Below, piece after piece: positions 1 through 64,000 of a stretch of 64,000 nucleotides of DNA. Location: positions 62,001 to 126,000 of the forward strand of contig NZ_FRCW01000002.1 in the NCBI RefSeq assembly GCF_900143055.1, in the 5' to 3' direction. Positions within the stretch are counted from its first letter, which is position 1, and every line of letters begins with the position of its first letter. Source of the DNA: Fibrobacter sp. UWR3 (GTDB lineage Bacteria > Fibrobacterota > Fibrobacteria > Fibrobacterales > Fibrobacteraceae). Made by a program: the position numbers and the translations under genes. The notes under the pieces were generated by a model. It did no database searches and was not told the DNA's origin. It saw only the letters and a program-made list of their open reading frames with translations.

Positions 1-107
1 AAGAAAAGCGCAAATACAAGATGCATGGATCCTCGCCGGAGCCTGTCCTGAGCTTGCCGAACGGGCGAGGATGACCGCAATCCAGGATGACACCACAAAT
101 TCTTCAT
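1..107 (-). CDS. Lipoprotein, N-terminal fragment (gene cut by window edge)
   Basis: Reading leftward, an AGGAG ribosome binding site lies 5 nt before an ATG that opens a frame running off the window. The 35 visible codons begin MKNLWCHPGLRSS and then enter a hydrophobic signal core (HLVFALF). This N-terminus is nearly identical to that of the neighbouring FISUMP lipoprotein, so the gene is probably a paralogous surface lipoprotein. The stretch between the start and the hydrophobic core is encoded by a dispersed repeat. Nothing can be said of the mature protein. The family assignment is inference from the shared N-terminus only. Confidence 0.6.
   Translation of the reverse strand, partial: MKNLWCHPGLRSSSPVRQAQDRLRRGSMHLVFALF
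25..95. repeat. Dispersed repeat encoding a signal-peptide N-region (copy 1)
   Basis: Runs from ATGGATCCT to CCAGGATGA with a GTCCTGAGCTTGCCGAAC core. It is almost identical to 1679-1745 and related to 50897-50960. It lies inside the first 30 codons of the truncated lipoprotein gene. Confidence 0.7.
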
Positions 108-115
108 AATTTCTC

Positions 116-1762
116 CTAATCCTTGACGCAACGGACCGCAACCCCGAAGCTCTTAAAGTGGCTGTTCAGGTCCGCAATGTCTTTGTCGTAAAGCAAGCTC
201 ATAAACAACGCATTGTTGGGGTCGTTTTCAGAAGAACTCCAAAAAAATGCGTTATTGCCCTCACGAAAGTGGTAATTCATATCGTAGTCCATGATGCCAG
301 TAGAGATTGCAGAAAACCCGAAATCATCCGTGCCGTTGCCACCATCATACCAACTGGACGTAGCCTTTAATTTCAAGCCTCCAGTTGAAGAACCCCCGAC
401 CGCCGTGAACAGGTTTTCGAATTCGGTTACACTAGGCAAGTGCCAGCCACTAGGGCAAGCGGATGACGCCGCAGCCCAAGTGTAGAGGCGACCATACATG
501 GTACAATTGCGTTCCTCATGGTCGAAGCAAAAACTAGAGTCCGTTCTGAAGTTGAGATTCTCTGCCATCCACCACTGGTCACCAATTTTCACTGTCTTGT
601 AAGCCTGACCATCGCGCACATCCACCAACTCGCCGTATTCGCAAGTGTCCGTGCTATCGGTTTTGCATGGAGTCGCCAAAATGACCGAACTAGACGAAGA
701 CGGCTCCACCAGACTGCTGCTGGACTCTTCGACAGGCTCAGGGACCTTTGAGGAACTGCTTGACTGCGGGGTAACGCTAGACGAAGACTTTGAAGCATCG
801 TCCTTGATACAACGGACCGAAACAGGATAGTCCTTACTGCCGGTAAACTTGGACATTTCCGCCTTGTCCCATTGGTTGCACAAGAACACTTCATACGCAT
901 CAAGGCTCCTGCGCTGTACAGAACTCCAGAAATACGCGGCTTCGCCTTCGTCGTAATACCCATCGTCACCCAAAAGGCCTGCAGGGAGCGCCGAGAACCC
1001 AAAATCATCCGTGCCGCCGCCTTTTTCACCTTTGTAATCATACCAACCAGACATGGACTTGAGTTTTTTACCAGCGATTTCTCTACCGCCAACCGCGGCA
1101 AGTAAGGTTCCCCATTCCGTTGTGTCCGGCAGGTGCCAACCGTTAGGGCATATCCCGCGCACGGGATAAATCGGCGAGCAATCCTTCCCAAAACGGCCAC
1201 AACCCTTGCCGTTCGTGCTCCATGTCCCTGCACTATCCATTGCATCACCCCAAGCATAAAGGCGCCCGTACTTGACGCAATTGGGATTTCCATAACTGAA
1301 GCAATCGCTACTTCCAGTTTCGTAGTTCAAGTTCTCCGCCATCCACCACTGGTCACCAATCTTTACCGTCTTGTATTTTTTGCCATCGCGGTCGTCAGTT
1401 AATTCGCCGTATTCGCAGTTGTCTTCTGTCTCTGTTTTGCAGGGCGTTGCCAAAGTGACCGAACTGCTGCTGGATATAGTACTGCTACTGGACCCTTCGA
1501 CAGGCTCAGGGACCTTTGAGGAACTGCTCGACTGCGGTGTAACGCTGGACGAGGAACCATCTTCGCAGTCATTGCACACGCTCGATGAAGAATCGCCCGA
1601 AGGCGGGGTCGTAACATCGCTATCGTTGTCGCTACAGGCGACAAAGAATGCAGCCAAGATAAGCGAAAGTACAAGATGTATGGATCCTCGCCAGAGCCTG
1701 TCCTGAGCTTGCCGAACGGGCGAGGATGACCGCAATCCAGGATGATACCACAAATTCGTCAT
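116..1762 (-). CDS. FISUMP-domain lipoprotein with two FISUMP domains
   Basis: Predicted 548-aa exported lipoprotein. The ATG was chosen because AAAGGAGG sits just upstream; a longer frame to 1789 has no such signal. A repeat-encoded N-region (HPGLRSSSPVRQAQDRLWRG) precedes the hydrophobic segment LSLILAAFFVAC, whose Cys fits a lipobox. Poly-Ser linkers then separate two FISUMP domains (about residues 120-325 and 365-548). Each has the hallmark TVKIGDQWWMAENLN followed by a GWHLP motif and a terminal VRC-[IV]-KD. FISUMP domains are an abundant Fibrobacter paralogous family of unknown biochemical function; a surface role is inference. Linker tracts PEPVE are encoded by a short dispersed palindrome. 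Confidence 0.9.
   Translation of the reverse strand: MTNLWYHPGLRSSSPVRQAQDRLWRGSIHLVLSLILAAFFVACSDNDSDVTTPPSGDSSSSVCNDCEDGSSSSVTPQSSSSSKVPEPVEGSSSSTISSSSSVTLATPCKTETEDNCEYGELTDDRDGKKYKTVKIGDQWWMAENLNYETGSSDCFSYGNPNCVKYGRLYAWGDAMDSAGTWSTNGKGCGRFGKDCSPIYPVRGICPNGWHLPDTTEWGTLLAAVGGREIAGKKLKSMSGWYDYKGEKGGGTDDFGFSALPAGLLGDDGYYDEGEAAYFWSSVQRRSLDAYEVFLCNQWDKAEMSKFTGSKDYPVSVRCIKDDASKSSSSVTPQSSSSSKVPEPVEESSSSLVEPSSSSSVILATPCKTDSTDTCEYGELVDVRDGQAYKTVKIGDQWWMAENLNFRTDSSFCFDHEERNCTMYGRLYTWAAASSACPSGWHLPSVTEFENLFTAVGGSSTGGLKLKATSSWYDGGNGTDDFGFSAISTGIMDYDMNYHFREGNNAFFWSSSENDPNNALFMSLLYDKDIADLNSHFKSFGVAVRCVKD
727..746. repeat. Short dispersed palindromic repeat in linker
   Basis: CTTCGACAGGCTCAGGGACC, encoding the KVPEPVE linker of the FISUMP lipoprotein on the minus strand. 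An identical copy lies at 1495 and variants at 35214, 49447 and 50078. Confidence 0.7.
1495..1514. repeat. Short dispersed palindromic repeat in linker
   Basis: Exact copy of the 20-nt sequence at 727-746, again placed between two runs of serine codons of the same gene. Confidence 0.7.
1679..1745. repeat. Dispersed repeat encoding a signal-peptide N-region (copy 2)
   Basis: Same element as 25-95 (ATGGATCCT to CCAGGATGA). Read on the minus strand it encodes the HPGLRSSSP...RGSI segment immediately before the signal-peptide hydrophobic core. Confidence 0.75.
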
Positions 1763-1828
1763 ATTTCCTCCTTTTTCCATTATCTGCATAAAATATAAGA
1801 TATCCTTTTACGCTCAAAATACCGAAGT

Positions 1829-2056
1829 GGCGGTGAAATCGGAACTTTTTTGCTATTTTCACCGCCATTTTGTTAGTTTATTTGCAAACATTCGGCAAAA
1901 AATGAAGTTCTTCCGCAAATATTGGCGGTGAAATTCGCATTTTCTACCCCATTTCACCGCCGTCAACACCCTCCGCGACAAGAAAAAGATACATTTCAAT
2001 ACACACAAGTTAATTTCTGGCGGTGAAATCGACACTTTTTACTCCATTTCACCGCC
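1829..2056. repeat. Three-unit hairpin array with exact 95-bp period
   Basis: The inverted pair GGCGGTGAAA / TTTCACCGCC occurs three times (1829-1866, 1924-1961, 2019-2056). Every unit has an 18-nt loop and units start exactly 95 bp apart, leaving 57-nt spacers whose sequences differ. Loops resemble one another (TCG then a T-rich stretch). The array lies in the non-coding region between divergent genes, upstream of both the FISUMP lipoprotein and dnaG. I see no gene in it. Function is unknown. Confidence 0.85.
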
Positions 2057-2082
2057 ACTTTCACATTTTTTCATATTTTTCT

Positions 2083-2353
2083 GATTGTGTGAGCATGCGA
2101 AGCGCCCCTCGTAGCAAACATTACCTGAATAAAAGCAGTTTAATCTTTCCCCTGCAGTTTAAAGGAAATTCGAAGTGACTAACAGTCACGAGGATTTCCT
2201 CCCGCCGCTCATTCCCTACATGCGCCATAGCAATAAACTATTCCCAAACAGAGACTTTATCGTTTTTTTTTGCGGAGAGGGGCAATTCGCAAAGCGAACA
2301 CTGGAACGAAGTGATTGTGTGAGCGTGCGAAGTGCCCCTCGTAGCAAACATTA
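2083..2353. repeat. 41-nt direct repeats and a long hairpin upstream of dnaG
   Basis: Two 41-nt copies (2083-2123 and 2313-2353) differ at two positions and begin GATTGTGTGAGC. The second copy also supplies one arm of a 15-nt inverted repeat with a single mismatch (GAGGGGCAATTCGCA at 2277-2291 against 2326-2340). A smaller hairpin with the perfect arms GTGACT and AGTCAC lies near 2176-2190. No open frame is convincing here. It may be a small structured RNA or a miniature repeat element. Confidence 0.6.
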
Positions 2354-2380
2354 ATCAAACAAAAAAACTATCTTTGGCGC

Positions 2381-4306
2381 ATGCCCTTTTACCCGGAAGA
2401 TGTCATTCAGCAGCTGAAATCGCAAGCGGACATTTCGCTTGTGATTCAGCAGTTCTTGCCGCTGAAACGCTCCGGCACAAACCGCTTCGTGGGCGTATGC
2501 CCCTTCCACGACGACCACTCCCCCTCCATGACAGTAAACCCGACGCTCGGCATCTACAAGTGCTTTGCCTGCGGTGCGGGCGGCGACGTCTTTAAGTTCG
2601 TGCAGGAACACGAGAAAATCGACTTCAATGGCGCCGTCGAGTGGGTCGCGAACTTCGTCGGGTTCAGCCTTCCCAAGTTCGCATCAAAAGAAAACGCGGA
2701 AGTGCAAGAAGAAAAGGGCATGATCCGCAAGCTGAACGAACTTGCCTGCAACTGGTTCGAGCAGCAGCTCTCGCTGAGCGAGAAAGCCCTCGAATATCTC
2801 GCAAAGCGCAACATTTCGGAACAGACGCGCAAGCAGTTCCACATCGGCTACGCCCCCGACAAGCGCGAAGGTCTCATCGCCTATGCGGCAAAGAACGGCT
2901 TTTCGCCCAAGGACTGCCTCAGGGCGGGCCTCGCCGTCGAAAAGAAGAACGGCGGAATCGACGACAAGTTCCGCGACCGTCTGATGATTGCCATCCAGAA
3001 CCAGTCGGGGACAGTCGTCGCATTCGGGGGCCGCGACCTCGCGCCCAAGCAGGAAGGCTTCGAACGCCCGAAGTACATGAACAGCCCGGAAACGCCCCTC
3101 TACAACAAGAGCGAAATCCTCTTCGGGCTCAACCACAGCCGCACTGCCATCGCAAAGGAGAATGCGGTCATCATCGTGGAAGGCTACTTCGACCTCATCA
3201 GCCTCTATCAGGGCGGCGTGCAGAACGTGGTCGCGGCATCGGGCACCGCCCTCACCGAATTTCACGCGAATATCCTCGCCCGCTACGCGAAAACCGCATA
3301 CCTCGTGTTCGACGGCGATGAGGCGGGGCGCAAGGCAACACACCGCACCATCGAGATTGTGCTCCCGAAGGGAATCGTACCGCGAATTTTCGCGCTCTCC
3401 CGCCCCGACGGCACAAAGATTGACCCGGACAACTTCGTGAACGAGCAGGGCGCCGAAGCGTTCCACGAGCAACTAAAGGGCGCAGAGGACTGGCTCAGTT
3501 ACCTTTCGCACAACAGCGACCTCCAGGGCATCGAGGACCGCGCGAAATTTATCACTTACGTGAAATCCGTCGTCAAGAGCATCCAGGACAAGGAACTCCA
3601 GAACCAGTACGTAGAACTCATCGCCGAACGTTTCAACACGAAGCCCACGCTGGAAGGCATCCAGGGAATCCGCCCACAAAAGAAACCCAAGACAGCCGCA
3701 CCCCAAGCCCCGCAAGATATCGCGGAATACGCGGAGTACGGCGACGTGCCGCAACAGTCTGCCGAACCCGAACGCGTCCCGTGGGAACTCCTCTCTCCGC
3801 TCGAGGTGCGCTTTGCAAACCTGCTCGTACGCAACCCCACGCTTTTGGACCGCGCCTGTGAATACTTTGACGTGGAACTCGCCGCAAGTGGCATACAGTT
3901 CTTCGAATCGAGCATCATCGACGAGTTCGTGAACACGGTCATCGCGGGCTACACCGAAACAGGTTATTTTTCGCCCCAGACGCTCTACGAGCAACTTTCC
4001 CCGCTGCTCAAGCAGTTCATGGAAAACCTGCCCGAAGAAACGTGGACCAGCCCGAAAGAAATCTACGAATTCTACGAAAGCCTCATGGTGTTGAACCTGC
4101 GGCTCTGCGACCGGTTCCGCAAGGGTATTGCGCTCGACACGCCCGAAGGCGTGCAGAAAAGGCTCGACCTGAACAAGTTCATGCAGAACATGGAAAAACT
4201 CTACAGCCTCTACAAGCAGGGCAAGCTTTCGCTCGACGCACTCGCCGACCAGCTTATAAAAAGTAAACAACCGCTATTACATATTCTAGCCGCCACGCAA
4301 GGATAG
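2381..4306 (+). CDS. dnaG: DNA primase DnaG
   Basis: Makes RNA primers for replication. The 641-aa protein begins with a CHC2-type zinc finger (Cys40, His43, Cys61, Cys64 in CPFHDDHSPS and CFACG contexts). A TOPRIM core follows, with the catalytic acidic motif VEGYFD at about 263-270 and VFDGDEAGRKA near 308-318. The C-terminal 200 residues, after a Pro/Ala-rich linker, match the position of the helicase-interaction domain, though they are poorly conserved. Length fits the family. The start codon follows a weak ribosome site. It leads a plus-strand cluster with sufC and sufD only 4 and 2 nt apart. Confidence 0.97.
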   Translation: MPFYPEDVIQQLKSQADISLVIQQFLPLKRSGTNRFVGVCPFHDDHSPSMTVNPTLGIYKCFACGAGGDVFKFVQEHEKIDFNGAVEWVANFVGFSLPKFASKENAEVQEEKGMIRKLNELACNWFEQQLSLSEKALEYLAKRNISEQTRKQFHIGYAPDKREGLIAYAAKNGFSPKDCLRAGLAVEKKNGGIDDKFRDRLMIAIQNQSGTVVAFGGRDLAPKQEGFERPKYMNSPETPLYNKSEILFGLNHSRTAIAKENAVIIVEGYFDLISLYQGGVQNVVAASGTALTEFHANILARYAKTAYLVFDGDEAGRKATHRTIEIVLPKGIVPRIFALSRPDGTKIDPDNFVNEQGAEAFHEQLKGAEDWLSYLSHNSDLQGIEDRAKFITYVKSVVKSIQDKELQNQYVELIAERFNTKPTLEGIQGIRPQKKPKTAAPQAPQDIAEYAEYGDVPQQSAEPERVPWELLSPLEVRFANLLVRNPTLLDRACEYFDVELAASGIQFFESSIIDEFVNTVIAGYTETGYFSPQTLYEQLSPLLKQFMENLPEETWTSPKEIYEFYESLMVLNLRLCDRFRKGIALDTPEGVQKRLDLNKFMQNMEKLYSLYKQGKLSLDALADQLIKSKQPLLHILAATQG

Positions 4307-4310
4307 CCCT

Positions 4311-5054
4311 ATGTTATCAATCAAGAATCTCAAAGCAAGCATCGAAGACGGTACACAGATCCTCAAGGGAATCAACCTCGAGGTGAAACCGGGCGAAGTC
4401 CACGCCATCATGGGCCCGAACGGCTCGGGAAAGAGCACGCTCTCGAAGGTCATCATGGGCCACCCCGCCTACCACCTGGACGAGGGCAGCGTAGAACTCG
4501 ACGGAAAGAACCTGCTCGAGATGGACATCAGCGACCGCGCAAACTCCGGGCTGTTCATCAGCACGCAGTACCCGACCGAAATCCCAGGCGTGAACAACGT
4601 GGAATTCCTGAAGATGGCGCTCAACAGCAAGCGCGCGTACCTCGGCCAGCCCGAGATAAACGACAACGACTTCAAGAAGCTTTGCGAAGAAAAAATGCAG
4701 TTGCTCGAAATGGACGAGCGTTACCGTGAACGCGGCGTGAACGACGGCATGAGCGGCGGCGAAAAGAAGAGGAACGAAATCCTCCAGATGGCGATTCTCG
4801 ACCCGAAGGTGAGCTTCCTCGACGAGACGGACTCCGGCCTGGATATCGACGCACTCCGCATCGTGGCAAACGGAATCAACCACATCATGAGCCCCGAAAA
4901 GGCGGTTATCCTGGTGACGCACTACCAGAGGCTCCTGGACTACATCAAGCCCACCTACGTGCACGTACTGCGCCACGGCAAAATCATCCTGAGCGGCGGG
5001 CCCGAACTCGCCCTCAAGCTCGAAGAACAGGGCTACGACTGGATCGAGGAATAA
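4311..5054 (+). CDS. sufC: Fe-S cluster assembly ATPase SufC
   Basis: ABC-type ATPase of the SUF iron-sulfur cluster scaffold, which works with SufB and SufD. The 247-aa protein shows Walker A GPNGSGKS (35-42), the SufC-type signature MSGGEKKRNEI (from about 147) and Walker B LDETDSGLDID (about 169-179). The ETDSGLD form separates SufC from transporter ATPases. It begins 4 nt after the dnaG stop and is followed 2 nt later by sufD, so co-translation is likely. sufB and the cysteine desulfurase gene are not next to it in this window. Confidence 0.96.
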   Translation: MLSIKNLKASIEDGTQILKGINLEVKPGEVHAIMGPNGSGKSTLSKVIMGHPAYHLDEGSVELDGKNLLEMDISDRANSGLFISTQYPTEIPGVNNVEFLKMALNSKRAYLGQPEINDNDFKKLCEEKMQLLEMDERYRERGVNDGMSGGEKKRNEILQMAILDPKVSFLDETDSGLDIDALRIVANGINHIMSPEKAVILVTHYQRLLDYIKPTYVHVLRHGKIILSGGPELALKLEEQGYDWIEE

Positions 5055-5056
5055 CG

Positions 5057-6031
5057 ATGGACGCCATTACCCGCATAAAGCAACTGGGAATGCCCCGCAG
5101 GAACAACGAACTGTGGACGTTCTTCCCCGTGGCAAAGATTCCCGCGCCCGAATTCCCCGACGCGTGCACCTGCAGTGACGACTTTGCAGAAGAAAACGAC
5201 TTCGCGGCACTCCTCCCGGTGGCGCAGAACGCCCGCACGATGGTCCAGAACATCGCCGACGGTTCCGAAGAGATGGCGATGCTCAAGTGCAACAACGACT
5301 TCGGGCATACCGTGCTGAACATCGGCAAGAACGCAAAAGTGAGCATCGAGATTCTCGACAACAAGGTGATGCACCCGATTTGCGCGGAACGGTTCGACGT
5401 GAACGTGGGCGAAGGCGCCGACGTGGAGATATTCTTTGCGAACCCCGCGAACGACCTGCCGCTCACCTTCAGGCATTTCCGTATTACGCAGGCAGCCGGC
5501 AGCAACGTGCGCTTTTCGGCCATCGAGCGCGGGAACGGCATTACCCGCGTGAGCATCGACGCCTTCCTGAACGCAGCAGGGGCAAGCTTTGACGCACGCA
5601 CGCTGAATATCCTCGGCGGGGAATCGTCGAGCCACCACAGGCTCCACATCTACCACAACGCCCCCGAAACCACGAGCACGCAGCTTTCGCGCAACCTGCT
5701 CGACGGCAACGCAAACGCCAGTTACGACGGAAGCGTCATTGTGAATGCGGACTGCACCAAGGCCTTCTCGAGCCAGCTCGTGAACACCATCCTGCTTTCC
5801 GAAAACAGCAGCGTTTCCGTGAAGCCGGTGCTGAAAATCTACCACGACGACGTGGAATGCACGCACGGCAATACCGTGGGCGAACTCGACGCCGAGCAGA
5901 TGTTCTACCTGGTAAGCCGAGGAATCCCCGAAAAGGCGGCCCGCAAGATGCTCATGAACGCCTTTGCGTTCGACACCTTTGCGCCCCTGCCCGAAGGCCC
6001 CGCAAAAAAGCGCCTTTTACAGGAAATCTAA
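5057..6031 (+). CDS. sufD: Fe-S cluster assembly protein SufD
   Basis: Scaffold partner of SufB and SufC. The 324-aa protein starts with MDAITRIKQLGMPRRNNELW, matching the N-terminal helix of SufD proteins, and ends with the family's beta-helix core (about 100-310). This includes SRNLLDGNANASYDGSV and the conserved C-terminal CTHGNTVGELDAEQMFYLVSRG segment (abridged here by position 268-291). It is shorter than typical SufD proteins of about 420 residues, the difference being mainly N-terminal. It sits directly after sufC. Because SufB and SufD are homologous, SufB was considered, but the short length and missing N-terminal region favour SufD. Confidence 0.88.
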   Translation: MDAITRIKQLGMPRRNNELWTFFPVAKIPAPEFPDACTCSDDFAEENDFAALLPVAQNARTMVQNIADGSEEMAMLKCNNDFGHTVLNIGKNAKVSIEILDNKVMHPICAERFDVNVGEGADVEIFFANPANDLPLTFRHFRITQAAGSNVRFSAIERGNGITRVSIDAFLNAAGASFDARTLNILGGESSSHHRLHIYHNAPETTSTQLSRNLLDGNANASYDGSVIVNADCTKAFSSQLVNTILLSENSSVSVKPVLKIYHDDVECTHGNTVGELDAEQMFYLVSRGIPEKAARKMLMNAFAFDTFAPLPEGPAKKRLLQEI

Positions 6032-6083
6032 GCGAAAACTTCGGCAAAAAAGTTTGCCTCGCGCCGAAATTCTCACAAAAAAA

Positions 6084-6115
6084 GGCCACCTCTCACGCAA
6101 GAGGCGGTCTTTTTT
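6084..6115 (+). terminator. Rho-independent terminator after sufD
   Basis: GGCCACCTCT and AGAGGCGGTC form a 10-bp stem with one mismatch and one G-T pair around a 6-nt loop, followed by six T. It closes the dnaG-sufC-sufD unit. Confidence 0.8.
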
Positions 6116-6133
6116 AGGAGTCGATTGGAAATT

Positions 6134-6238
6134 TTATGAGAGAGTATTAAGAAGGTAGAGTGTTACGCCCATGAAGGCAACCATGAAGTTCGCGAAGAAC
6201 GTTCTAGACGCGAGATCTTTGAGAATTGTTGTCATCAT
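6134..6238 (-). CDS. Possible 34-aa single-pass membrane peptide
   Basis: A short frame starting with a double ATG is preceded by AGGGATGG at good spacing. It encodes MMTTILKDLASRTFFANFMV then AFMGVTLYLLNTLS. The second half is a continuous hydrophobic helix of about 20 residues, ending close to the stop. The gene is otherwise isolated between the sufD terminator and the SulP gene on the same strand. I do not recognise a family. The support is the ribosome site and the amphipathic-then-hydrophobic layout; chance occurrence cannot be ruled out. Confidence 0.4.
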   Translation of the reverse strand: MMTTILKDLASRTFFANFMVAFMGVTLYLLNTLS

Positions 6239-6378
6239 TTTATCCATCCCTTATCCTTACGCTCCATAATATAAAATGTAATATTCCATTTTCAAAGTAA
6301 TGAAAATCACACTGCGATTTGCGTCACGCGAAATGCGAACGATCCTTGACAAGCGGGAACCAAGTTCCCAATTTTTCG

Positions 6379-8286
6379 CTACTTCTTCTCGTTCTCGATA
6401 ATCTTGATGGGTTCGTCCATCATCTTCTCGGCAATAACTTCGGGCGTCTCTTCGGCAATCGCGGCGTTGGATTCCTCGGGCATCCAGGGCTTGTCGAGGC
6501 TCTTTTCCCAAGAAACGGTGGGCGCCTGCGGAACCTCGTGCGAGGCATCCACCACAGGCAGGCCAAGCAGTTCACGCGCACGGTTGAGCGCCGCGTCGAT
6601 GTTCCCGAGGGCATTTTCTTCACCGAGTTGCTTGAGCACGCCGGCACGCGTCAAGGCCACCACGGGCTGGGCATGCACGCCACTGAGCAGGAGCTGCGTC
6701 CCTTCGCGGTTGCAGCGGTTCAGCAGGTCCTCGATCATCTGGATGCCTGCGGCATCGATGCTCGACACGCTACGCATGCGCAGAATAAGAATCTTCGGCT
6801 TGTCCGAGATGCGGGCCATCGTGTCCTTGAACTTGTCGACCGCGCCAAAGAACAGCGAACCGGCCAACTCATAAACCACCACGCCCTTCGGCACCTGGCG
6901 GCTGAGCTCGTTGTGCGCGGCCTCCTCGTCGTCATCCTTGAGGGCCTCGGTCACCGTTTCCATCTCGGACACATCGCTCATGCGCTTGATAAACAACACC
7001 GCCGCAAGCAACACGCCCACTTCGATTGCCACAGTGAGGTCGATAATCACCGTGAGGGAGAACGCCACGAGCATCACGATAATATCGCTCTTGGGCGCCT
7101 TGAACATCTTGATGAAGCTCCGGTAGCCGCACATGTTGAACGCCACCTGGAAAAGCACTGCAGCAAGCGCCGCCATCGGGATCATTTCGGCATACTTGCC
7201 GAGCACGAGCATAATGAGCAGGAGCACGACCGCATGCACCAGGCCCGAAACCGGGCTCACCGCGCCGTTACGGATGTTTGTCGCGGTACGGGCAATCGCG
7301 CCCGTCGCGGGGATACCGCCAAAAATCGGGGAAAGGATATTCGCCACGCCCTGGCCGAAAAGTTCAGTATTGGAGCGGTGCTTGGTGCTGGTCATACCGT
7401 CGGCAACGACCGCACTTAGCAGGGACTCAATGGCACCGAGGATGGCAATCGTCAAAGCCGGCTGGAACACCTTCTGCATCATCTCGATGCTTATGTTGGG
7501 CAGGTGCGGCACCGGGAACCCGCTCGGGATATGGTTCTTCATGCCGATGGTCACCACGCCGTGGCCCGTAAGCGGGTCATCCCAGCCAAGCACCTTCACC
7601 ATCACGGTCGCGACGACAATCGCGACAAGCGAGCCCGGAATCTTCGTGGTGATCTTCGGCCACAGGATGCAGACCGCAAGCGCCACGAGACCCACAATTA
7701 CCGCATACATGTTCACGGTATCGAACGAAGTCGCATACAGCTTGATTTTCCCGATGGCATCGGCCGGGTCCTTCGCGAGGAAGCGGAGCCCGAAGAAGTT
7801 CGGGACCTGGCCGAGCGCGATGATGATGGCGATACCCGCGGTAAAGCCCACGGTTACCGGGTACGGAATGAACTTGATTATTGCACCGAACTTCGCGATG
7901 CCAAAGATAATGAGCAGGATACCCGCGAGGAGCGTCGCGGAAGCCAGGCCGTCGTAGCCGTACTGGCTTACGATACCGTAGACAATCACGATGAAGGCAC
8001 CCGTGGGGCCGCCAATCTGGAAACGGCTACCGCCCAGCAGGGAAATTGTAAAACCCGCTATAATCGCGGTGTACAGGCCCTGTTCGGGGCCCACGCCCGA
8101 GGCGATGGCGAATGCGATGGCGAGCGGGAGCGCGAGGATTCCCACGATAAGGCCCGACATCAGGTCGCTCACGAAGTTTTTCTTGGTGTAACCCCGGCGG
8201 AGTACCCGGACAGATTCAGGGGTTACGGTCGCTTTTACGCCCAGTAGGAAGTTCTTGAACGATTCCTTGGCGTGAATATTGGTCAT
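6379..8286 (-). CDS. SulP-family anion transporter with STAS domain
   Basis: Inner-membrane SLC26/SulP transporter, 635 aa. About ten or more hydrophobic segments span residues 35-440, with the conserved SGVGPEQGLYTAIIAG region near 65-80. A cytoplasmic STAS domain follows (about 470-590, RMRSVSSIDAAGIQMIEDLL). The acidic-rich C-tail of about 60 residues is unusual but compatible. The substrate could be sulfate, bicarbonate or another anion; the sequence alone does not decide. It appears monocistronic, with a TAAATTTG element 29 nt upstream of the ATG. Confidence 0.93.
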   Translation of the reverse strand: MTNIHAKESFKNFLLGVKATVTPESVRVLRRGYTKKNFVSDLMSGLIVGILALPLAIAFAIASGVGPEQGLYTAIIAGFTISLLGGSRFQIGGPTGAFIVIVYGIVSQYGYDGLASATLLAGILLIIFGIAKFGAIIKFIPYPVTVGFTAGIAIIIALGQVPNFFGLRFLAKDPADAIGKIKLYATSFDTVNMYAVIVGLVALAVCILWPKITTKIPGSLVAIVVATVMVKVLGWDDPLTGHGVVTIGMKNHIPSGFPVPHLPNISIEMMQKVFQPALTIAILGAIESLLSAVVADGMTSTKHRSNTELFGQGVANILSPIFGGIPATGAIARTATNIRNGAVSPVSGLVHAVVLLLIMLVLGKYAEMIPMAALAAVLFQVAFNMCGYRSFIKMFKAPKSDIIVMLVAFSLTVIIDLTVAIEVGVLLAAVLFIKRMSDVSEMETVTEALKDDDEEAAHNELSRQVPKGVVVYELAGSLFFGAVDKFKDTMARISDKPKILILRMRSVSSIDAAGIQMIEDLLNRCNREGTQLLLSGVHAQPVVALTRAGVLKQLGEENALGNIDAALNRARELLGLPVVDASHEVPQAPTVSWEKSLDKPWMPEESNAAIAEETPEVIAEKMMDEPIKIIENEKK

Positions 8287-8314
8287 CTGGCACTCCGTGA
8301 TTTAAAGACGGCGC

Positions 8315-8322
8315 CAAATTTA
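8315..8322 (-). promoter_or_regulatory. TAnnTTTG-like promoter element upstream of SulP gene
   Basis: TAAATTTG on the minus strand, 29 nt before the start codon, matches the -7 consensus known from Bacteroidetes. No convincing -33 partner was assigned. Confidence 0.35.
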
Positions 8323-8373
8323 GAAAAATTTACACGTTTTGTGTAGGGGGATTTTACCCGCAATTTTTTTGTA

Positions 8374-8889
8374 CTAACGACTGTTCAGGTACTCGAGCAC
8401 CTTGTTGGTCAGGTCGTTTTCCTTCTTCCAGAAGAGTACCGCACCCGTCGCGCGGTCCACGACCATATCGTAGCCTTCCTGCAGGGCAATCTCGTTCACC
8501 GCCTTGCGGATAAGCTGGATAATGGGCGCGCTCACCTTCTCGTTCTGGGTCACAAGTTCGCCCTTACGGCCATACACGCGGTCGATAAACGTCTTGAGCT
8601 CGATATCCTTCTTGTTGTATTCCGCCTCGAGTTCGCGCTTCTTTTCGTCGCTGAGCATCAGCAACTGCTTGTCGAGTTTTTCCTTGATGGCGGAAAGTTC
8701 CTTCTGCAAGAGGTTCGCCTGCTGTTCCCACTTGGCCACCTGGCGGTCGTATTCTTCCTGCGCCTTCTTCGTGCCCTTGTAGCCGTCGAAGATGAGCTTG
8801 GAATCCACGTGAGCGATGCGCAGGCCGTCTTCGGCGAAACTCGCGCACGCGAAAACCATCATCAAAGCGATTAGAACCTTGCGAATCAT
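8374..8889 (-). CDS. skp: Periplasmic chaperone Skp/OmpH
   Basis: Chaperone delivering outer-membrane proteins to the BAM complex. The 171-aa protein has a signal peptide (MIRKVLIALMMVFACASFAE) and a first strand LRIAHVDSKLIFDGY. A long coiled coil spans about 40-115, rich in K, E and Q, and a C-terminal strand pair is near YDMVVDRATGAVLFW. Length is normal for Skp. The ATG used here follows GGGAGG and lies 16 nt after the bamA stop; the frame extends further upstream only inside bamA. The bamA-skp order is common in Gram-negative bacteria and supports the call. Confidence 0.93.
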   Translation of the reverse strand: MIRKVLIALMMVFACASFAEDGLRIAHVDSKLIFDGYKGTKKAQEEYDRQVAKWEQQANLLQKELSAIKEKLDKQLLMLSDEKKRELEAEYNKKDIELKTFIDRVYGRKGELVTQNEKVSAPIIQLIRKAVNEIALQEGYDMVVDRATGAVLFWKKENDLTNKVLEYLNSR

Positions 8890-8905
8890 AGAGCCTCCCG
8901 ATTCC

Positions 8906-11794
8906 TTAGAATCCCTGACCGATGACAAAGTTGAATTCCATGTCGCCCACCTTGCTGCGCTGCAGGCCCGTGTAAGTTTCGCCCACATCGAGCGGCCAGG
9001 CGAAGTCAAACCCGATAATACCGAGCATCGGCACCACCACGCGGAACCCGAAACCGATATCCTTCTTGAGGCTCGTCGGGTCCCATTCGCTGAGCGGGTT
9101 CCTGCTCGGCTTTGCGACCTTCGTCTTGGGGTCATAGCGTTCACCGAACACGTTACCCGCGTCAAAGAAGAACGGCAACAGGTAGAACACCTGCGGCACA
9201 ATGCCGAGCTGGAGTTCTGCACCCGTGTACTGGTAGCTGCGGCCCAGGCGGCGGTAACCAATGGAGCCCGAGCTGTAACCGCGCATGTTGCCTTCGTAGC
9301 CCATCACGCCACCCATCGTGAACAGCGTGCGGTACTGCAGCTGGTCGCCGAACATAACACCGTACTCGTTGGTAAGCGCAATCGCGAGGCGGTCGCGGAA
9401 CAGCGGGAACCACCACTTGATGGTGAGTTCCGTCTTGATGAACTCGAAGTCGCTGAACAGCGCGCCATCTGCCACCTGGATATCAAGCTGGTAGCGGGAA
9501 CCTTCCGTCGGGAACTGCGGCAGGTTCTTGTCGTCGCGCACCAGTCGGAAGTTGATGGCAGATTCGATACCGGTGTAAACCACGTAGCTGCCGTCGATGT
9601 TGGGGCCCTGCTTGTTCATGAGCCAGCTGTAGCCGACCTGGCCGTAGAAGTAGTCGTCGGGCCACTTGAGGCGCTTGCCCAGGTACACGGAACCGCCGTA
9701 GCGGGTAATGTTCGGGTCGCCGTAATCTTCCATGTTCCACCAGGAGTAGCTGAGGCTTGCACCGAGCGTAATCGGCTTGTCGAGCAGCCAGGGTTCCTGG
9801 AAGCTGATGGAGGCGCTCTTCTTGTCGGCACCGTATTCCACGCTCAGGCTTGCGGCCTGGCCGTCACCCATACAGCAGTTCGGGATAGAGATGCTCGCCG
9901 TACCCACAAGGCCGTCGCTCTCGCTGTACGATACACCCAGGCTGAACTGGCCGGTACCCGCTTCCTTCTCCTGCACGGTGAAGTCGAGGTCCACTTCATG
10001 CTCGCCGTAAATCTTGATATCGGGCACGACCATGTCGAAGTAGTTGAGCTGCATGATTTCGCGGAAGCTGCGTTCCAGCAGGGACTGGCGGTACGTATCG
10101 CCCGGGTACAGGCGCACCTCGCGGCGGATAACCTTCTCGTTGGTCTTCGTGTTGCCGTGGATATAAACCTTGTGGATGCTCGCGGGCAGGCCTTCGCGCA
10201 TGCGGTACGTGAGATTCACCACGGAATCGTTCACGAACGTGCGTTCCTCGTCGAACTGAGCAAACAGGTAGCCATCTTCGCGGTAAACTTCAAGCAGAGC
10301 CTTCCTGGAGGCATCGTAGAGGTACTGGTCGAACACCGCACCGCTATCCAGGCGGAACGCATACCCGAGCACCTTGTCGTTCAGGACTTCGTTCCCCGAG
10401 AAGTGCACGTTGCCCATGTAGTAACGGCGGCCTTCCACCATGCCGATATGGATGCATATATCGCTCGAAGTGTGGATGTTGTCGTACTTGTTCAACAGCG
10501 GGAACATGTCCTCTATCATGTAGCGCACGAGCAACTTTTCCTCGTATTCCGAGAGTTTCTTGATTTTCTTGAGCGAATCGATTTTCGGGTTGTTGAACTT
10601 GCGGCCTTCCACAATCTTGAGCCATTCCTTGCGGGAATCCTCGTAGCGGATAATGTCGTTTATGAGCTTGAGGGCGTCTTCCTCTTCCTTGACCTGGGGG
10701 AGCGGACGGGTCACGTACCCGTGGTGCGACATTTCCTTGGAGGCACGGAAGAAGTGCGAGACCTGCATCGTGGGCTTGCCCGCCATCTTGTACATGGCAG
10801 TCGCCGGGTCGCCCATCGCGCGGTTCAACTGGTCGTAGAGCGGCTGCAGACGTTCGCCCACCGGCACCATGCGTCCCAGGTAGAACAGGCAGCTGGAATC
10901 CGGCAGGTATTCGGCACGGTATTCGGTCAGTTCCGCATCCAGGTAGCCAAAGTGGCGGATGGCGTTCAACACCGTGTCGCGGTCGGCCTCAAATACAGTC
11001 TCCTTGAACTCGCCACCACCGTACCACTGGTCCACCTTCGTGAGCATGTGGTCGGTAATGTCTATCGCGGGCACGTTGTCGTTACCCGTAATCTTGATAT
11101 CGCGCACCTTCACCTTCTCGCCCTCGCGGATAATGAAGGTCACCATGTTCTTGTTGTCGTCTACGGGAGTCTCGCGGTAGCCCACCTCGGCAAGCAAAAA
11201 GCCTTCGGAATGGTAGTAGTCGATCATCGCCTGGCGGTCACGTTCCAGCTGGCTCTTGCTGTACACCTGGCCCGGAATCAGGCGCATCTTGAGGCGCAAG
11301 TCGTCCTCGGAAATCTCGTCGTTACCGTCCAGCACCGCCGTATCGAGGGCGGGCAGTTCCTTAATCTTGAATATGAGGTCCACCTCGGTGCTGTTGTCGA
11401 TGTAGTCGACCCATGCAGAAACGTCGTCGAAGAGGCCCGACTTGTAGAGGGCGGACACCGCCTCCTGGACCTTGTCAGAAAGGATCGTGGGCGAAAAAGT
11501 CTGGCCGTCGCGGATGCCGATTCGACTCAACACCGCACGCTGGTCCATGTTCACGTTACCTTCGACCTTGACCTTCCTCACCTTGTTTTCGGCCATATAG
11601 TCCACAGGCATCTGGGACATGTCCAACAGCTGGGCCTGCACAAGACCAACAATACACAGAATCAATAAAAACAGACGGGTACGCAGAATAAACCTACCTA
11701 TAGATTCAAAAAAACTTAAAATACCGCACAAAAATACAAAAATTGAAACTTTCTGCCCAACCGGATTTGCCGAAAAACGCACTTTGTTCGTCAA
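8906..11794 (-). CDS. bamA: Outer-membrane assembly factor BamA
   Basis: Central BAM-complex protein that folds beta-barrels into the outer membrane. Repeated POTRA domains begin near residue 72 (VRKVKVEGNVN). A 16-strand Omp85 barrel fills the last 400 residues, carries the MRGYSSGSIG lid-lock variant of VRGF and ends with a terminal Phe (NFVIGQGF). At 962 aa it is longer than the usual 800. Most of the excess is an insertion of about 145 residues inside the third POTRA (DNA about 10460-10900). The start is uncertain: the frame opens at a TTG at 11794, but the signal peptide LRTRLFLLILCIVGLVQA begins about 37 codons later. Confidence 0.95.
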   Translation of the reverse strand: MTNKVRFSANPVGQKVSIFVFLCGILSFFESIGRFILRTRLFLLILCIVGLVQAQLLDMSQMPVDYMAENKVRKVKVEGNVNMDQRAVLSRIGIRDGQTFSPTILSDKVQEAVSALYKSGLFDDVSAWVDYIDNSTEVDLIFKIKELPALDTAVLDGNDEISEDDLRLKMRLIPGQVYSKSQLERDRQAMIDYYHSEGFLLAEVGYRETPVDDNKNMVTFIIREGEKVKVRDIKITGNDNVPAIDITDHMLTKVDQWYGGGEFKETVFEADRDTVLNAIRHFGYLDAELTEYRAEYLPDSSCLFYLGRMVPVGERLQPLYDQLNRAMGDPATAMYKMAGKPTMQVSHFFRASKEMSHHGYVTRPLPQVKEEEDALKLINDIIRYEDSRKEWLKIVEGRKFNNPKIDSLKKIKKLSEYEEKLLVRYMIEDMFPLLNKYDNIHTSSDICIHIGMVEGRRYYMGNVHFSGNEVLNDKVLGYAFRLDSGAVFDQYLYDASRKALLEVYREDGYLFAQFDEERTFVNDSVVNLTYRMREGLPASIHKVYIHGNTKTNEKVIRREVRLYPGDTYRQSLLERSFREIMQLNYFDMVVPDIKIYGEHEVDLDFTVQEKEAGTGQFSLGVSYSESDGLVGTASISIPNCCMGDGQAASLSVEYGADKKSASISFQEPWLLDKPITLGASLSYSWWNMEDYGDPNITRYGGSVYLGKRLKWPDDYFYGQVGYSWLMNKQGPNIDGSYVVYTGIESAINFRLVRDDKNLPQFPTEGSRYQLDIQVADGALFSDFEFIKTELTIKWWFPLFRDRLAIALTNEYGVMFGDQLQYRTLFTMGGVMGYEGNMRGYSSGSIGYRRLGRSYQYTGAELQLGIVPQVFYLLPFFFDAGNVFGERYDPKTKVAKPSRNPLSEWDPTSLKKDIGFGFRVVVPMLGIIGFDFAWPLDVGETYTGLQRSKVGDMEFNFVIGQGF

Positions 11795-11940
11795 CTTTTC
11801 ACGTAATGTAAAGAAAGCGGTGCCAAGCGCAAGAAAAGCGGCGTCACAGAAAATATTTTCAAAAAATTTTCTTTTTCTCAGCCATAAAAAGACTAAATTA
11901 CTTTCCGTAAAAATTTAAACCACTCTTTATTGAGGATTAT

Positions 11941-13278
11941 ATGCGTTCAACCGCCTGGAATGACGAAGAAAACAAGGTCCTGCCCGAAATGGCGCTGGAT
12001 TTTATGCCCGAAGAAAAATTGCGCGACCTGCAGCTGCAGCGTATGCGCGCCACCGTGAAACTTGCCTACGAGAAGGTCCCGCTCTTCCGTGAACGCATGG
12101 ACGAGAAGGGATTAAAGCCCGAAGATATCAAGACCCTCAAGGACGTGGCCAAGCTCCCCTTCACCATGAAGAAGGACTTGCGCGACACCTACCCGTATGG
12201 CCTGTTCGCCGTAGACCTGAGCGAAGTCGTGCGCCTGCACGCAAGTTCGGGCACCACGGGTAAGCCCATCGTGGTCGGCTACACCAAGGAAGACATGGAC
12301 GTGTGGGCCCAGGTCGTCAAACGCGGCCTCCTCGCCTGCGGCTTCCGCAGCACCGACATTGTGCAGAACTTCTTCGGCTACGGCCTGTTCACCGGCGGTC
12401 TCGGCATCCACGGCGGTTTCGAAGCCCTCGGTGCAACCGTCATCCCCATCAGCGGCGGCAATACCGAACGCCAGGTGATGCTCATGAAGGATTTCGGGGT
12501 CACCGCGGTGGGCGGAACCCCGAGTTACTTTGTCCGCATCATCGACGTCGCCGAAAAGATGGGTGTCGACATCCGTGACCTGAAGGTCAAGCGCGGCATC
12601 TTCGGTGCAGAACCGTGGAGCGACGGCATGCGCGACTACATCGAAGAAAAGACCGGCATCAAGGCGTACGACATCTACGGCCTTTCCGAAATCGTGGGCC
12701 CGGGCGTGGGCTGCGAATGCGAGTGCCGCGACGGCATCCACATCTTCGAAGACCACTTCTACCCCGAAATCGTCGACCCCGAAACGCTTGAACCGCTGCC
12801 AGACGGCGAAGAGGGAGAGCTCGTGCTTTCTACGCTCAGCAAGAAGGCCATGCCCATCATCCGCTACCGCACCCGCGACATCACCGCCATCGAGAAGACC
12901 AAGTGCAAGTGCGGCCGCACCATCCGCCGCATCCGCCGCATTGGCCGCCGCAGCGACGACATGATTATCATGCGCGGCGTGAACGTGTTCCCGAGCCAGA
13001 TCGAGACGGCACTCCTCCGCGCAGAGAAGGCACTGCCGCACTACCAGATTGTGCTCGACACCAAGAACAACATGGACACGCTCGAAGTGAAGGTGGAAGT
13101 CTCCCGCGACATGGTGAGCGACTCCATGAGCGATATGGAACAGCTGAACAAGAAGTTCAAGCACTCCATTGAACAGATTCTCGGCATTTCCGTCATCGTC
13201 ACGCTGTGCGAACCCGATTCGCTGCCGCGTAGCGAAGGCAAGGCCAAGAGAGTTATCGACAACAGGAAGAAGATGTAA
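11941..13278 (+). CDS. paaK: Phenylacetate-CoA ligase-like adenylate-forming enzyme
   Basis: Member of the PaaK branch of the ANL superfamily, activating an aryl acid with ATP and CoA. The 445-aa protein shows the phosphate loop HASSGTTGKPIVVGYT (about 100-115), the A5 motif YGLSEIVGPG (about 247-256) and the A8 region RYRTRDI (about 308). Length fits the family. It is followed 11 nt later by an ACT-domain gene. This pairing is frequent in anaerobes, where such ligases are linked to indolepyruvate/arylacetate metabolism. Exact substrate is unproven. The leader is AT-rich with TTGAGGATTAT before ATG. Confidence 0.9.
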   Translation: MRSTAWNDEENKVLPEMALDFMPEEKLRDLQLQRMRATVKLAYEKVPLFRERMDEKGLKPEDIKTLKDVAKLPFTMKKDLRDTYPYGLFAVDLSEVVRLHASSGTTGKPIVVGYTKEDMDVWAQVVKRGLLACGFRSTDIVQNFFGYGLFTGGLGIHGGFEALGATVIPISGGNTERQVMLMKDFGVTAVGGTPSYFVRIIDVAEKMGVDIRDLKVKRGIFGAEPWSDGMRDYIEEKTGIKAYDIYGLSEIVGPGVGCECECRDGIHIFEDHFYPEIVDPETLEPLPDGEEGELVLSTLSKKAMPIIRYRTRDITAIEKTKCKCGRTIRRIRRIGRRSDDMIIMRGVNVFPSQIETALLRAEKALPHYQIVLDTKNNMDTLEVKVEVSRDMVSDSMSDMEQLNKKFKHSIEQILGISVIVTLCEPDSLPRSEGKAKRVIDNRKKM

Positions 13279-13289
13279 GGAGGTACAAC

Positions 13290-13715
13290 ATGAAGATTCC
13301 GCAAGTATCCGTATTCGTTTCCAACCGTCCGGGCCGTCTCCAGGCGGTGTGCAAGTCCCTTGCCGACGCCGGCGTGAACCTCCTTTCGCTCACGCTTGCC
13401 GACTCCGGCGAGTTCGGGCTTATCCGCCTTATCGTGAGTGACCCGGAAAAGGCCGTAGACGTGCTCGCCAAGGCAGGCCTCAGCGCCACCATCACCGACG
13501 TGGTCGCCTGCCCCGTGAACGCCGCCATCGGTGGCCTCGCCGAACTGCTCTCCACTGCGGTCGGCAGCCAGCAGATCGACTACATGTACGCCTACCCCTC
13601 CACCCTGAACGGCTCTAACATCATGATTCTCCGCTTCCAGGACGTGGATAAGGCTATCGAAGCCCTGAAGGCCACGAACTTCAAGGCCATCAGCAAGGAA
13701 GAACTGCTGGGGTAA
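13290..13715 (+). CDS. ACT-domain protein paired with CoA ligase
   Basis: A 141-aa protein made of two ACT-like repeats (about 1-70 and 72-140), beginning MKIPQVSVFVSNRPGRLQAV. The RPGRL segment is the ligand-binding turn of ACT domains. An AAGGAGG site overlaps the end of the upstream ligase, indicating a two-gene operon. ACT domains sense small ligands such as amino acids, so a regulatory role for the ligase or for aromatic amino-acid metabolism is likely but inferred from family and position. Confidence 0.87.
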   Translation: MKIPQVSVFVSNRPGRLQAVCKSLADAGVNLLSLTLADSGEFGLIRLIVSDPEKAVDVLAKAGLSATITDVVACPVNAAIGGLAELLSTAVGSQQIDYMYAYPSTLNGSNIMILRFQDVDKAIEALKATNFKAISKEELLG

Positions 13716-13745
13716 CGAGCTGCACCGAAAAAGCCCAACGTTGTC

Positions 13746-13773
13746 ATCCCCGCGAAGGCGGGGATCTTTTTTT
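13746..13773 (+). terminator. Terminator formed by a dispersed repeat
   Basis: ATCCCCGC-GAAG-GCGGGGAT followed by seven T within eight bases. The same TCATCCCCGC...GCGGGGAT hairpin recurs at 27317 and, with a larger loop, at 31464. Confidence 0.9.
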
Positions 13774-13775
13774 GC

Positions 13776-13805
13776 AAAAAAGCCTCCCGAGGGAGGCTTC
13801 AGTTT
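13776..13805 (-). terminator. Terminator of the collagen-like FISUMP gene
   Basis: AAGCCTCCC-GA-GGGAGGCTT is a perfect 9-bp stem. On the minus strand it is followed by six T, so it closes the gene ending at 13841. Confidence 0.85.
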
Positions 13806-13840
13806 TTCAGATATCCTAGGTGCGCACAGGGCGCTACGCG

Positions 13841-16800
13841 CTAGTTGTCCTGGATGCAGCGGACGGAGTTAGCCGTTTCATCTCCAACCGCAGAAACATA
13901 TCCGTCATCAGCAATATTCATAAAGTGCAATGCATAATAACTAAGTGCAGAAGAAGTCGTTGTAGACCAAAACCATGTATCGTAATTTACTTTAGCATAA
14001 CTTCCGTCATTCTTTCTTTGACCTGCAGGCAAAGCCCTGAAAGAATAACGATCTGAGCCATTCCCACTCATTCTTTCTTCAACCCAACGTGTCGTCGACT
14101 TCAGTAAATATCCAGCATAGTCGGAACCGCCTACTGAACTAACCAGCGTACTAAATTCTGTTTGATCTGGCAAATGCCATCCTTTGGGGCAAACTTGACT
14201 TGCTGCACCATGTGTATAAAGGCGACCATATATATCGCAGTTTGCAGCATTTTCCTCATAGCAATAACTACCATCTGTTACGCGATTCATATTTTCCGCC
14301 ATCCAAAGTTGGTTCCCTATTGCTACAGTCTTATAGCTATGTCCATCAGTATCCTTAAGCACCCCCGTTACATACTGCGGATCAAACGATTTCCATTCCG
14401 AATTAACACATTTTTTGAAACTCCCTTTTACTTTATAAATACTATTTTCAATATAGCCAACACAAACTCGGCCAAAATCAATTTCGCCACTATTTGCCGG
14501 CCTAAACAATCCATCTTCACACACATACTTATTTTGTGTATTCACTCGACCGATAAGAATATTACCATAGCCATATTCACCAAATTCCTTACATTCACCC
14601 TGCATTTCCCAAGTATCATTGAATATATCAGAAGCAACGACCCACTTGCGCACGGTATCCGACGCAACCTGGTTCGTACACACATAATACAAGCCATCGT
14701 ACTTGGCAGGCGTAGAATAATCACCATCTGTAATACAAGCCTTCCCTAGCAGGCTATCCAAGGCTGTTCCGTAACGCCAACCTTTATCCTGGTATACATA
14801 GTACATGTTCGGATTCAGCGGTCCCCTGCGAACAGTCGCTTCATCAGGATTCTTGGGTAACTTCGTGACATCCTTCTCTATATCGGTCGCCTCGCGCCAA
14901 GCACAGGGTAACAGTTTATTATTCATTAAAACAACTTGGTCAGAGGCGCAAGTGTACCAGACTTGGGTTTTGCCAACCGTAACACTCCTAGTCTTGTTCA
15001 AGTTATTTTTTGTGCAGGGACCCAGGCTATCCAACATATCCAGATTCGTTCCGCGGCGCCATGCATAACCGCCCTTTCCCGAAGTATCTTCATAAACGTA
15101 AACATGGGATTCGTTCACATTGCCGATTTTTGCAACTTCCCCATCGGGGGTGCCGAAGAGCGCCGTGTCGGCCTCGGCGGTAGTCGCCTTGCGCCAAGCA
15201 GTGGGCACCAAAGCGTCATCACTATCATCGCAGATGTACCACGTCGTATCGTGCTTCACGATTACGCTATCGGTTTCGCCCCTATTGGCGAATACGCAGG
15301 CCTTGATTCTTGCATCGAGTTCGGTGCCGCGGCGCCAGCTGCCGTTCTCCTTCACGTAGACGTTCGTCGTGTCGATGGAACCGTGCTTTACAGTGTCTTC
15401 ATCCGCGGCGTTAAAGGCGGCAACGTCCTTCTCGAGGTCGGTTGCGAATCGCCATGCACCAGAAGCGTCACAAATCAGGCGCGCCAGGCTGCTGTCGCCT
15501 TCGGTATATGCAGAGTCGTTCGCTGCATAGTAGGCGGAGTACGCGTTCTTCGTGGCGAAGATAGCGCCTTCGTTACCCTTTGTACAGGCGGGAACATCCA
15601 GTTCCTTCATCCAGAAATTGGTTACATGGCCTTCGAATGCGGGGGCCTTGCTATCGGCGAGTTTCCAGCCCTCGATATTCGCACGGATAGTGGCTAGACG
15701 GCCATCAAGGTCAGCCTTCATCGCCCAGTCGGCAATCTGAGCGCGGCGCAGGGAATCGTCCCACACGCCATTGTCGCCCAGGTCCACACTCAATGCTGCA
15801 AGTAGGGCGGTAAGTTCGGACTCGTTGCGATCGCCCTGGAGCATCGCAGAAATAGCAAGCAGTGCGGCGTTGCCGTCACCTTCCTCAAGGATATTGAGGT
15901 CTTCGGCATAGTCGTCGAAGCCAGAATTGTCTATGCAAAACGCTGCAAAGAGGGAAGTTTCTGCATCGCGTTTCGCTTCAAACACAGACTTATTCCCCTT
16001 GGTAACAAGGCGCTGCACGCGGTCGTATTCCAAATGGGTCACCAGGTTGATGTTCGCCGTGCTTCGGCCGTCCAGGTTCGTGAGGGCACGAAGTTTGATG
16101 GTTGACGCACTGTTCTTGCCCGTCACCTCGTTGCGGTAGAAACCATCGGCAACAAGGTACGTGTAGGTACTCCTGAGCTTTACAGTCCTGATGTTGAAGG
16201 AGCCATCCTTATTCTCAATCTTGCCGCCGAATGTCTTACCCGTCTGCTTGAGGGACTTACCATTTTCCAATTCATAAGCCGTGACGTCGGTACCGCTAAC
16301 GAACGGTCCTTTCTGCGAAACGCCGCTGAGTTCCACGTCGTCCATGGGAGTGCACGCTTCATCATCCGGGTCACATTCTTCAGAGACACTTGCGGAACCC
16401 GTAAGGTCCATCGTGAAGGTTTCCGAACCGCAGGCGATTGTGGCAGTAAGCGCCGTAGATTCCTGAATCTTACAGCCGACGCCGTCCTTGCCATTTGTTC
16501 CATTTGTGCCGTTGGTGCCATTAGTACCATTCGTGCCGTTATCGCCCTTGTCACCTTTCTCGCCGGTATCGCCCTTTGCACCAGGTGCGCCATCGGCGCC
16601 GTCTTTTCCGTTACGCACCGTACCGATGGATTCCCCGTTACAGAAAATCTCGAAGCCTGAGTCGTCGCTGAGGCTCTTCGACATACATACGTTGTCACCC
16701 ACGCTCACAGTGCTTGCACTCAGTGATAGCCATTCCTTGCCGTCGCAGCCCAGGAACTCGTGTGTTTCGGAGATAAATGCGGTTTGCCCCGCAATTTCCT

Positions 16801-16930
16801 TGGTGCACTCGGGCAAATCCTTGCTCGTTTCCACCGCACCAACGTTCGCGTTTATCTGCTCGGTGATGTCGTCACCGCACGCCGCGAGAAGGAAAGCCGC
16901 AGGGATTGCAATTCGGGTTAAACACTTCAT
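13841..16930 (-). CDS. Large FISUMP lipoprotein with collagen-like repeats (paralog A)
   Basis: Predicted 1029-aa surface lipoprotein. A lipobox (FLLAAC, Cys18) is followed by a Cys-rich region with CDGKEW and GFEIFCNGESIG. A Gly-X-Y tract spans about 108-152 (GKDGADGAPGAKGDTGEKGD, then GTN repeats). A conserved beta-rich domain starts at SGVSQKGPFVSGTDVTAYEL, and an alpha-rich part follows. Several tandem modules contain YV..E.G.WRRGT.LD and WR.AT. The protein ends in one FISUMP domain (about 860-1029). No enzymatic motif is seen. It is highly similar to the gene just upstream, including the leader, which indicates tandem duplication. Confidence 0.9.
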   Translation of the reverse strand: MKCLTRIAIPAAFLLAACGDDITEQINANVGAVETSKDLPECTKEIAGQTAFISETHEFLGCDGKEWLSLSASTVSVGDNVCMSKSLSDDSGFEIFCNGESIGTVRNGKDGADGAPGAKGDTGEKGDKGDNGTNGTNGTNGTNGTNGKDGVGCKIQESTALTATIACGSETFTMDLTGSASVSEECDPDDEACTPMDDVELSGVSQKGPFVSGTDVTAYELENGKSLKQTGKTFGGKIENKDGSFNIRTVKLRSTYTYLVADGFYRNEVTGKNSASTIKLRALTNLDGRSTANINLVTHLEYDRVQRLVTKGNKSVFEAKRDAETSLFAAFCIDNSGFDDYAEDLNILEEGDGNAALLAISAMLQGDRNESELTALLAALSVDLGDNGVWDDSLRRAQIADWAMKADLDGRLATIRANIEGWKLADSKAPAFEGHVTNFWMKELDVPACTKGNEGAIFATKNAYSAYYAANDSAYTEGDSSLARLICDASGAWRFATDLEKDVAAFNAADEDTVKHGSIDTTNVYVKENGSWRRGTELDARIKACVFANRGETDSVIVKHDTTWYICDDSDDALVPTAWRKATTAEADTALFGTPDGEVAKIGNVNESHVYVYEDTSGKGGYAWRRGTNLDMLDSLGPCTKNNLNKTRSVTVGKTQVWYTCASDQVVLMNNKLLPCAWREATDIEKDVTKLPKNPDEATVRRGPLNPNMYYVYQDKGWRYGTALDSLLGKACITDGDYSTPAKYDGLYYVCTNQVASDTVRKWVVASDIFNDTWEMQGECKEFGEYGYGNILIGRVNTQNKYVCEDGLFRPANSGEIDFGRVCVGYIENSIYKVKGSFKKCVNSEWKSFDPQYVTGVLKDTDGHSYKTVAIGNQLWMAENMNRVTDGSYCYEENAANCDIYGRLYTHGAASQVCPKGWHLPDQTEFSTLVSSVGGSDYAGYLLKSTTRWVEERMSGNGSDRYSFRALPAGQRKNDGSYAKVNYDTWFWSTTTSSALSYYALHFMNIADDGYVSAVGDETANSVRCIQDN

Positions 16931-16970
16931 AGAATAGTCCTCATAAGGATGCTAACTTTCATTTTACATA

Positions 16971-16978
16971 CAAATGTA
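16971..16978 (-). promoter_or_regulatory. TACATTTG element upstream of paralog A
   Basis: TACATTTG on the minus strand, 41 nt before the start. It lies in a block of about 50 nt that is also conserved upstream of paralog B (20497-20504). Confidence 0.45.
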
Positions 16979-16980
16979 GT

Positions 16981-17013
16981 AAAAAACGCCGAGCGATGCC
17001 CGGCGTCTTTTTT
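16981..17013 (-). terminator. Bidirectional hairpin terminator between paralogs
   Basis: ACGCCG and CGGCGT arms with an inner GC pair, flanked by A6 on one side and T6 on the other. It lies just beyond the stop of paralog B and before the promoter of paralog A. Confidence 0.8.
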
Positions 17014-17024
17014 GTTACTAAGTG

Positions 17025-20000
17025 CTAGTTGTCCTGGATGCAGCGGACGGACATGGCATAGCCCTCAGGATAATCTCCCTGACTTACACTTGAGGCAAGG
17101 CCAAATCCTACATAATATGCTTTATCACCAGTGTACTTCTCTGTAGAAGTCCAGAAGAAAGCTCCATCGCTACCGTCAATATAGTGGGTTCCGTCGGGTT
17201 TCCAGTAACCACCAGGGAGTACCGTAAAGTTGTACACATCGGTTCCGTTTCCGTCGGAACCATACAAATTAATCCAATCACTCTTGGCCTTTAGAACCTT
17301 CCCAGCAACATCATTTCCTCCTACAGCAGCAAACAATTCACTCCACTCGCTACTGCTCGGCAGATGCCAGCCAATAGGGCATACAGTCATAGCCGTTTCC
17401 CAGACATACAAATGACCACGACCCTTGTTACAGTAATTACTATAAGTCTCAATATAGCAAGAACTGCCATCCGTTACATAATCCATGTTTTCCTTCATCC
17501 ATTGCTGCGCTCCAATTACAACTGTCTTGTATTCACGTCCAGCCTTGTCCCTCATTATCCCGGTGGTATCCTTATTGTAAACAGAATACCATTTATTATT
17601 AGAGCACTTACGGAATGAGTCATTCACTTTAAATGTCAGCCCCTGGAGGTAACCCACACAGACCCTGTCATACATCAATTCCGTACTTGTTACCAGCCTG
17701 AACTTGCCGTTTTCGCACACATAGCTATATCCGGTGCTTACATCCAGACCTTTCACTATATTACCAAAGCCGTACGCACCTAATTCTCTACACTCGCTAC
17801 GAAGATCCTTGGTCGTATTGTAGATATCCGGAGCAACCACCCACTTGCGGTTGACAAACATTCCGGCAATGTTCTCGAAAGTACATACGTAATACAGCTT
17901 GTTAACCTTGTTTTTCGATGTATCCCCTTCTACTACACAGCCCTGCTTTAGCAGGCTATCCAAGGCCGTTCCCACGCGCCAGGCGCCATCCTGGAATACG
18001 TAGGGCTGTTCCGTATTCACCTTTCCGTTGCGGACGTCACCCTTCTTCCACCCTCCGATGGCCGCCCAGCCGACAGTATCCTTCTCTATGTCGGTCGCCG
18101 AACGCCAAGAGAAAGCCACACGGAACGTATCGATAACGGTGCTGATATCGTTCGAGCACTTGTACCAGCTTTCACCAGCCCCAACAGTAATTTTTTTGAC
18201 AGCATCATTTTGGGCTTCGGTGCACGCACCAAGTTCAGTCCTTTCCAAATCCGTCGCAGGTCTCCAATAACCATTTTCCTTCACATAGTACAGATTCTTA
18301 TTTACATTGCCTTGCTGGTAATCGCCTAGCGTTCCTTCAAGGCCATATGTATCCTTTTCGTAGTTAGTCGCCTCGCGCCATTCCGTAGGCACAGGCTCGC
18401 CTTCTACGAGCGTGTTCCCGTCATTGACACACTTGAACCACATATTTTTAGAAGATCTGACAACACCGTCAACCTTATCCGACGTGCAAGGGCCCAAATC
18501 GCTGTCAAGGTCCAAGACCGTGCCGTAGCGCCACTTGGCATTACCGTTTCCGTCAACATCTTCAAACACATATACGAGCGACTTGTTCACGTTTCCAAGC
18601 TTTACAATCGCATCGCCCTCGCCGGGGGTGCCGAAGAGTGCAGTGTCGGCCTCGGCGGTAGTAGCCTTGCGCCAAGCAAAGGAATCGGACGCGTCATCGT
18701 TTTTGTCGCAGATGTACCACACAGGCTCGCGCTCTACTATAAGGCTGTCGGTCATGCCCTTGTTATCAGCAACGCAGGCGGCGTCAAGGGAGGCATCCAG
18801 TTCGGTGCCGCGGCGCCAAGCGCCATTTTCCTTCACGTAGACGTTCGTCGTATCGACGGAGCCTCGTTTTACAGCACCATCATCCGCAGCGGTAAATGCG
18901 GCGACATCCTTCTCGATGTCAGTTGCGAAGCGCCATGCGAACGAATCGCCGGAAGCCGCGCAAATCAAACGCACCAGGCTGCTGTCGCCGTCGGTATATG
19001 TGGAATCGTTCGCTGCGTAGTAGGCGGATTTCTTGTTCTTCGTTGCGAAGAGCGCACCTGCGTTACTGGAGTCGCACTTATCCACGCCGAGTTCCTGCAT
19101 CCAGAAGTTCGTCACGTGCTGTTCGAATGCAGGGGCCTTGCTGTCGACGAGTTTCCAGCCCTCGATATTCGCACGGACGGTGGCAAGTCTGCCTTCGATG
19201 TCCGCCTTCATCGCCCAGTCGGCAACCTGAGCTCGGCGCAGGGAATCGTCCCATTCGCCGTTGTCGCCGAGGTCAACACTCAATGCAGCCAGGAGTGCCG
19301 TGAGTTCAGACTCGTTGCGATCGCCTTGGAGGAGAACGGAGACCGCGAGGAGCGCAGCATTACTGTCGCCTTCCTGGAGGATATTGTAGTCTTCGGCGAA
19401 GCCACGGAAATTAGAATTGTCGATACCGAACGCTTTGAAGAGCGACTTTTCAGCGGCACGCTTCGCCACGATCACGGACTTGTTCTCCTTGGTGACGAGG
19501 CGCTGCACGCGGTCGTATTCCAGATGGGTCACCAGGTTAATGTTCGCCACGCTACGGCCGTCCAGATTTGTGAGAGCACGTAGCTTGATCGTAGCCGCAC
19601 TGTTCTTGCCCGTCACCTCGTTGCGGTAGAAACCGTCGGCAACAAGGTACGTGTACGTACTCCTGAGCTTTACAGTCCTGATGTTGAAGGAGCCGTCCTT
19701 ATTCTCGATCTTGCCGCCGAATGTCTTACCCGTCTGCTTGAGCGACTTGCCGTTTTCCAATTCATAAGCAGTAACGTCCGTACCGCTCACAAACGGGCCC
19801 TTCTGGCTCACGCCGCTGAGTTCCACATCACCCGAGGGCACTGTGCAGGCATCATCAGTGGCGTCGCATTCTTCGGGCACGTCTACATAGCCAGTCAAGT
19901 CCATCGTGAAGGTCTCGGAGCCGCAGGCGATAGTCGCCGTAAGCTCGGTAGATTCCTGAATCTTACAGCCGGCGCCGTCCTTGCCATTCGTTCCGTTCGT

Positions 20001-20456
20001 ACCAGGTGCGCCATCCTTGCCGTTCGTACCGTTAGTGCCCGGCGCGCCGTCCTTGCCATTTGTGCCGTTGGTACCCGGAGCGCCATCCGCGCCCTTGTCA
20101 CCGGTATCACCTTTGTCTCCCTTTTCACCGTCCTTGCCATTCTTGACCGTACCGATGGATTCCCCGTTACAGAAAATCTCGAAGCCCGAGCCGTCGCTGA
20201 GGCTCGTGGAGGTACACACGTTGTCGCCCACGTTCACCGTGTTGGCGCTCAGCGTCTGCCATTCCTTGCCGTCGCAGCCCAGGAACTCGTGAGTCTCCTT
20301 GATGTATGCCGTCTGCCCGGCAATGTCTTCGGTACAAGCCGGCAGGTCGTCACTGGACTTAACCGCGCCAACGTTCGCGTTGATTTCAGTGATGTCGTCA
20401 CCGCACGCCGCAAGAAGGAATGCCGCAGGGATTGCAATTCGGGTTAAACACTTCAT
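17025..20456 (-). CDS. Large FISUMP lipoprotein with collagen-like repeats (paralog B)
   Basis: A 1143-aa relative of the downstream gene with the same order. It has lipobox FLLAAC (Cys18), a Cys-rich N-region, a Gly-X-Y tract (about 107-162 with GAPGTNGTNGKD repeated three times), the SGVSQKGPFVSGTDV domain and WRxGT/WRxAT modules. A terminal FISUMP domain follows (about 970-1143, hallmark VIGAQQWMKENMD). It carries about one more WR module than paralog A. From the lipobox to about residue 450 the two are nearly identical, then diverge. Surface display is inferred from the lipoprotein signal; ligand and function are unknown. Confidence 0.9.
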   Translation of the reverse strand: MKCLTRIAIPAAFLLAACGDDITEINANVGAVKSSDDLPACTEDIAGQTAYIKETHEFLGCDGKEWQTLSANTVNVGDNVCTSTSLSDGSGFEIFCNGESIGTVKNGKDGEKGDKGDTGDKGADGAPGTNGTNGKDGAPGTNGTNGKDGAPGTNGTNGKDGAGCKIQESTELTATIACGSETFTMDLTGYVDVPEECDATDDACTVPSGDVELSGVSQKGPFVSGTDVTAYELENGKSLKQTGKTFGGKIENKDGSFNIRTVKLRSTYTYLVADGFYRNEVTGKNSAATIKLRALTNLDGRSVANINLVTHLEYDRVQRLVTKENKSVIVAKRAAEKSLFKAFGIDNSNFRGFAEDYNILQEGDSNAALLAVSVLLQGDRNESELTALLAALSVDLGDNGEWDDSLRRAQVADWAMKADIEGRLATVRANIEGWKLVDSKAPAFEQHVTNFWMQELGVDKCDSSNAGALFATKNKKSAYYAANDSTYTDGDSSLVRLICAASGDSFAWRFATDIEKDVAAFTAADDGAVKRGSVDTTNVYVKENGAWRRGTELDASLDAACVADNKGMTDSLIVEREPVWYICDKNDDASDSFAWRKATTAEADTALFGTPGEGDAIVKLGNVNKSLVYVFEDVDGNGNAKWRYGTVLDLDSDLGPCTSDKVDGVVRSSKNMWFKCVNDGNTLVEGEPVPTEWREATNYEKDTYGLEGTLGDYQQGNVNKNLYYVKENGYWRPATDLERTELGACTEAQNDAVKKITVGAGESWYKCSNDISTVIDTFRVAFSWRSATDIEKDTVGWAAIGGWKKGDVRNGKVNTEQPYVFQDGAWRVGTALDSLLKQGCVVEGDTSKNKVNKLYYVCTFENIAGMFVNRKWVVAPDIYNTTKDLRSECRELGAYGFGNIVKGLDVSTGYSYVCENGKFRLVTSTELMYDRVCVGYLQGLTFKVNDSFRKCSNNKWYSVYNKDTTGIMRDKAGREYKTVVIGAQQWMKENMDYVTDGSSCYIETYSNYCNKGRGHLYVWETAMTVCPIGWHLPSSSEWSELFAAVGGNDVAGKVLKAKSDWINLYGSDGNGTDVYNFTVLPGGYWKPDGTHYIDGSDGAFFWTSTEKYTGDKAYYVGFGLASSVSQGDYPEGYAMSVRCIQDN

Positions 20457-20496
20457 AGAACAGTCCTCATAAAGATGCGAACTTATATTTTACATA

Positions 20497-20504
20497 CAAA
20501 TGTA
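20497..20504 (-). promoter_or_regulatory. TACATTTG element upstream of paralog B
   Basis: Same element and flanks (ACATACAAATGTAGTAAAAA on the plus strand) as at 16971-16978, 41 nt before the start codon. Confidence 0.45.
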
Positions 20505-20534
20505 GTAAAAAGGCGATATTTATGACAAATTCGC

Positions 20535-22094
20535 TTATTTCACGGTATAAATCGTGAGGGTCTTGCTGTATTCGTAACCGACAACAAGAAGAGCTGTGCC
20601 GTTCGGGCTCTTTTCGGCGGGGATAAACAGCACGCCTTCGGGGCCACGGTCGCTCGGGTCAAGGTAATAGTCCACAAGTCTTGGCGAGGGGTTGCTTGTC
20701 TTGCCGAAATCGGTAATGTCGAATACGGCAATACCGCTCGTGCGTTCAAGCCCCACGAAGGCATATCGTTTACCCGCGACCTCGCCCACGGTCACATTTT
20801 CGGGTTCGCAGCCCTTGTCTTCGCTGCGGGAATCCATCTTGACCTTGTTCTTTTTCGCGTTCCAGTTAAAGTAATCGGGAGCGACCTTCGCAATCATCCG
20901 TTCGAGCATATCGCCGCTATCCCAGACAAGCGCGCCTGTCGCACCGTCGAAGATGCTCACGCTGCGGGAACCGAACGTGTATGCGTACGGGCAACGGCCA
21001 CCGGGCGCCATATCGGGCACGGCATCGCAACGTTCCAGGTTGCTCACGGAAATCCCGCCCAAATCCCTGACCAGCTCCGGAGTAAACACCTTCGGGTCCA
21101 AACGCCCCTGCTGCGAAAGCATCACGAGGCTCGTCACATCGGTCCAGGCCTTGTAATCGTTCACGGGAGCGCCCTCGTTCGCCGTAACCACAAAAGGCCT
21201 GCCGTTTACAACAAACGAAGAAATGCCATCGGGTTGGCGCAGTCCACGTAACGGGTAGTTCGCAATTTCAACTTTCGAATTCTTCTTGGCGTCGAGCCCG
21301 AACCCGGGAACGGAATGGTCGACAAACCCGAGCGGGTACACGTTCGTGATTTTCTTTGCGGCAATGTCCACGACCGCTATAGCATTGTTCTCTTGCAGGC
21401 TCACCCACGCCGTCTTGGAATTCGGCGAAACGGTGATGTACTCGGGCTCGAGCGACTTCACGAACCCCTGTGCTCCGGTCCTACGGACCCCCTGCGCCAT
21501 CAGCGACGCGGTATCGAGCCCGTCAAAGCCCGCAACCGCAATCTCGAGGCGTGACCACGGACCACTCTTCGGGGCGGTTACAATCGCGACACCGCCCTCG
21601 GGATCTTCGTGGAAATTCATGTCGGGAGAGCCCTCGCAGGCAACCAGGAGTGCCGAGCCATCGGGCGTAAACGTGAGCATGTCGGGCTGGTGGCAAACCT
21701 CGAAGAACCCGAGAACCTCGAGGCTGTCGGTATAGCGCATCACCTGCACATGGCCCTTTTTCCATTCAGGTGCGTTCAGCAAGCTCACTGCGAAAAGGTT
21801 CCCGTTCACAGTCACGCTCGAGGCATCGCCCCCCAGCGAAACTGTCCTTACGACCCTCGGCTTCGCCACGTCGGAAAGGTCGACAATTTCGAGAAGGTTA
21901 TCGCCACCCACGACAAACAACTTCTTCTTTTCGGGCATGTACGCCGATATTTCCGCAGACTTCATGGGAATTGTCGCGAGCGGCTGCAGCGTAGCCCCCA
22001 ACTGGAACTGGCCCGCAGGCGCATCGCCACCCTTCGCAAGGCATAGCCCCGCACCCAGCAACACCCCCATAACAGCACACAGTCCAAGTCTCAT
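20535..22094 (-). CDS. Secreted beta-propeller protein, choice-of-anchor I type
   Basis: Predicted 519-aa exported protein. The start was set at the ATG following GGAGG. A signal peptide (MRLGLCAVMGVLLGAGLCLA) precedes repeated propeller-like blades such as LFVVGGDNLLEIVDLSDVAK and TFTPDGSALLVACEGSPD, a layout seen in the choice-of-anchor I/mesenchyme-specific glycoprotein family. The C-terminal GPEGVLFIPAEKSPNGTALL segment is also typical. No catalytic residues are evident. It is the last of three closely spaced minus-strand genes for exported proteins. Confidence 0.82.
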   Translation of the reverse strand: MRLGLCAVMGVLLGAGLCLAKGGDAPAGQFQLGATLQPLATIPMKSAEISAYMPEKKKLFVVGGDNLLEIVDLSDVAKPRVVRTVSLGGDASSVTVNGNLFAVSLLNAPEWKKGHVQVMRYTDSLEVLGFFEVCHQPDMLTFTPDGSALLVACEGSPDMNFHEDPEGGVAIVTAPKSGPWSRLEIAVAGFDGLDTASLMAQGVRRTGAQGFVKSLEPEYITVSPNSKTAWVSLQENNAIAVVDIAAKKITNVYPLGFVDHSVPGFGLDAKKNSKVEIANYPLRGLRQPDGISSFVVNGRPFVVTANEGAPVNDYKAWTDVTSLVMLSQQGRLDPKVFTPELVRDLGGISVSNLERCDAVPDMAPGGRCPYAYTFGSRSVSIFDGATGALVWDSGDMLERMIAKVAPDYFNWNAKKNKVKMDSRSEDKGCEPENVTVGEVAGKRYAFVGLERTSGIAVFDITDFGKTSNPSPRLVDYYLDPSDRGPEGVLFIPAEKSPNGTALLVVGYEYSKTLTIYTVK

Positions 22095-22104
22095 ACGGCC
22101 TCCG

Positions 22105-22602
22105 TCAGTCAAAAATCAGCCAGAACAGGAGCGCCCCGACAAGCAGGCCTCCCATAAACGAAGACGAGCTCATCACGGCCGCCTTGCGGCGTTCCTCGTC
22201 GGCACGGTCCTTATCCTTCTCGCTCGCCTCGATAGCAATCCCGAGAGCCTTCGCGCAAACCTCGTTGTTCTGCTTCATGGTCTGGTAGCTCTGTTCCCAG
22301 TTGGCGCACTTGGCCTCTTCCACGACAACCGTCTTGCGGAGCGAATCCTTTTCCACCATGCACAGGCTGTCGCGCACCTGCATCACACTATCGCGCAGGG
22401 CGAGTTCCTCTTGCATCACGTCTACCGGGACCATTTCTGCAGGGGCGGCGGCGGGCGATTCACCCGCAGGCTGTGCGGGCACGGCTTGAGAATTCGCAAC
22501 TTGCGCATTGCCTGCATTAGACGGCGCATTGCCTGCATTAGACGGCGCGGCAAACGCGAACGTAACTGCAAAAAGTAGAACAGCGAAAGACTTCACGAAC
22601 AT
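22105..22602 (-). CDS. Exported coiled-coil protein with C-terminal membrane anchor
   Basis: Unrecognised 165-aa protein. A signal peptide (MFVKSFAVLLFAVTFAFAAP) is followed by an Ala/Pro-rich stretch containing two copies of APSNAGN, encoded by a 21-bp tandem repeat. A charged helical region (about 60-140) has two Cys residues in VEEAKCANWEQ and NEVCAKALG. The C-terminal hydrophobic segment FMGGLLVGALLFWLIF ends at the stop. The layout suggests an anchored envelope protein. It lies 11 nt after one exported-protein gene and 10 nt before another, so it is probably part of an operon. Confidence 0.75.
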   Translation of the reverse strand: MFVKSFAVLLFAVTFAFAAPSNAGNAPSNAGNAQVANSQAVPAQPAGESPAAAPAEMVPVDVMQEELALRDSVMQVRDSLCMVEKDSLRKTVVVEEAKCANWEQSYQTMKQNNEVCAKALGIAIEASEKDKDRADEERRKAAVMSSSSFMGGLLVGALLFWLIFD

Positions 22603-22612
22603 CGGTTACAAC

Positions 22613-23827
22613 CTACCTGGGCAACACGGCAGTCTTGTGCCACTTGCCGTCGGAATATTTCATGTAGTAAACGCCCGGAGCGAGCGTAGCGGAATTCTTC
22701 ACGATGGAGCCGTCGAGGGTACGGACCTGCACCACGCGGGCCGTTGCACCCTGGGCGGGAGCGGTCACGAGACGCGTAGAACCCTCGGAAGAACTGGACG
22801 CAGGTTCGGTTCCCGAAGAAGAACTTGCGGGTGCATCGCCGGACGAAGACGTTCCCGGTTCTGCAGAGGACGATGTCTCGGGCTTCGTAGAAGAGGACGT
22901 GCCGACCACGCTCGAAGAGGATGCATCCAACCCGTGGCTGGACGAGGATTTTTCTTCGGAAGAGGTCGGCCCCGGAGTCCCGCTGGACGACGAAACAACA
23001 GGTGTCTCGCTCGAAGAAGACTTGCCTTCGGAAGAGGAACTTGCAGGCGGATTGCTCGAAGAAGATTCGGGCAAGAGCGGCTTTCGGGAATCGACAAGCA
23101 CTACCTTGAGAGCCTGGACGCGGACATATTCCGAGCGTATAGTCCTTGTCGGCTGGGAAAAATCCATAGCGTTACGAGCAACCTCGAAAACATGCAAGGA
23201 ATCCATGCCAATAGAAGAGGAATAGGACCTGCCCGTCGCTCCGTAAGTATTACCATTAATAACCGTATCGAAAACGAACTCGTGGGTAAGCCCGACAAAC
23301 CACCATTCAAAGGCGAATTCGAACGTCTTGGAAGCCAGCATGTAACCAGAATTGTAGCTATTGTCTTCAGGAATCTTTGCGGGAGCCATACCCAGCAAAT
23401 TGTACGTATTCGTAGAATCGTAGCCATCCAGTTTCATGTTGTGAATATCAAAAATGTATGTAGCAATGCCATCTTCCGAATTCTCTTTCCTCTGCTTGCT
23501 ATTATTCCATGTCGCATACTTGAACTCCGTACCTCGCCTTTCGCGACACTCCGCACTTATCGAAAGCGGAAGCTTGTTTGCGAACGATTTTGCACTGACC
23601 GTCACCGTCCTATACGATTCATGCCGCGTGGAGTTAGAGGAATCCTTCGCCCAGGTGTGCGGATTGCCGTACCAGTTCGATTCTTCAATATAGGCAGGCA
23701 CAAGTTCAATCACAGGCTGTTCGCCAAGCGAAAGGGAATCGCAGACGTTCCGATACGGCGTATCATCTGCCGCATAGAGGGCGGGCACCATCGCGAGTGC
23801 CACAAGAGCAAGGAAAAACTTCTTCAT
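22613..23827 (-). CDS. Secreted protein with Ser-rich linker and C-terminal sorting-like domain
   Basis: A 404-aa exported protein with signal peptide MKKFFLALVALAMVPALYAA and a strong GGGAGG site. Residues 20-235 form an unrecognised beta-rich domain. Residues about 245-345 are a low-complexity linker of SSSS runs with P, E and T. The last 60 residues (from RVVQVRTLDGSIVKN to YYMKYSDGKWHKTAVLPR) resemble the small Ig-like C-terminal domains that direct secretion or anchoring in Fibrobacter and Bacteroidetes. Role of the N-domain is unknown. It heads the three-gene cluster reaching 20535. Confidence 0.78.
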   Translation of the reverse strand: MKKFFLALVALAMVPALYAADDTPYRNVCDSLSLGEQPVIELVPAYIEESNWYGNPHTWAKDSSNSTRHESYRTVTVSAKSFANKLPLSISAECRERRGTEFKYATWNNSKQRKENSEDGIATYIFDIHNMKLDGYDSTNTYNLLGMAPAKIPEDNSYNSGYMLASKTFEFAFEWWFVGLTHEFVFDTVINGNTYGATGRSYSSSIGMDSLHVFEVARNAMDFSQPTRTIRSEYVRVQALKVVLVDSRKPLLPESSSSNPPASSSSEGKSSSSETPVVSSSSGTPGPTSSEEKSSSSHGLDASSSSVVGTSSSTKPETSSSAEPGTSSSGDAPASSSSGTEPASSSSEGSTRLVTAPAQGATARVVQVRTLDGSIVKNSATLAPGVYYMKYSDGKWHKTAVLPR

Positions 23828-23914
23828 AAAACCTCCCTTTTCTCCTAAATATATATCGTTTTCGCGCGAATCGTTAGCAGGCAGGGCTCGCCGGCAACCA
23901 AATCTGCAGGCATA

Positions 23915-24877
23915 CTACCCGCGGGCAGCCAGAATGCGCTTCCAGCCGTCTTCGGGAATCTGCGCGCCCATTACCTGCACCACCTCGTTGGAGACGACGC
24001 TCCCGAGGTTGCCGCTGCGTTCCATATCCCAGCCGTTCATGTAACCGTACAGGAATCCCGATGCCCACAGGTCGCCGGCACCAGTCGTATCGATGGCCTT
24101 CGCGGGGCCAGCCTGCACGCGGGTAACCTTGCCGTCCTTCGCAATGAGGGCGCCACGCTTGCCAATCTTCACCACGGCAACCTTCGCCTTCTGTGCAAGA
24201 ACATCAAGTGCAGCCTCTTCCTTCACGCCCGCATACGCATACGCCTCGTCCTCGTTCGCGATGATGATATCAATCATCTTATCGGCAAAGAGTTCATCGA
24301 ACAGCTTGCGGCAGGCTTCCACCACGCCAAAGCTGCTAAAGTCGAGCGCGGTTTCCACGCCCAGGCTACGCGCCAGCGTAAACGACTTCTTGAAGCAATC
24401 CGCATTGAAAGCGCGGTAGCCTTCCGCATACAAGAGGCCCACGCCGTCGTAGAGTGCAGGCACAAAGTCCTCGCTCACAAGGAAGTCAGAAGCGCCGAGG
24501 TACGTCCACATGGAGCGCTGGGCATCGGGCGTTACCGCTGAGAACACGCAACCCGTAGCCGCATCGCTCATCCCGAGTTTCGATTCCACGCCGTTGCGTT
24601 CCAGGTGCTCACGGAAAATCTTCCCGAGTTCGTCATCGCCGACCTTCGAGATAAACGCAGCCTTGCCGCCCAGGCGCGAGAGCCCGACCATCGTATTGCA
24701 GGTAGAGCCACCCGGCACGTGCAGCGGGTTCTTGAGCGCCGCAAGGAACTTTTCCATCTGCGGCCAGTCCACCATGTTCATGCCGCCCTTCTGCACGCCC
24801 TGAGATTCAATCCATGCGTCATCCACGTTCGCGAGAATATCAACGAGGGCAGCGCCCATACCAAGAACTTTCTTCAT
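23915..24877 (-). CDS. PfkB-family sugar/nucleoside kinase (adenosine kinase-like)
   Basis: Cytoplasmic ribokinase-superfamily kinase, 320 aa. It has the N-terminal glycine motif PGGSTCNTMVGLSRLGG (about 55-71) and the C-terminal anion-hole/catalytic motif DTTGAGDLWASGFLYG (about 270-285, catalytic Asp in GAGD). The GGSTCNT form and overall order resemble bacterial adenosine kinase-like members, but the substrate cannot be fixed from sequence. It lies 26 nt after the rhomboid gene in a probable coaD-rhomboid-kinase operon. Confidence 0.9.
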   Translation of the reverse strand: MKKVLGMGAALVDILANVDDAWIESQGVQKGGMNMVDWPQMEKFLAALKNPLHVPGGSTCNTMVGLSRLGGKAAFISKVGDDELGKIFREHLERNGVESKLGMSDAATGCVFSAVTPDAQRSMWTYLGASDFLVSEDFVPALYDGVGLLYAEGYRAFNADCFKKSFTLARSLGVETALDFSSFGVVEACRKLFDELFADKMIDIIIANEDEAYAYAGVKEEAALDVLAQKAKVAVVKIGKRGALIAKDGKVTRVQAGPAKAIDTTGAGDLWASGFLYGYMNGWDMERSGNLGSVVSNEVVQVMGAQIPEDGWKRILAARG

Positions 24878-24903
24878 AACATTTCCTCTAAAATTGCCCT
24901 GAA

Positions 24904-25818
24904 CTAAAAGCCTCCCCTACGGCGGCGCAACTTTTCGCCCGCGCGCAGCAGGAACTGCCGTTCGGATTCGGTCAGCGAGTTGATTCCCTCGCTATTGACC
25001 TTCTTCAAGATTTCGTCCATGCGCTTCTGCTCATCGACGTAAAAGACCTCGCCCTCGATAGGCTCGTCACTGCGGGCAGGGCCATTGCGGTAAACGGTAC
25101 CCTCGCCATCGTTACGGCCACCCTCGTGAACCTTAAAGCGGCTGCTGCGGATTTTTTCTTCCATACTGCGGCGCATACCCGCAAGCGTGTTCCCGAAACC
25201 CTTCTCGTAAAGGAACATGTACAGGAAACCGCCCACGACACCGCCCAGGTGGGCAAAGTGCGCCACGCCATCGCTCGAATGCGCCATGAACACGTCTACC
25301 GCGACCATGAACCACATCGCATACTTGATGCGCATCGGGAAAAAGAAGAACATGAGTAGCATACGGTCAGGGAAGAACTTGTAGTAGGCAACGAATATGC
25401 CCATCAACGCGCCCGAGGCGCCGATAATCGGGGCGTTCGTCATGCCGAGCCAGTACATCGCGAGGCTGAACACTGCGGCAAAAATCCCGCAGAAGAAATA
25501 CATCCCCGTAAAGTGCTTCGCGCCCATCATATCGGCAACATCGCTACCAAACATCCAAAGCATGAGCATGTTGAAAAGGAAGTGCCAGAAGTCGACATGC
25601 ACGAACATGTAGGTCACAAATCGCCACGCCTGTTCCGGAGCGAACGGCCAGAAGGCGCCAAAGTACGCGATGTAATCGGCAAGGCTACCATAGCCGAGGC
25701 CAGGCAGGTTCAGGTGCAAGCCAAGCAACTTGCCGCCTACGAAGGCAAGCAAAAAGACAACCGCATTTACAATCAGCAGTGTCCGCAGGACTTTAGGCAA
25801 AAACTGGAAAGGTCTCAT
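24904..25818 (-). CDS. Rhomboid-family intramembrane serine protease
   Basis: A 304-aa protein with about six membrane segments (residues 12-215). The catalytic serine lies in IIGASGALMG (about 141-150) and the catalytic histidine in VAHFAHLGGVVGGF (about 193-206), matching the Ser-His dyad of rhomboid proteases. A cytosolic tail of about 90 residues ends with a helical EILKKVNSEGINSLTESERQ segment, common in bacterial rhomboids. It starts 4 nt after the coaD stop, suggesting co-transcription. The substrate is unknown. Confidence 0.93.
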   Translation of the reverse strand: MRPFQFLPKVLRTLLIVNAVVFLLAFVGGKLLGLHLNLPGLGYGSLADYIAYFGAFWPFAPEQAWRFVTYMFVHVDFWHFLFNMLMLWMFGSDVADMMGAKHFTGMYFFCGIFAAVFSLAMYWLGMTNAPIIGASGALMGIFVAYYKFFPDRMLLMFFFFPMRIKYAMWFMVAVDVFMAHSSDGVAHFAHLGGVVGGFLYMFLYEKGFGNTLAGMRRSMEEKIRSSRFKVHEGGRNDGEGTVYRNGPARSDEPIEGEVFYVDEQKRMDEILKKVNSEGINSLTESERQFLLRAGEKLRRRRGGF

Positions 25819-25822
25819 ATAA

Positions 25823-26323
25823 TTAAACGCCCGCCAAGATCATTGGCACAATACTTTCAGGTACATACTTCGCGAGTAGTTTGCGGCCCTCTTCATCCTT
25901 CGCGATTCCCGCCTTCAAAAGTTCTCGCACCACCGTGCTCGAAATCATCAGGTGCTCGGGAGCGCTGGAAAGGAAAACCGTCTCGCATTCCGGGTAAAGC
26001 ATCTTGTTGTTCCACGCAAAGGACTGTTCAAAATCCAGGTCGGCAGCGTTGCGGATTCCGCGCACCATGTATTCCACGCCGACTTCCTTCATGAATTCGG
26101 TCGTGAGCCCGTCGAACGCATCCACGTACACATTCGGGATTCCCTCGACAGCCTTCTTGATCATCTCCACACGCTGCGATTCGGAGAACATGTAGTTCTT
26201 GGAAACGTTCTTCGCCACAAGCACGTACACGTCACCAAAGCACTCGGAAGCACGCCTCACGATATCAAGGTGCCCGAGGGTAAACGGGTCGAACGACCCC
26301 GCGAATACGACATTTCTCTGCAT
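25823..26323 (-). CDS. coaD: Phosphopantetheine adenylyltransferase CoaD
   Basis: Catalyses the penultimate step of coenzyme A synthesis. The 166-aa length is typical. The nucleotidyltransferase motif GSFDPFTLGHLDIV (about 8-21, with T/HxGH) and the ISSTVVRELL motif (about 130-139) are intact, and AKNVSKNYMFS supplies the central basic segment. It is the first gene of a run with the rhomboid and kinase genes. A TATATTTA sequence lies just upstream. Confidence 0.97.
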   Translation of the reverse strand: MQRNVVFAGSFDPFTLGHLDIVRRASECFGDVYVLVAKNVSKNYMFSESQRVEMIKKAVEGIPNVYVDAFDGLTTEFMKEVGVEYMVRGIRNAADLDFEQSFAWNNKMLYPECETVFLSSAPEHLMISSTVVRELLKAGIAKDEEGRKLLAKYVPESIVPMILAGV

Positions 26324-26378
26324 GCCGTAAATATAGAAATTTTGCGATTATTTTCTTTTAGCTTGTATCTCAGCGTTG

Positions 26379-27257
26379 TTAGTCCAGAACATACGTATAA
26401 CACTCGCCGAGTGAACCTAGTTTCTGAATAAGAATATCGCCCGTAGTTCCGGCCTCGCCCTCAAACTTCAGCTTGATTGCGGCGACCTTTTTTAAGACAT
26501 CCTCTATAGAAGGGCCAGGACCCCAGCCACTCTTGAACTTCGCCCAAGGAAAGTCAACAGCGGTTATAGTACTTGACGCAGAAACCGAGGCACGATAATT
26601 GACGTATCCAGTCAATGTAGCCTCGTCTTCCACACCGAGTTCAATAACGAACGGAATCGTAGACTGATAACTGATGCACAAGCCTCCCCATTCCGAAACA
26701 TCTACACCTTCCTGATTCTCGCTCCATACATTGAAACCGAGCCCCACATAGGGGTACTCATAGCCCTCGTCCAGGATCACGCTCGCCTTGATTCCGGCAT
26801 ACGCCTCGATAAGCGGGCCAAAGAAATTGTCGTAAGCGTTCGGTTCCACATCCGGTGGGAAAATAAACCTGGATGTCCCACCTTCATAGTCATCGCTGTA
26901 ATTAAACCAGTAACCGGCCGTTTCTTCCGGGGAGCCGGTTTCAACTTTACCTTCGGTATCGGTGGTCCCATCCCATAAGAAACGGCTGTAAACATTCTTC
27001 CCGCTAGAAGAAGATTTAATTGCAGAACTCGATGACGATGTTACCGAAGAACTCGATGCAGCAACAGTATCCGCAGCAACGCTGCTACTGGATTCCGAAG
27101 AGTTTGATTCTTCAACAGGCACAGGTGCAACACTACTACTAGAATCCATGACGACATCGAACATTGCCGAAGACACATCGTCATTACAGGCAGAGCAGAA
27201 AAAGGCAATAGCGCCTAGTCCTAGTAGCAGAAACTTTATCATCGCAAGATTCCTCAC
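26379..27257 (-). CDS. Lipoprotein with Ser-rich linker and beta-sandwich-like domain
   Basis: A 292-aa predicted lipoprotein (signal FLLLGLGAIAFFCSAC). A poly-Ser linker follows (about 40-90), then a C-terminal domain of about 200 residues with FLWDGTTDTEGKVETGS, a GYWFNYSDD segment and an ISYQSTIPFVIELG strand. The layout recalls family 11-type carbohydrate-binding or similar jelly-roll modules (YNYSDDxxGG, W and Y rich), but I cannot confirm a family. A surface-exposed binding role is inference. Confidence 0.72.
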   Translation of the reverse strand: MRNLAMIKFLLLGLGAIAFFCSACNDDVSSAMFDVVMDSSSSVAPVPVEESNSSESSSSVAADTVAASSSSVTSSSSSAIKSSSSGKNVYSRFLWDGTTDTEGKVETGSPEETAGYWFNYSDDYEGGTSRFIFPPDVEPNAYDNFFGPLIEAYAGIKASVILDEGYEYPYVGLGFNVWSENQEGVDVSEWGGLCISYQSTIPFVIELGVEDEATLTGYVNYRASVSASSTITAVDFPWAKFKSGWGPGPSIEDVLKKVAAIKLKFEGEAGTTGDILIQKLGSLGECYTYVLD

Positions 27258-27316
27258 AAGTAATATACACTATTCCTTGCGAAATTGCAAACCAGTTTTT
27301 CAGATATTAAGAGTAG

Positions 27317-27336
27317 ATCCCCGCCTACGCGGGGAT
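27317..27336. repeat. Dispersed ATCCCCGC hairpin overlapping rsmD stop
   Basis: ATCCCCGC-CTAC-GCGGGGAT. The rsmD stop codon (CTA on the plus strand) lies in the loop, so the repeat supplies the end of that gene and may act as its terminator. Confidence 0.8.
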
Positions 27337-27885
27337 GACATTGCGGTATATCACGAGCGAGGATTCGCCGTAGCGGCGGACCTGCACAGTTCCGGCCTCG
27401 TCGGCCTCTTTCACCCATGCGGGGAGGTTCTTGCTCGGGGCCTCGAACACGGCGACACCCCCCGGGTTGAGCCATTCCCAGTACTTGCGCAGGTCAGGGT
27501 ATTCCCTATCCTTGAACGGAGGGTCCGCATAGATAAGGTCAAAGCCCTCCGTTGCGCAGAGCGATTCCTTCTCGAGCATGAGGGCGTTCTTTTCTAACAA
27601 AGTAACTTTTTCGGAAAGGCCGAGCGCCTTGTACGCCTGGTACACGAGCCTCGCCTGCGAATGCACGAGTTCTACCGCTACAACGCTTGCGGCCCCGCGG
27701 CTTATCGCCTCGATGCCCATGATTCCTGAACCCGCAAACAGGTCGAGCATGCGGAAGTTCTCCACTCCCTGCAGAATGTTAAAGAGGGCTTCCCTCGTGC
27801 GGGAAGCCGTCGGCCTGGTCTTGTTGCCCTCCGGAGAAGGAACGTTCCTTCCGCGAAGAGCACCTCCGGTAATGCGGATAGACAT
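27325..27885 (-). CDS. rsmD: 16S rRNA (guanine966-N2)-methyltransferase RsmD
   Basis: Class I SAM-dependent methyltransferase, 186 aa, modifying G966 of 16S rRNA. It begins with the RsmD hallmark RITGGALRGRNVPSPEG. It carries the SAM loop DLFAGSGIMGIEA (about 50-62) and the catalytic ADPPF (about 119-123). The C-terminal NVIPA and the stop codon fall inside a dispersed hairpin repeat. It starts 2 nt after the stop of the PilN-like gene, so it belongs to the pilM-pilN-rsmD unit. Confidence 0.95.
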   Translation of the reverse strand: MSIRITGGALRGRNVPSPEGNKTRPTASRTREALFNILQGVENFRMLDLFAGSGIMGIEAISRGAASVVAVELVHSQARLVYQAYKALGLSEKVTLLEKNALMLEKESLCATEGFDLIYADPPFKDREYPDLRKYWEWLNPGGVAVFEAPSKNLPAWVKEADEAGTVQVRRYGESSLVIYRNVIPA

Positions 27886-27887
27886 GC

Positions 27888-28901
27888 TTACGGGGTGACA
27901 AACATCACCAGCGTGAATGCCGATGCGATTGCGCGCTTGGCGAACTTCATTTCGGCCTTCGTGACACCGATGCGAATCGGGGATGCATCGAGGGCGCTCA
28001 TCAGGGACTGCAGTTCCGGGAAATCGGAGTTCGATGTCACCTGGTAGGTAAAGCGCTTGTACACGCCGAATTCCTCGACGGCAGGCTTGTCGAAACCGTT
28101 GAGCGTTACTTTGTTCGCAGCAGCGAGAGCCTTGAAGGCCTTGACTTCATCGGCAACCTCACCCACGTTCACGAACTTCGAAACGGCAGCCTTGTTTATG
28201 TTGTTCACATTGAACAGGCCAAACGCAGTAATGTCGGTCGCGGGAGCGTTTTCGGGCAGGGGCGGAGTCCTGAAATCGGAACTCACCTGCTTGATACGTT
28301 CAAGGAAGCTACGCTGCGACGTGGGCTTGACCGACACGCCACGCACGTAGAAGTAGTTGGGCGACTGGAACACGCAGTCCGAGAACCCGACATCGTCCGG
28401 GGTAGCCGTCGTGAGGAACGTAAAGAACTGGTTGATGGCGGCGCGCTGGAACGAAATCTTTTCCATCGGGAGGAACGAGCTGTAGTCTTCGCGCTTGTTG
28501 TTGAACAGCACCTGCGGCTTGACCTCGCCCACGACCTGCTTCACGGTCAGGGAATTCCTGTGCTTGATGGCCTCCTCGGCTGCAGCGTTCTGTGCCGCGA
28601 GCGAACCACCGGCGGAGGTCTGCTGTCCGCTGCTCAGGGTAAGTGCGGTACGGCTCGGGTCCTCGGCGCCAATGAGCGAGAGGTACGGGCCTGGCAGAAC
28701 ACCCTGCAACGGCTTGGGAAAGCCGAACACGCTGATAAAGCAGCTGAAGGCAACAAACACGAACAAGGCGGCAAGCAGCCCGACCAAGGTTTTCTTCTTG
28801 GAGGTCTTTACCTGCGCCGAAACGTCGGTCACGCGGACCGGGGTAACGATATCGACGGTGGCCGCGCGTTCGGCGGCTTCCATCAAGTTCAAGCGAATCA
28901 T
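27888..28901 (-). CDS. PilN-like membrane protein
   Basis: A 337-aa protein with a short cytoplasmic N-terminus MIRLNLMEAAERA, one membrane helix (about 38-60) and a periplasmic region with a ferredoxin-like composition. The MIRLNLM start and bitopic layout match PilN proteins of type IV pilus or type II secretion machines. The extra length could represent a fused PilO-like part. Its ATG overlaps the stop of the PilM-like gene (ATGA), typical of pilM-pilN pairs. No pilO, pilP or pilQ follows; rsmD does. Confidence 0.65.
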   Translation of the reverse strand: MIRLNLMEAAERAATVDIVTPVRVTDVSAQVKTSKKKTLVGLLAALFVFVAFSCFISVFGFPKPLQGVLPGPYLSLIGAEDPSRTALTLSSGQQTSAGGSLAAQNAAAEEAIKHRNSLTVKQVVGEVKPQVLFNNKREDYSSFLPMEKISFQRAAINQFFTFLTTATPDDVGFSDCVFQSPNYFYVRGVSVKPTSQRSFLERIKQVSSDFRTPPLPENAPATDITAFGLFNVNNINKAAVSKFVNVGEVADEVKAFKALAAANKVTLNGFDKPAVEEFGVYKRFTYQVTSNSDFPELQSLMSALDASPIRIGVTKAEMKFAKRAIASAFTLVMFVTP

Positions 28902-29815
28902 ACACCCTCCATCACGCTGAGTGCAGTCCCGATAGCGCCGGCGCAGTTAAGTACCGCGGCAGAATCGGCCTCGTCGACCGGGAGCCTTAAGTTGGAGAAC
29001 GAATCCATCAGAATGAGCAGGCAGCTGTCCGTAAGCTTTTCGCGGAGTTTCTGGACGAACAGCGGTTCCATAGCCATTTCGCCGCAGATATTCACCTGCT
29101 TCACTTCGGGCACGGAGTTCTGTTCCTTCGCAAGCTTCATCTGTTCACAAATGCCGTTGGCAAGAATCTCGGCAGCCTCTTCCATCGAGGCGTTCACGAG
29201 CGAAAGCGTAGACACGCAGCGGAGCGCATGCAGGTTGTCCTTGCTGAGCCAGAGCATAGTCACGCCAAAGTAGTCGGCCTTGATGACGCACTCGACCTGG
29301 TTTATGCCGTCGGCCACGTCCATGAGGTTCATGAGCGAAAGCACGTCCACTTCCATGCTCTTCGGCACGAGGCTCTTGCTGCGGAAGCCCTTGCGGAGCG
29401 CCTCGGCCCATTCACGCCGGACCGCGATAAGCAGAACGGTCTCGCCCACGGAGGCGTCGCCGCTCAAGACCTTGTAGTCGAGGATATAAGAATCCTTGTC
29501 GCCGTTGGTGATGAGGCCCAGGTACCACTGGACGTAGTCGTCGATGTTCGCGACGGCCTCGGCAGGCACGCAGATCTGGCGGACTATCGACCTGAAGGCG
29601 GGGACAGTCACCGAGATGGCCTCGACATCTTCCAGACCGTTTTCTTCCATCCAGCCCTGGAGGACGGTCTCGAAAGTGAAAATGTCATCGATGGGGCTCG
29701 TTTCCGTCTGGAGCACGGCAGTCTTCAAGACGCGCTTTTCGGCAGCGTCCAAGAGGGCGACTTTCAGGGAAACATCACCGACCTCAATACCTAGGTACAA
29801 TTTCGTATCACTCAT
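28898..29815 (-). CDS. PilM-like actin-fold protein
   Basis: A 305-aa cytoplasmic protein with the actin/FtsA-like layout of PilM: LYLGIEVGDVSLKVALLD at the N-terminus (phosphate 1 strand), ISVTVPAF in the middle and a C-terminal NCAGAIGTALS (adenosine motif region). PilM binds the N-terminus of PilN at the inner membrane. The next gene overlaps by 4 nt and looks like PilN. Sequence drift is large, so the assignment rests on fold motifs plus context. Confidence 0.68.
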   Translation of the reverse strand: MSDTKLYLGIEVGDVSLKVALLDAAEKRVLKTAVLQTETSPIDDIFTFETVLQGWMEENGLEDVEAISVTVPAFRSIVRQICVPAEAVANIDDYVQWYLGLITNGDKDSYILDYKVLSGDASVGETVLLIAVRREWAEALRKGFRSKSLVPKSMEVDVLSLMNLMDVADGINQVECVIKADYFGVTMLWLSKDNLHALRCVSTLSLVNASMEEAAEILANGICEQMKLAKEQNSVPEVKQVNICGEMAMEPLFVQKLREKLTDSCLLILMDSFSNLRLPVDEADSAAVLNCAGAIGTALSVMEGV

Positions 29816-29852
29816 ATACTCAACGACTTATGAAGATTTTGACACCCTAAAA

Positions 29853-30329
29853 CTAATCAAAAATCACCCACGGGAGAATGCCCTCCAGCTTTTTTTTACC
29901 GATTCCGGGTACTTTTTGCAGGGAGGACGGCCCTCCGAAGGGTCCGTTCGCCTCCCGGAAGGCGATAATCTTGTCGGCGAGCTTGGGGCCGACCCCCTTC
30001 AGGGCGCAAAGTTCATCTGCCGTGGCATCGTTGATACGCAAGGGAAAGCGGACGACCGCCTTCTTTTTCTTGCCCCTTTTCGGGGGAGATTTCGCCTGCG
30101 GGTCGCCGGCGCTCTCGGCCACGGCGGGCACGTCCGGGGCACTCTCCCCCGCATATTCCAACCTGGACTGTGCCACGCCCGAAACTTTGCTCGTTTGAGC
30201 ATACTTCTGACGGTCTGCAATGTCCACGTTCTCGATGGCGGGCAGCCCCCAGGGGGCAAACCTCACCAGCGTACCCACCGCAAACAGGAATATTGCGATG
30301 CGCACGACTTTCTTTTCGGCAGCATTCAT
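29853..30329 (-). CDS. ComEA-like helix-hairpin-helix protein
   Basis: A 158-aa protein with an N-terminal membrane helix (VVRIAIFLFAVGTLVRFAPW) and a central low-complexity segment. The C-terminal double helix-hairpin-helix domain (about 95-158) includes INDATADELCALKGVGPKLA and VPGIGKKKLE. This matches ComEA-type DNA-binding proteins anchored to the inner membrane and linked to DNA uptake. A competence role is inference. It is on the same strand as the PilM-like gene 37 nt downstream. Confidence 0.83.
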   Translation of the reverse strand: MNAAEKKVVRIAIFLFAVGTLVRFAPWGLPAIENVDIADRQKYAQTSKVSGVAQSRLEYAGESAPDVPAVAESAGDPQAKSPPKRGKKKKAVVRFPLRINDATADELCALKGVGPKLADKIIAFREANGPFGGPSSLQKVPGIGKKKLEGILPWVIFD

Positions 30330-30349
30330 CGGACCCCTCCAATTTTAAT

Positions 30350-31072
30350 TTATCTGCTTCCGCGGTTCAACATCTCTTTTTCTATCAGCGCCTCCACCGT
30401 GCCCGCGTCAGATGGGACATCCACCGACACCGACGGGTAAGGGCTCTGCACTATGCGTATCGGGCGCCTGCCCAGAATGCGCATCTGCTCCAGCGAGCGC
30501 TCCTTCTCCACGGCGTTCTGCGGGAGGGAGGCGAACTCGTCCCGCGACACGCGGGAATACGCGTATATTCCCTGGTGCTGGAACCAGCGGGGAGCATCCG
30601 CCGGAGCCACGTTGCGGGTAAAATCTACGGCAAGGTCACCTTCCACGCGGACCTTGACTACAGTTTCCAGAGTCGATTCCGCAGGGTTCAGCGGGCAGGC
30701 GACGGTCACCCAGCAATCGGGGTGCAGGGCAAGTTCCTGCGCGACATCGGAAAGCACGGAAGGTTCCACAAGGGGCTCGTCGCCCTGAAGGTTCACCACA
30801 AGGTCCAGGCCCAGCATGCGGGCGGCCTCGGCGACGCGGTCGGAACCCGTCGCTGCGGGGCCGGTCATCACGAAGTCGAAACCCGCGTTAGATACCACCT
30901 CCGCAATCTGCTCGCTGTCGGTCGCGCATACGATACGCCCGAAACAGTCCGCAAGGAGCGCGCGTTCCAGCGTCCTTACAATCATTTCCTTGCCGCACAA
31001 TTTAAAAAGAGGCTTCCCGGGAAACCGAGAAGACCCAATGCGTGCGGGTACAATGCAGTGTACATCCGTCAT
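30350..31072 (-). CDS. kdsB: CMP-KDO synthetase KdsB
   Basis: 3-deoxy-manno-octulosonate cytidylyltransferase, which activates KDO for lipopolysaccharide core synthesis. The 240-aa length is usual. It carries the nucleotide-binding signature PARIGSSRFPGKPL (about 9-22), VNLQGDEPL (about 94-102) and HQGIYAYS (about 168-175). Its presence indicates an LPS-bearing outer membrane, in line with bamA and skp. It lies 20 nt upstream of the helix-hairpin-helix gene on the same strand. Confidence 0.96.
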   Translation of the reverse strand: MTDVHCIVPARIGSSRFPGKPLFKLCGKEMIVRTLERALLADCFGRIVCATDSEQIAEVVSNAGFDFVMTGPAATGSDRVAEAARMLGLDLVVNLQGDEPLVEPSVLSDVAQELALHPDCWVTVACPLNPAESTLETVVKVRVEGDLAVDFTRNVAPADAPRWFQHQGIYAYSRVSRDEFASLPQNAVEKERSLEQMRILGRRPIRIVQSPYPSVSVDVPSDAGTVEALIEKEMLNRGSR

Positions 31073-31108
31073 AATTCTAATAACGCCACTTAGGGCAAAA
31101 AGGTGCGA

Positions 31109-31396
31109 CTAGCCGCCGATGACCTTCGGGATGGCGAAGTGGTCGTTTTCCACGGCGGGAGCGTTCGCGAAAGCCTGGTCAAGGGTAAAGCCCTGCACCG
31201 GGACGTCTTCGCGGAGAATCGTGGCGCCGTTTTCGACCGCAGTCATCGGTTCGACATTCGAAAGGTCAAGAGCCTTCAGAGCCTCGAGATGGCCGAGCAT
31301 CTTGTCCAGATGCCCCTTTACCGCAGGGATATCCTCTTCTGCGATACTCAGGCGCGAAAGCTTCGCCAGTTTCAGTACTTCATCATTCTCTAACAT
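31109..31396 (-). CDS. gatC: Aspartyl/glutamyl-tRNA amidotransferase subunit C
   Basis: Small stabilising subunit of the GatCAB complex, which converts misacylated Glu-tRNA(Gln) or Asp-tRNA(Asn). The 95-aa protein has the family N-terminus VLKLAKLSRLSIAEEDI and the DLSNVEPMTAVENGATILRE segment. Since a GlnRS gene is also present at 47192, the complex may mainly serve Asn-tRNA formation. gatA and gatB are not in the window. Confidence 0.93.
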   Translation of the reverse strand: MLENDEVLKLAKLSRLSIAEEDIPAVKGHLDKMLGHLEALKALDLSNVEPMTAVENGATILREDVPVQGFTLDQAFANAPAVENDHFAIPKVIGG

Positions 31397-31463
31397 ATAA
31401 CCTCGTTACTTACAGGCAGTAAAATAGCAAATTATTTTCGCAGGGACAAGTAGCTAGTAAAAG

Positions 31464-31507
31464 ATCCCCGCCTTGGTTCGGCGACGCTCACCACAGGTCG
31501 CGGGGAT
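31464..31507. repeat. ATCCCCGC hairpin with inserted loop
   Basis: Arms ATCCCCGC and GCGGGGAT match the repeats at 13746 and 27317. The loop is 28 nt and contains GTTCGGCGACGCTCACCACAGG, a relative of the other dispersed palindrome (TTCGRCARGCTCA), suggesting one repeat nested in another. It lies between gatC and the helicase gene and may terminate the latter. Confidence 0.6.
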
Positions 31508-31544
31508 GACATAACGCGGGAATGACGTGACGCAGGGACAACCG

Positions 31545-33998
31545 CTAGCCGATAATCTGGAGGGCGGCGTACTTGAGGACGATGGTCCTCGTGGTCCCAT
31601 CACTGTTGAACCGCACGTCCACGCGGGCGTTATCGCCGGTGCCGTAGCACTTGACGATGGTCCCGATGCCATACTTCGCGTGACGCACGCGCACTCCTGG
31701 GTGGAACGGGTTCTCGCTGAACTCGTCGTAGACGACCCGCGGGCCACTCGGCACAGCGGGCTTGGGCACGTTGTTTACCTTGATGGGGTTACGGTAGACG
31801 ATACGCTGGTCGTTCTTGCGGACAGAAGAGGGTACGGACGGTTTGGAGAACGTGCCCCGCGACATTCCGCCTCCAAACGAAGAACCGCGCGATGCCCCCG
31901 GGAAACGGCTTGCACCCGGGAACTGTCCGGAGCGCGGGTAAGGCGCACCCGAGGAGAACCCCTGCGACATGCCGCCGATGCAGGGCGTGAACTCCACCAC
32001 CGACGGGTCGAGTTCCTTCAGGAATCTCGACGGCAAGAACGGGCGGATAGTCCCCTGGAAAAAGCGTCGCTCCGCATGGTACAGATAAAGTTTCTTTTCG
32101 GCGCGGGTGCAGCCCACGTAGAACAGTCGGCGTTCCTCTTCCATCTGTTCACGCATTTCCTTATCCGTCGCAAACGAGGAACCGCGGACCAGCGGGAAAA
32201 TTTCCTCATCACAGCCCGCGATATGCACCGTATTGAACTCCAGGCCCTTCGCCATGTGGATAGTCATGAGCGTCACCGCGCCCTTGGAGGTATCTACCTT
32301 CTTGTCGGCATCGGTCAAGAGCGATATATCCTGCAGGAAGGCGTCGAGGGTCGCATTCGGGTGTTCTTCGTCAAATTCGCGGATGGCGTTCACCATTTCG
32401 TCGATGTTCGCGATGCGCTCGTCCGCCGTAAGTTCGTCGTCCTTGCGCAAGAACTCCTTGTAGCCCGTATCGGCAATAATCGTTTCGGCAAGGATGGGGA
32501 GCGGCGTCTCGCCCGCCTTAACCAGTTCCTTCCATTTCAGAATCATGTCGGCAAAGCCCTTGAGTTTCGGGGCGCCACGGCCTGCGCCGTTAGCCTCCGC
32601 CACGAGCATCTGCCAGAAGGTTCCTTCGCCCCTGCGCACGCGTTCGAGAATCGACTCTACGGTAGTTTTCCCGATGGCGCGGGACGGGGTGTTGATTACG
32701 CGCAGGTGTGCGGCATCGTCCTTCTCGTTGGCAAGGAGCCTGAGGTACGCGAGAATGTCCTTGATTTCCTTGCGGTCCCAGAAGCGCGTGCCCCCGAAAA
32801 TAACCGAAGGAATGCGCATGTCGTTGAGCGCCTTCTCTATCACGCGGGACTGCGCGTTGGTGCGGTAGAAAATCGCCGTCTTCGAGAAGTTGCTCATGCC
32901 CGCGGCGCTGATGTTTTCTGCAATCTGCTGCGCCTCGGAGCGGTCATCCATCATGTGTCGCACGCGGATCGGGTCGCCCGCCTCTTCCTTGGAGAACACG
33001 TTCTTCTGCATTTCGACAGGGCGGATGTTATGCGCAATTACGGAACCCGCGCCCTTCACGATGTTGCTCGTGGAGCGGTAGTTGCGTTCGAGTTTCACGA
33101 TGGTCACCGGGGCGAAGTCGCGGTGGAAGTTGCGAATAATCTTGATGTTCGCGCCACGCCAGCCGTAAATACTCTGGTCGTCGTCGCCCACCACGGTCAC
33201 GTTCTTGTTTTCGTTTATCAGGAGCTTCAGCAGTTCGTACTGCACGTCGTTCGTATCCTGGTATTCGTCGACCACGACAAAATCGAAATGATTCTTTAAC
33301 TGGTTGGCAAGTCCCGGAACCTTCTGCAGCATCAGGACCGTGTTGAACAGCAGGTCATCGAAGTCCATCGCGTTCGATTCACGCAGGCGCTTCTGGTATT
33401 CGGCATAATAGCGCGCGCGCTTTTCTTCGTCGGCAAACTCCGCATGCGCCATCGCCACCTCGGGCGTCTGGAGGACCGCGGAACCAAACTCGTAGAGCAC
33501 CGTATTCTTGTAGCGCGAAATGGCCCCGTGCACGCGCTTGATTTCGGCGGCATCGCAGTCGTCGCCTAGATCTTCCTTCAATATCTGCTTCAGCAGGCGT
33601 TTCTGGTCGTCGTCATCGTATATCGAAAAATTGCCGTCGTACCAGGTACCACCAAATGCCTGGAGAGCCTGGCTCGTGTTGAGGCATTTCTTGAGCAAGC
33701 GCAGGCACACGGAATGGAATGTTCCCATCCACGAAAAGCGCAACGGGGCATCGAGCAACTTCTGGATACGCGCGGTCATCTCGCGGGCAGCCTTGTTCGT
33801 GAACGTCACTGCCAAGATCCTGTCGGATTCCACGTTGTGGTACGACACCAGGTGCGCAATCTTGTACGTGATGGCACGGGTCTTTCCCGAACCTGCACCC
33901 GCCAAAATCAGCATAGGGCCTTCAATTTTCTTCGCGGCAGCCGCCTGTTCCGGATTCAGCTCGCTATCCAACACACTCGCATCGACAACACGTGCCAT
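31545..33998 (-). CDS. UvrD/PcrA-type superfamily 1 DNA helicase
   Basis: ATP-dependent 3'-5' helicase for repair and replication restart, 817 aa. It shows motif I GAGSGKTRAI (about 35-44), motif II VVDEYQDTN (about 232-240), motif III GDDDQSIYGWRGA (about 255-267) and motif V/VI VTLMTIHMAKGLEF and YVGCTRAEKKLYLY. After a Gly/Ser/Arg-rich stretch, the C-terminus has the PcrA-like tail GVRVRHAKYGIGTIVKC. UvrD, PcrA and Rep cannot be told apart with certainty; the tail favours PcrA. It seems to be a single gene with a TATATTTTG-like upstream element. Confidence 0.94.
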   Translation of the reverse strand: MARVVDASVLDSELNPEQAAAAKKIEGPMLILAGAGSGKTRAITYKIAHLVSYHNVESDRILAVTFTNKAAREMTARIQKLLDAPLRFSWMGTFHSVCLRLLKKCLNTSQALQAFGGTWYDGNFSIYDDDDQKRLLKQILKEDLGDDCDAAEIKRVHGAISRYKNTVLYEFGSAVLQTPEVAMAHAEFADEEKRARYYAEYQKRLRESNAMDFDDLLFNTVLMLQKVPGLANQLKNHFDFVVVDEYQDTNDVQYELLKLLINENKNVTVVGDDDQSIYGWRGANIKIIRNFHRDFAPVTIVKLERNYRSTSNIVKGAGSVIAHNIRPVEMQKNVFSKEEAGDPIRVRHMMDDRSEAQQIAENISAAGMSNFSKTAIFYRTNAQSRVIEKALNDMRIPSVIFGGTRFWDRKEIKDILAYLRLLANEKDDAAHLRVINTPSRAIGKTTVESILERVRRGEGTFWQMLVAEANGAGRGAPKLKGFADMILKWKELVKAGETPLPILAETIIADTGYKEFLRKDDELTADERIANIDEMVNAIREFDEEHPNATLDAFLQDISLLTDADKKVDTSKGAVTLMTIHMAKGLEFNTVHIAGCDEEIFPLVRGSSFATDKEMREQMEEERRLFYVGCTRAEKKLYLYHAERRFFQGTIRPFLPSRFLKELDPSVVEFTPCIGGMSQGFSSGAPYPRSGQFPGASRFPGASRGSSFGGGMSRGTFSKPSVPSSVRKNDQRIVYRNPIKVNNVPKPAVPSGPRVVYDEFSENPFHPGVRVRHAKYGIGTIVKCYGTGDNARVDVRFNSDGTTRTIVLKYAALQIIG

Positions 33999-34111
33999 TA
34001 AAAACTCCCAAAAGACTCAAAATATCGTTTAATCTATAGCGCGCAAAATATAAAACAATGTCACCTTCTTTGTAGAAGAAGGCGATTAAAATTCAGGTAT
34101 AAAATTCACGC

Positions 34112-34224
34112 GGGAGGGGCCCCAGCTCAGAGTTGCGAAGGCCGCACGGGCCCCTCCCTGCACCCTTCCCATCATGGCGCAAGCGCCAACCTTACGGCTC
34201 GGCCATAGCCATACAAGTATGGCT
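34112..34224. other. Structured intergenic element (three hairpins)
   Basis: The 330-bp gap between the helicase and BioH-like genes holds three inverted repeats. GGGAGGGGCCC (34112-34122) pairs with GGGCCCCTCCC (34148-34158). TGGCGC-AA-GCGCCA lies at 34175-34188. AGCCATAC-AA-GTATGGCT lies at 34207-34224. No open frame is credible here. It may be a dispersed repeat or a small structured RNA. Confidence 0.5.
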
Positions 34225-34293
34225 GCGGCACTCGCCTTGACAGGTGGTGGCCGACGCTTATGCATACATTAAATACGTTTATTTCAAAATAAA

Positions 34294-34321
34294 AAGCGTT
34301 TCTTTCAATAAAGAAACGCTT
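34294..34321 (-). terminator. Terminator of BioH-like gene
   Basis: Perfect 12-bp stem AAGCGTTTCTTT-CAAT-AAAGAAACGCTT followed on the minus strand by a T-rich run, 12 nt after the stop codon. Confidence 0.85.
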
Positions 34322-34332
34322 ATTTCAGGAAT

Positions 34333-34971
34333 TTAGAACAGCATCATCGGGGGCCAGTGCCCGGACTTGGGGCGTTCCTTGAACGTCGCCTTCGGCAGGA
34401 ACTCCTTGAGTTTCAATGTCATCGCGGGCGTCACGTCCTGGTCCATGCGGCCGTAGAGCACCTGGATGTCGTCGCCGTTTTCAATCACGCGGTCAATCCT
34501 GTTCTGCACCATGAACCTGAGCCCTTCGGCAAGGCTGTCCGGGTCCATTTTCTGTGCGGCCTCGAGCCATTCGTCGGGCCAGTCGCTGAACTCCTCGCCG
34601 AACTGATCCTTGAACGCATCCAGGGCGACATTCTTCGAGCCGTGCATCTCGCGCGCCTTGAAGAGAATGTTCTCGGAATTCCACGGGCCGTCCTCGTCGC
34701 AAAAGTCGGCGAACGGCGAAAGCAGAATCCACTTCTGCAACTTGGGGCGCTTGGACTGCGCACACATGAGCAGGAGCGCGCCCAGCCCCCAGCCTACAAC
34801 GGTTTCCGCCTTCGGCATGCCGTCGATGGCGTAGACGTTGCCGAGGTTAGCGGCCATAGTTTCGTAGGGCACAAAGACATGGTCGGCAGAAGCATCCGCA
34901 TCTGTCAGGTCGTCTTCCCAGAGGGAAAGATCCGAGGCCCAGTCGGGCAACCATATCCATTTTTTACTCAT
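34333..34971 (-). CDS. BioH-like alpha/beta-hydrolase fold protein lacking nucleophile Ser
   Basis: A 212-aa protein resembling pimeloyl-ACP methyl esterases of the BioH type. It has an N-terminal WIWLPDWASDLSLWEDDL, a nucleophile-elbow segment VVGWGLGALLLMCA (about 66-79), LYGRMDQDVTP (about 173-183) with the acid residue, and the terminal SGHWPP histidine. In active enzymes the elbow reads GWSLGG; here the serine codon is GGG (Gly). It may be a non-catalytic relative or use altered chemistry. The ATG at 34971 was preferred over 34998 because homology starts there. Confidence 0.7.
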   Translation of the reverse strand: MSKKWIWLPDWASDLSLWEDDLTDADASADHVFVPYETMAANLGNVYAIDGMPKAETVVGWGLGALLLMCAQSKRPKLQKWILLSPFADFCDEDGPWNSENILFKAREMHGSKNVALDAFKDQFGEEFSDWPDEWLEAAQKMDPDSLAEGLRFMVQNRIDRVIENGDDIQVLYGRMDQDVTPAMTLKLKEFLPKATFKERPKSGHWPPMMLF

Positions 34972-34975
34972 ACCA

Positions 34976-34983
34976 CAAATGTA
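34976..34983 (-). promoter_or_regulatory. TACATTTG element abutting BioH-like start
   Basis: TACATTTG on the minus strand only 4 nt before the chosen ATG. If it is a -7 element, the transcript would be nearly leaderless. Confidence 0.3.
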
Positions 34984-35113
34984 TATATGCAAATTCAAAA
35001 AAGAAAACTTTTTTCAAAAAAAAATTAATTTTTTTACAGATACTATATTTTGGAATAAGCAAATTGTAATTTTTTTGAACAGAACAGCAAAAAATAATAT
35101 AGATAGGCCACCC

Positions 35114-36049
35114 ATGCGACACCTTGCAATCACTGCAGCTTTCCCGATTATACTCGCCGCCTGCGCCGGCGCACCCGAAGTCGAAACTGAACCCGCAACC
35201 GACACCGCGGCCCCTTCGGCAAGCTCAGGGACCTTATCAGTAACCGACGAAACCGCAGCACCCCCCGAACCGGCGAAGCAGCTCCCGGACAATTCCTCAC
35301 TCCCGAGCATCCTCGTGACCCCCGCCCAGAACGGGAAGGGTATCTCGGAACTGCAGGTAGTACAGAACAACCCGATGGCACGCGCCATGATGGAAGCGGT
35401 AAACGAGTACCTGACCAAAAAACTCTACGACGTGAAGTCGCTCGAGGGGGACGCAAACCTCAACTCCGTGGTGCAGATGCAGAACGACATCGCCGAGACG
35501 GACGAAGACCTCTCCTACCTCGCGAGCCTCGCCCTCGGTGCGGACGTTTACATCAAGTTTTCCGGCAACGTGAAGCCCGGTGCCATCTCCGTCGACCTGA
35601 ACGCCTACGAATCTTCCACCGCAAGGCTCCTCGGGAGTGAATCCGCCATGGATGACGACTGCGGCGGCAACGACCAGACCGCTATCGCCGAATGCCTCCA
35701 CAAGGCAGCAAGGCGCGCCATGCCCCTGCTCGAAAAGAAAATCAAGGCATACTGGCAGAAAGATTTAGAACAGGGAATTCAGTACAAAGTAATAATGAAT
35801 ATCAAGGGAGAATTCGACGAGGAAGAAATCGAGGACCTGCACGACGATATCGCCTCGGGGCTCAAGAAGGCGTTCAAGCGCGTAAACGTGAACGTGATGA
35901 CCGCAAAGACCATCGACGCCATCATCTACGCCGACGGGAACGAGTTCCCGGATTCGCAGAGCGTGTACAGCGCCATCCGCGGTATGCTCAAGGGCAAGAC
36001 CAAGAAAATCAACCTCACGAGAAAACTCATCCTGATGGATATCGAGTAG
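35114..36049 (+). CDS. Lipoprotein of unknown function
   Basis: A 311-aa predicted lipoprotein (MRHLAITAAFPIILAAC, Cys17). A Pro/Ala/Thr-rich linker includes PSASSGTLS, encoded by a copy of the dispersed TTCGGCAAGCTCAGGGACC repeat. A mixed alpha/beta region of about 240 residues follows, with ALGADVYIKFSGN and a repeated half (KVIMNIKGEFDEEEIEDLHD). The fold hints at two related domains of the type seen in periplasmic proteins that report LPS or pilus assembly, but I do not recognise it. The stop is immediately followed by the GTG start of a TPM-domain gene, so the two are translationally coupled. Confidence 0.78.
   Translation: MRHLAITAAFPIILAACAGAPEVETEPATDTAAPSASSGTLSVTDETAAPPEPAKQLPDNSSLPSILVTPAQNGKGISELQVVQNNPMARAMMEAVNEYLTKKLYDVKSLEGDANLNSVVQMQNDIAETDEDLSYLASLALGADVYIKFSGNVKPGAISVDLNAYESSTARLLGSESAMDDDCGGNDQTAIAECLHKAARRAMPLLEKKIKAYWQKDLEQGIQYKVIMNIKGEFDEEEIEDLHDDIASGLKKAFKRVNVNVMTAKTIDAIIYADGNEFPDSQSVYSAIRGMLKGKTKKINLTRKLILMDIE
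35214..35233. repeat. Short dispersed palindromic repeat in linker
   Basis: CTTCGGCAAGCTCAGGGACC, a variant of the 727 and 1495 copies, here read in the opposite orientation relative to the gene and encoding part of its linker. Confidence 0.65.
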
Positions 36050-37084
36050 GTGACCCCGAACCTGAAAAACATTCTCGCGGCAACGCTCGTACTGTGCGCA
36101 ATCGCGCAGGCGCTCCCCTCGCGGCCCGAAAACAGCCATATATACGACGAGAACCGCCTGGTCCCGGCGCAGCAGCTTGAATTTTTTGACCGGATCTCGG
36201 ACGAAGTCGCGAACGAGACGGGAATCAGCATCGATGCCGTGCTGCTGAACGACATCGGGGAGCGCGTCGCTGCAAAATACGCCGAGGAGATTGCGGAAAA
36301 ATGGCAGGCGGACGCCGGCCGTGAAGGCGAAGTCCTGATATTCGTCGCCCAGAAGCAGAGGCGCAAGCTGGTAGTGACCCGGGGAACCGCAAGCAGTATC
36401 ATTGACGAGGCAAAAATCCGCAAGGCCGAGCAGGAATTCCTTGTGCCGAACTTCCGCCAGGAACGCTACGGTGACGGCATACTTTCGCTTGCCGGGTGGC
36501 TCACATTCGCCATCAGCGACAGCACAGGGAAAAAATTTGACATCGACATGCAGGAAGCACCCGCCGAGGAAGGCATGACCGTGCGCGGGTGGCTTTTCGT
36601 CGCGGTCGTGTTCGGCCTGCTCATCGCCTTCGGGAGAAAGGGCCGGAGGTTCGGGTTCTTCGACAACATGAAGAAGTTGCTATGCGTTAGCGAAATTGAA
36701 AAGTCGCAGTGGCCGGGAATCTTCCGGGACGCCTTCGGCGACAACCTCGTTTCGGCGTTCATCTCGGGCAGGTGCCTCGTGGAAGGTTTCGACGCGCTCG
36801 CAACGCCCTGGACTATAGACTTTATCCTCAGGGACAATTCGCCCGAGGTAATCACGAAGCTTGACGCCTTCCGGGAAAAGGCCCGCAGGGAGAACATCGC
36901 GTTCGGGCACTTCTACACCCCGGCAGAAATCGCGCAAATCCGCGACCCGCAGGAACTTGAATACCTACAAATCGCAAGCAGGAACGCGCCCCTCTGCGGC
37001 GTTCAAGATTTCGGCGTTCAAGATTTCGGGGTTCAGGATTTGGGGGCTCAAGATTTGGGGGTTCAAGATTTCAAAAATTTCTGA
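36050..37084 (+). CDS. TPM-domain membrane protein with repeat-derived C-terminus
   Basis: A 344-aa protein starting at a GTG directly after the preceding stop. A signal-like N-terminus leads into a TPM (TLP18.3/Psb32/MOLO-1) domain (about 25-165), with RLVPAQQLEFFDRISDEV at its start and VLIFVAQKQRRKLVVTRG. One membrane helix follows (VRGWLFVAVVFGLLIAFG, about 182-199), then a cytoplasmic tail. The final 26 residues are copies of GVQDF/GVQDL, encoded by a 15-bp tandem repeat running into the hairpin array. The role of TPM proteins is poorly known; envelope quality control is a possibility. Confidence 0.83.
   Translation: MTPNLKNILAATLVLCAIAQALPSRPENSHIYDENRLVPAQQLEFFDRISDEVANETGISIDAVLLNDIGERVAAKYAEEIAEKWQADAGREGEVLIFVAQKQRRKLVVTRGTASSIIDEAKIRKAEQEFLVPNFRQERYGDGILSLAGWLTFAISDSTGKKFDIDMQEAPAEEGMTVRGWLFVAVVFGLLIAFGRKGRRFGFFDNMKKLLCVSEIEKSQWPGIFRDAFGDNLVSAFISGRCLVEGFDALATPWTIDFILRDNSPEVITKLDAFREKARRENIAFGHFYTPAEIAQIRDPQELEYLQIASRNAPLCGVQDFGVQDFGVQDLGAQDLGVQDFKNF
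37009..37080 (+). repeat. 15-bp tandem repeat at 3' end of TPM gene
   Basis: Five imperfect 15-bp copies of GGCGTTCAAGATTTC, translated as GVQD[FL] repeats just before the stop codon. Confidence 0.8.
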
Positions 37085-37089
37085 AAAGT

Positions 37090-37570
37090 AGGACTAAGTG
37101 GGCGATTTTTTGAGGTTTAGTCCTATCGGCCTGTGCAAAGCCCAGCCGACAATAGGACTAAATCGCGGCAAATGTGAGGTTTAGTCCTATTTTGCTTGGC
37201 GTTCAGTCCTATTTTGCTTGGAGTTCTTGAACATTTACCAGTAATTTGGGGAAATTTTTTGCACGATGCAGAATTAAAATAGGACTAAACGTGCGAAACT
37301 TTGGGGTTTAGTCCTATCGGCCTGTGCAAAGCCCAGCCGACAATAGGACTAAATCGCGACAAATGTGAAGTTTAGTCCTATCTTGTTTGGCGTTCTGTCC
37401 TATTTTGCTTAGCGATCTCGACCATTTACCAGTAATTTGGGGAAATTTTTTGCACAATGCAGAATTAAAATAGGACTAAACGTGCGAAACTTTTGGGTTT
37501 AGTCCTATCGGCCTGTGCAAAGCCCAGCCGACAATAGGACTAAATCGCGGCAAATGTGAGGTTTAGTCCT
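37090..37570. repeat. 191-bp tandem array of paired hairpins
   Basis: AGGACTAAA and TTTAGTCCT arms enclose 17-nt loops in six hairpins: 37090 (with a G for the last A), 37154, 37281, 37345, 37472 and 37536. They come in pairs 64 bp apart, with the pair repeated every 191 bp (2.5 copies). Within a pair, a third hairpin, TCGGCCTG against CAGCCGA, lies between them. The sequence between pairs (ATTTACCAGTAATTTGGGG) is conserved. The array fills the gap between convergent genes and holds no credible gene. Confidence 0.9.
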
Positions 37571-37627
37571 ATTTTAGCGCTTGATTACATCACGCGCACC
37601 CTAATCGCGGAGCCTTCCCTAATCTCA

Positions 37628-38785
37628 TTACCTCCGGCGGATTGCGCCGCCGAAGCCGCCACGCGAAGACCCGCGGTCATCGCGGTCCTGGTCGTCCCTG
37701 CGCGTTGAAGGTGGCGGCGGAGGCGGCGTGGACGAAGAGCCCGAAGACTGCCTGCGATTGTTCGCGATATCCATCGGGTCGTAATCGCTTCCCCGACCGT
37801 TATCCCAGCGGTCGTCCCGCGGGCTCTGCGCCCTCGGTGGAGGCGGAGCCGCCTGCATGTTCCTGCGGGTAACGTCGTTACGCGAGGTTTCGCGATACAC
37901 CTGCGACTCGCGGGAATTCAAGTCCACAGGGCGCGTTGCCCCCGAATGGCGCGACACCGCTGCCGCAGGCCTTGAGGCCTGCGGGGCAGGCCCCGCCGAA
38001 GAACGGCGATTCAGGTCCGGCCCGACGGTATGCCTGTGGCGAGGAGGAGGCGCATAGCGGTGCGGGTGCCTGGGCCCGCGCCTGGGCGCGTGCCAGCGGT
38101 GGTCGCGCATGTATATTGCGCGCGCATTCCAGTCAAACCAGCAGGAACCCCACCCCCAGTACCCGTAATGCGTGCCGAGCCATACTCCCGGAGCGTAGCT
38201 TACACGCACGTACCCGTCGTAATAATTGTAATAAACGACATACGGATTGTACACGGGAACGTAGACGTATTCCGTACGTACCGGCATAATCGTGATGTTC
38301 TCGCCAGTCGTGACCTTCACGTAGTCGTCATTCCGCAAGTGCCCGCGCTCGTTTGCCGCCCTACGCAAGCGCTGCACCGCCTGCATAACGTCTTCCTTCT
38401 GGATAAACACGGCATCGCCAAGCTGGTCGGTCCATGCGGCATACCTATTCATCATCGAGAGCACGCGCGGGAACGGGATAAGCGCCTGGACGCTCGCATC
38501 GTAAGGCAGTTCTGCGGCCGCAATCGCATTCGAAAGCGCGTCGCCCTTCAGGTGCTTGTGCGCATTCGCCCATTCGCTCGCGGGGGCAATCTGTTCGCCG
38601 TAAGTTGAAGCGGCCAGCACCTGCACCAGTAGCGGGTCCGGGTAAAGCGCGATATTCGCCACCAGCGTGTCCAGTTCCGAAGCGCTGAAGTAAGCCTGCG
38701 CGCGGCCAACCCCCGGCAGGCAGAAAACCGCCGCCAGCAAGAGAATAGGCCAAATTTCGGAACGTTTTGTCTCATTTCTAGACAT
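37628..38785 (-). CDS. DUF3300 secreted protein
   Basis: A 385-aa exported protein with a strong GGAAGGAGG site, which sets the start, and signal IWPILLLAAVFCLPGVGRAQ. The DUF3300 domain (about 30-235) contains LDTLVANIALYPDPLLVQVL, ALIPFPRVLSMM and the aromatic-rich VPVYNPYVVYYNYY region. The last 150 residues are low-complexity, rich in Arg, Pro, Ser and Asp. Function of DUF3300 is unknown; members are periplasmic or surface proteins. It converges with the TPM gene across the hairpin array. Confidence 0.88.
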   Translation of the reverse strand: MSRNETKRSEIWPILLLAAVFCLPGVGRAQAYFSASELDTLVANIALYPDPLLVQVLAASTYGEQIAPASEWANAHKHLKGDALSNAIAAAELPYDASVQALIPFPRVLSMMNRYAAWTDQLGDAVFIQKEDVMQAVQRLRRAANERGHLRNDDYVKVTTGENITIMPVRTEYVYVPVYNPYVVYYNYYDGYVRVSYAPGVWLGTHYGYWGWGSCWFDWNARAIYMRDHRWHAPRRGPRHPHRYAPPPRHRHTVGPDLNRRSSAGPAPQASRPAAAVSRHSGATRPVDLNSRESQVYRETSRNDVTRRNMQAAPPPPRAQSPRDDRWDNGRGSDYDPMDIANNRRQSSGSSSTPPPPPPSTRRDDQDRDDRGSSRGGFGGAIRRR

Positions 38786-38979
38786 AGGAACCTCCTTCCC
38801 TATCAATATACAACTATTTGATGAACGGGAAAACCCTTCGGTTTCAAAAAAAATCGCCATTTTTCGCTTTTTTTTGAGTTGTAAGCAAAAACAACGCGTA
38901 AACGACAATTAACATAGAGTTTAAACATATATCATATACTTTTAGTCTAGACAAATGAACAGGTTTGGTTGGAGGTCTC

Positions 38980-40794
38980 ATGTCAAGCCTAAAAAAACTC
39001 TCTCTCGCTGTCGGATTCGGCCTAGCAGGCGCTTTCGCGCAGACATACGATTTGCCCATCGTGTTCATTGACACCAAGGGCAAATGCCTAGACAACACTG
39101 TGAACGACAAGATGCCCGCCACGATGAGCGTGCTGGACGCGGCAACGAACAACGTAGCCGACAGCGCCAAGGGTACGCACTACGACATCGGCATCAAAGT
39201 GCGCGGTCAATCTTCGGCCAAGTTCCCCAAGCCCGGCTACAGCGTGGAAGTCCGCGACAACCAGGGCGAAGGCATAGACGTGAGCATGCTCGGGCTCCCT
39301 CCTGCAGACGACTGGGTGTTCCACGGCCCGTACGTTGACAAGAGCCTGATGCGTAACGCGCTCGCCCACTGGCTCTTTAGGCAGGCTGGCCACTACAGCC
39401 CCCGTACCAAGCACTTTGACCTCTACATCAACGGCGTGTACCGTGGCGTGTACGTGCTTATCGAAAAAATCAAGCGCGGCAAATATCGCGTGAATGTAAG
39501 CAAGCTCAAAGAAACCGACATCAGCGGCGACGACGTGACCGGCGGCTACATCTGGGCATTCGACAAGACCGGCACCAATACCGGCGGCATGGGCAACGAA
39601 GACATCAACAAGGAAGGCTTCAAGACCGCCGACGGCCTGAACGTCATCATGCACTACCCCAAGAAGGAGAACCTCCAGCAACAGCAACAGGCCTACTTGA
39701 AAAAGTACCTGGAAGATCTCGAGAACCTGTTCAAGAACGGCAAGAACGGCAGCGGGTACGAAAACTATGTGGACATGACTTCCGCGCTCGACTACGTGCT
39801 GCACGAAGAAGTGACCAACAACTCTGACTCCTACTGGTGCAGTTTCTTCTTGCACAAGCCCAAGGATAGCAAGGGCGGCAAGGTGACGCTTGGCCCGGCT
39901 TGGGACTTTAACCTCGCCATGAGCAACGGAAGCCAGCCCGAGAACGGCGGTAACAATAACGGCGGCAACAACGGCTTCAACTGGAATATGTGGGGCGGTG
40001 GCGGAATGGGCGGTGGCGGAATGGGAAGTTCCGGCACCACCGGCTGGCAAATCGAGAGCAGCATGAAAACCGGCATGAGCGGGCTCAAGATTCCCAACTG
40101 GCTGCTTGGCATGTGGAAAGACAGCCATTACCAGAGCGAACTGAAAAAACGCTGGGCGGAACTCCGCAGCGGCGTATGGCACTCCAAGACCATGGACGTG
40201 TATCTCGACTCCATGAAGACGTACCTGACGAAGGCTGCCGACAGGAACTTCAAGCGCTGGCCGAACTTGGGCAAGTCTAGCGGACAGGGCGACAGCGACC
40301 CGCAGCCGATGAAATACTGCAACCAGGGCGGTGGTCAGCAAGGCATGTGGGGCATGAACATGCCCATGGGCGGCTACAATGCCGACACCTGGGACGGCGA
40401 GTTCGAGCATCTCCGCAAGAAGATGAAGGAACGCATGGCCTGGATGGACCAGCAGCTCGGATTTACCGAACCTGCGCAGCCCATCGTCACCGAGCCCGTA
40501 ATCCACGTTCCCGACTGGGCGAAGGATACCGTATCTAAAGTCGAGCCCCCGGAGCCCCCGACCATTGCCCTGGACGATTTCAGCAGGCTCTCGCCGACAA
40601 ACTTCTTCAACGTGAACGGCGACAAGATCGAAATCATGACAGACCTGGGCGGAACCTTCGCGCTAGTCGACCTGAACGGCACAACGCTGTTCAAGACCAG
40701 AATCAAGAAGGGTGTTACGACCCTGAAGGTGCCGGAAAGCGCTCAGGACAAGCACTGGATTGCAACGCTCAACGGGAAGATGCTAAGCCGCTAA
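38980..40794 (+). CDS. CotH-like kinase-fold secreted protein
   Basis: A 604-aa exported protein. The ATG follows GGAGG at ideal spacing; signal LSLAVGFGLAGAFAQ. The CotH domain (about 20-480) shows IKVRGQSSAKFPKPGYSVEV, the INGVYRGVYVLIEKIKR segment and GPAWDFNLAMSNG. Where many homologs have WDFD, this protein has WDFN. A Gly/Asn/Met-rich insertion (about 325-355) is present. The last 80 residues form a small beta domain ending TLNGKMLSR, like Fibrobacter C-terminal sorting domains. CotH proteins phosphorylate secreted targets in Bacillus; activity here is unproven. Its 3' end overlaps the convergent fibro-slime gene by 26 nt. Confidence 0.88.
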   Translation: MSSLKKLSLAVGFGLAGAFAQTYDLPIVFIDTKGKCLDNTVNDKMPATMSVLDAATNNVADSAKGTHYDIGIKVRGQSSAKFPKPGYSVEVRDNQGEGIDVSMLGLPPADDWVFHGPYVDKSLMRNALAHWLFRQAGHYSPRTKHFDLYINGVYRGVYVLIEKIKRGKYRVNVSKLKETDISGDDVTGGYIWAFDKTGTNTGGMGNEDINKEGFKTADGLNVIMHYPKKENLQQQQQAYLKKYLEDLENLFKNGKNGSGYENYVDMTSALDYVLHEEVTNNSDSYWCSFFLHKPKDSKGGKVTLGPAWDFNLAMSNGSQPENGGNNNGGNNGFNWNMWGGGGMGGGGMGSSGTTGWQIESSMKTGMSGLKIPNWLLGMWKDSHYQSELKKRWAELRSGVWHSKTMDVYLDSMKTYLTKAADRNFKRWPNLGKSSGQGDSDPQPMKYCNQGGGQQGMWGMNMPMGGYNADTWDGEFEHLRKKMKERMAWMDQQLGFTEPAQPIVTEPVIHVPDWAKDTVSKVEPPEPPTIALDDFSRLSPTNFFNVNGDKIEIMTDLGGTFALVDLNGTTLFKTRIKKGVTTLKVPESAQDKHWIATLNGKMLSR

Positions 40795-43700
40795 AGTTTT
40801 TACCGCGGCGCACGCCCCAGAAATTGTCGTGAACTTGGTGAAGTGTATTTTTACCGTTCACGACGATTTTTATTTCTAGGCGCGAGATGTAGACGCCAGT
40901 CCCGACCAGGCGGCCGCTATTGGAACGCATGTTCCATGCAAGGAAGATATTTCCCTTGTTCTTGAGGCAGCCCTCTTCGCCGTACACGCCCTTGTCGGAG
41001 CACCTTATCGTATTGGACGTTCCGCCCACGTACTCGCCGAACTGACTGTAATAGAACGTGCGGTAGTGCAGTTCCACGGCATCGTCAGATACAATCGTCC
41101 TTTCGCCGCTACGGTACTCTTCGAGATTGAATTCGGTCACCTCGCCCGCCTTTACGGCATCGACAAGTTCACGCGCAACGCCTGCTTCTGCAAGTTCCGC
41201 ATCTAGCCTGCCGCTACGGATGGCATCGAAGAGGTCGGCCTGCGTCACGGTCTGGACATTCCCTATGGTGATTACCGTATCGCGGCTCGCCTCGATATTC
41301 GCCTCCGCCATTTTCGCGAAGAGCTCCAGGTCGCCCTCGCCGACAACGGACCTGTAGTTGTCCTCGGTAATGGAACCGTCCAAAATCCCGTTGATGGCCT
41401 GCTCGCTAAAACCATACGAGGTATCCACCAGGTTCACGCGAATGTCGTTGAACAGCTGCGTCAAGGCTTCCTGCTCGCTGATGCCGACAATCGTCGTGTC
41501 GTAATCCGTCTCGCTCCCGACACGCGACTTCACGAAGGCGTCGAACTTCTCGACCGCATCCTTCGTCTGTTCAACCATAATCTTCGCGATATCGAAATCG
41601 ACAAGCGAGCCCTGCACGCCGAGCGAATCCGCTATCTGCTGGGCGCTCTGGCTTATATCCGTAACAAGCTTCACCTGCGTAACCGTGTCGTTCCTGACAA
41701 TGCCATAAGGGTCTTCTCCCAGCGAGACTACGCCCGGGTTCTCTACACCGAGTTCCTGGTCGCCCGTAATGGCAACCCACGGATTGTCCCTGTGCGGTAC
41801 ATTCCCGGCAAGGTCCTGCGCACCGCCCTTGGGCGCGAACCTTACCAGATCGCCGTCCGTCGGCAGTACAGCCCCGTTCCCGCCCGAGGTATAGATGAGC
41901 GTCATGCGCGCTCCCGTTCCGCCCTGCTGCAGAGGCCTTTCGGGCTTCTCGTTTATCCCCGAGCGCATGCAGGTGTATTCAAAAATCTCAGTAAACAGGT
42001 GCCGGGACTCTTCAGAAATCGCCTCGCTGAAGGTAATGTCTATAAGCCTGCTCCCGTCCTTGCTTATCTTTTTCGAGGCCGAAAGCACGATGGGCCCGAC
42101 TCCGTCGGCAACCTGCTCGTTCTCGATAAAGAAGTTGCTGACCTCGCCCTCATTTTCGTAGGTAAACCAGTTGTTCAGGCTTCCAGAATAGATTCCCGAC
42201 GCATCTCCGGTAAACTGCCTACTGCCAAAACCGCAAACCTTCCCGGTACATTCCGCGCCAAGGTCTTCGGCAGTAAGCACGATGTCGGTCTCGTTCACAA
42301 TCTTGAATTTCGACGTCGCCACGAACGTTTCTCCGAAAGTCAACTGGATAGAATCCAGACGGCTCTTGCCATTGACGGCGCGTTCAAAGTGAACGTACAG
42401 GCTGTCGGCACGCCCGTCCCCGTTCCGGTCCATCGCAATAGCCTTCTCCACGCGCGGTGCGGGAGGTTCGGCAAACTTCAGGTCGGTCCATACCGAAACG
42501 CCCGCCGCGGCGCCTTTCGCCGTGAGCACGGCTCCGGACACGGGAGCATTCGCATGTACGTAGAATGTCGCACGCCCATCCTCGTCCAGGTTCACCGCGC
42601 TGATTTTCTTTCCGCCCGGCGCATCCAAGATATCTATCGCCGCATTCGAGAACGATAGGTTTATCTTGCGGTTGTAATTGTTGACGACGGCCCATTCCTC
42701 GAAGAACGTGATATTCACCTGGTAAGTCGCATACGCCCAGGGGCCAATCTGCGCCGTATCGCCAGAGACCTGCGTACCGAGGACAGTCCAGTCTTCCTTC
42801 GCGAACGCGACGCTCGGCACGGAATAGGACGGCACGGTAATTTCCACCTTCGTCACCTGGCTCGGGTCAGCCTTCAGGGTAATTTCCAGGAAGTAGTGCC
42901 CGGGAGCAAGCGCATAGTTCGAAACAATCGCTGCAGAATCTATCGAGAACGTGGAATCGCTCGTAATCTTGATTCCCTCGTAATGGGTACCGACCCCGAG
43001 TATCTCGGGCCCCGCGAGATTACCGCCGGTAAGCTTGAAGGTCGACGCGCCACCGGTCGTATCGCGCTCGGCAGAATTCGCGTCGAAATTGCAGGAAAGC
43101 TTGCTCTTCTTGTTGATCTGCCATACCTCGTAACTCATTCCGGAGCCGCGCCTGTCCGAAGTCAGGAACAACGACGCCTCGACCTGCAGGTCAATAGAAG
43201 TGCGCATGCGGAAATTCGACGAACCGGTATGGCGCTCCACGTAAAAGATATGGAAGTCGTACGTCTTTCCCGGAACAAGCATGTCGCCGGTATTCTGCCC
43301 GATGGTATCGAGATCTACAGCACCCGCCACCTGGCCATGCTGCCCACCGATATCCACCGCAAGGCGATTGTCGATAAACACCCAAACATCGTCGTCGCCG
43401 TAAAAGTCGAAGTACTGGCCCGGGACATACTCGAACGTCGCCTGTATTTTTGCGGCATACCCGAAGTTGTGCTTCCCTATCTTCGTTCCCTTCAGCTGGT
43501 CGTAGTAAGGGTTCGGCACCTTCTCCGCATCGTCGAGAAACTCGAAATCGTCCAGCAGGAACATTCCGTCCGAATTGGCCTCGTTGCCTTTCGATATCTG
43601 GTCCTTCGAAACTTCCGCAAGCCAAAAGCCCTCGTCGTCCATAGATACATACAGGTCGCGGCAGGTCATGTTCGTGTATTCGTTGCCCGCACTGTCCTTG

Positions 43701-44374
43701 GCGACGACCTCGGGCAGGAACCAGCTGTCAAGATGCTCCGTAATCTTGCACTTTTCCGGGAAGGGGTCCGCACGCACGGGAACCCCGTTCGCACCGAGCC
43801 TGTATTCGACCATACCCGTAATAGCCTTGTCCTTGCCGGAGCACCCGCCCGAACCGAAGTCCGCGCTGACGCCGTTTGCGGGGTCACCGTTTTTTCCGCT
43901 TCCGTCGCCATCGCCATCGGTACCGTGCAGCCAGTCGTAGACGGTCACGGGAATCTTCTTGAGCGGGCAGTCGCCAAGCACGCCGGGGTAACCGGAAAAC
44001 AGCGCGGGAACATCGGCCTTGTACCCCTGCACCCAGACCGTATCGGAGAGGGCGGCAACGGAATCCAGCAATATCTCGCTTGATTCCGTAGGTTCCTCGG
44101 CGACCATGCCCTCGGCACCCACGTAGTTGAGGCCGACAGTCTGCTTGAAGTAGACCCCGAAGCCCTCGGCGGGCGCATCCACCGTCGCCTTGAACCAGCC
44201 GCAGTAATTTTCGAGAGGCGTCATCGTGGCTACGGAATCGCCCCCTACGAACAGCACCGCGTTTGTGTTCGACCACGGCGTAAAGAAAACGACCGTCTTT
44301 TCGGCATGAGCCGTTCCGAGCGCCAAGACGGCAGCCACGGCCAGCATCCTGCCCTTTTCTACCCAATTCACCAT
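40769..44374 (-). CDS. Fibro-slime domain giant secreted protein
   Basis: A 1201-aa exported protein. The start was placed at the ATG preceded by AGGGATGG; signal MLAVAAVLALGTAHA. Residues about 130-410 form a fibro-slime domain with PA14-like features: FEYVPGQYFDFYGDDDVWVF, DIGGQHGQVAGAV and FYVERHTGSSNFRM. A repeated Ig-like set of beta domains follows, then a helical region (about 1000-1110) and a C-terminal beta domain with LAWNMRSNSGRLVGTGVY, typical of Fibrobacter C-terminal sorting domains. Fibro-slime proteins are known from fibrobacters and are linked to surface attachment and carbohydrate contact. Ligand unknown. Confidence 0.9.
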   Translation of the reverse strand: MVNWVEKGRMLAVAAVLALGTAHAEKTVVFFTPWSNTNAVLFVGGDSVATMTPLENYCGWFKATVDAPAEGFGVYFKQTVGLNYVGAEGMVAEEPTESSEILLDSVAALSDTVWVQGYKADVPALFSGYPGVLGDCPLKKIPVTVYDWLHGTDGDGDGSGKNGDPANGVSADFGSGGCSGKDKAITGMVEYRLGANGVPVRADPFPEKCKITEHLDSWFLPEVVAKDSAGNEYTNMTCRDLYVSMDDEGFWLAEVSKDQISKGNEANSDGMFLLDDFEFLDDAEKVPNPYYDQLKGTKIGKHNFGYAAKIQATFEYVPGQYFDFYGDDDVWVFIDNRLAVDIGGQHGQVAGAVDLDTIGQNTGDMLVPGKTYDFHIFYVERHTGSSNFRMRTSIDLQVEASLFLTSDRRGSGMSYEVWQINKKSKLSCNFDANSAERDTTGGASTFKLTGGNLAGPEILGVGTHYEGIKITSDSTFSIDSAAIVSNYALAPGHYFLEITLKADPSQVTKVEITVPSYSVPSVAFAKEDWTVLGTQVSGDTAQIGPWAYATYQVNITFFEEWAVVNNYNRKINLSFSNAAIDILDAPGGKKISAVNLDEDGRATFYVHANAPVSGAVLTAKGAAAGVSVWTDLKFAEPPAPRVEKAIAMDRNGDGRADSLYVHFERAVNGKSRLDSIQLTFGETFVATSKFKIVNETDIVLTAEDLGAECTGKVCGFGSRQFTGDASGIYSGSLNNWFTYENEGEVSNFFIENEQVADGVGPIVLSASKKISKDGSRLIDITFSEAISEESRHLFTEIFEYTCMRSGINEKPERPLQQGGTGARMTLIYTSGGNGAVLPTDGDLVRFAPKGGAQDLAGNVPHRDNPWVAITGDQELGVENPGVVSLGEDPYGIVRNDTVTQVKLVTDISQSAQQIADSLGVQGSLVDFDIAKIMVEQTKDAVEKFDAFVKSRVGSETDYDTTIVGISEQEALTQLFNDIRVNLVDTSYGFSEQAINGILDGSITEDNYRSVVGEGDLELFAKMAEANIEASRDTVITIGNVQTVTQADLFDAIRSGRLDAELAEAGVARELVDAVKAGEVTEFNLEEYRSGERTIVSDDAVELHYRTFYYSQFGEYVGGTSNTIRCSDKGVYGEEGCLKNKGNIFLAWNMRSNSGRLVGTGVYISRLEIKIVVNGKNTLHQVHDNFWGVRRGKNFSGLASSR

Positions 44375-44399
44375 AACATCCATCCCTGAGATCATCTAC

Positions 44400-44516
44400 A
44401 ATGTTCTCAAATTTTAGAAACAAATATAACATCTTTACAATAAGATATATTGTTTTTAAACAAAATTTTACCATTATTTAATAAAGAATGTTCTCACTTT
44501 TTACAAAATGTTCTCA
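44400..44516. promoter_or_regulatory. Three AATGTTCTCA repeats upstream of fibro-slime gene
   Basis: The 10-mer AATGTTCTCA occurs at 44400-44409, 44487-44496 and 44507-44516 in an AT-rich leader, in the same orientation. Such direct repeats suit an operator, but no regulator is known. Confidence 0.4.
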
Positions 44517-44540
44517 TTTTCCCTCAGAAACGACTGAATA

Positions 44541-44566
44541 AAAAAAAGGCGGCGCAAGGCCACCTT
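44541..44566 (-). terminator. Second terminator downstream of TPR gene
   Basis: AAGGCGGC and GCCACCTT form an 8-bp stem (one G-T pair) with a 5-nt loop, followed on the minus strand by seven T. Confidence 0.7.
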
Positions 44567-44589
44567 ATTCTCCACATCTTGCTAAAAGC

Positions 44590-44614
44590 AAAAGGGACGT
44601 CCGATGGACGCCCC
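44590..44614 (-). terminator. Terminator of TPR gene
   Basis: GGGACGTCC-GAT-GGACGCCCC, an 8-bp stem with one mismatch, followed on the minus strand by TTTT, 8 nt after the stop. Confidence 0.75.
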
Positions 44615-44621
44615 TTATTTG

Positions 44622-45608
44622 TTACTTCTGATTTGACCAGATGACGTAATCCCCGAGGGCTTCTATCTGCTTTTTATCCAGGTAGTAAGCCAGCGAGGGT
44701 TTATTCGGAAGAATGATTTCGTACATGATAAAGGAATTGATCTTCCCTGCCGAAAGGGCCTTGTCCAGGCGGGTAAGAGTCTTTGAATTCGCCTTGCGTT
44801 CATCAATTTTCGGCAACAGGCCGGCAAGGCATTCCTTGATCATCGCCTCGCCCATGTCCTTGTTTGCCTCGGCACGCTTCTTGTACTCGGGTTCGAACTT
44901 CCACGCGGCCTCGATAAACGCGTAATACATCCAGAGGGTATCGGCCTCCACCACCACGGAACCATCGGGTGTCTGGAGGACACGTGCCTGCGGGTTGAAC
45001 GCCCAGTGGCTTGAATCGAGCCCGTTGGCCGCATAGATTTTCTGGCGCAGGGATTCGAGCCGCGGGTTGTTGCGGTTCAGCACCTTAGCGATAGAAATCT
45101 CTTCGAGGGCCTTTTTCTGGTCGCCCTTGTTGCGGTAAACGTCAGCAAGCAGCCAGTGCGCAAGGTAATCGATGTAGTTTGCCTCAATCGCCTTCTTGTA
45201 CCAGGACTCAGCCATGTCCCAGTTCTGCTCTATACCGAAGGTCTGCGCGATGTAGGCCATCACGATGGTCGCATTCGGGTCAAGCAGCAGCACGCGCTTG
45301 TAAGCATCGCGGGCTTTCGCGTATTCCTTCTTGGAAAAGAGGGCCTCCGCCTTGTCTAAAGCCTTCTTCACGTCACCCTTGAACTCGAATGCGGTCACCT
45401 TGTAACCTCCATCCACAAACCTGCGGTAGGCGGGCATGTTCAGCAAGTTGCTGCGGTCCGGTTCCGGGAAAGGTTTCTTGAGTTCCTTCACGGAATAGGG
45501 AATCTTGGAAACGTTCAATGTCTCCATCGCGCGCTTCAAGGGGTTGTCGTTTTCCGCAAAGGCAACTGCGGCAGATATGCAAAGAATGAGAAGCGTCTTG
45601 AATTTCAT
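44622..45608 (-). CDS. Exported TPR-repeat protein
   Basis: A 328-aa protein with signal peptide MKFKTLLILCISAAVAFAE and three TPR units (about 80-185): ALFSKKEYAKARDAYKRVLL, GIEQNWDMAESWYKKAIEA and YRNKGDQKKALEEISIAKVL. A helical C-terminal domain of about 110 residues, with LDKALSAGKINSFIMYEIIL, is not recognised. TPR proteins are protein-binding scaffolds; periplasmic location follows from the signal peptide. It is transcribed behind a FISUMP lipoprotein gene 18 nt upstream and is followed by two terminators. Confidence 0.82.
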   Translation of the reverse strand: MKFKTLLILCISAAVAFAENDNPLKRAMETLNVSKIPYSVKELKKPFPEPDRSNLLNMPAYRRFVDGGYKVTAFEFKGDVKKALDKAEALFSKKEYAKARDAYKRVLLLDPNATIVMAYIAQTFGIEQNWDMAESWYKKAIEANYIDYLAHWLLADVYRNKGDQKKALEEISIAKVLNRNNPRLESLRQKIYAANGLDSSHWAFNPQARVLQTPDGSVVVEADTLWMYYAFIEAAWKFEPEYKKRAEANKDMGEAMIKECLAGLLPKIDERKANSKTLTRLDKALSAGKINSFIMYEIILPNKPSLAYYLDKKQIEALGDYVIWSNQK

Positions 45609-45626
45609 ACTGTAAGTATAAAAAAG

Positions 45627-47084
45627 TTAATCCTTTACGCAGCGAACGTAGCAACCGAATAGTTTCTCGTTCTTACTCATGCTCGCATAATCACTGCCAA
45701 CATACAAATAATAGGCAAAACGCGGAGAAACGTCGTAAGAAGCCCAAAGACATGTGGAACTGCCTGTTTGCTGATTATTGAAGACGGGTGGCAGAACCAT
45801 CCCGCCAGGCATCAGCGAAAATCCGTATTTATCACGGAAAGCACTTTCAACGGTTCTAGAATCATTCTGCCACAAGTTAGACGCCTTCAAGTTGCTATTC
45901 CCGGAATGCCGTTCATTGACTGCGTAGAGCATAGTCTGGAATTCAGCCAAATCCGGCAAATGCCAGCCTTCCGGGCAAATTCCGCGAACATCTCTCGCTC
46001 TTGTGCAATATGAATCATTGCCACAGCCGACCGCATCATCGGAAAACTTGCCCAGGTAGTCCATGGCCGCAGCCCAGGTATATCCATATCCGTACTTGGC
46101 ACAGGAATCCTTGTCATCCTTGATGCATCCTGCCCCTTCCGGATAATCAAGCCTCAGATTTTCCGCCATCCATGTTTGATCACCGATCACGACAGTCTTG
46201 TATTCACGGTTGTCGCGACTATCCTTGAGTGTCCCGTATTCGCAGTTGTCCTCTTCTTGCGTCTTGCACGGTTCCAGTTGCGCGACATCCGCAGAATCGG
46301 GTATCACCTTATAGAAATCGTCATCCTTCACGCACCTTACGGCCATATAGCAGCCACCACTATTGTCTTTCCATTCCACCGGTTTTTCTGCTTCCAAGTT
46401 AAAGGAATACAGGCTACCGTACTGGGCATAGTCTGCCGACATGTATATGGCTTTCGTATTGGACCCTCCGCTACATCTCATTCCCGTGGGAGTCGCGGCA
46501 AAACCATAAATGTCCGTATCGCCCTGCCTATCGTACCAGGCGTCGACAGACCGCAGCAACTTGCCTGCGGAATCCGGGCCGCCAACAGTCGTCACCAGCT
46601 TGCTGAAATCCATAAATCTCGGAAGATGCCAACCCGCGGGGCACGATACTTTCGCATCCATGTCCCAATAGTAGCGCCATACATCAGTGTCGGCAATGTC
46701 CGGGGTATAATTATATGAATATTTCGTGGCAGTATCCGTATAGTTCAGGTTCTGCGCCATCCAGGTCTGTTCCCCGATGACCACGTACCGGTAAGCCTGC
46801 CCGTCGCGTTCGTCGATAAACACCTGCACGCTGCTCGAACTCTCGGGTTTCTGCGAACTGCTGGATTCTTCTACCGAGCTACTCGATACAGAACTGCTAG
46901 ACACAGAACTGCTCGATTCCTCGATAGAACTGCTAGAAGCTTCTTCGGAAGAACTTTCCACGGAACTGCTAGATTCCGGTTCCGGGTAATCGAGCGACGA
47001 CGAGCCGTCATCGGAACACGCCGCCATCGCCAGCGCAACAAAAACACCCGTCACACATTTCTTGAAATTCATTTGCCTCTTCAT
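45627..47084 (-). CDS. FISUMP-domain lipoprotein with two FISUMP domains
   Basis: A 485-aa lipoprotein. A GGAGG site sets the start; signal GVFVALAMAAC places Cys22 in the lipobox. A long poly-Ser/Glu linker (about 25-90) leads to FISUMP domain 1 (about 92-255; YVVIGEQTWMAQNLNYTDTA) and domain 2 (about 275-485; VVIGDQTWMAENLRL), each with GWHLP. The linker lacks the repeat-encoded PEPVE tract, and the N-terminus lacks the repeat-encoded extension found in the other two multi-FISUMP genes. That makes it a useful reference for the un-invaded state. Confidence 0.9.
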   Translation of the reverse strand: MKRQMNFKKCVTGVFVALAMAACSDDGSSSLDYPEPESSSSVESSSEEASSSSIEESSSSVSSSSVSSSSVEESSSSQKPESSSSVQVFIDERDGQAYRYVVIGEQTWMAQNLNYTDTATKYSYNYTPDIADTDVWRYYWDMDAKVSCPAGWHLPRFMDFSKLVTTVGGPDSAGKLLRSVDAWYDRQGDTDIYGFAATPTGMRCSGGSNTKAIYMSADYAQYGSLYSFNLEAEKPVEWKDNSGGCYMAVRCVKDDDFYKVIPDSADVAQLEPCKTQEEDNCEYGTLKDSRDNREYKTVVIGDQTWMAENLRLDYPEGAGCIKDDKDSCAKYGYGYTWAAAMDYLGKFSDDAVGCGNDSYCTRARDVRGICPEGWHLPDLAEFQTMLYAVNERHSGNSNLKASNLWQNDSRTVESAFRDKYGFSLMPGGMVLPPVFNNQQTGSSTCLWASYDVSPRFAYYLYVGSDYASMSKNEKLFGCYVRCVKD

Positions 47085-47122
47085 TGAGGAACCTCCTATT
47101 CAATCTTTTCCAAAGATATATT

Positions 47123-47146
47123 AAAAGGCGGCACTAGGCCACCCTT
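47123..47146 (-). terminator. Terminator of glnS
   Basis: GGCGGC-ACTAG-GCCACC, a 6-bp stem with one G-T pair, followed on the minus strand by TTTT. It shares its stem sequences with the hairpin at 44541. Confidence 0.7.
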
Positions 47147-47191
47147 TAGTTTGTTTTTAACACGCAGTATCGCGATGCGTTATAATTCGAA

Positions 47192-48877
47192 TTACTTCGC
47201 GACAGTTTTTGCGAAAGAATCCTTCAAATCGACAGTCCTATTAAAGACAAGATGGCCCGGCTTGGAATCTTCGCTATCGAGGCAGAAGTAGCCCTGGCGC
47301 ATGAACTGGAAGCGGTCTTCCAGCTTGGCGTTCGCGAGGCTCGGTTCCACCTTGGCCTGCTTGATGACCATGGATTCCGGGTTCAGGTAGTCGTGCCAGT
47401 CTTCGCCCTCGGGAACCTGTGCCGGGTCTTCCAGCGTAAACAGGTTGTTGATGAGGCGCACTTCGGCGTCCACGGCATGTGCTGCAGAAACCCAGTGGAT
47501 GGTGCCCTTGACCTTGCGGCCATCGGGAGTCTCGCCGCCCTGGCTCTGCGGGTCGTATTCGCAGTGGATCACCGTCACCTTGCCGTTTGCATCCTTCTCG
47601 ACGCTCTTGCAGGTCACGAAGTAGGCGCCCTTCAGGCGGACTTCGCCATCCGGCTTGAGGCGGAAGTACTTCTTCGGCGGTTCTTCCATGAAGTCGTCGG
47701 CCTCGATGTAGAGTTCCTTACCGAAGGGGACTTCGCGGGTACCGGCGGCGGGGTCGTTGGGGTTGTTTTCCACCTTGATCATCTCCACCTTGCCGTCTTC
47801 CCAGTTATCAATCACGAGCTTCACCGGGTCAATCACCGCCATCACGCGGTTCGCCGTCTTGTTCAGTTCTTCGCGGATGCAGAAGTACAAGAGGTTCACG
47901 TCAACCATGGAATCGGCCTTCGACACGCCGATGCGGTCACAGAACTCGCGGATGGAACTCGGGGTAAAGCCACGGCGGCGGTAACCGCAGACCGTCGGCA
48001 TACGCGGGTCGTTCCAGCCCATCACGGCCTTCGTCTCCACCAGTTCAAGGAGCTTGCGCTTGCTCATCATGGTGTAGGTCAGGTTCAGGCGGGCAAATTC
48101 AATCTGCTGCGGGCGGTTGTCCAGGCCGAGCTCAATCAGGAACCAGTCGTACAGCGGGCGGTGCGCCTCGAATTCCAGCGTACAGATGGAGTGGGTAATG
48201 CCCTCAATCCAGTCGCTAAGCGGGTGGGCAAAGTCATACATCGGGTAGATGCACCACTTGTCGCCGGTGCGGTGGTGGGTGCAATGCTTGATGCGGTAGA
48301 TGACCGGGTCGCGCATGTTCATGTTCGGGCTAGCGAGGTCCACCTTTGCGCGGAGACACTTCTCGCCATCGGCGTACTTGCCGTCGCGCATCTCGCGGAA
48401 CAGCTTCATGTTCTCTTCGATGCTGCGGTCGCGGTAGGGGCTCGGGCGGCTGGGCTTGCCGGCGTCGTTGCCGCGGTATTCCTGCATTTCGTCGCGAGTC
48501 AGGTCTTCCACGTAGGCCTTGCCCATCTCGATAAGCTTTTCGGCAAAGGCGTAAATCTGGTCGTAGTAGTCGCTCGCGAAGTATTCGCCGCCCTTCCATT
48601 CAAAACCGAGCCACTTCACGTCTTCGCGGATGGAGTCCACGTATTCCACGTCTTCCTTGGAGGGGTTCGTGTCGTCAAAGCGCAGGTTCGTGATGCCGCC
48701 GAAGTCCTTGTACTTGATAGCGGTACCGAAATTCAGGCAGATGGACTTCGCGTGCCCGATGTGGATGTAGCCGTTGGGTTCGGGCGGGAAACGGGTATGC
48801 ACCTTGGTGCGCTTGCCCGTCTTGAGGTCGTTGACGATGATGTCCTGTACAAAATTCGAAGATTCGGGAATATCCAT
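47192..48877 (-). CDS. glnS: Glutaminyl-tRNA synthetase
   Basis: Charges tRNA(Gln) with glutamine. The 561-aa class I synthetase has the HIGH motif in [20 protein letters not shown] (about 26-45) and the KMSKS equivalent in [12 protein letters not shown] (about 265-276). It shows the GlnRS features [18 protein letters not shown] and [20 protein letters not shown], followed by the C-terminal anticodon-binding beta-barrels. GlnRS was favoured over non-discriminating GluRS because of the long C-terminal barrels and the GVSKADS and RRRGF segments. Bacterial glnS is thought to have been acquired from eukaryotes. Confidence 0.97.
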
Positions 48878-48925
48878 TGTGGCATCCTTTAAAAAATTAC
48901 GGGGAAAATTTAGTAAAAAAACGCC

Positions 48926-50974
48926 CTAGTCCTTGAGGCAACGAACAGAGAGACCGTAATACTTATAATGATCTCCTAGATACACATACGCTTCCCAATA
49001 TCTCAAGCGCGCATAAGACGCACTTTCACTATTAAATTCGTCGGCCATCCAAAAACTAGCTTCATCTTCACGATTATTAAAATAACCTTGATCATAGTTG
49101 CCAGCAGGAAGCACCGAGAACCCGAAATTATCCGATCCATTGCCATTACCATACCAACCGGATGTAGCCCTGAGAACCGGACCAGCAGTCGATGCACCCC
49201 CAACTGCAGTGAATAGGGTATTCCACTCATCATAGCTAGGCAAATGCCATCCACTCGGGCAAGCGGATACCGCCGCAGTCCACGTATAAAGCCGCCCGTA
49301 CGTGGTACAATTGGTTTCATTGTTGCTATAACAGAAGCTTGAATCCGTTTTGAAGTTGAGATTTTCCGCCATCCATGTCTGCGAACCAATTTTAACCGTC
49401 TTGTACGTTTGGCCGTCGCGAGAATCTGTCATAGTTCCGGTCGTCACTTCGGCAGGCTCAGTGACCTTACTCGATGAAGATTCAACTTTTTTTGAACTGC
49501 TCGACTGCTGTGTGACGCTAGAAGAGGATTGTACAGTCTCGCCTTCGTCCTTGAGGCAACGGACAGAAAACCCGTAGTTCTTGCCGTCGTTGCACAGGTA
49601 CGCACCGCTGTCGTCACAGTGCAAGTACATGTCGTATGCGTCGTCGCTACCGCCCTCTGTAGAACTCCAGAAGCCCACGCGAATGCCCTCGCCGCTGTAT
49701 TCCCCGTAGCTGAGCCTGAGGCCGGCAGGGAGCGCGGAGAAGGCGAAGGCATCCGAGCCATTGCAACTACTATCCCATCCGGAAGTGGACTTGAGCACCT
49801 TGCCTGCTGTTGATTGACCGCCGACTGCCGTGAACAAAGTTTCGAATTCCTCTTCTGTTGGCAGATGCCAGCCCTCAGGGCAAGCCGTTGTCGCGGCAGC
49901 CCAGGTGTAAAGGCGGCCGTACTTGGTGCAGTTGCTTGCACTGTCTTTGTAGCAGTAGCTGTTCGCAGTTTCGTAGTTGAGGTTCTGGGCCATCCAGGTC
50001 TGAATGCCGATGGTGACAGTCTTGTACGTCTGGCCATCGCGGGAGTCTGTCATAGTTCCGGTCGTCACTTCGGCTGGTTCGACAGGCTCACCAACCTTTG
50101 AAGAACTGCTCGACTGCTGTGTGACGCTAGAAGAGGATTGTACAGTCTCGCCTTCGTCCCTGAGGCAACGAACCGAGCGCCAGTCGACACCATCGTAGTA
50201 ATCCAGACGAGCAGAGTCAGCAGAGTAGTAACCCAAAGCAGAGGCGTAGTAGTCATCCAAACTAAGGAAATACGCGCCACTGCTACCGTACTCAGTAGAA
50301 CTCCAGAAGTACGCGGAGTAGCCGTTGCCGTATTCCTCTTTGTTGCCATCCCTGTAGCCTGTTGGAATCGCCGAGAACCCAAAGGCATCCGTGCAGTTAC
50401 CACTCTTACGCCAACCGGATGCAGACTTAATAGCCTTGCCCGCTGTTGATGCTCCCCCAACTGCAGTTAATAGAGTATTCCACTCGTCCTTACTGGGCAG
50501 ATGCCAACCTGCGGGGCACACGGTTTTCGCAGTATTCCAGTTGTAGAGGCGACCATACGTAGAGCAGTTTTCCGATTTTCCATCGGGGCAGTAGGTATCA
50601 TCTGTTTCGTAGTTGAGATTTTCCGCCATCCAAGTCTGCGAGCCAATTTTTACAGACTTGTATGTATGGCCATCGCGGGAATCGAGCAATTCTCCATATT
50701 TAATATCAGGATTAAACTGATTAGAACTGCTACTTAATTCTTCTCTGCTCGAAGATGACTGGAGATCACTTCTAGATGTCTGCGCAGAATCGGAGGATTC
50801 CCTAGCCTGTTCAGCCTTCCAGTCCTCAAAATCGCCTTCCATCTGGTCGACATAGTCTGTACAGGCGGCAAGGAAAACGAGAGCGAAAAATAATGCTATG
50901 GATCCTATCGCCCCTACGGGGCTCCAGGATGACAATTTTGAGTGGTTCCAGGATGACATTTTTGAATTACTCAT
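48926..50974 (-). CDS. FISUMP-domain lipoprotein with three FISUMP domains
   Basis: A 682-aa lipoprotein starting after AGGAGG. The N-terminus MSNSKMSSWNHSKLSSWSPV is repeat-encoded and precedes the signal core IALFFALVFLAAC. Three FISUMP domains follow (about 90-275, 310-480 and 515-682), each with SVKIG, TVTIG or TVKIG, TWMAxNLN and GWHLP. They are separated by Ser-rich linkers that are nearly identical at the nucleotide level (ETVQSSSSVTQQSSSS), showing recent domain duplication. Dispersed palindromes encode the PAEVT and EPVEPAEVT linker parts. Function unknown; surface exposure inferred. Confidence 0.9.
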   Translation of the reverse strand: MSNSKMSSWNHSKLSSWSPVGAIGSIALFFALVFLAACTDYVDQMEGDFEDWKAEQARESSDSAQTSRSDLQSSSSREELSSSSNQFNPDIKYGELLDSRDGHTYKSVKIGSQTWMAENLNYETDDTYCPDGKSENCSTYGRLYNWNTAKTVCPAGWHLPSKDEWNTLLTAVGGASTAGKAIKSASGWRKSGNCTDAFGFSAIPTGYRDGNKEEYGNGYSAYFWSSTEYGSSGAYFLSLDDYYASALGYYSADSARLDYYDGVDWRSVRCLRDEGETVQSSSSVTQQSSSSSKVGEPVEPAEVTTGTMTDSRDGQTYKTVTIGIQTWMAQNLNYETANSYCYKDSASNCTKYGRLYTWAAATTACPEGWHLPTEEEFETLFTAVGGQSTAGKVLKSTSGWDSSCNGSDAFAFSALPAGLRLSYGEYSGEGIRVGFWSSTEGGSDDAYDMYLHCDDSGAYLCNDGKNYGFSVRCLKDEGETVQSSSSVTQQSSSSKKVESSSSKVTEPAEVTTGTMTDSRDGQTYKTVKIGSQTWMAENLNFKTDSSFCYSNNETNCTTYGRLYTWTAAVSACPSGWHLPSYDEWNTLFTAVGGASTAGPVLRATSGWYGNGNGSDNFGFSVLPAGNYDQGYFNNREDEASFWMADEFNSESASYARLRYWEAYVYLGDHYKYYGLSVRCLKD
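49447..49466. repeat. Short dispersed palindromic repeat in linker
   Basis: CTTCGGCAGGCTCAGTGACC, a variant of the 727 copy, located in the linker between FISUMP domains 2 and 3. Confidence 0.6.
50078..50096. repeat. Short dispersed palindromic repeat in linker
   Basis: TTCGACAGGCTCACCAACC, a variant of the same family in the linker between FISUMP domains 1 and 2. Confidence 0.6.
50897..50960. repeat. Dispersed repeat encoding a signal-peptide N-region (copy 3)
   Basis: ATGGATCCT at one end, a GCCCCTACGGGGC palindrome in the middle, and two CCAGGATGACA units at the other end. It is related to 25-95 and 1679-1745 but is read in a different frame by the gene that contains it. Confidence 0.7.
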
Positions 50975-50983
50975 CTTTTCCTC

Positions 50984-51955
50984 CTAGAACGCGAAGCTTA
51001 TCCCAATGCCGACGGCACCCGCAATTGCAAGCCCGATACCAATAGTGCGTAGTGTCTGCCCCGACTCGGCATCATCATGGTAGCGTTCATATTCACTTAC
51101 TGTCGAGTACTTCTTCTCGGACGCGTCCTTCGCCTGGCTATTGCCCACTACAGCAAGAACCGCACCCGTCACAGCAGTAGCGACGCTTATACCAAGCACC
51201 ACCCAGCGGGCAACGTGGCTTTCCTTTTCGCTTTCCACGTTAGCAGGCACGCTCTCGCCCACCTGCGGGCCAGACTTGCCGTCAAGTTCATCGTAAGCCG
51301 CAGCAGCCTTTACGCGGGTCGTATCTTCTGCCGGTGCAGCAACCTCTGCAAGGGCAGATTCTTCCACAAGAGCAGAATTTTCCACAGAAGCAACTTCCGC
51401 AACAGCAGCGTCCGGCTGCGCCTGAGGTTCAGCGGGTTCTGCGGGAACAGGCTCCGGTGCAGGAGCAGGAGTTTCCATATTTTTCACCACCATGAAGAAA
51501 TCCGGGGACTTCTGCTCAATAAGCGCAAGCAACTCCTTCAAGTTCGTTCCGTGCCCGTTGAAACTGGCAATGAGTTTATTCCCCGCCGTCTCGTACAGTT
51601 CCACCGAAAGAGTGAGGTCACCGGCAAAACTTCCGATACGCGCCTGACAGATGTAATCAGCAGCAATGTTCTTGCCGGTTTCCACAAGGCAACTGCCCTC
51701 GCAATCCTCGATGGCCTTCCCGGGTGGCAGCATCTGCTGGATATTCTCACGGGTCATAATCGTGTAGTTCTCTGACGCAGGGAGTTGCTTCACGGCCTCC
51801 TCGCGCAACACGTTCGTGAGGTACTGACGGTCCGTGGCTGGCACCATCTCCTTCGCTACACCATCGGCACCCGTCTCGAGCACGGCAACATGCGTCGCCG
51901 ACGCCCACGCCACAAGGCAAAACAAAAAGGTAAAAGCAGATTTCAAGTATTTCAT
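50984..51955 (-). CDS. Secreted protein with C-terminal membrane helices
   Basis: A 323-aa protein with signal peptide YLKSAFTFLFCLVAWASA. The domain at about 22-165 (VAVLETGADG, TIMTRENIQQMLPPG, CEGSCLVETGKNIAADYICQ) resembles the periplasmic module found in proteins that sense or report lipoproteins in myxobacteria and fibrobacters. It is similar in layout to CsgG/TolB N-domains (VLREE..VKQLPASENYTIMTR). An acidic Ala/Glu/Pro-rich linker (about 170-240) and two C-terminal hydrophobic helices follow. Function is unknown. The gene lies 9 nt upstream of the three-domain FISUMP gene, probably in one transcript. Confidence 0.78.
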   Translation of the reverse strand: MKYLKSAFTFLFCLVAWASATHVAVLETGADGVAKEMVPATDRQYLTNVLREEAVKQLPASENYTIMTRENIQQMLPPGKAIEDCEGSCLVETGKNIAADYICQARIGSFAGDLTLSVELYETAGNKLIASFNGHGTNLKELLALIEQKSPDFFMVVKNMETPAPAPEPVPAEPAEPQAQPDAAVAEVASVENSALVEESALAEVAAPAEDTTRVKAAAAYDELDGKSGPQVGESVPANVESEKESHVARWVVLGISVATAVTGAVLAVVGNSQAKDASEKKYSTVSEYERYHDDAESGQTLRTIGIGLAIAGAVGIGISFAF

Positions 51956-52133
51956 GTATCCCGCCACGTTGCAACCAGTTCAATATTAACAAAAATATAC
52001 AATAAAAAAAACGGGAGGTCAGAAAAAAAAAGCGCCGTTTTGGCTCATTTCCGCCGCGAAACCGTTTTATAGTATAGATGGGGGCATTTTTCCTGTTCGC
52101 GAACGCCGACGCTCTTCGGTACGGAAAAAAGAA

Positions 52134-53072
52134 ATGACAAGAAAAGAATTCGCGAAGTTCATCGACAAACTCAAGGAAGCCGAGAATCGCGGCGATGACC
52201 TCGACGCCATCGTCAAGGAACACGAAAACGAGAACGTCTACGTCTATAACGACGCCTGTTTCAAGAAGATTTTTGCAAGCGAGAAGAACACCGCGCTTAC
52301 GGCCGACCTCGTGAATGCGGCCCTCGACTTGCACGGGGACGACCGCATCGAAAACCCGCAACTCGTAAATCCCTTCATCCCAGGCGAGGTGGGGTACCGC
52401 AACTCCGAACCCGATTTGTTGCTGACGAACGAACGCGGCGGAAAGCGTCCCCGCGACCGCATCTCTATCGAAATTCAGCACGAGGACCGGACGCTTTTCA
52501 AGAACCGCGTCGTGCTTTACGTGGCGCGCCTCACTAGCAATATGGTGAAGAAAAACGAACCGCCCGTCCTCGAGAACCTGAACCTGCTTGCGTTCCAGTT
52601 CTTCAACGCGTTCCCCTGGAAAAAGTCCCGCAAGTACCGCCACACGGTGCAGCTCCACAATCAGGACATGCAATTGTATTTCGACAAGCAGGCCATCACG
52701 ATTGTCGAGGTGCAGAAGTTCTACCACCATGTCGAGGCCTTCGCAGATGACCATAGCCGCCTTGCCCAGTGGCTCCGTGCTATCGACACGCTCAATCGCG
52801 GGGCCGATTTCAGCGAGTTTGCGAACGACCCCGTATTCAGGATATTGCAAAACGAGGTGAAATTGTGTAATTTTAGTTCTAGGTACCTCATGATGGAGGG
52901 AATGAATATGGTTGACATGGCACTTGAACGCTTTGAAGCCAAAGTGGAAGTTGCGAAAAATCTCCTGAGAGACGGAGATCCCGCCGAGAGGGTTGCCCGG
53001 AATACCGGCATCCCGCTGTACACGGTCCTCGACCTGAAAAAGAAGATGCGGAGACGGCGCGCCACACGCTAG
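52134..53072 (+). CDS. Rpn/PD-(D/E)XK nuclease-family protein (transposase-like)
   Basis: A 312-aa protein of the recombination-promoting nuclease/putative transposase family. It has the entry helix NDACFKKIFASEKN, the acidic residue in SEPDLLLTN and the catalytic strand ISIEIQHEDR (PD-(D/E)XK with ExQ). VVLYVARLTSNM follows. A C-terminal helical part ends with a helix-turn-helix-like stretch (PAERVARNTGIPLYTVLDLK). Such genes are common in Bacteroidetes and Fibrobacter as multicopy mobile-associated families. No flanking inverted repeats or target duplication were seen, so its mobility is uncertain. Confidence 0.85.
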   Translation: MTRKEFAKFIDKLKEAENRGDDLDAIVKEHENENVYVYNDACFKKIFASEKNTALTADLVNAALDLHGDDRIENPQLVNPFIPGEVGYRNSEPDLLLTNERGGKRPRDRISIEIQHEDRTLFKNRVVLYVARLTSNMVKKNEPPVLENLNLLAFQFFNAFPWKKSRKYRHTVQLHNQDMQLYFDKQAITIVEVQKFYHHVEAFADDHSRLAQWLRAIDTLNRGADFSEFANDPVFRILQNEVKLCNFSSRYLMMEGMNMVDMALERFEAKVEVAKNLLRDGDPAERVARNTGIPLYTVLDLKKKMRRRRATR

Positions 53073-53196
53073 CCTTTTTTTTCAGGAAGTGTCTGACCAC
53101 CACGTTTACGATGCCATTATGGCTGAGGCCCGCCTCGCCGCCCTTTCGTCGAAATAGTCCATAAATCTCTTTGTCGAACCCGACTGATAAGCGCAT
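52888..53196 (-). CDS. Possible ribbon-helix-helix protein antisense to Rpn 3' end
   Basis: A 102-aa frame whose first 40 residues fit a ribbon-helix-helix DNA-binding domain: MRLSVGFDKEIYGLFRRKGG, then LSHNGIVNVVVRHFLKKK with a GLSHNGIVN turn. After that it runs into sequence antisense to the Rpn gene, where it looks random. It could be a remnant whose stop was lost. No ribosome site is visible. Real coding is uncertain. Confidence 0.3.
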   Translation of the reverse strand: MRLSVGFDKEIYGLFRRKGGEAGLSHNGIVNVVVRHFLKKKASVWRAVSASSFSGRGPCTAGCRYSGQPSRRDLRLSGDFSQLPLWLQSVQVPCQPYSFPPS

Positions 53197-53205
53197 CTAT
53201 AAACA

Positions 53206-53233
53206 CACTTGCCTTGCTAACGCAAGGCAAGTG
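53206..53233. terminator. Perfect 12-bp hairpin after beta-helix gene
   Basis: CACTTGCCTTGC-TAAC-GCAAGGCAAGTG. It lies 23 nt beyond the stop of the minus-strand beta-helix gene. The T tract is weak (TGTGTTTATAG), so termination is plausible but not certain. Confidence 0.55.
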
Positions 53234-53256
53234 GTGACGAAGGAATGTGGCGCAGG

Positions 53257-54555
53257 CTATTTCGGCATCTGGGCGCCGTAGCCTTCCATGAGGCCAAACA
53301 GCAGGAGAGATTCTTCCATCGGGTACTTGTTCATGAACATGGACACCTTCGAAGAGATGGAGCCCTGCTTGTTCATGCCCATCGCGGCGCGGAACAGGTT
53401 CGCCGGAGAGTTCTCGTTATACGAGGTCTGTTCGGTGTAGGTCGCATTCAGGAAGCCTTCGAGGTAAGCCTGGTTGATCTTACCCTTGAAAATGCTCGGG
53501 TCGCTGATGGAGATGTTCCCGCTCAAGCTCTCGATGCTCGGGGCATCTTCGAGGTCCTCGAACTGGTCGTCGGCAACATTGAGCCAGAGGATGCTCGGGC
53601 TCACCGTAACGGTCACGTCGCCCTTCTTGTTCAAGATGAACGCGTTCTTGTCGAGCCAGACCTTCTTCGTTTTCGGGTCACCCTTCGTGTTGTCGAAACC
53701 CGCCATCATGTTGAGTGCGAGCAGGTTGTTGTGGATGCGGCTAAAGCAGTTCGTGTTGGAACGCACGCCGAAGCCCATGTCACCGAATTCCTTGGTGCGG
53801 GTCCAGGTGAACATCACCGTGTTGTACGCAAATTCGTAATCGACTGCGCCCAGCTTGTTCTGCTTGGCAAGCACGTTCGCACCGATAATGCGGTTCGCGA
53901 TGAATATGTTGTTCAAAACCTTCACGTTGCCCGCGAAGTGGTTCACCTGCAGGGCAATGTTACCGGTGTTCACGAACACGCAGTTCTGGATAGTGAGGTC
54001 ACCCTCGGAATTTTCGCCATAGAGGCTGTACACGTTCAGCGAGGGGTTCGTGGTGTTGCCCTTTGCGGGCGGTTCAAGCCACATGCCGGTCGCAACGCCT
54101 TCGGGCTTGCCGTTTACCGCGTGGTAGCTGTTCGCTTCGCCCTGGTCGAAAATGAAACCGTCAATCACGACCTTTGAGTTCGCGCCCTTGTAGTTGATGT
54201 GCAAAATGCCCTGGCCCTTGGTGGAGTTCATCTCGTTGGTGGGCTGGAACATCGTCTTGTTCTTGATGACGTCGCGGGTCTTGAAATCGTCGGAATAACC
54301 GCCGATGAGAGATACCGGCTTGTCGAGCAGAATCCAGCCCTTCTTCATCTGGCCGTTGTAGTTGCCCGCGGCCACGTGAATCGCGTCGCCGGCAGAAGCA
54401 AGTTCAATAGCCTTCCAGATGTTCTTGAGGGGCGCAGACGGGGACGTACCTTCGTTCTTGTTCTTACCGCTCGGGCTCACGTACCAATCTGCCGCAAAAG
54501 CCTGGCCAGCAAGCGTAAGAGCTGCAGCCACGGCAATCATTTTAATGCTTTTCAT
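53257..54555 (-). CDS. Secreted right-handed beta-helix protein
   Basis: A 432-aa exported protein with an AAAGGAG site and signal IAVAAALTLAGQAFA. The mature start ADWYVSPSGKNKNEGTSPSA and IWKAIELASAGDAIHVAAGN are typical of DUF1565/pectate-lyase-like parallel beta-helix proteins. Repeated coils follow (LTIQNCVFVNTGNIALQVNH, NVKVLNNIFIANRIIGANVL). No clear catalytic residues could be assigned. A polysaccharide-active or structural surface role is likely, given that Fibrobacter degrades plant cell walls, but the substrate is unknown. Confidence 0.84.
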   Translation of the reverse strand: MKSIKMIAVAAALTLAGQAFAADWYVSPSGKNKNEGTSPSAPLKNIWKAIELASAGDAIHVAAGNYNGQMKKGWILLDKPVSLIGGYSDDFKTRDVIKNKTMFQPTNEMNSTKGQGILHINYKGANSKVVIDGFIFDQGEANSYHAVNGKPEGVATGMWLEPPAKGNTTNPSLNVYSLYGENSEGDLTIQNCVFVNTGNIALQVNHFAGNVKVLNNIFIANRIIGANVLAKQNKLGAVDYEFAYNTVMFTWTRTKEFGDMGFGVRSNTNCFSRIHNNLLALNMMAGFDNTKGDPKTKKVWLDKNAFILNKKGDVTVTVSPSILWLNVADDQFEDLEDAPSIESLSGNISISDPSIFKGKINQAYLEGFLNATYTEQTSYNENSPANLFRAAMGMNKQGSISSKVSMFMNKYPMEESLLLFGLMEGYGAQMPK

Positions 54556-54598
54556 ATTACTCCTTTAGAAATTTTACGGGAAATATAGTTCAAAATCG

Positions 54599-55297
54599 CT
54601 ACTGGCGGCGCTGTTCCTCGCGAATCTGTTCCATGCGGTTCCTGTACTTCGTGTTGACCGCCTTGAGTCTCTCGTCCGAGACGACCTTCCTGAACGACGG
54701 GTTCATCGCCTCGTAAACAAATTCGCGCACGCCCTGGATAAAGAACCGAGCATCAAAATCCTCGTTGAAACTCTTCCTCATCCCGTCAAAGAGCATGTCA
54801 ATCATCACGCCCTGCGCGTAGGAATACTTGACAATCATGGAAGTGGTATCCGTAATGACAACCTTCTGACCCGTAATCGGCCCCGCAAGGGCAATCTCCG
54901 AAGCCTTGTCTCCCGCCGCCCTACGTTCCGCGGCCACCTTCTCGTAATGCTCGTTGATATCCTTCCGCTCTTCCTCCGAAAGCTGGAGTTTCCAGGTCGA
55001 ATCCTTCAGGGCCCTCTCGTTATCGACAATCCCCTGAATCATTGCATCGAGTTCGACCATCGCGCCGACCCGCTGGGGCGTATTCATGTACGACGGCAGC
55101 CCGTAGACCGAGCCCAGGATGTAAGCAAATACTTGCGCGTCTGTCATCGCGCTTGCGGCATCGTTCTGGGGCTGGGCTGCCGCTTGCTGGGCCTTGACCT
55201 GTTCCGGAGCGGCCTTTTCTGCGACCTTCCGCGGCTCATCCGATTCACAGGCAAGCAGTGTAAACGCGCAAATACATAAGGCAACAAAATTTTTCAT
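54599..55297 (-). CDS. Lipoprotein resembling an FKBP N-terminal dimerisation domain
   Basis: A 232-aa lipoprotein (signal FVALCICAFTLLAC, Cys17). Two helical halves, VFAYILGSVYGLPSYMN with VGAMVELDAMIQGIVDNERA and KYSYAQGVMIDMLFDGMRKS with FDARFFIQGVREFV, resemble the repeated FKBP_N pattern (YxxGxxxG and FxxGxxD). No FKBP peptidyl-prolyl isomerase domain follows, so catalysis is unlikely. A chaperone or dimerisation role is inference. The start follows AAAGAGG. Confidence 0.66.
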   Translation of the reverse strand: MKNFVALCICAFTLLACESDEPRKVAEKAAPEQVKAQQAAAQPQNDAASAMTDAQVFAYILGSVYGLPSYMNTPQRVGAMVELDAMIQGIVDNERALKDSTWKLQLSEEERKDINEHYEKVAAERRAAGDKASEIALAGPITGQKVVITDTTSMIVKYSYAQGVMIDMLFDGMRKSFNEDFDARFFIQGVREFVYEAMNPSFRKVVSDERLKAVNTKYRNRMEQIREEQRRQ

Positions 55298-55386
55298 AGT
55301 AAATCCTCTTTTGCCTTAAATATTATATATCTTTTGTAAGGATTATTGAGAGTTCAGCCCCAGGTGGGCGGACAAAAGAGGTAAAA

Positions 55387-56280
55387 TTGAACCGTATCGA
55401 CGGAAAAACAGAGACGCTCTGTATCTTCGGGCATCCGGTGGCGCACAGCAAGTCGCCCGCGATGCACAACGCCCTTTTCGAGGCGCTAGGAATCAACGCA
55501 CGCTACCTCCCCCATGCACCGGAACCGGAAAATTTCGCGGACGCCATCCGCGGTTTCAGGGCAATGAATTTCCGGGGGGCAAACGTCACCATCCCGTACA
55601 AGACCGAATTCGTGGGTTGCGACGGAAGCCCTAGGCTCGTAGACGAGCTCAGCAACATCAGCAAGTTCACCGGCAGCGTGAACACGCTCTACTGGAAGGA
55701 CGGAATTGTCGGGGGCACTCTCCGCGGGACGACTACCGACCCGTACGGCTGCATCCGCAACCTCGAGGAAAACGGCGTAGACGTCAGCAACAAGCGCGTG
55801 GCGCTCCTCGGGAACGGCGGTGCGGCGAAGGCAATCGCGTTCACGCTCGTGGAACAGGGCAACGCGCTCACCATCGTGTGCCGCACGGCAGAAAAGGGCC
55901 TGGCGCTCGCCGACAGCCTGAATGCGGTATTTGTCGAGGTCGGGGTAAAGGTTTCGACCTTCGCCGACTTCGAAAGCATCTCCGCCGATTTCGACATCAT
56001 CATCAACGCGACATCCGTGGGCATGACCCCGAACGAGAACGAGAGCCCGCTCCCCGCGGAATGCCTCCACAAGGGGCAGGTCGTGTGCGATATCGTGTAC
56101 GCGCCGCCGCGCACCAAACTTCTGCAGATGGCAGAGGCGAAGGGCTGCAAGGTCGTCACGGGCGAAGGCATGCTCGTACACCAGGGGTTGGAAAGTTTCC
56201 GCAAGTGGTTCCCGAAGGAGACGGAGGGCCGCACCAACGAAGAACTGACTGCGATTATGCGCAAAGGGATGCAGGGCTAA
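55387..56280 (+). CDS. aroE: Shikimate dehydrogenase AroE
   Basis: Reduces 3-dehydroshikimate with NADPH in aromatic amino-acid synthesis. The 297-aa protein begins at TTG (AAGAGGT ribosome site) and has the substrate loop GHPVAHSKSPAMHNALFEAL. The catalytic Lys is in NVTIPYKTEFVG (about 65-76), the NADP site is LLGNGGAAKAIAF (about 140-152), and the C-terminal GEGMLVHQGLESF is present. It leads the run aroE-aroKB-epimerase and ends 1 nt before the next start codon, implying coupling. Confidence 0.95.
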   Translation: MNRIDGKTETLCIFGHPVAHSKSPAMHNALFEALGINARYLPHAPEPENFADAIRGFRAMNFRGANVTIPYKTEFVGCDGSPRLVDELSNISKFTGSVNTLYWKDGIVGGTLRGTTTDPYGCIRNLEENGVDVSNKRVALLGNGGAAKAIAFTLVEQGNALTIVCRTAEKGLALADSLNAVFVEVGVKVSTFADFESISADFDIIINATSVGMTPNENESPLPAECLHKGQVVCDIVYAPPRTKLLQMAEAKGCKVVTGEGMLVHQGLESFRKWFPKETEGRTNEELTAIMRKGMQG

Positions 56281-56281
56281 C

Positions 56282-57892
56282 ATGAAAGAGCATATTTTCC
56301 TTACCGGATTCATGGCCAGTGGCAAGAGCCGCACGGGCCGCACCCTTTCCGAACGCCTGGGCCGCCCGCTCGTCGATACCGACGCGGTTATCGTCGAGCG
56401 CGCAGGCAAGAGCATCAGCGAGATTTTTGAACAGGATGGCGAAGCGAAGTTCCGCGAGATGGAACGCGACGTGATTGCAGAAATCGCGGCCAACGAGACA
56501 CCCCAGGTGGTATCGCTCGGCGGCGGCGCCATCAACAATCCCGAGAACGTGAAGGTCATCCGCGAATCGGGAACGCTCATCCGCCTGTGGGCCAAGCCCG
56601 AAATACTGAGTGAACGCATCGGCCGCAAGAACACGCGCCCGCTGCTCGCAAACCTGAGCGACGAGGAACGCCTCGCGAAAATCAAGGTAATGCTCAAGGA
56701 GCGCGAAAAGAACTACGCGCAGGCGGATTTCAGCGTGGAAAGCACGAACGATGTGAACGATTCCCACATCATCGAGCGGATCCTGCGCATGTTGCAGTTC
56801 TGGAAGAGCCATGCGCTCGATGTTTACCCGAGCAGCGGGGGCCGCTACCCCATCTTTATCGGGAAGGATATCGTCCCCGAGACTGCATGCCTGCTCGAAG
56901 GCCTGCAGCTCGCCCCCTCGCACGAATTCCTGGTATGCACCGACACGACCATCGCGAAGGCGCAGGGCAACATGCTTAACATGCTCCGCGGCCAGGCCGG
57001 CAGGTGCCCCGTATTCAAGTTCCAGGCGGGCGAACGCAACAAGACGCTCCACAACCTGAACCAGCTTTTCACGTTCATGCTGCACCGCGGCTACACCCGC
57101 AAGAGTTGCCTGTTGCAGTTCAGCGGCGGCGTGGTCGGCGACATGGCCGGCTTCGGGGCCGCCACCTACCAGCGTGGCATCCCATTCATCCAGTTCCCCA
57201 CGACCCTCCTCAGCATGGTCGACAGTTCCGTGGGCGGCAAGGTGGCGGTGAACCACCCCGAAGGCAAGAACATGATAGGCGCGTTCTACCAGCCCCGCGC
57301 GGTGGTGTGCGACATCTCGGTGCTTTCGACGCTCAACGACACCGAATACCTCGCGGGCCTTGCCGAAATCGTCAAATACGGCGTCATCTACGACGAGGAA
57401 TTCTTCCGCTACCTGGAAGGCAACGTAAATGCCATCAAGAACCGTGACTTTAACGCCCTCAAGCACATGATTTTCCGCAGTTGCCAGATCAAGGCCGAAG
57501 TCGTGGGCATTGACGAGAAGGAATCGGGCCTGCGCGCCATTCTCAACTACGGGCACACCTTCGGGCACGCCATCGAAAAGCTTACCGGCTACAACATGTT
57601 CAGCCACGGCATCGCGGTTTCGCTCGGGATGCGCGTCGCCGCAAGGGCCGCCGTAATGCTCAGCATGATGGATGCCGCGGCAGAATCCCGCCAGAACGCG
57701 CTCCTCGATGCGCTCGGATTCCCGAAAACGTTCAACGTGGATACGGAAAAGGCCTGGGAAGCGATGGCGGTCGACAAGAAGGCCGAAAAGGGCACGCGCG
57801 TCTACATTCTGCCCACCAGAATCGGTGCGGTCGAAAAAGTAACGAACATCGAAAAAGAAATTGTAACGAAAGCATGGGATGCAATTAGGTGA
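56282..57892 (+). CDS. aroKB: Bifunctional shikimate kinase/3-dehydroquinate synthase (AroK-AroB fusion)
   Basis: A single 536-aa frame carries two shikimate-pathway enzymes. Shikimate kinase occupies 1-165 with P-loop GFMASGKSRTG, the DTDAVIVERAG shikimate segment and VVSLGGGAI. 3-dehydroquinate synthase occupies about 175-536 with FSGGVVGDMAGFGAATYQRG, FPTTLLSMVDSSVGGK, AEIVKYGVI and GHTFGHAIE (metal-binding Glu and His residues intact). No frameshift is evident. Fusions of AroK and AroB exist elsewhere, for example in Thermotoga. It follows aroE by 1 nt and precedes an SDR epimerase gene by 10 nt. Confidence 0.95.
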   Translation: MKEHIFLTGFMASGKSRTGRTLSERLGRPLVDTDAVIVERAGKSISEIFEQDGEAKFREMERDVIAEIAANETPQVVSLGGGAINNPENVKVIRESGTLIRLWAKPEILSERIGRKNTRPLLANLSDEERLAKIKVMLKEREKNYAQADFSVESTNDVNDSHIIERILRMLQFWKSHALDVYPSSGGRYPIFIGKDIVPETACLLEGLQLAPSHEFLVCTDTTIAKAQGNMLNMLRGQAGRCPVFKFQAGERNKTLHNLNQLFTFMLHRGYTRKSCLLQFSGGVVGDMAGFGAATYQRGIPFIQFPTTLLSMVDSSVGGKVAVNHPEGKNMIGAFYQPRAVVCDISVLSTLNDTEYLAGLAEIVKYGVIYDEEFFRYLEGNVNAIKNRDFNALKHMIFRSCQIKAEVVGIDEKESGLRAILNYGHTFGHAIEKLTGYNMFSHGIAVSLGMRVAARAAVMLSMMDAAAESRQNALLDALGFPKTFNVDTEKAWEAMAVDKKAEKGTRVYILPTRIGAVEKVTNIEKEIVTKAWDAIR

Positions 57893-57902
57893 GGAATAGC
57901 AT

Positions 57903-58886
57903 ATGAGCATATTAGTTACAGGCGGTACGGGAGGACTCGGGTTCCACATCCTCTCGAACTTGAGCGGAACAAGCCACGGGCTTTACAGTTTCAGCGACGA
58001 ACAGCCGCAGCCCTGGCAGAAGGTGGACGGCGTGGAGTACCTCACTGGCGACATGCTGAACTTCAAGGACGTGCTGGAGATGATGCAGAAGGTCGAGCCT
58101 ACGCACATCTACCACCTTGCGAGCCAATCCTCCGTGGGCCTCAGCTACAAAAAGCCCTACGAGACCCTGAACATCAACCTGCTCGGCACGCAGACGCTCC
58201 TGGAAGCCGCAAGGCAGGTGGTTCCGAAGGCGAAAATCATGCTGCTCAGTTCGAGCGAAATTTACGGCCGCACGGAACAGCATCTCACCTACCTCCACAA
58301 GGAGACTGACCTGCCAAACCCGCTCACGCCCTACGCGACATCGAAGGCGTGCATGGAAATTCTCGGGAACCAGTTCAGGAACGCAAACGACATGCATATT
58401 GTCGCCGTGCGCCCCTTCCATTTCACGGGCCCGCACCACAGCAGGCGTTTCGCAATCCCCTCCATTACCTACCAGCTGGTAAAGATAAAGTACTACCACG
58501 CCGAACCCGTAGTGTATTCGGGTAGCCTCGACATCAGCCGCGACGTGGTGGACGTGCGCGACGTTGCCCGCGCCATGATACAGATTCTCAACACGGCCCC
58601 CTCCGGGCAGGTGTACAACATCTGCAGCGGGAAATCTTACACCTTCCGCGAACTCGTCGACATGCTCGTCGAGATTGCAGACGTGAGCGTAGACTTCCGA
58701 TTTGACCCTGCCTACGAACGCACGAACGATATCCCGCTTTTGATTGGCGACCCCACCAAGGTAAACGAAATCGGCTGGAAGCCCATGATCAGCATCGAGG
58801 ACAGCCTCACCGACCTCTTCAACGAAATGGTCGTGCGCAGGCGCACCGAACTCAAGCTCGGCATGGGCAAGGACCTGCCGCTGTAA
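57903..58886 (+). CDS. NAD-dependent sugar epimerase/dehydratase (SDR)
   Basis: A 327-aa extended short-chain dehydrogenase. The Rossmann motif is TGGTGGLGFHILSNL (about 6-20, GxxGxxG) and the active-site Tyr-Lys pair is in TPYATSKACME (about 140-150). The order HLASQSSVGLSYKKPY, VVAVRPFHFTGPHHSRRFAI and VYNICSGKSYTFREL matches GDP-mannose 4,6-dehydratase and related nucleotide-sugar enzymes (GMD/RMD/UDP-epimerase group). The exact substrate cannot be decided. A GAGG site precedes the ATG; a strong terminator follows. Confidence 0.87.
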   Translation: MSILVTGGTGGLGFHILSNLSGTSHGLYSFSDEQPQPWQKVDGVEYLTGDMLNFKDVLEMMQKVEPTHIYHLASQSSVGLSYKKPYETLNINLLGTQTLLEAARQVVPKAKIMLLSSSEIYGRTEQHLTYLHKETDLPNPLTPYATSKACMEILGNQFRNANDMHIVAVRPFHFTGPHHSRRFAIPSITYQLVKIKYYHAEPVVYSGSLDISRDVVDVRDVARAMIQILNTAPSGQVYNICSGKSYTFRELVDMLVEIADVSVDFRFDPAYERTNDIPLLIGDPTKVNEIGWKPMISIEDSLTDLFNEMVVRRRTELKLGMGKDLPL

Positions 58887-58913
58887 AAGCGCTCGTTATC
58901 CCGATATTACGCC

Positions 58914-58942
58914 AAGCGCCCCGATAAAGGGGCGCTTTTTTT
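58914..58942 (+). terminator. Rho-independent terminator after SDR gene
   Basis: AAGCGCCCC-GATAAA-GGGGCGCTT perfect 9-bp stem, running into seven T. Confidence 0.92.
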
Positions 58943-58968
58943 CGCCTCATTTTTTTATTTTTAGGAAT

Positions 58969-60015
58969 ATGAGACGTTCCTTCGGCAAGTTATTTTTCGC
59001 AGTCCTCACCGCATTTGCGGTCCAGGCCGCTTTCGCGGGCGATGTGACGCCCCCCTCTGGCGCCGTGCGCAACCTTACGGCAAGCGATTTTATGCCGCAC
59101 CAGAACAGCGCGAAGGAATTCAACGAAACATGGAGTTACCAGTTCGTGTTCGACAACGGGACGCGCGCATTCGTGAACTATTCCACGCTGTACGTCCCCG
59201 CTTCGGGCAAAAAAATCGGCTGCGACATGAGCTTCTGGAACTTCAAGGGCAAAAGTTACGCCGTGGGTCGCCAGTACCCGCCCGAACGCCTGAAGGCCAT
59301 CAAGGAAAAGAGCACCATCGACATCAAGGGCGAATACGCGATGGAAGGCAAGCCCGGCAAGGGCCACCGCGTGTACTTTACCGCCGACAAGGGCGGAAAG
59401 TTCTTCATGGACCTCACGTTCGAAAGTGCCGAACAGGGCAAGGTGCTGGGCGACGGCATCTGGAAAGTCGGGGACGCAAAATTCGCGCAGTACGTGCACA
59501 TCCCTTACGGGCGCGTTTCGGGCCGCATCGGCTACAACGAGGATACGATTAGCGTGAAGGGATACGCCTACATGGACCAGATTTGGCAAACCGTGCAGGC
59601 GACAGACCTCGCGGTCCGTTCCATCAATTTCAGCACCAATACCCGCTCGCCCTACTATGCGGGCAGAATCTCCATAAGCGAAAAAGGCGGGTTGTTCGGC
59701 TATGCGCTCTACAACGCGGGTGAAGGCACCAAACTGCTGTTACCCACGCAGGTCAAGGACGGCGAGGAAACCTACAGCGGCAAGAAGTTCCCGAAGAACA
59801 AGCTTACCATCGCATGGAAGGAGGGCGCCCCCGAACTTTCATTCCCCGTGAACAAGACGTACCAGAAGGCAAGCCTCCTGGACAAGGTGGACGGGTGGTT
59901 CGCGAAGAAGGCGATGAAGATAGCCGCAGGCGGAGAGATTCTTTTCTACCGCGGGCGCAGCGATGCGAGCCACAACAAGAAACTCGACTGGACCGTAACG
60001 GGAGCGAAGGACTGA
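58969..60015 (+). CDS. Secreted lipocalin-like (CrtC/AttH/Svf1-type) protein
   Basis: A 348-aa exported protein with signal LFFAVLTAFAVQAAFA. Two consecutive all-beta domains (about 45-180 and 190-340) have features of the CrtC/AttH and Svf1-like lipocalin family. These include an opening EFNETWSYQFVFDNGTRAFV, a FWNFKGKSYAVGRQYP strand, and HIPYGRVSGRIGYNEDTISV. The family binds hydrophobic molecules; the ligand here is unknown. The AttH/Svf1 call rests on fold-level resemblance. Its stop TGA overlaps the ATG of hisA by one base. Confidence 0.68.
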   Translation: MRRSFGKLFFAVLTAFAVQAAFAGDVTPPSGAVRNLTASDFMPHQNSAKEFNETWSYQFVFDNGTRAFVNYSTLYVPASGKKIGCDMSFWNFKGKSYAVGRQYPPERLKAIKEKSTIDIKGEYAMEGKPGKGHRVYFTADKGGKFFMDLTFESAEQGKVLGDGIWKVGDAKFAQYVHIPYGRVSGRIGYNEDTISVKGYAYMDQIWQTVQATDLAVRSINFSTNTRSPYYAGRISISEKGGLFGYALYNAGEGTKLLLPTQVKDGEETYSGKKFPKNKLTIAWKEGAPELSFPVNKTYQKASLLDKVDGWFAKKAMKIAAGGEILFYRGRSDASHNKKLDWTVTGAKD

Positions 60016-60818
60016 TGACGAAGTTTCGCCCCTGCATAGACCTGCACGACGGAAAGGTAAAACAGATTGTCGGCAGTTCGCTCAGCGATAGCGGTGCCGG
60101 CCTCAAGACGAATTTCGAGACGGACCGCTCCCCCGCCTGGTTTGCAGAACTCTACAAGAAGGACGGTATAAAGGGCGGGCACGTGATTATGCTCGGGAAG
60201 GGCAACGTGGAAGCCGCAAAGGCGGCCCTCGCGGCATACCCGGGAGGCCTGCAGGTCGGGGGCGGAATCACCGCCGACAACGCGATGGAATACATCGGGG
60301 CAGGCGCAAGCCACGTGATTGTCACCAGCTGGATTTTCCCGGAAGGCAAGCTTGACCGCGAGCGCCTGGAACGTTTATCGAAAACGGTGGGTCGCGACCA
60401 CCTGGTACTTGACCTGAGCTGCAAGCGCATCGCCGATGCAAGCACAGGCGACTCCGTTTTGCACGGGAAAGAATGCCCGCGCTGGAAAATCGCCATCAAC
60501 CGCTGGCAGACGCTTATCGACATCGAGATTACCACCGAGACGCTCAATGACCTCGCCCGGTACTGCGACGAGTTCCTGATTCACGCCGCCGACGTGGAAG
60601 GCAAGCAGCAGGGCATGGACGACGAACTCATCGTGTTCCTCGCCGAAAACAGCCCCATCCCCTGCACGTACGCGGGCGGCGCCAAGTCGCTTGCCGACCT
60701 GGAACACTGCAAGCAAATTTCAAACGGAAAGATTGACCTCACCATCGGATCGGCGCTAGACCTTTTCGGTGGCAAAGGAGTGAAGTATGAAGACTGCGTC
60801 AGGTTCAACAAAGCTTAA
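60015..60818 (+). CDS. hisA: Phosphoribosylformimino-AICAR ribotide isomerase, eukaryotic-type HisA
   Basis: Histidine-pathway TIM-barrel isomerase, 267 aa. The N-terminus MTKFRPCIDLHDGKVKQIVG matches the HIS6-type (eukaryotic) HisA rather than the usual bacterial HisA. GGHVIMLGKGN, LQVGGGITADNAMEYI and the C-terminal TYAGGAKSLADLE give the phosphate-binding strands. A longer upstream extension of the frame falls in the preceding gene, so the ATG at the TGATG overlap was used. No other his genes lie nearby. The preceding gene is translationally coupled to it, though their functions look unrelated. Confidence 0.88.
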   Translation: MTKFRPCIDLHDGKVKQIVGSSLSDSGAGLKTNFETDRSPAWFAELYKKDGIKGGHVIMLGKGNVEAAKAALAAYPGGLQVGGGITADNAMEYIGAGASHVIVTSWIFPEGKLDRERLERLSKTVGRDHLVLDLSCKRIADASTGDSVLHGKECPRWKIAINRWQTLIDIEITTETLNDLARYCDEFLIHAADVEGKQQGMDDELIVFLAENSPIPCTYAGGAKSLADLEHCKQISNGKIDLTIGSALDLFGGKGVKYEDCVRFNKA

Positions 60819-62235
60819 GGCTACCGACGCGCTGGACACGAGACCGCCGATTTTCGGGCGCACGGTCACGAGTACATTCAGGAAGATGTTCAGTTTCAAG
60901 CACCAGCCCCCCGGAAACCTGCGTACCGGCATGATTCCGCCGATTGTTTTCGGGTCGCTACTCCTGAACATCCCGAAGTTACTGAAGTTGCGCGGCTACC
61001 TCAAAAAGGAACGTGCCAAGAGACCCGCAGACGACGTGCGCATCCTGTTCTATTCCGACAACCTGGACGAAACGAACGGGATTGCGAACAACCTGAGGAA
61101 CGTCATCCCGTACATGCGTGCACATGGCATGAAGGCCTTCCTTGCCGGCAACGCGTTCAACACGCGCCCCTGCGGCGTGGTGGAAAACGGCTACTGCATT
61201 CTGCTCCCGAGGCTATTCAGCATGGAACAGCTCGGGTACGCGAACAGCGAACTTGCCATTCCGCGCGTGGGCCCGGTGCTCAGGCTGTTGAAGCGCTACC
61301 CCGTCGACCTCATCGAGTTCGAAACCCCGAGCCCCGGCGCATGGCTGGTATGCTTCTGCGCGAAGGTTGCGGGCATCAAGGTATTCAGCCACTACCGCAC
61401 CGACGTCCCTACCTACACGAAGACCCTCGTGAAGGCAAAATGGATGTTCCACTTTGTGCTGTGGCTCATGAAGATTTTCTACGGGATGACAAAGCCCGTG
61501 GTTAGCCCCTGCAAGGACTACGCGGACATTCTCACCTCGCAGCTGAAGATCCCCGCGAACCAGGTGCAGATTCTGCCCCGCGGGCTCCCGCTCGAAAAGT
61601 TCTCGCCCGACCTGCGCGGGAAGGGCGTGTGGGAAAAGTACAACGGCTCCACCGAAGCGGTACAGACCGGAACCGCGCGCAAGGTACGTTTCTCGTTTAT
61701 CGGACGTATCTCGAAAGAGAAGAATCTCGAGTTCTTGAACGGCGTGTGGAAGAAGTTCGCCGCCCAGCACAACGACGTGGAACTCATGTACGTGGGTTAC
61801 GGCTGGTACCTCGAAGAAATCAAGAAGTTCTTCGCAGGCGACAACAGCGTGCATTTTGCAGGCGAGCAGGGCGGCGAGACGCTCGCGAGCCTCTATGCGG
61901 ATTCGGACTTCTTCCTGTTTCCGAGCGTGACGGACACCTTCGGGAACGTCGTGGTAGAAGCGATGTCTACGGGGACGCCCGCAATCGTGAGCAACTACGG
62001 TGGCCCGCACGATATCGTCATGGACGAAGCCGCGGGGCGCATCTTGCCCATCGACGAAACCGCATGGCTGAACGCGATGGAAGAATGCCGCACGATGTTC
62101 CTGGAAAAACCCGAAGAATACGCCAAGATGCGCGAGGTCGCTCACGAGCGCACGCTCAAGTACACGATGCAGAATTCTACCAAGGCGCAGTTCGATTTCT
62201 TCAAGAAACTGAAGAAAGACGCGTACAAGCTATAG
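60787..62235 (+). CDS. GT4-type glycosyltransferase
   Basis: A 482-aa glycosyltransferase of the GT-B fold. The N-terminal Rossmann half shows RILFYSDNLDETNGIANNLR and LIEFETPSPGAWLVC. The C-terminal half has GRISKEKNLEFLNG (about 305-318), the GT4 donor-site E-x7-E segment FPSVTDTFGNVVVEAMSTG (about 378-396) and NYGGPHDIV. It overlaps the hisA end by 32 nt and has its own AAAGGAG site. The acceptor is unknown; diacylglycerol or LPS glycosylation is possible. Its stop overlaps the convergent DUF4416 gene by 6 nt. Confidence 0.87.
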   Translation: MKTASGSTKLKATDALDTRPPIFGRTVTSTFRKMFSFKHQPPGNLRTGMIPPIVFGSLLLNIPKLLKLRGYLKKERAKRPADDVRILFYSDNLDETNGIANNLRNVIPYMRAHGMKAFLAGNAFNTRPCGVVENGYCILLPRLFSMEQLGYANSELAIPRVGPVLRLLKRYPVDLIEFETPSPGAWLVCFCAKVAGIKVFSHYRTDVPTYTKTLVKAKWMFHFVLWLMKIFYGMTKPVVSPCKDYADILTSQLKIPANQVQILPRGLPLEKFSPDLRGKGVWEKYNGSTEAVQTGTARKVRFSFIGRISKEKNLEFLNGVWKKFAAQHNDVELMYVGYGWYLEEIKKFFAGDNSVHFAGEQGGETLASLYADSDFFLFPSVTDTFGNVVVEAMSTGTPAIVSNYGGPHDIVMDEAAGRILPIDETAWLNAMEECRTMFLEKPEEYAKMREVAHERTLKYTMQNSTKAQFDFFKKLKKDAYKL

Positions 62236-62772
62236 TTTCACTTTCTGTGCCTTGCGCCAGCGCTCACGTATAAGCTGCAGGTCGTGCTGGTAAGGGTTCC
62301 GCTTGAAATCCTCGAACGCCCACGCCGTCGGGTGGAAAATGCCCTTCGCGTACGTAAGCAGCATGTCTAGCCACACGCCCTCGCCCGCATACAGCTTGAA
62401 CGGCCCACGCTTGTAACTCGGGAGCACCACCTTGTCCAAGTCCATGTAGCCGATATCGATATTCACGGTACGCATGTCCGGATTCTCGGCACTAGCCATC
62501 GTGAGTTCAAGTTCGTTACTGCGCACCTTTTCCAGGGCAATCGTCTCTGCCGGGATGCACTTCTCGAAAGAAACCACGCCGCGGCACAGCCCCTCGCCCA
62601 TCTCGGGCTCGTAATACGGCGTCTTGTCGAAGGCGAAAAGCGCACCCTTGTGGCGCAGCGGCCCCCAGGTATTTTCCAGCGCGCACAATACTTCCGGATT
62701 CCATTCCGCACCCTTCTGGAGAACAAACGCGAGCAACTGCACCGGCTCGCAAAACTGTCGCTTAGTCGCCAT
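62230..62772 (-). CDS. DUF4416 protein
   Basis: A 180-aa cytoplasmic protein. The start was chosen at the ATG after GAGGTTACG inside the end of the upstream gene. Segments LLAFVLQKGAEWNPEVLCAL, FAFDKTPYYEPEMGEGLCRG and IDIGYMDLDKVVLPSYKRGP match the DUF4416 family, whose function is unknown. It lies 7 nt downstream of the metalloprotease lipoprotein gene and is probably co-transcribed with it. There is no membrane segment. Confidence 0.85.
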   Translation of the reverse strand: MATKRQFCEPVQLLAFVLQKGAEWNPEVLCALENTWGPLRHKGALFAFDKTPYYEPEMGEGLCRGVVSFEKCIPAETIALEKVRSNELELTMASAENPDMRTVNIDIGYMDLDKVVLPSYKRGPFKLYAGEGVWLDMLLTYAKGIFHPTAWAFEDFKRNPYQHDLQLIRERWRKAQKVKL

Positions 62773-62779
62773 CGTAACC

Positions 62780-64000
62780 TCAGTGCGGGTAGACCCGCAA
62801 GTTCTTGCGGATGTGTTCCAGCTGCTGTTCCGTAAAGCCGTCCACGCCATCCTCGTTCACCGCGGGGAACATCATGTTATGCGAATCCGGGCAAGAGTTC
62901 ATATCGAACGCGGTCGCAAACCTCCCGCGCAAGGTGGGCAACCTGGCAAAGTCGCTTACGGGCTTACCGCCACGGCTCTTTAGAAGTCCCGAGGTAAGCA
63001 GGTCCTTGCAATACGGAGTATCGGTAAAGCCATCCTCGTAGTTCGAGTAGTCCATATCCACATCGAAATCTGCGAGAGTCGCAGTCGTGTGCCTCAACCC
63101 GAAGAAATGCCCGGTCTCGTGAATCGCAGTCGATATCATGGATGTGTACGGCACACCCTCCTCGCCCGAGGGAGTCTTGTTGTACGCGCCAATAACGACG
63201 GTACTTCCCGTGCCGCCCTGCAAGTTGCTTCCATACAGGAGCGAATATCCCAGCACCCAATCCGCCTCGATGCGGTGCACCAGCAGAATATCAAGAGCGT
63301 TCTTCAGCTTGGGCTCTGGCCAGCCGCCCAGTTCGGTTACAAACATGTCGTCGGAAGACCTGCCTGCAACCCAGGGCTCGTTCGCCGGGTACTTCGAGCC
63401 GAGCGTCGGGTGTTCATGCGCGTATCGCACGTACAAGGTATCGATAACGATAGACGAGTAATACGTCCTGAAATTTGTGAGCAAGAGTTCCGCAAACAAG
63501 TTCTCGTTCATGAACGAATCAAGGAAATCGACCTTGCCCACGACAACCAGGTTGAGCGAAAGCGTATCGGAATAGGGGCCCTCTGCAGCAAGGCTAGCCC
63601 TGCGCGTTGTACCCTTGTAGAGTTCGCCGTCCAGCACAAGCGTGGTCACCCATGTATTGCGGTCAAGTTCCTCACACAGGAATTCATAGACATAGCGGCT
63701 GCCTTCGAGCTTCGGTTCCAGCGTGCGCACGTGGCTGGTCGAAACGCGGCCTTCACTTACCATCTCCCCTAGTCGGAAAAGCTGGAGCACGGGCGCGTCC
63801 TCGATATTCGGGTCCTTCTCGAAAGAAAGGGTGTACGAGACCTTCGGGTGCACAAGTAGTTGCAAGCCTTCCGCCACATGGGCCGAGGCAGAATCGTTGT
63901 TCGCGAGGTCATTCGGGTAAAGCACGTACGGAGAAAGCGTCCGCGGAAGAATTACGGGTTCACCCGTTTCTTCTTCGGCACAGCCCCAAAAACCGGCCAC
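62780..64000 (-). CDS. Zinc-metalloprotease-like lipoprotein (5' end outside window)
   Basis: At least 406 residues are visible; the signal peptide is cut by the window end. FWGC near the first visible residues suits a lipobox Cys, so almost the whole mature protein is present. The C-terminal third has the extended zinc motif AIHETGHFFGLRH (HExxHxxGxxH) and a downstream MMFP that may serve as the Met-turn, features of metzincin-type peptidases. The N-terminal 250 residues look beta-rich. Secreted proteolysis or self-processing is possible; substrate unknown. Confidence 0.83.
   Translation of the reverse strand: MAGFWGCAEEETGEPVILPRTLSPYVLYPNDLANNDSASAHVAEGLQLLVHPKVSYTLSFEKDPNIEDAPVLQLFRLGEMVSEGRVSTSHVRTLEPKLEGSRYVYEFLCEELDRNTWVTTLVLDGELYKGTTRRASLAAEGPYSDTLSLNLVVVGKVDFLDSFMNENLFAELLLTNFRTYYSSIVIDTLYVRYAHEHPTLGSKYPANEPWVAGRSSDDMFVTELGGWPEPKLKNALDILLVHRIEADWVLGYSLLYGSNLQGGTGSTVVIGAYNKTPSGEEGVPYTSMISTAIHETGHFFGLRHTTATLADFDVDMDYSNYEDGFTDTPYCKDLLTSGLLKSRGGKPVSDFARLPTLRGRFATAFDMNSCPDSHNMMFPAVNEDGVDGFTEQQLEHIRKNLRVYPH

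Follow-up and report, generated by a model that had tools for sequence, protein, structure and literature searches.

The window (the whole 64-kb stretch analysed here, from the rumen bacterium Fibrobacter) carries FISUMP-type lipoprotein genes on the minus strand, which we name by the position of the start codon. Gene 107 (1-107) is FISUMP-like, begins MKNLWCHPGLRSSSPVRQAQDRLRRGSMHLVFALFLALFFVAC and extends beyond the left edge of the window. Gene 1762 (116-1762) and gene 50974 (48926-50974) encode FISUMP-domain lipoproteins of 548 and 682 residues and begin MTNLWYHPGLRSSSPVRQAQDRLWRGSIHLVLSLILAAFFVAC and MSNSKMSSWNHSKLSSWSPVGAIGSIALFFALVFLAAC, respectively; in both, a palindromic repeat encodes most of the n-region, the part of the signal peptide that precedes its hydrophobic core. 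A ribosome site lies 5' of each start (GGAGG for ATG-1762 and ATG-50974, GGAG for ATG-107), as an earlier sequence-only reading had described.

All three repeats are in frame and on the minus strand. In gene 107, the repeat (26-76) is GTC-tagged, with a ATCCTCGCC/GGCGAGGAT stem, nested sequence in the loop and a CCA tail, and a half unit, TGTCATCCTGG, read CHPG, lies immediately upstream (82-92). The repeat of gene 1762 (1681-1731) is of the same subtype, TCATCCTCGCC...GGCGAGGATCC with further sequence nested between these ends, and is accompanied by the half unit TATCATCCTGG, read YHPG (1737-1747). The copy in gene 50974 (50899-50934) belongs to another subtype, TCATCCTGGA...GATAGGATCC, arranged as ATCCTGGA-GCCCC-GTA-GGGGC-GATAGGAT with a CCA tail; it is read SSWSPVGAIGS and has a fold z of -2.83, and its half unit, again TGTCATCCTGG, is read SSW (50948-50958). 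Thus, TCATCCTGG is indeed read in two frames, giving HPG in gene 1762 and SSW in gene 50974, and each of the three heads has a Gly-Ser encoded by GGATCC. The paralogous FISUMP lipoprotein gene at 47084 (45627-47084, minus strand) lacks the repeat, as had been noted, begins MKRQMNFKKCVTGVFVALAMAAC and serves as a control within the window.

Over 117 bp, genes 107 and 1762 have heads that are 92% identical. Their copies probably represent one event multiplied by gene duplication, which most likely leaves two insertions in the window, not three. The earlier idea of repeated in-frame insertion is retained. Further copies, all of the CCCC-stem subtype, lie at 13742-13767 (plus strand, TGTCATCCCCGCGAAGGCGGGGATC, intergenic), at 27315-27340 (minus strand, overlapping the 3' end of a gene called at 27325-27750) and at 31463-31509 (minus strand, intergenic, with other sequence nested in the loop).

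The window contains other repeated sequences as well. A second dispersed word, CCTTCGACAGGCTCAGGGACC, is partly palindromic and lies in Ser-rich linkers of FISUMP lipoproteins (722-748, 1490-1516, 49442-49468, and 50072-50098), where it is read in frame as KVPEPVE or similar; a further copy is at 35209-35235. Several direct and inverted copies of GGCGGTGAAAT occupy the intergenic region upstream of gene 1762 (1816-2069). In each of two tandem paralogs (13841-16930 and 17025-20456), a stretch of collagen triple-helix repeats is joined to a FISUMP domain at the C terminus, and at 36983-37657 tandem 15-bp repeats are followed by three 191-bp repeats with an inverted TAGGACTAAA motif. Look-alikes of the palindrome in Ser-rich linkers, TCATCCTCGGC...GTCGAGGATC (read SSSAPVED), are set apart as probable low-complexity coincidences.

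Form and relationships of the repeat family

The repeat is a palindrome, [CT]GTC-ATCCT...AGGAT-CCA, with more than 100 copies in the Fibrobacter genome to which the window belongs. The whole hairpin, TCATCCT-N5-35-AGGATC, has 108 matches in this 3.55 Mb genome, compared with one for the reversed control, which establishes a dispersed family, and the consensus [CT]GTC-ATCC...GGAT-C(C/T) fits nearly all copies. The unit first proposed has to be redrawn as this hairpin, of which GGATCCAT and TGTCATCCTGG are the two ends. In the 64-kb window, GGATCCAT alone is not significant (3 found, 1.5 expected); TGTCATCCTGG with one mismatch allowed occurs five times where 0.86 is expected, a number reached in none of 100 shuffles.

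Four subtypes are separated. The two short ones, ATCCTCGC-GNAG-GCGAGGAT and ATCCCCGC-GNAG-GCGGGGAT, have a fixed stem of ~8 bp and a small loop. The two longer ones have a bipartite stem with fixed outer arms and hypervariable yet mostly self-complementary inner arms, which are distinct in 40 of 41 and 17 of 18 copies. Some elements are nested in one another, as in gene 1762. Of 115 copies, 110 have a CGTC or TGTC tag. Subtypes A and B most often have a CCA tail, which is also common in C; CTA, CTT or CTC occurs in others. Across the genus, the copy number of TCATCCT-N5-35-AGGATCC ranges from 0 to 173, and in most other genera of the phylum it is near background.

These features resemble the CGTC-tagged REP superfamily, whose members have an unpaired CGTC end (often TGTC or CCTC), a stem of 8-9 bp starting with A-T, a loop of 4-5 nt and a short unpaired tail that is mostly CCA (Di Nocera et al. 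2013, PMC3733652). The Fibrobacter repeat shares the CGTC/TGTC tag and a palindromic stem starting from AT, and CCA is common among its tails; the stem and loop rule fits the short subtypes, the longer ones having the bipartite stem. It is likewise dispersed, mainly intergenic and without a dedicated tyrosine transposase, and some copies are in frame in genes, repair genes being prominent. The superfamily includes some Rickettsia palindromic elements (RPEs), and uvrB of Rickettsia conorii carries two in-frame elements (PMC3733652), as does uvrB here. Unlike the superfamily, the Fibrobacter family has two subtypes with a hypervariable self-complementary inner stem, its elements nest, and it resides recurrently in n-regions, which appears not to have been described for the superfamily. 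The main text of PMC3733652 does not mention Fibrobacter. The likeness to RPEs considered here is one of placement: palindromes lie in frame in unrelated coding genes. Proteins with an N-terminal RPE-1 insert are reported to be expressed, in work cited in PMC3733652, and we found no report in the literature that RPEs favour signal peptides. GTAG REPs with RAYT transposases (REPtrons and REPINs) are also short, intergenic palindromes of high copy number, but the Fibrobacter repeat lacks the GTAG tag, and the genome has no match to the Y1 transposase family (PF01797), on which ground a RAYT-type transposase is rejected as the mover. A known structured RNA is likewise rejected, the window having no Rfam match.

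Placement relative to start codons and signal cores

Most copies in the genome are intergenic. Family models place in-frame copies in unrelated genes: uvrB (twice), hrpA, tilS, dusB, mutY, the genes of a uroporphyrinogen methyltransferase and a glycosyltransferase, and those of FISUMP lipoproteins. For mutY and dusB, the match falls short of the curated cut-off, as would be expected if the gene is interrupted. Both UvrB inserts fall between residues 635 and 722, in the variable linker that joins the helicase core to the C-terminal domain. Coding-region copies away from n-regions are found in either orientation, at sites tolerant of insertion. Shortly past its in-frame palindrome, the mutY gene (L011:1202-2425, plus strand) also encodes a series of RCEMP(N/D)A-like repeats within the enzyme.

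At least eight copies lie between the start codon and the signal core (genes 107, 1762, 50974, C6:178320, C5:11290, C2:220504, C6:36533, and C8:161045), with signal peptides called by hydrophobicity and lipobox rules and genes by a home-made caller. These are 8 of ~89 resolved copies with the ATCCT stem (subtypes A, B, and C), and n-regions, defined with a loose predictor, make up ~0.36% of the sampled sequence; the excess is marked even with paralogs discounted. None of the 30 copies in 790 kb of unbiased sampling outside the window is in an n-region, so it is the searches of the genome and of the genus that carry the claim. Profiling the n-regions of an unbiased 854 kb sample for 13-mer repeat density is uninformative, most n-regions being shorter than the word. 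The mapping thus confirms copies between starts and cores, but the proposed tie to lipoprotein starts is not supported by it: most copies are intergenic, some are in cytoplasmic genes, and one kind of n-region host, a TolQ/ExbB-like gene, does not encode a lipoprotein.

Relatives with and without the insert are found in other Fibrobacter genomes. GGAGGTTTTATG and a mature start, CDDSSSAS, are common to the lipoprotein heads L333, MKKILLTMGLVAFAFVGCDDSSSAS, and L334, MRKFLVLSSWSRKAIGSMLIMAFTFVGCDDSSSAS, of which L334 alone contains the repeat; further relatives have nested inserts at the matching spot. Lipoproteins that have the insert and relatives that lack it agree in ribosome site and mature start. 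In the TolQ/ExbB-like gene, 30 Fibrobacter genomes share a conserved GGAGG-ATG and a conserved mature protein, and the n-region varies by species: it is short, or contains this repeat, another repeat (GTCATTGCGAG) or heptamer tandem repeats. Thus, the repeat is not specific to lipoproteins, and several kinds of repeat land in n-regions. The heptamers (GGAATTC, AATGTGA, AGACGAA, and CTCTCGT), a unit that is not a multiple of three, fill this n-region in several genomes (heads L128-L157).

Across 80 Fibrobacter genomes, the pattern SD-ATG-N0-30-GTCATCCTG has 63 matches and its reversed control none; the pattern requires GGAGG, so the search itself selects for the upstream ribosome site. Among the matches examined, 30 distinct starts lead into a frame of at least 100 residues in which the motif precedes a hydrophobic core. 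One that passed this filter (L294) is dropped because the far repeat end is missing, leaving 29 heads with a recognisable repeat end; gene 50974 is one of them, and two others are alternative starts of a single gene. The 29 heads fall into ~7 unrelated mature-protein groups, and all three forward frames are used (SSW, HPG/HPE, and VIL), which bears out, for the whole genus, the view that the repeat enters between start codon and core repeatedly, in frame and in more than one frame.

All 29 heads carry the repeat in the forward orientation. The antisense equivalent has 38 matches, with no signal peptide among the 30 loci examined. With the forward motif placed at 90-120 nt, there are two signal-peptide cases, both long multi-repeat heads. 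Open forward frames have a net charge of +0.93, compared with +0.07 for antisense frames (P 4e-5), and the forward repeat commonly encodes peptides rich in Arg and Lys (SSSRRRGS, HPGRSRRR, and HPERSAKR), which may be why only this orientation is seen in n-regions. The difference in charge is modest, and charge alone may not explain 30 to 0. In 24 of the 29 heads, no Lys or Arg lies between the repeat and the core, so a start past the repeat would give a signal peptide lacking a positive n-region. Together with the conserved ribosome sites, this supports translation that begins upstream of the repeat.

Origin and meaning of the n-region copies

The elements probably form a REP-like, CGTC-tagged family that is dispersed over the genome and survives at sites of low harm, the n-region being a permissive landing site filtered for frame and perhaps for positive charge. 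Some process would spread the small palindromic elements, and insertions would survive where they do little damage, in intergenic regions, linkers and protein ends and, strikingly often, in the gap between start codon and signal core. An n-region may accept almost any length, provided that the reading frame remains open and the encoded peptide is not acidic. Later diversification of the heads would come from gene duplication, nested insertions and deletions. We infer that permissiveness and charge selection are the cause of n-region residence.

A different and rather unlikely reading is that the repeat is an exapted cassette, in which a longer, Arg-rich n-region or an mRNA hairpin after the start tunes translation or export and the n-region copies are positively selected. 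The strict orientation bias, the Arg- and Lys-rich products and the persistence of the repeat through duplications are consistent with it, as is an apparent excess over intergenic density: the density of n-region copies seems higher than that of intergenic copies, which simple tolerance does not predict, although paralogs inflate the count. However, lipoprotein signals are intact in paralogs and relatives without the repeat, unrelated repeats fill the n-region in other species, which points to tolerance, and an mRNA hairpin is nearly identical in either orientation and leaves the strand bias unexplained. A related proposal, to which we likewise give little weight, takes the elements as mobile n-region donors, the forward strand being kept to encode a basic, frame-tolerant peptide and n-regions being a selected home. 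If it is true, export signals across the genus are both provided and remodelled by a small palindromic repeat.

It is improbable that the heads descend, each as a unit, from a single ancestral gene through 5'-end duplication or gene conversion, with one insertion giving many copies. Genes 107, 1762, and C6:178320 do have MxNLWxHPGL in common, and genes 50974 and C6:36533 have CTDYVDxxEGD in common, but subtypes, frames and insertion points differ, also among unrelated mature proteins (~7 groups).

Least probable of all is a 5' untranslated repeat with the real start (ATG or other) just past it and an accidental open frame upstream: the repeat end AGGATCCATG resembles a weak ribosome site, some copies (gene 107 and several relatives) finish in GGATCCATG, and late starts have been suspected for N-terminal REPs of other bacteria (Di Nocera et al., PMC3733652), but GGAGG and ATG upstream of the repeat, although pattern-selected, are also present in relatives found without that filter, ATA follows GGATCC in genes 1762 and 50974, 27 of 30 heads lack a start codon in the interval from repeat to core, a downstream start would strip the positive n-region, and insert-free relatives begin at the same upstream start.

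The landing-site reading concerns an element of a kind already known, and what appears to be undescribed is that it resides recurrently, and with a strand bias, in n-regions. REPs are known to insert in frame, and N-terminal cases have been suspected to be misannotated starts (PMC3733652); the N-terminal insertions described here are credible in view of conserved ribosome sites and mature proteins, and of relatives with and without the insert. The finding calls for caution in the annotation of start codons of Fibrobacter surface proteins. It suggests that dispersed repeats of several kinds have the signal-peptide n-region as a sink throughout the genus, and it provides a natural test of how widely n-regions can vary.
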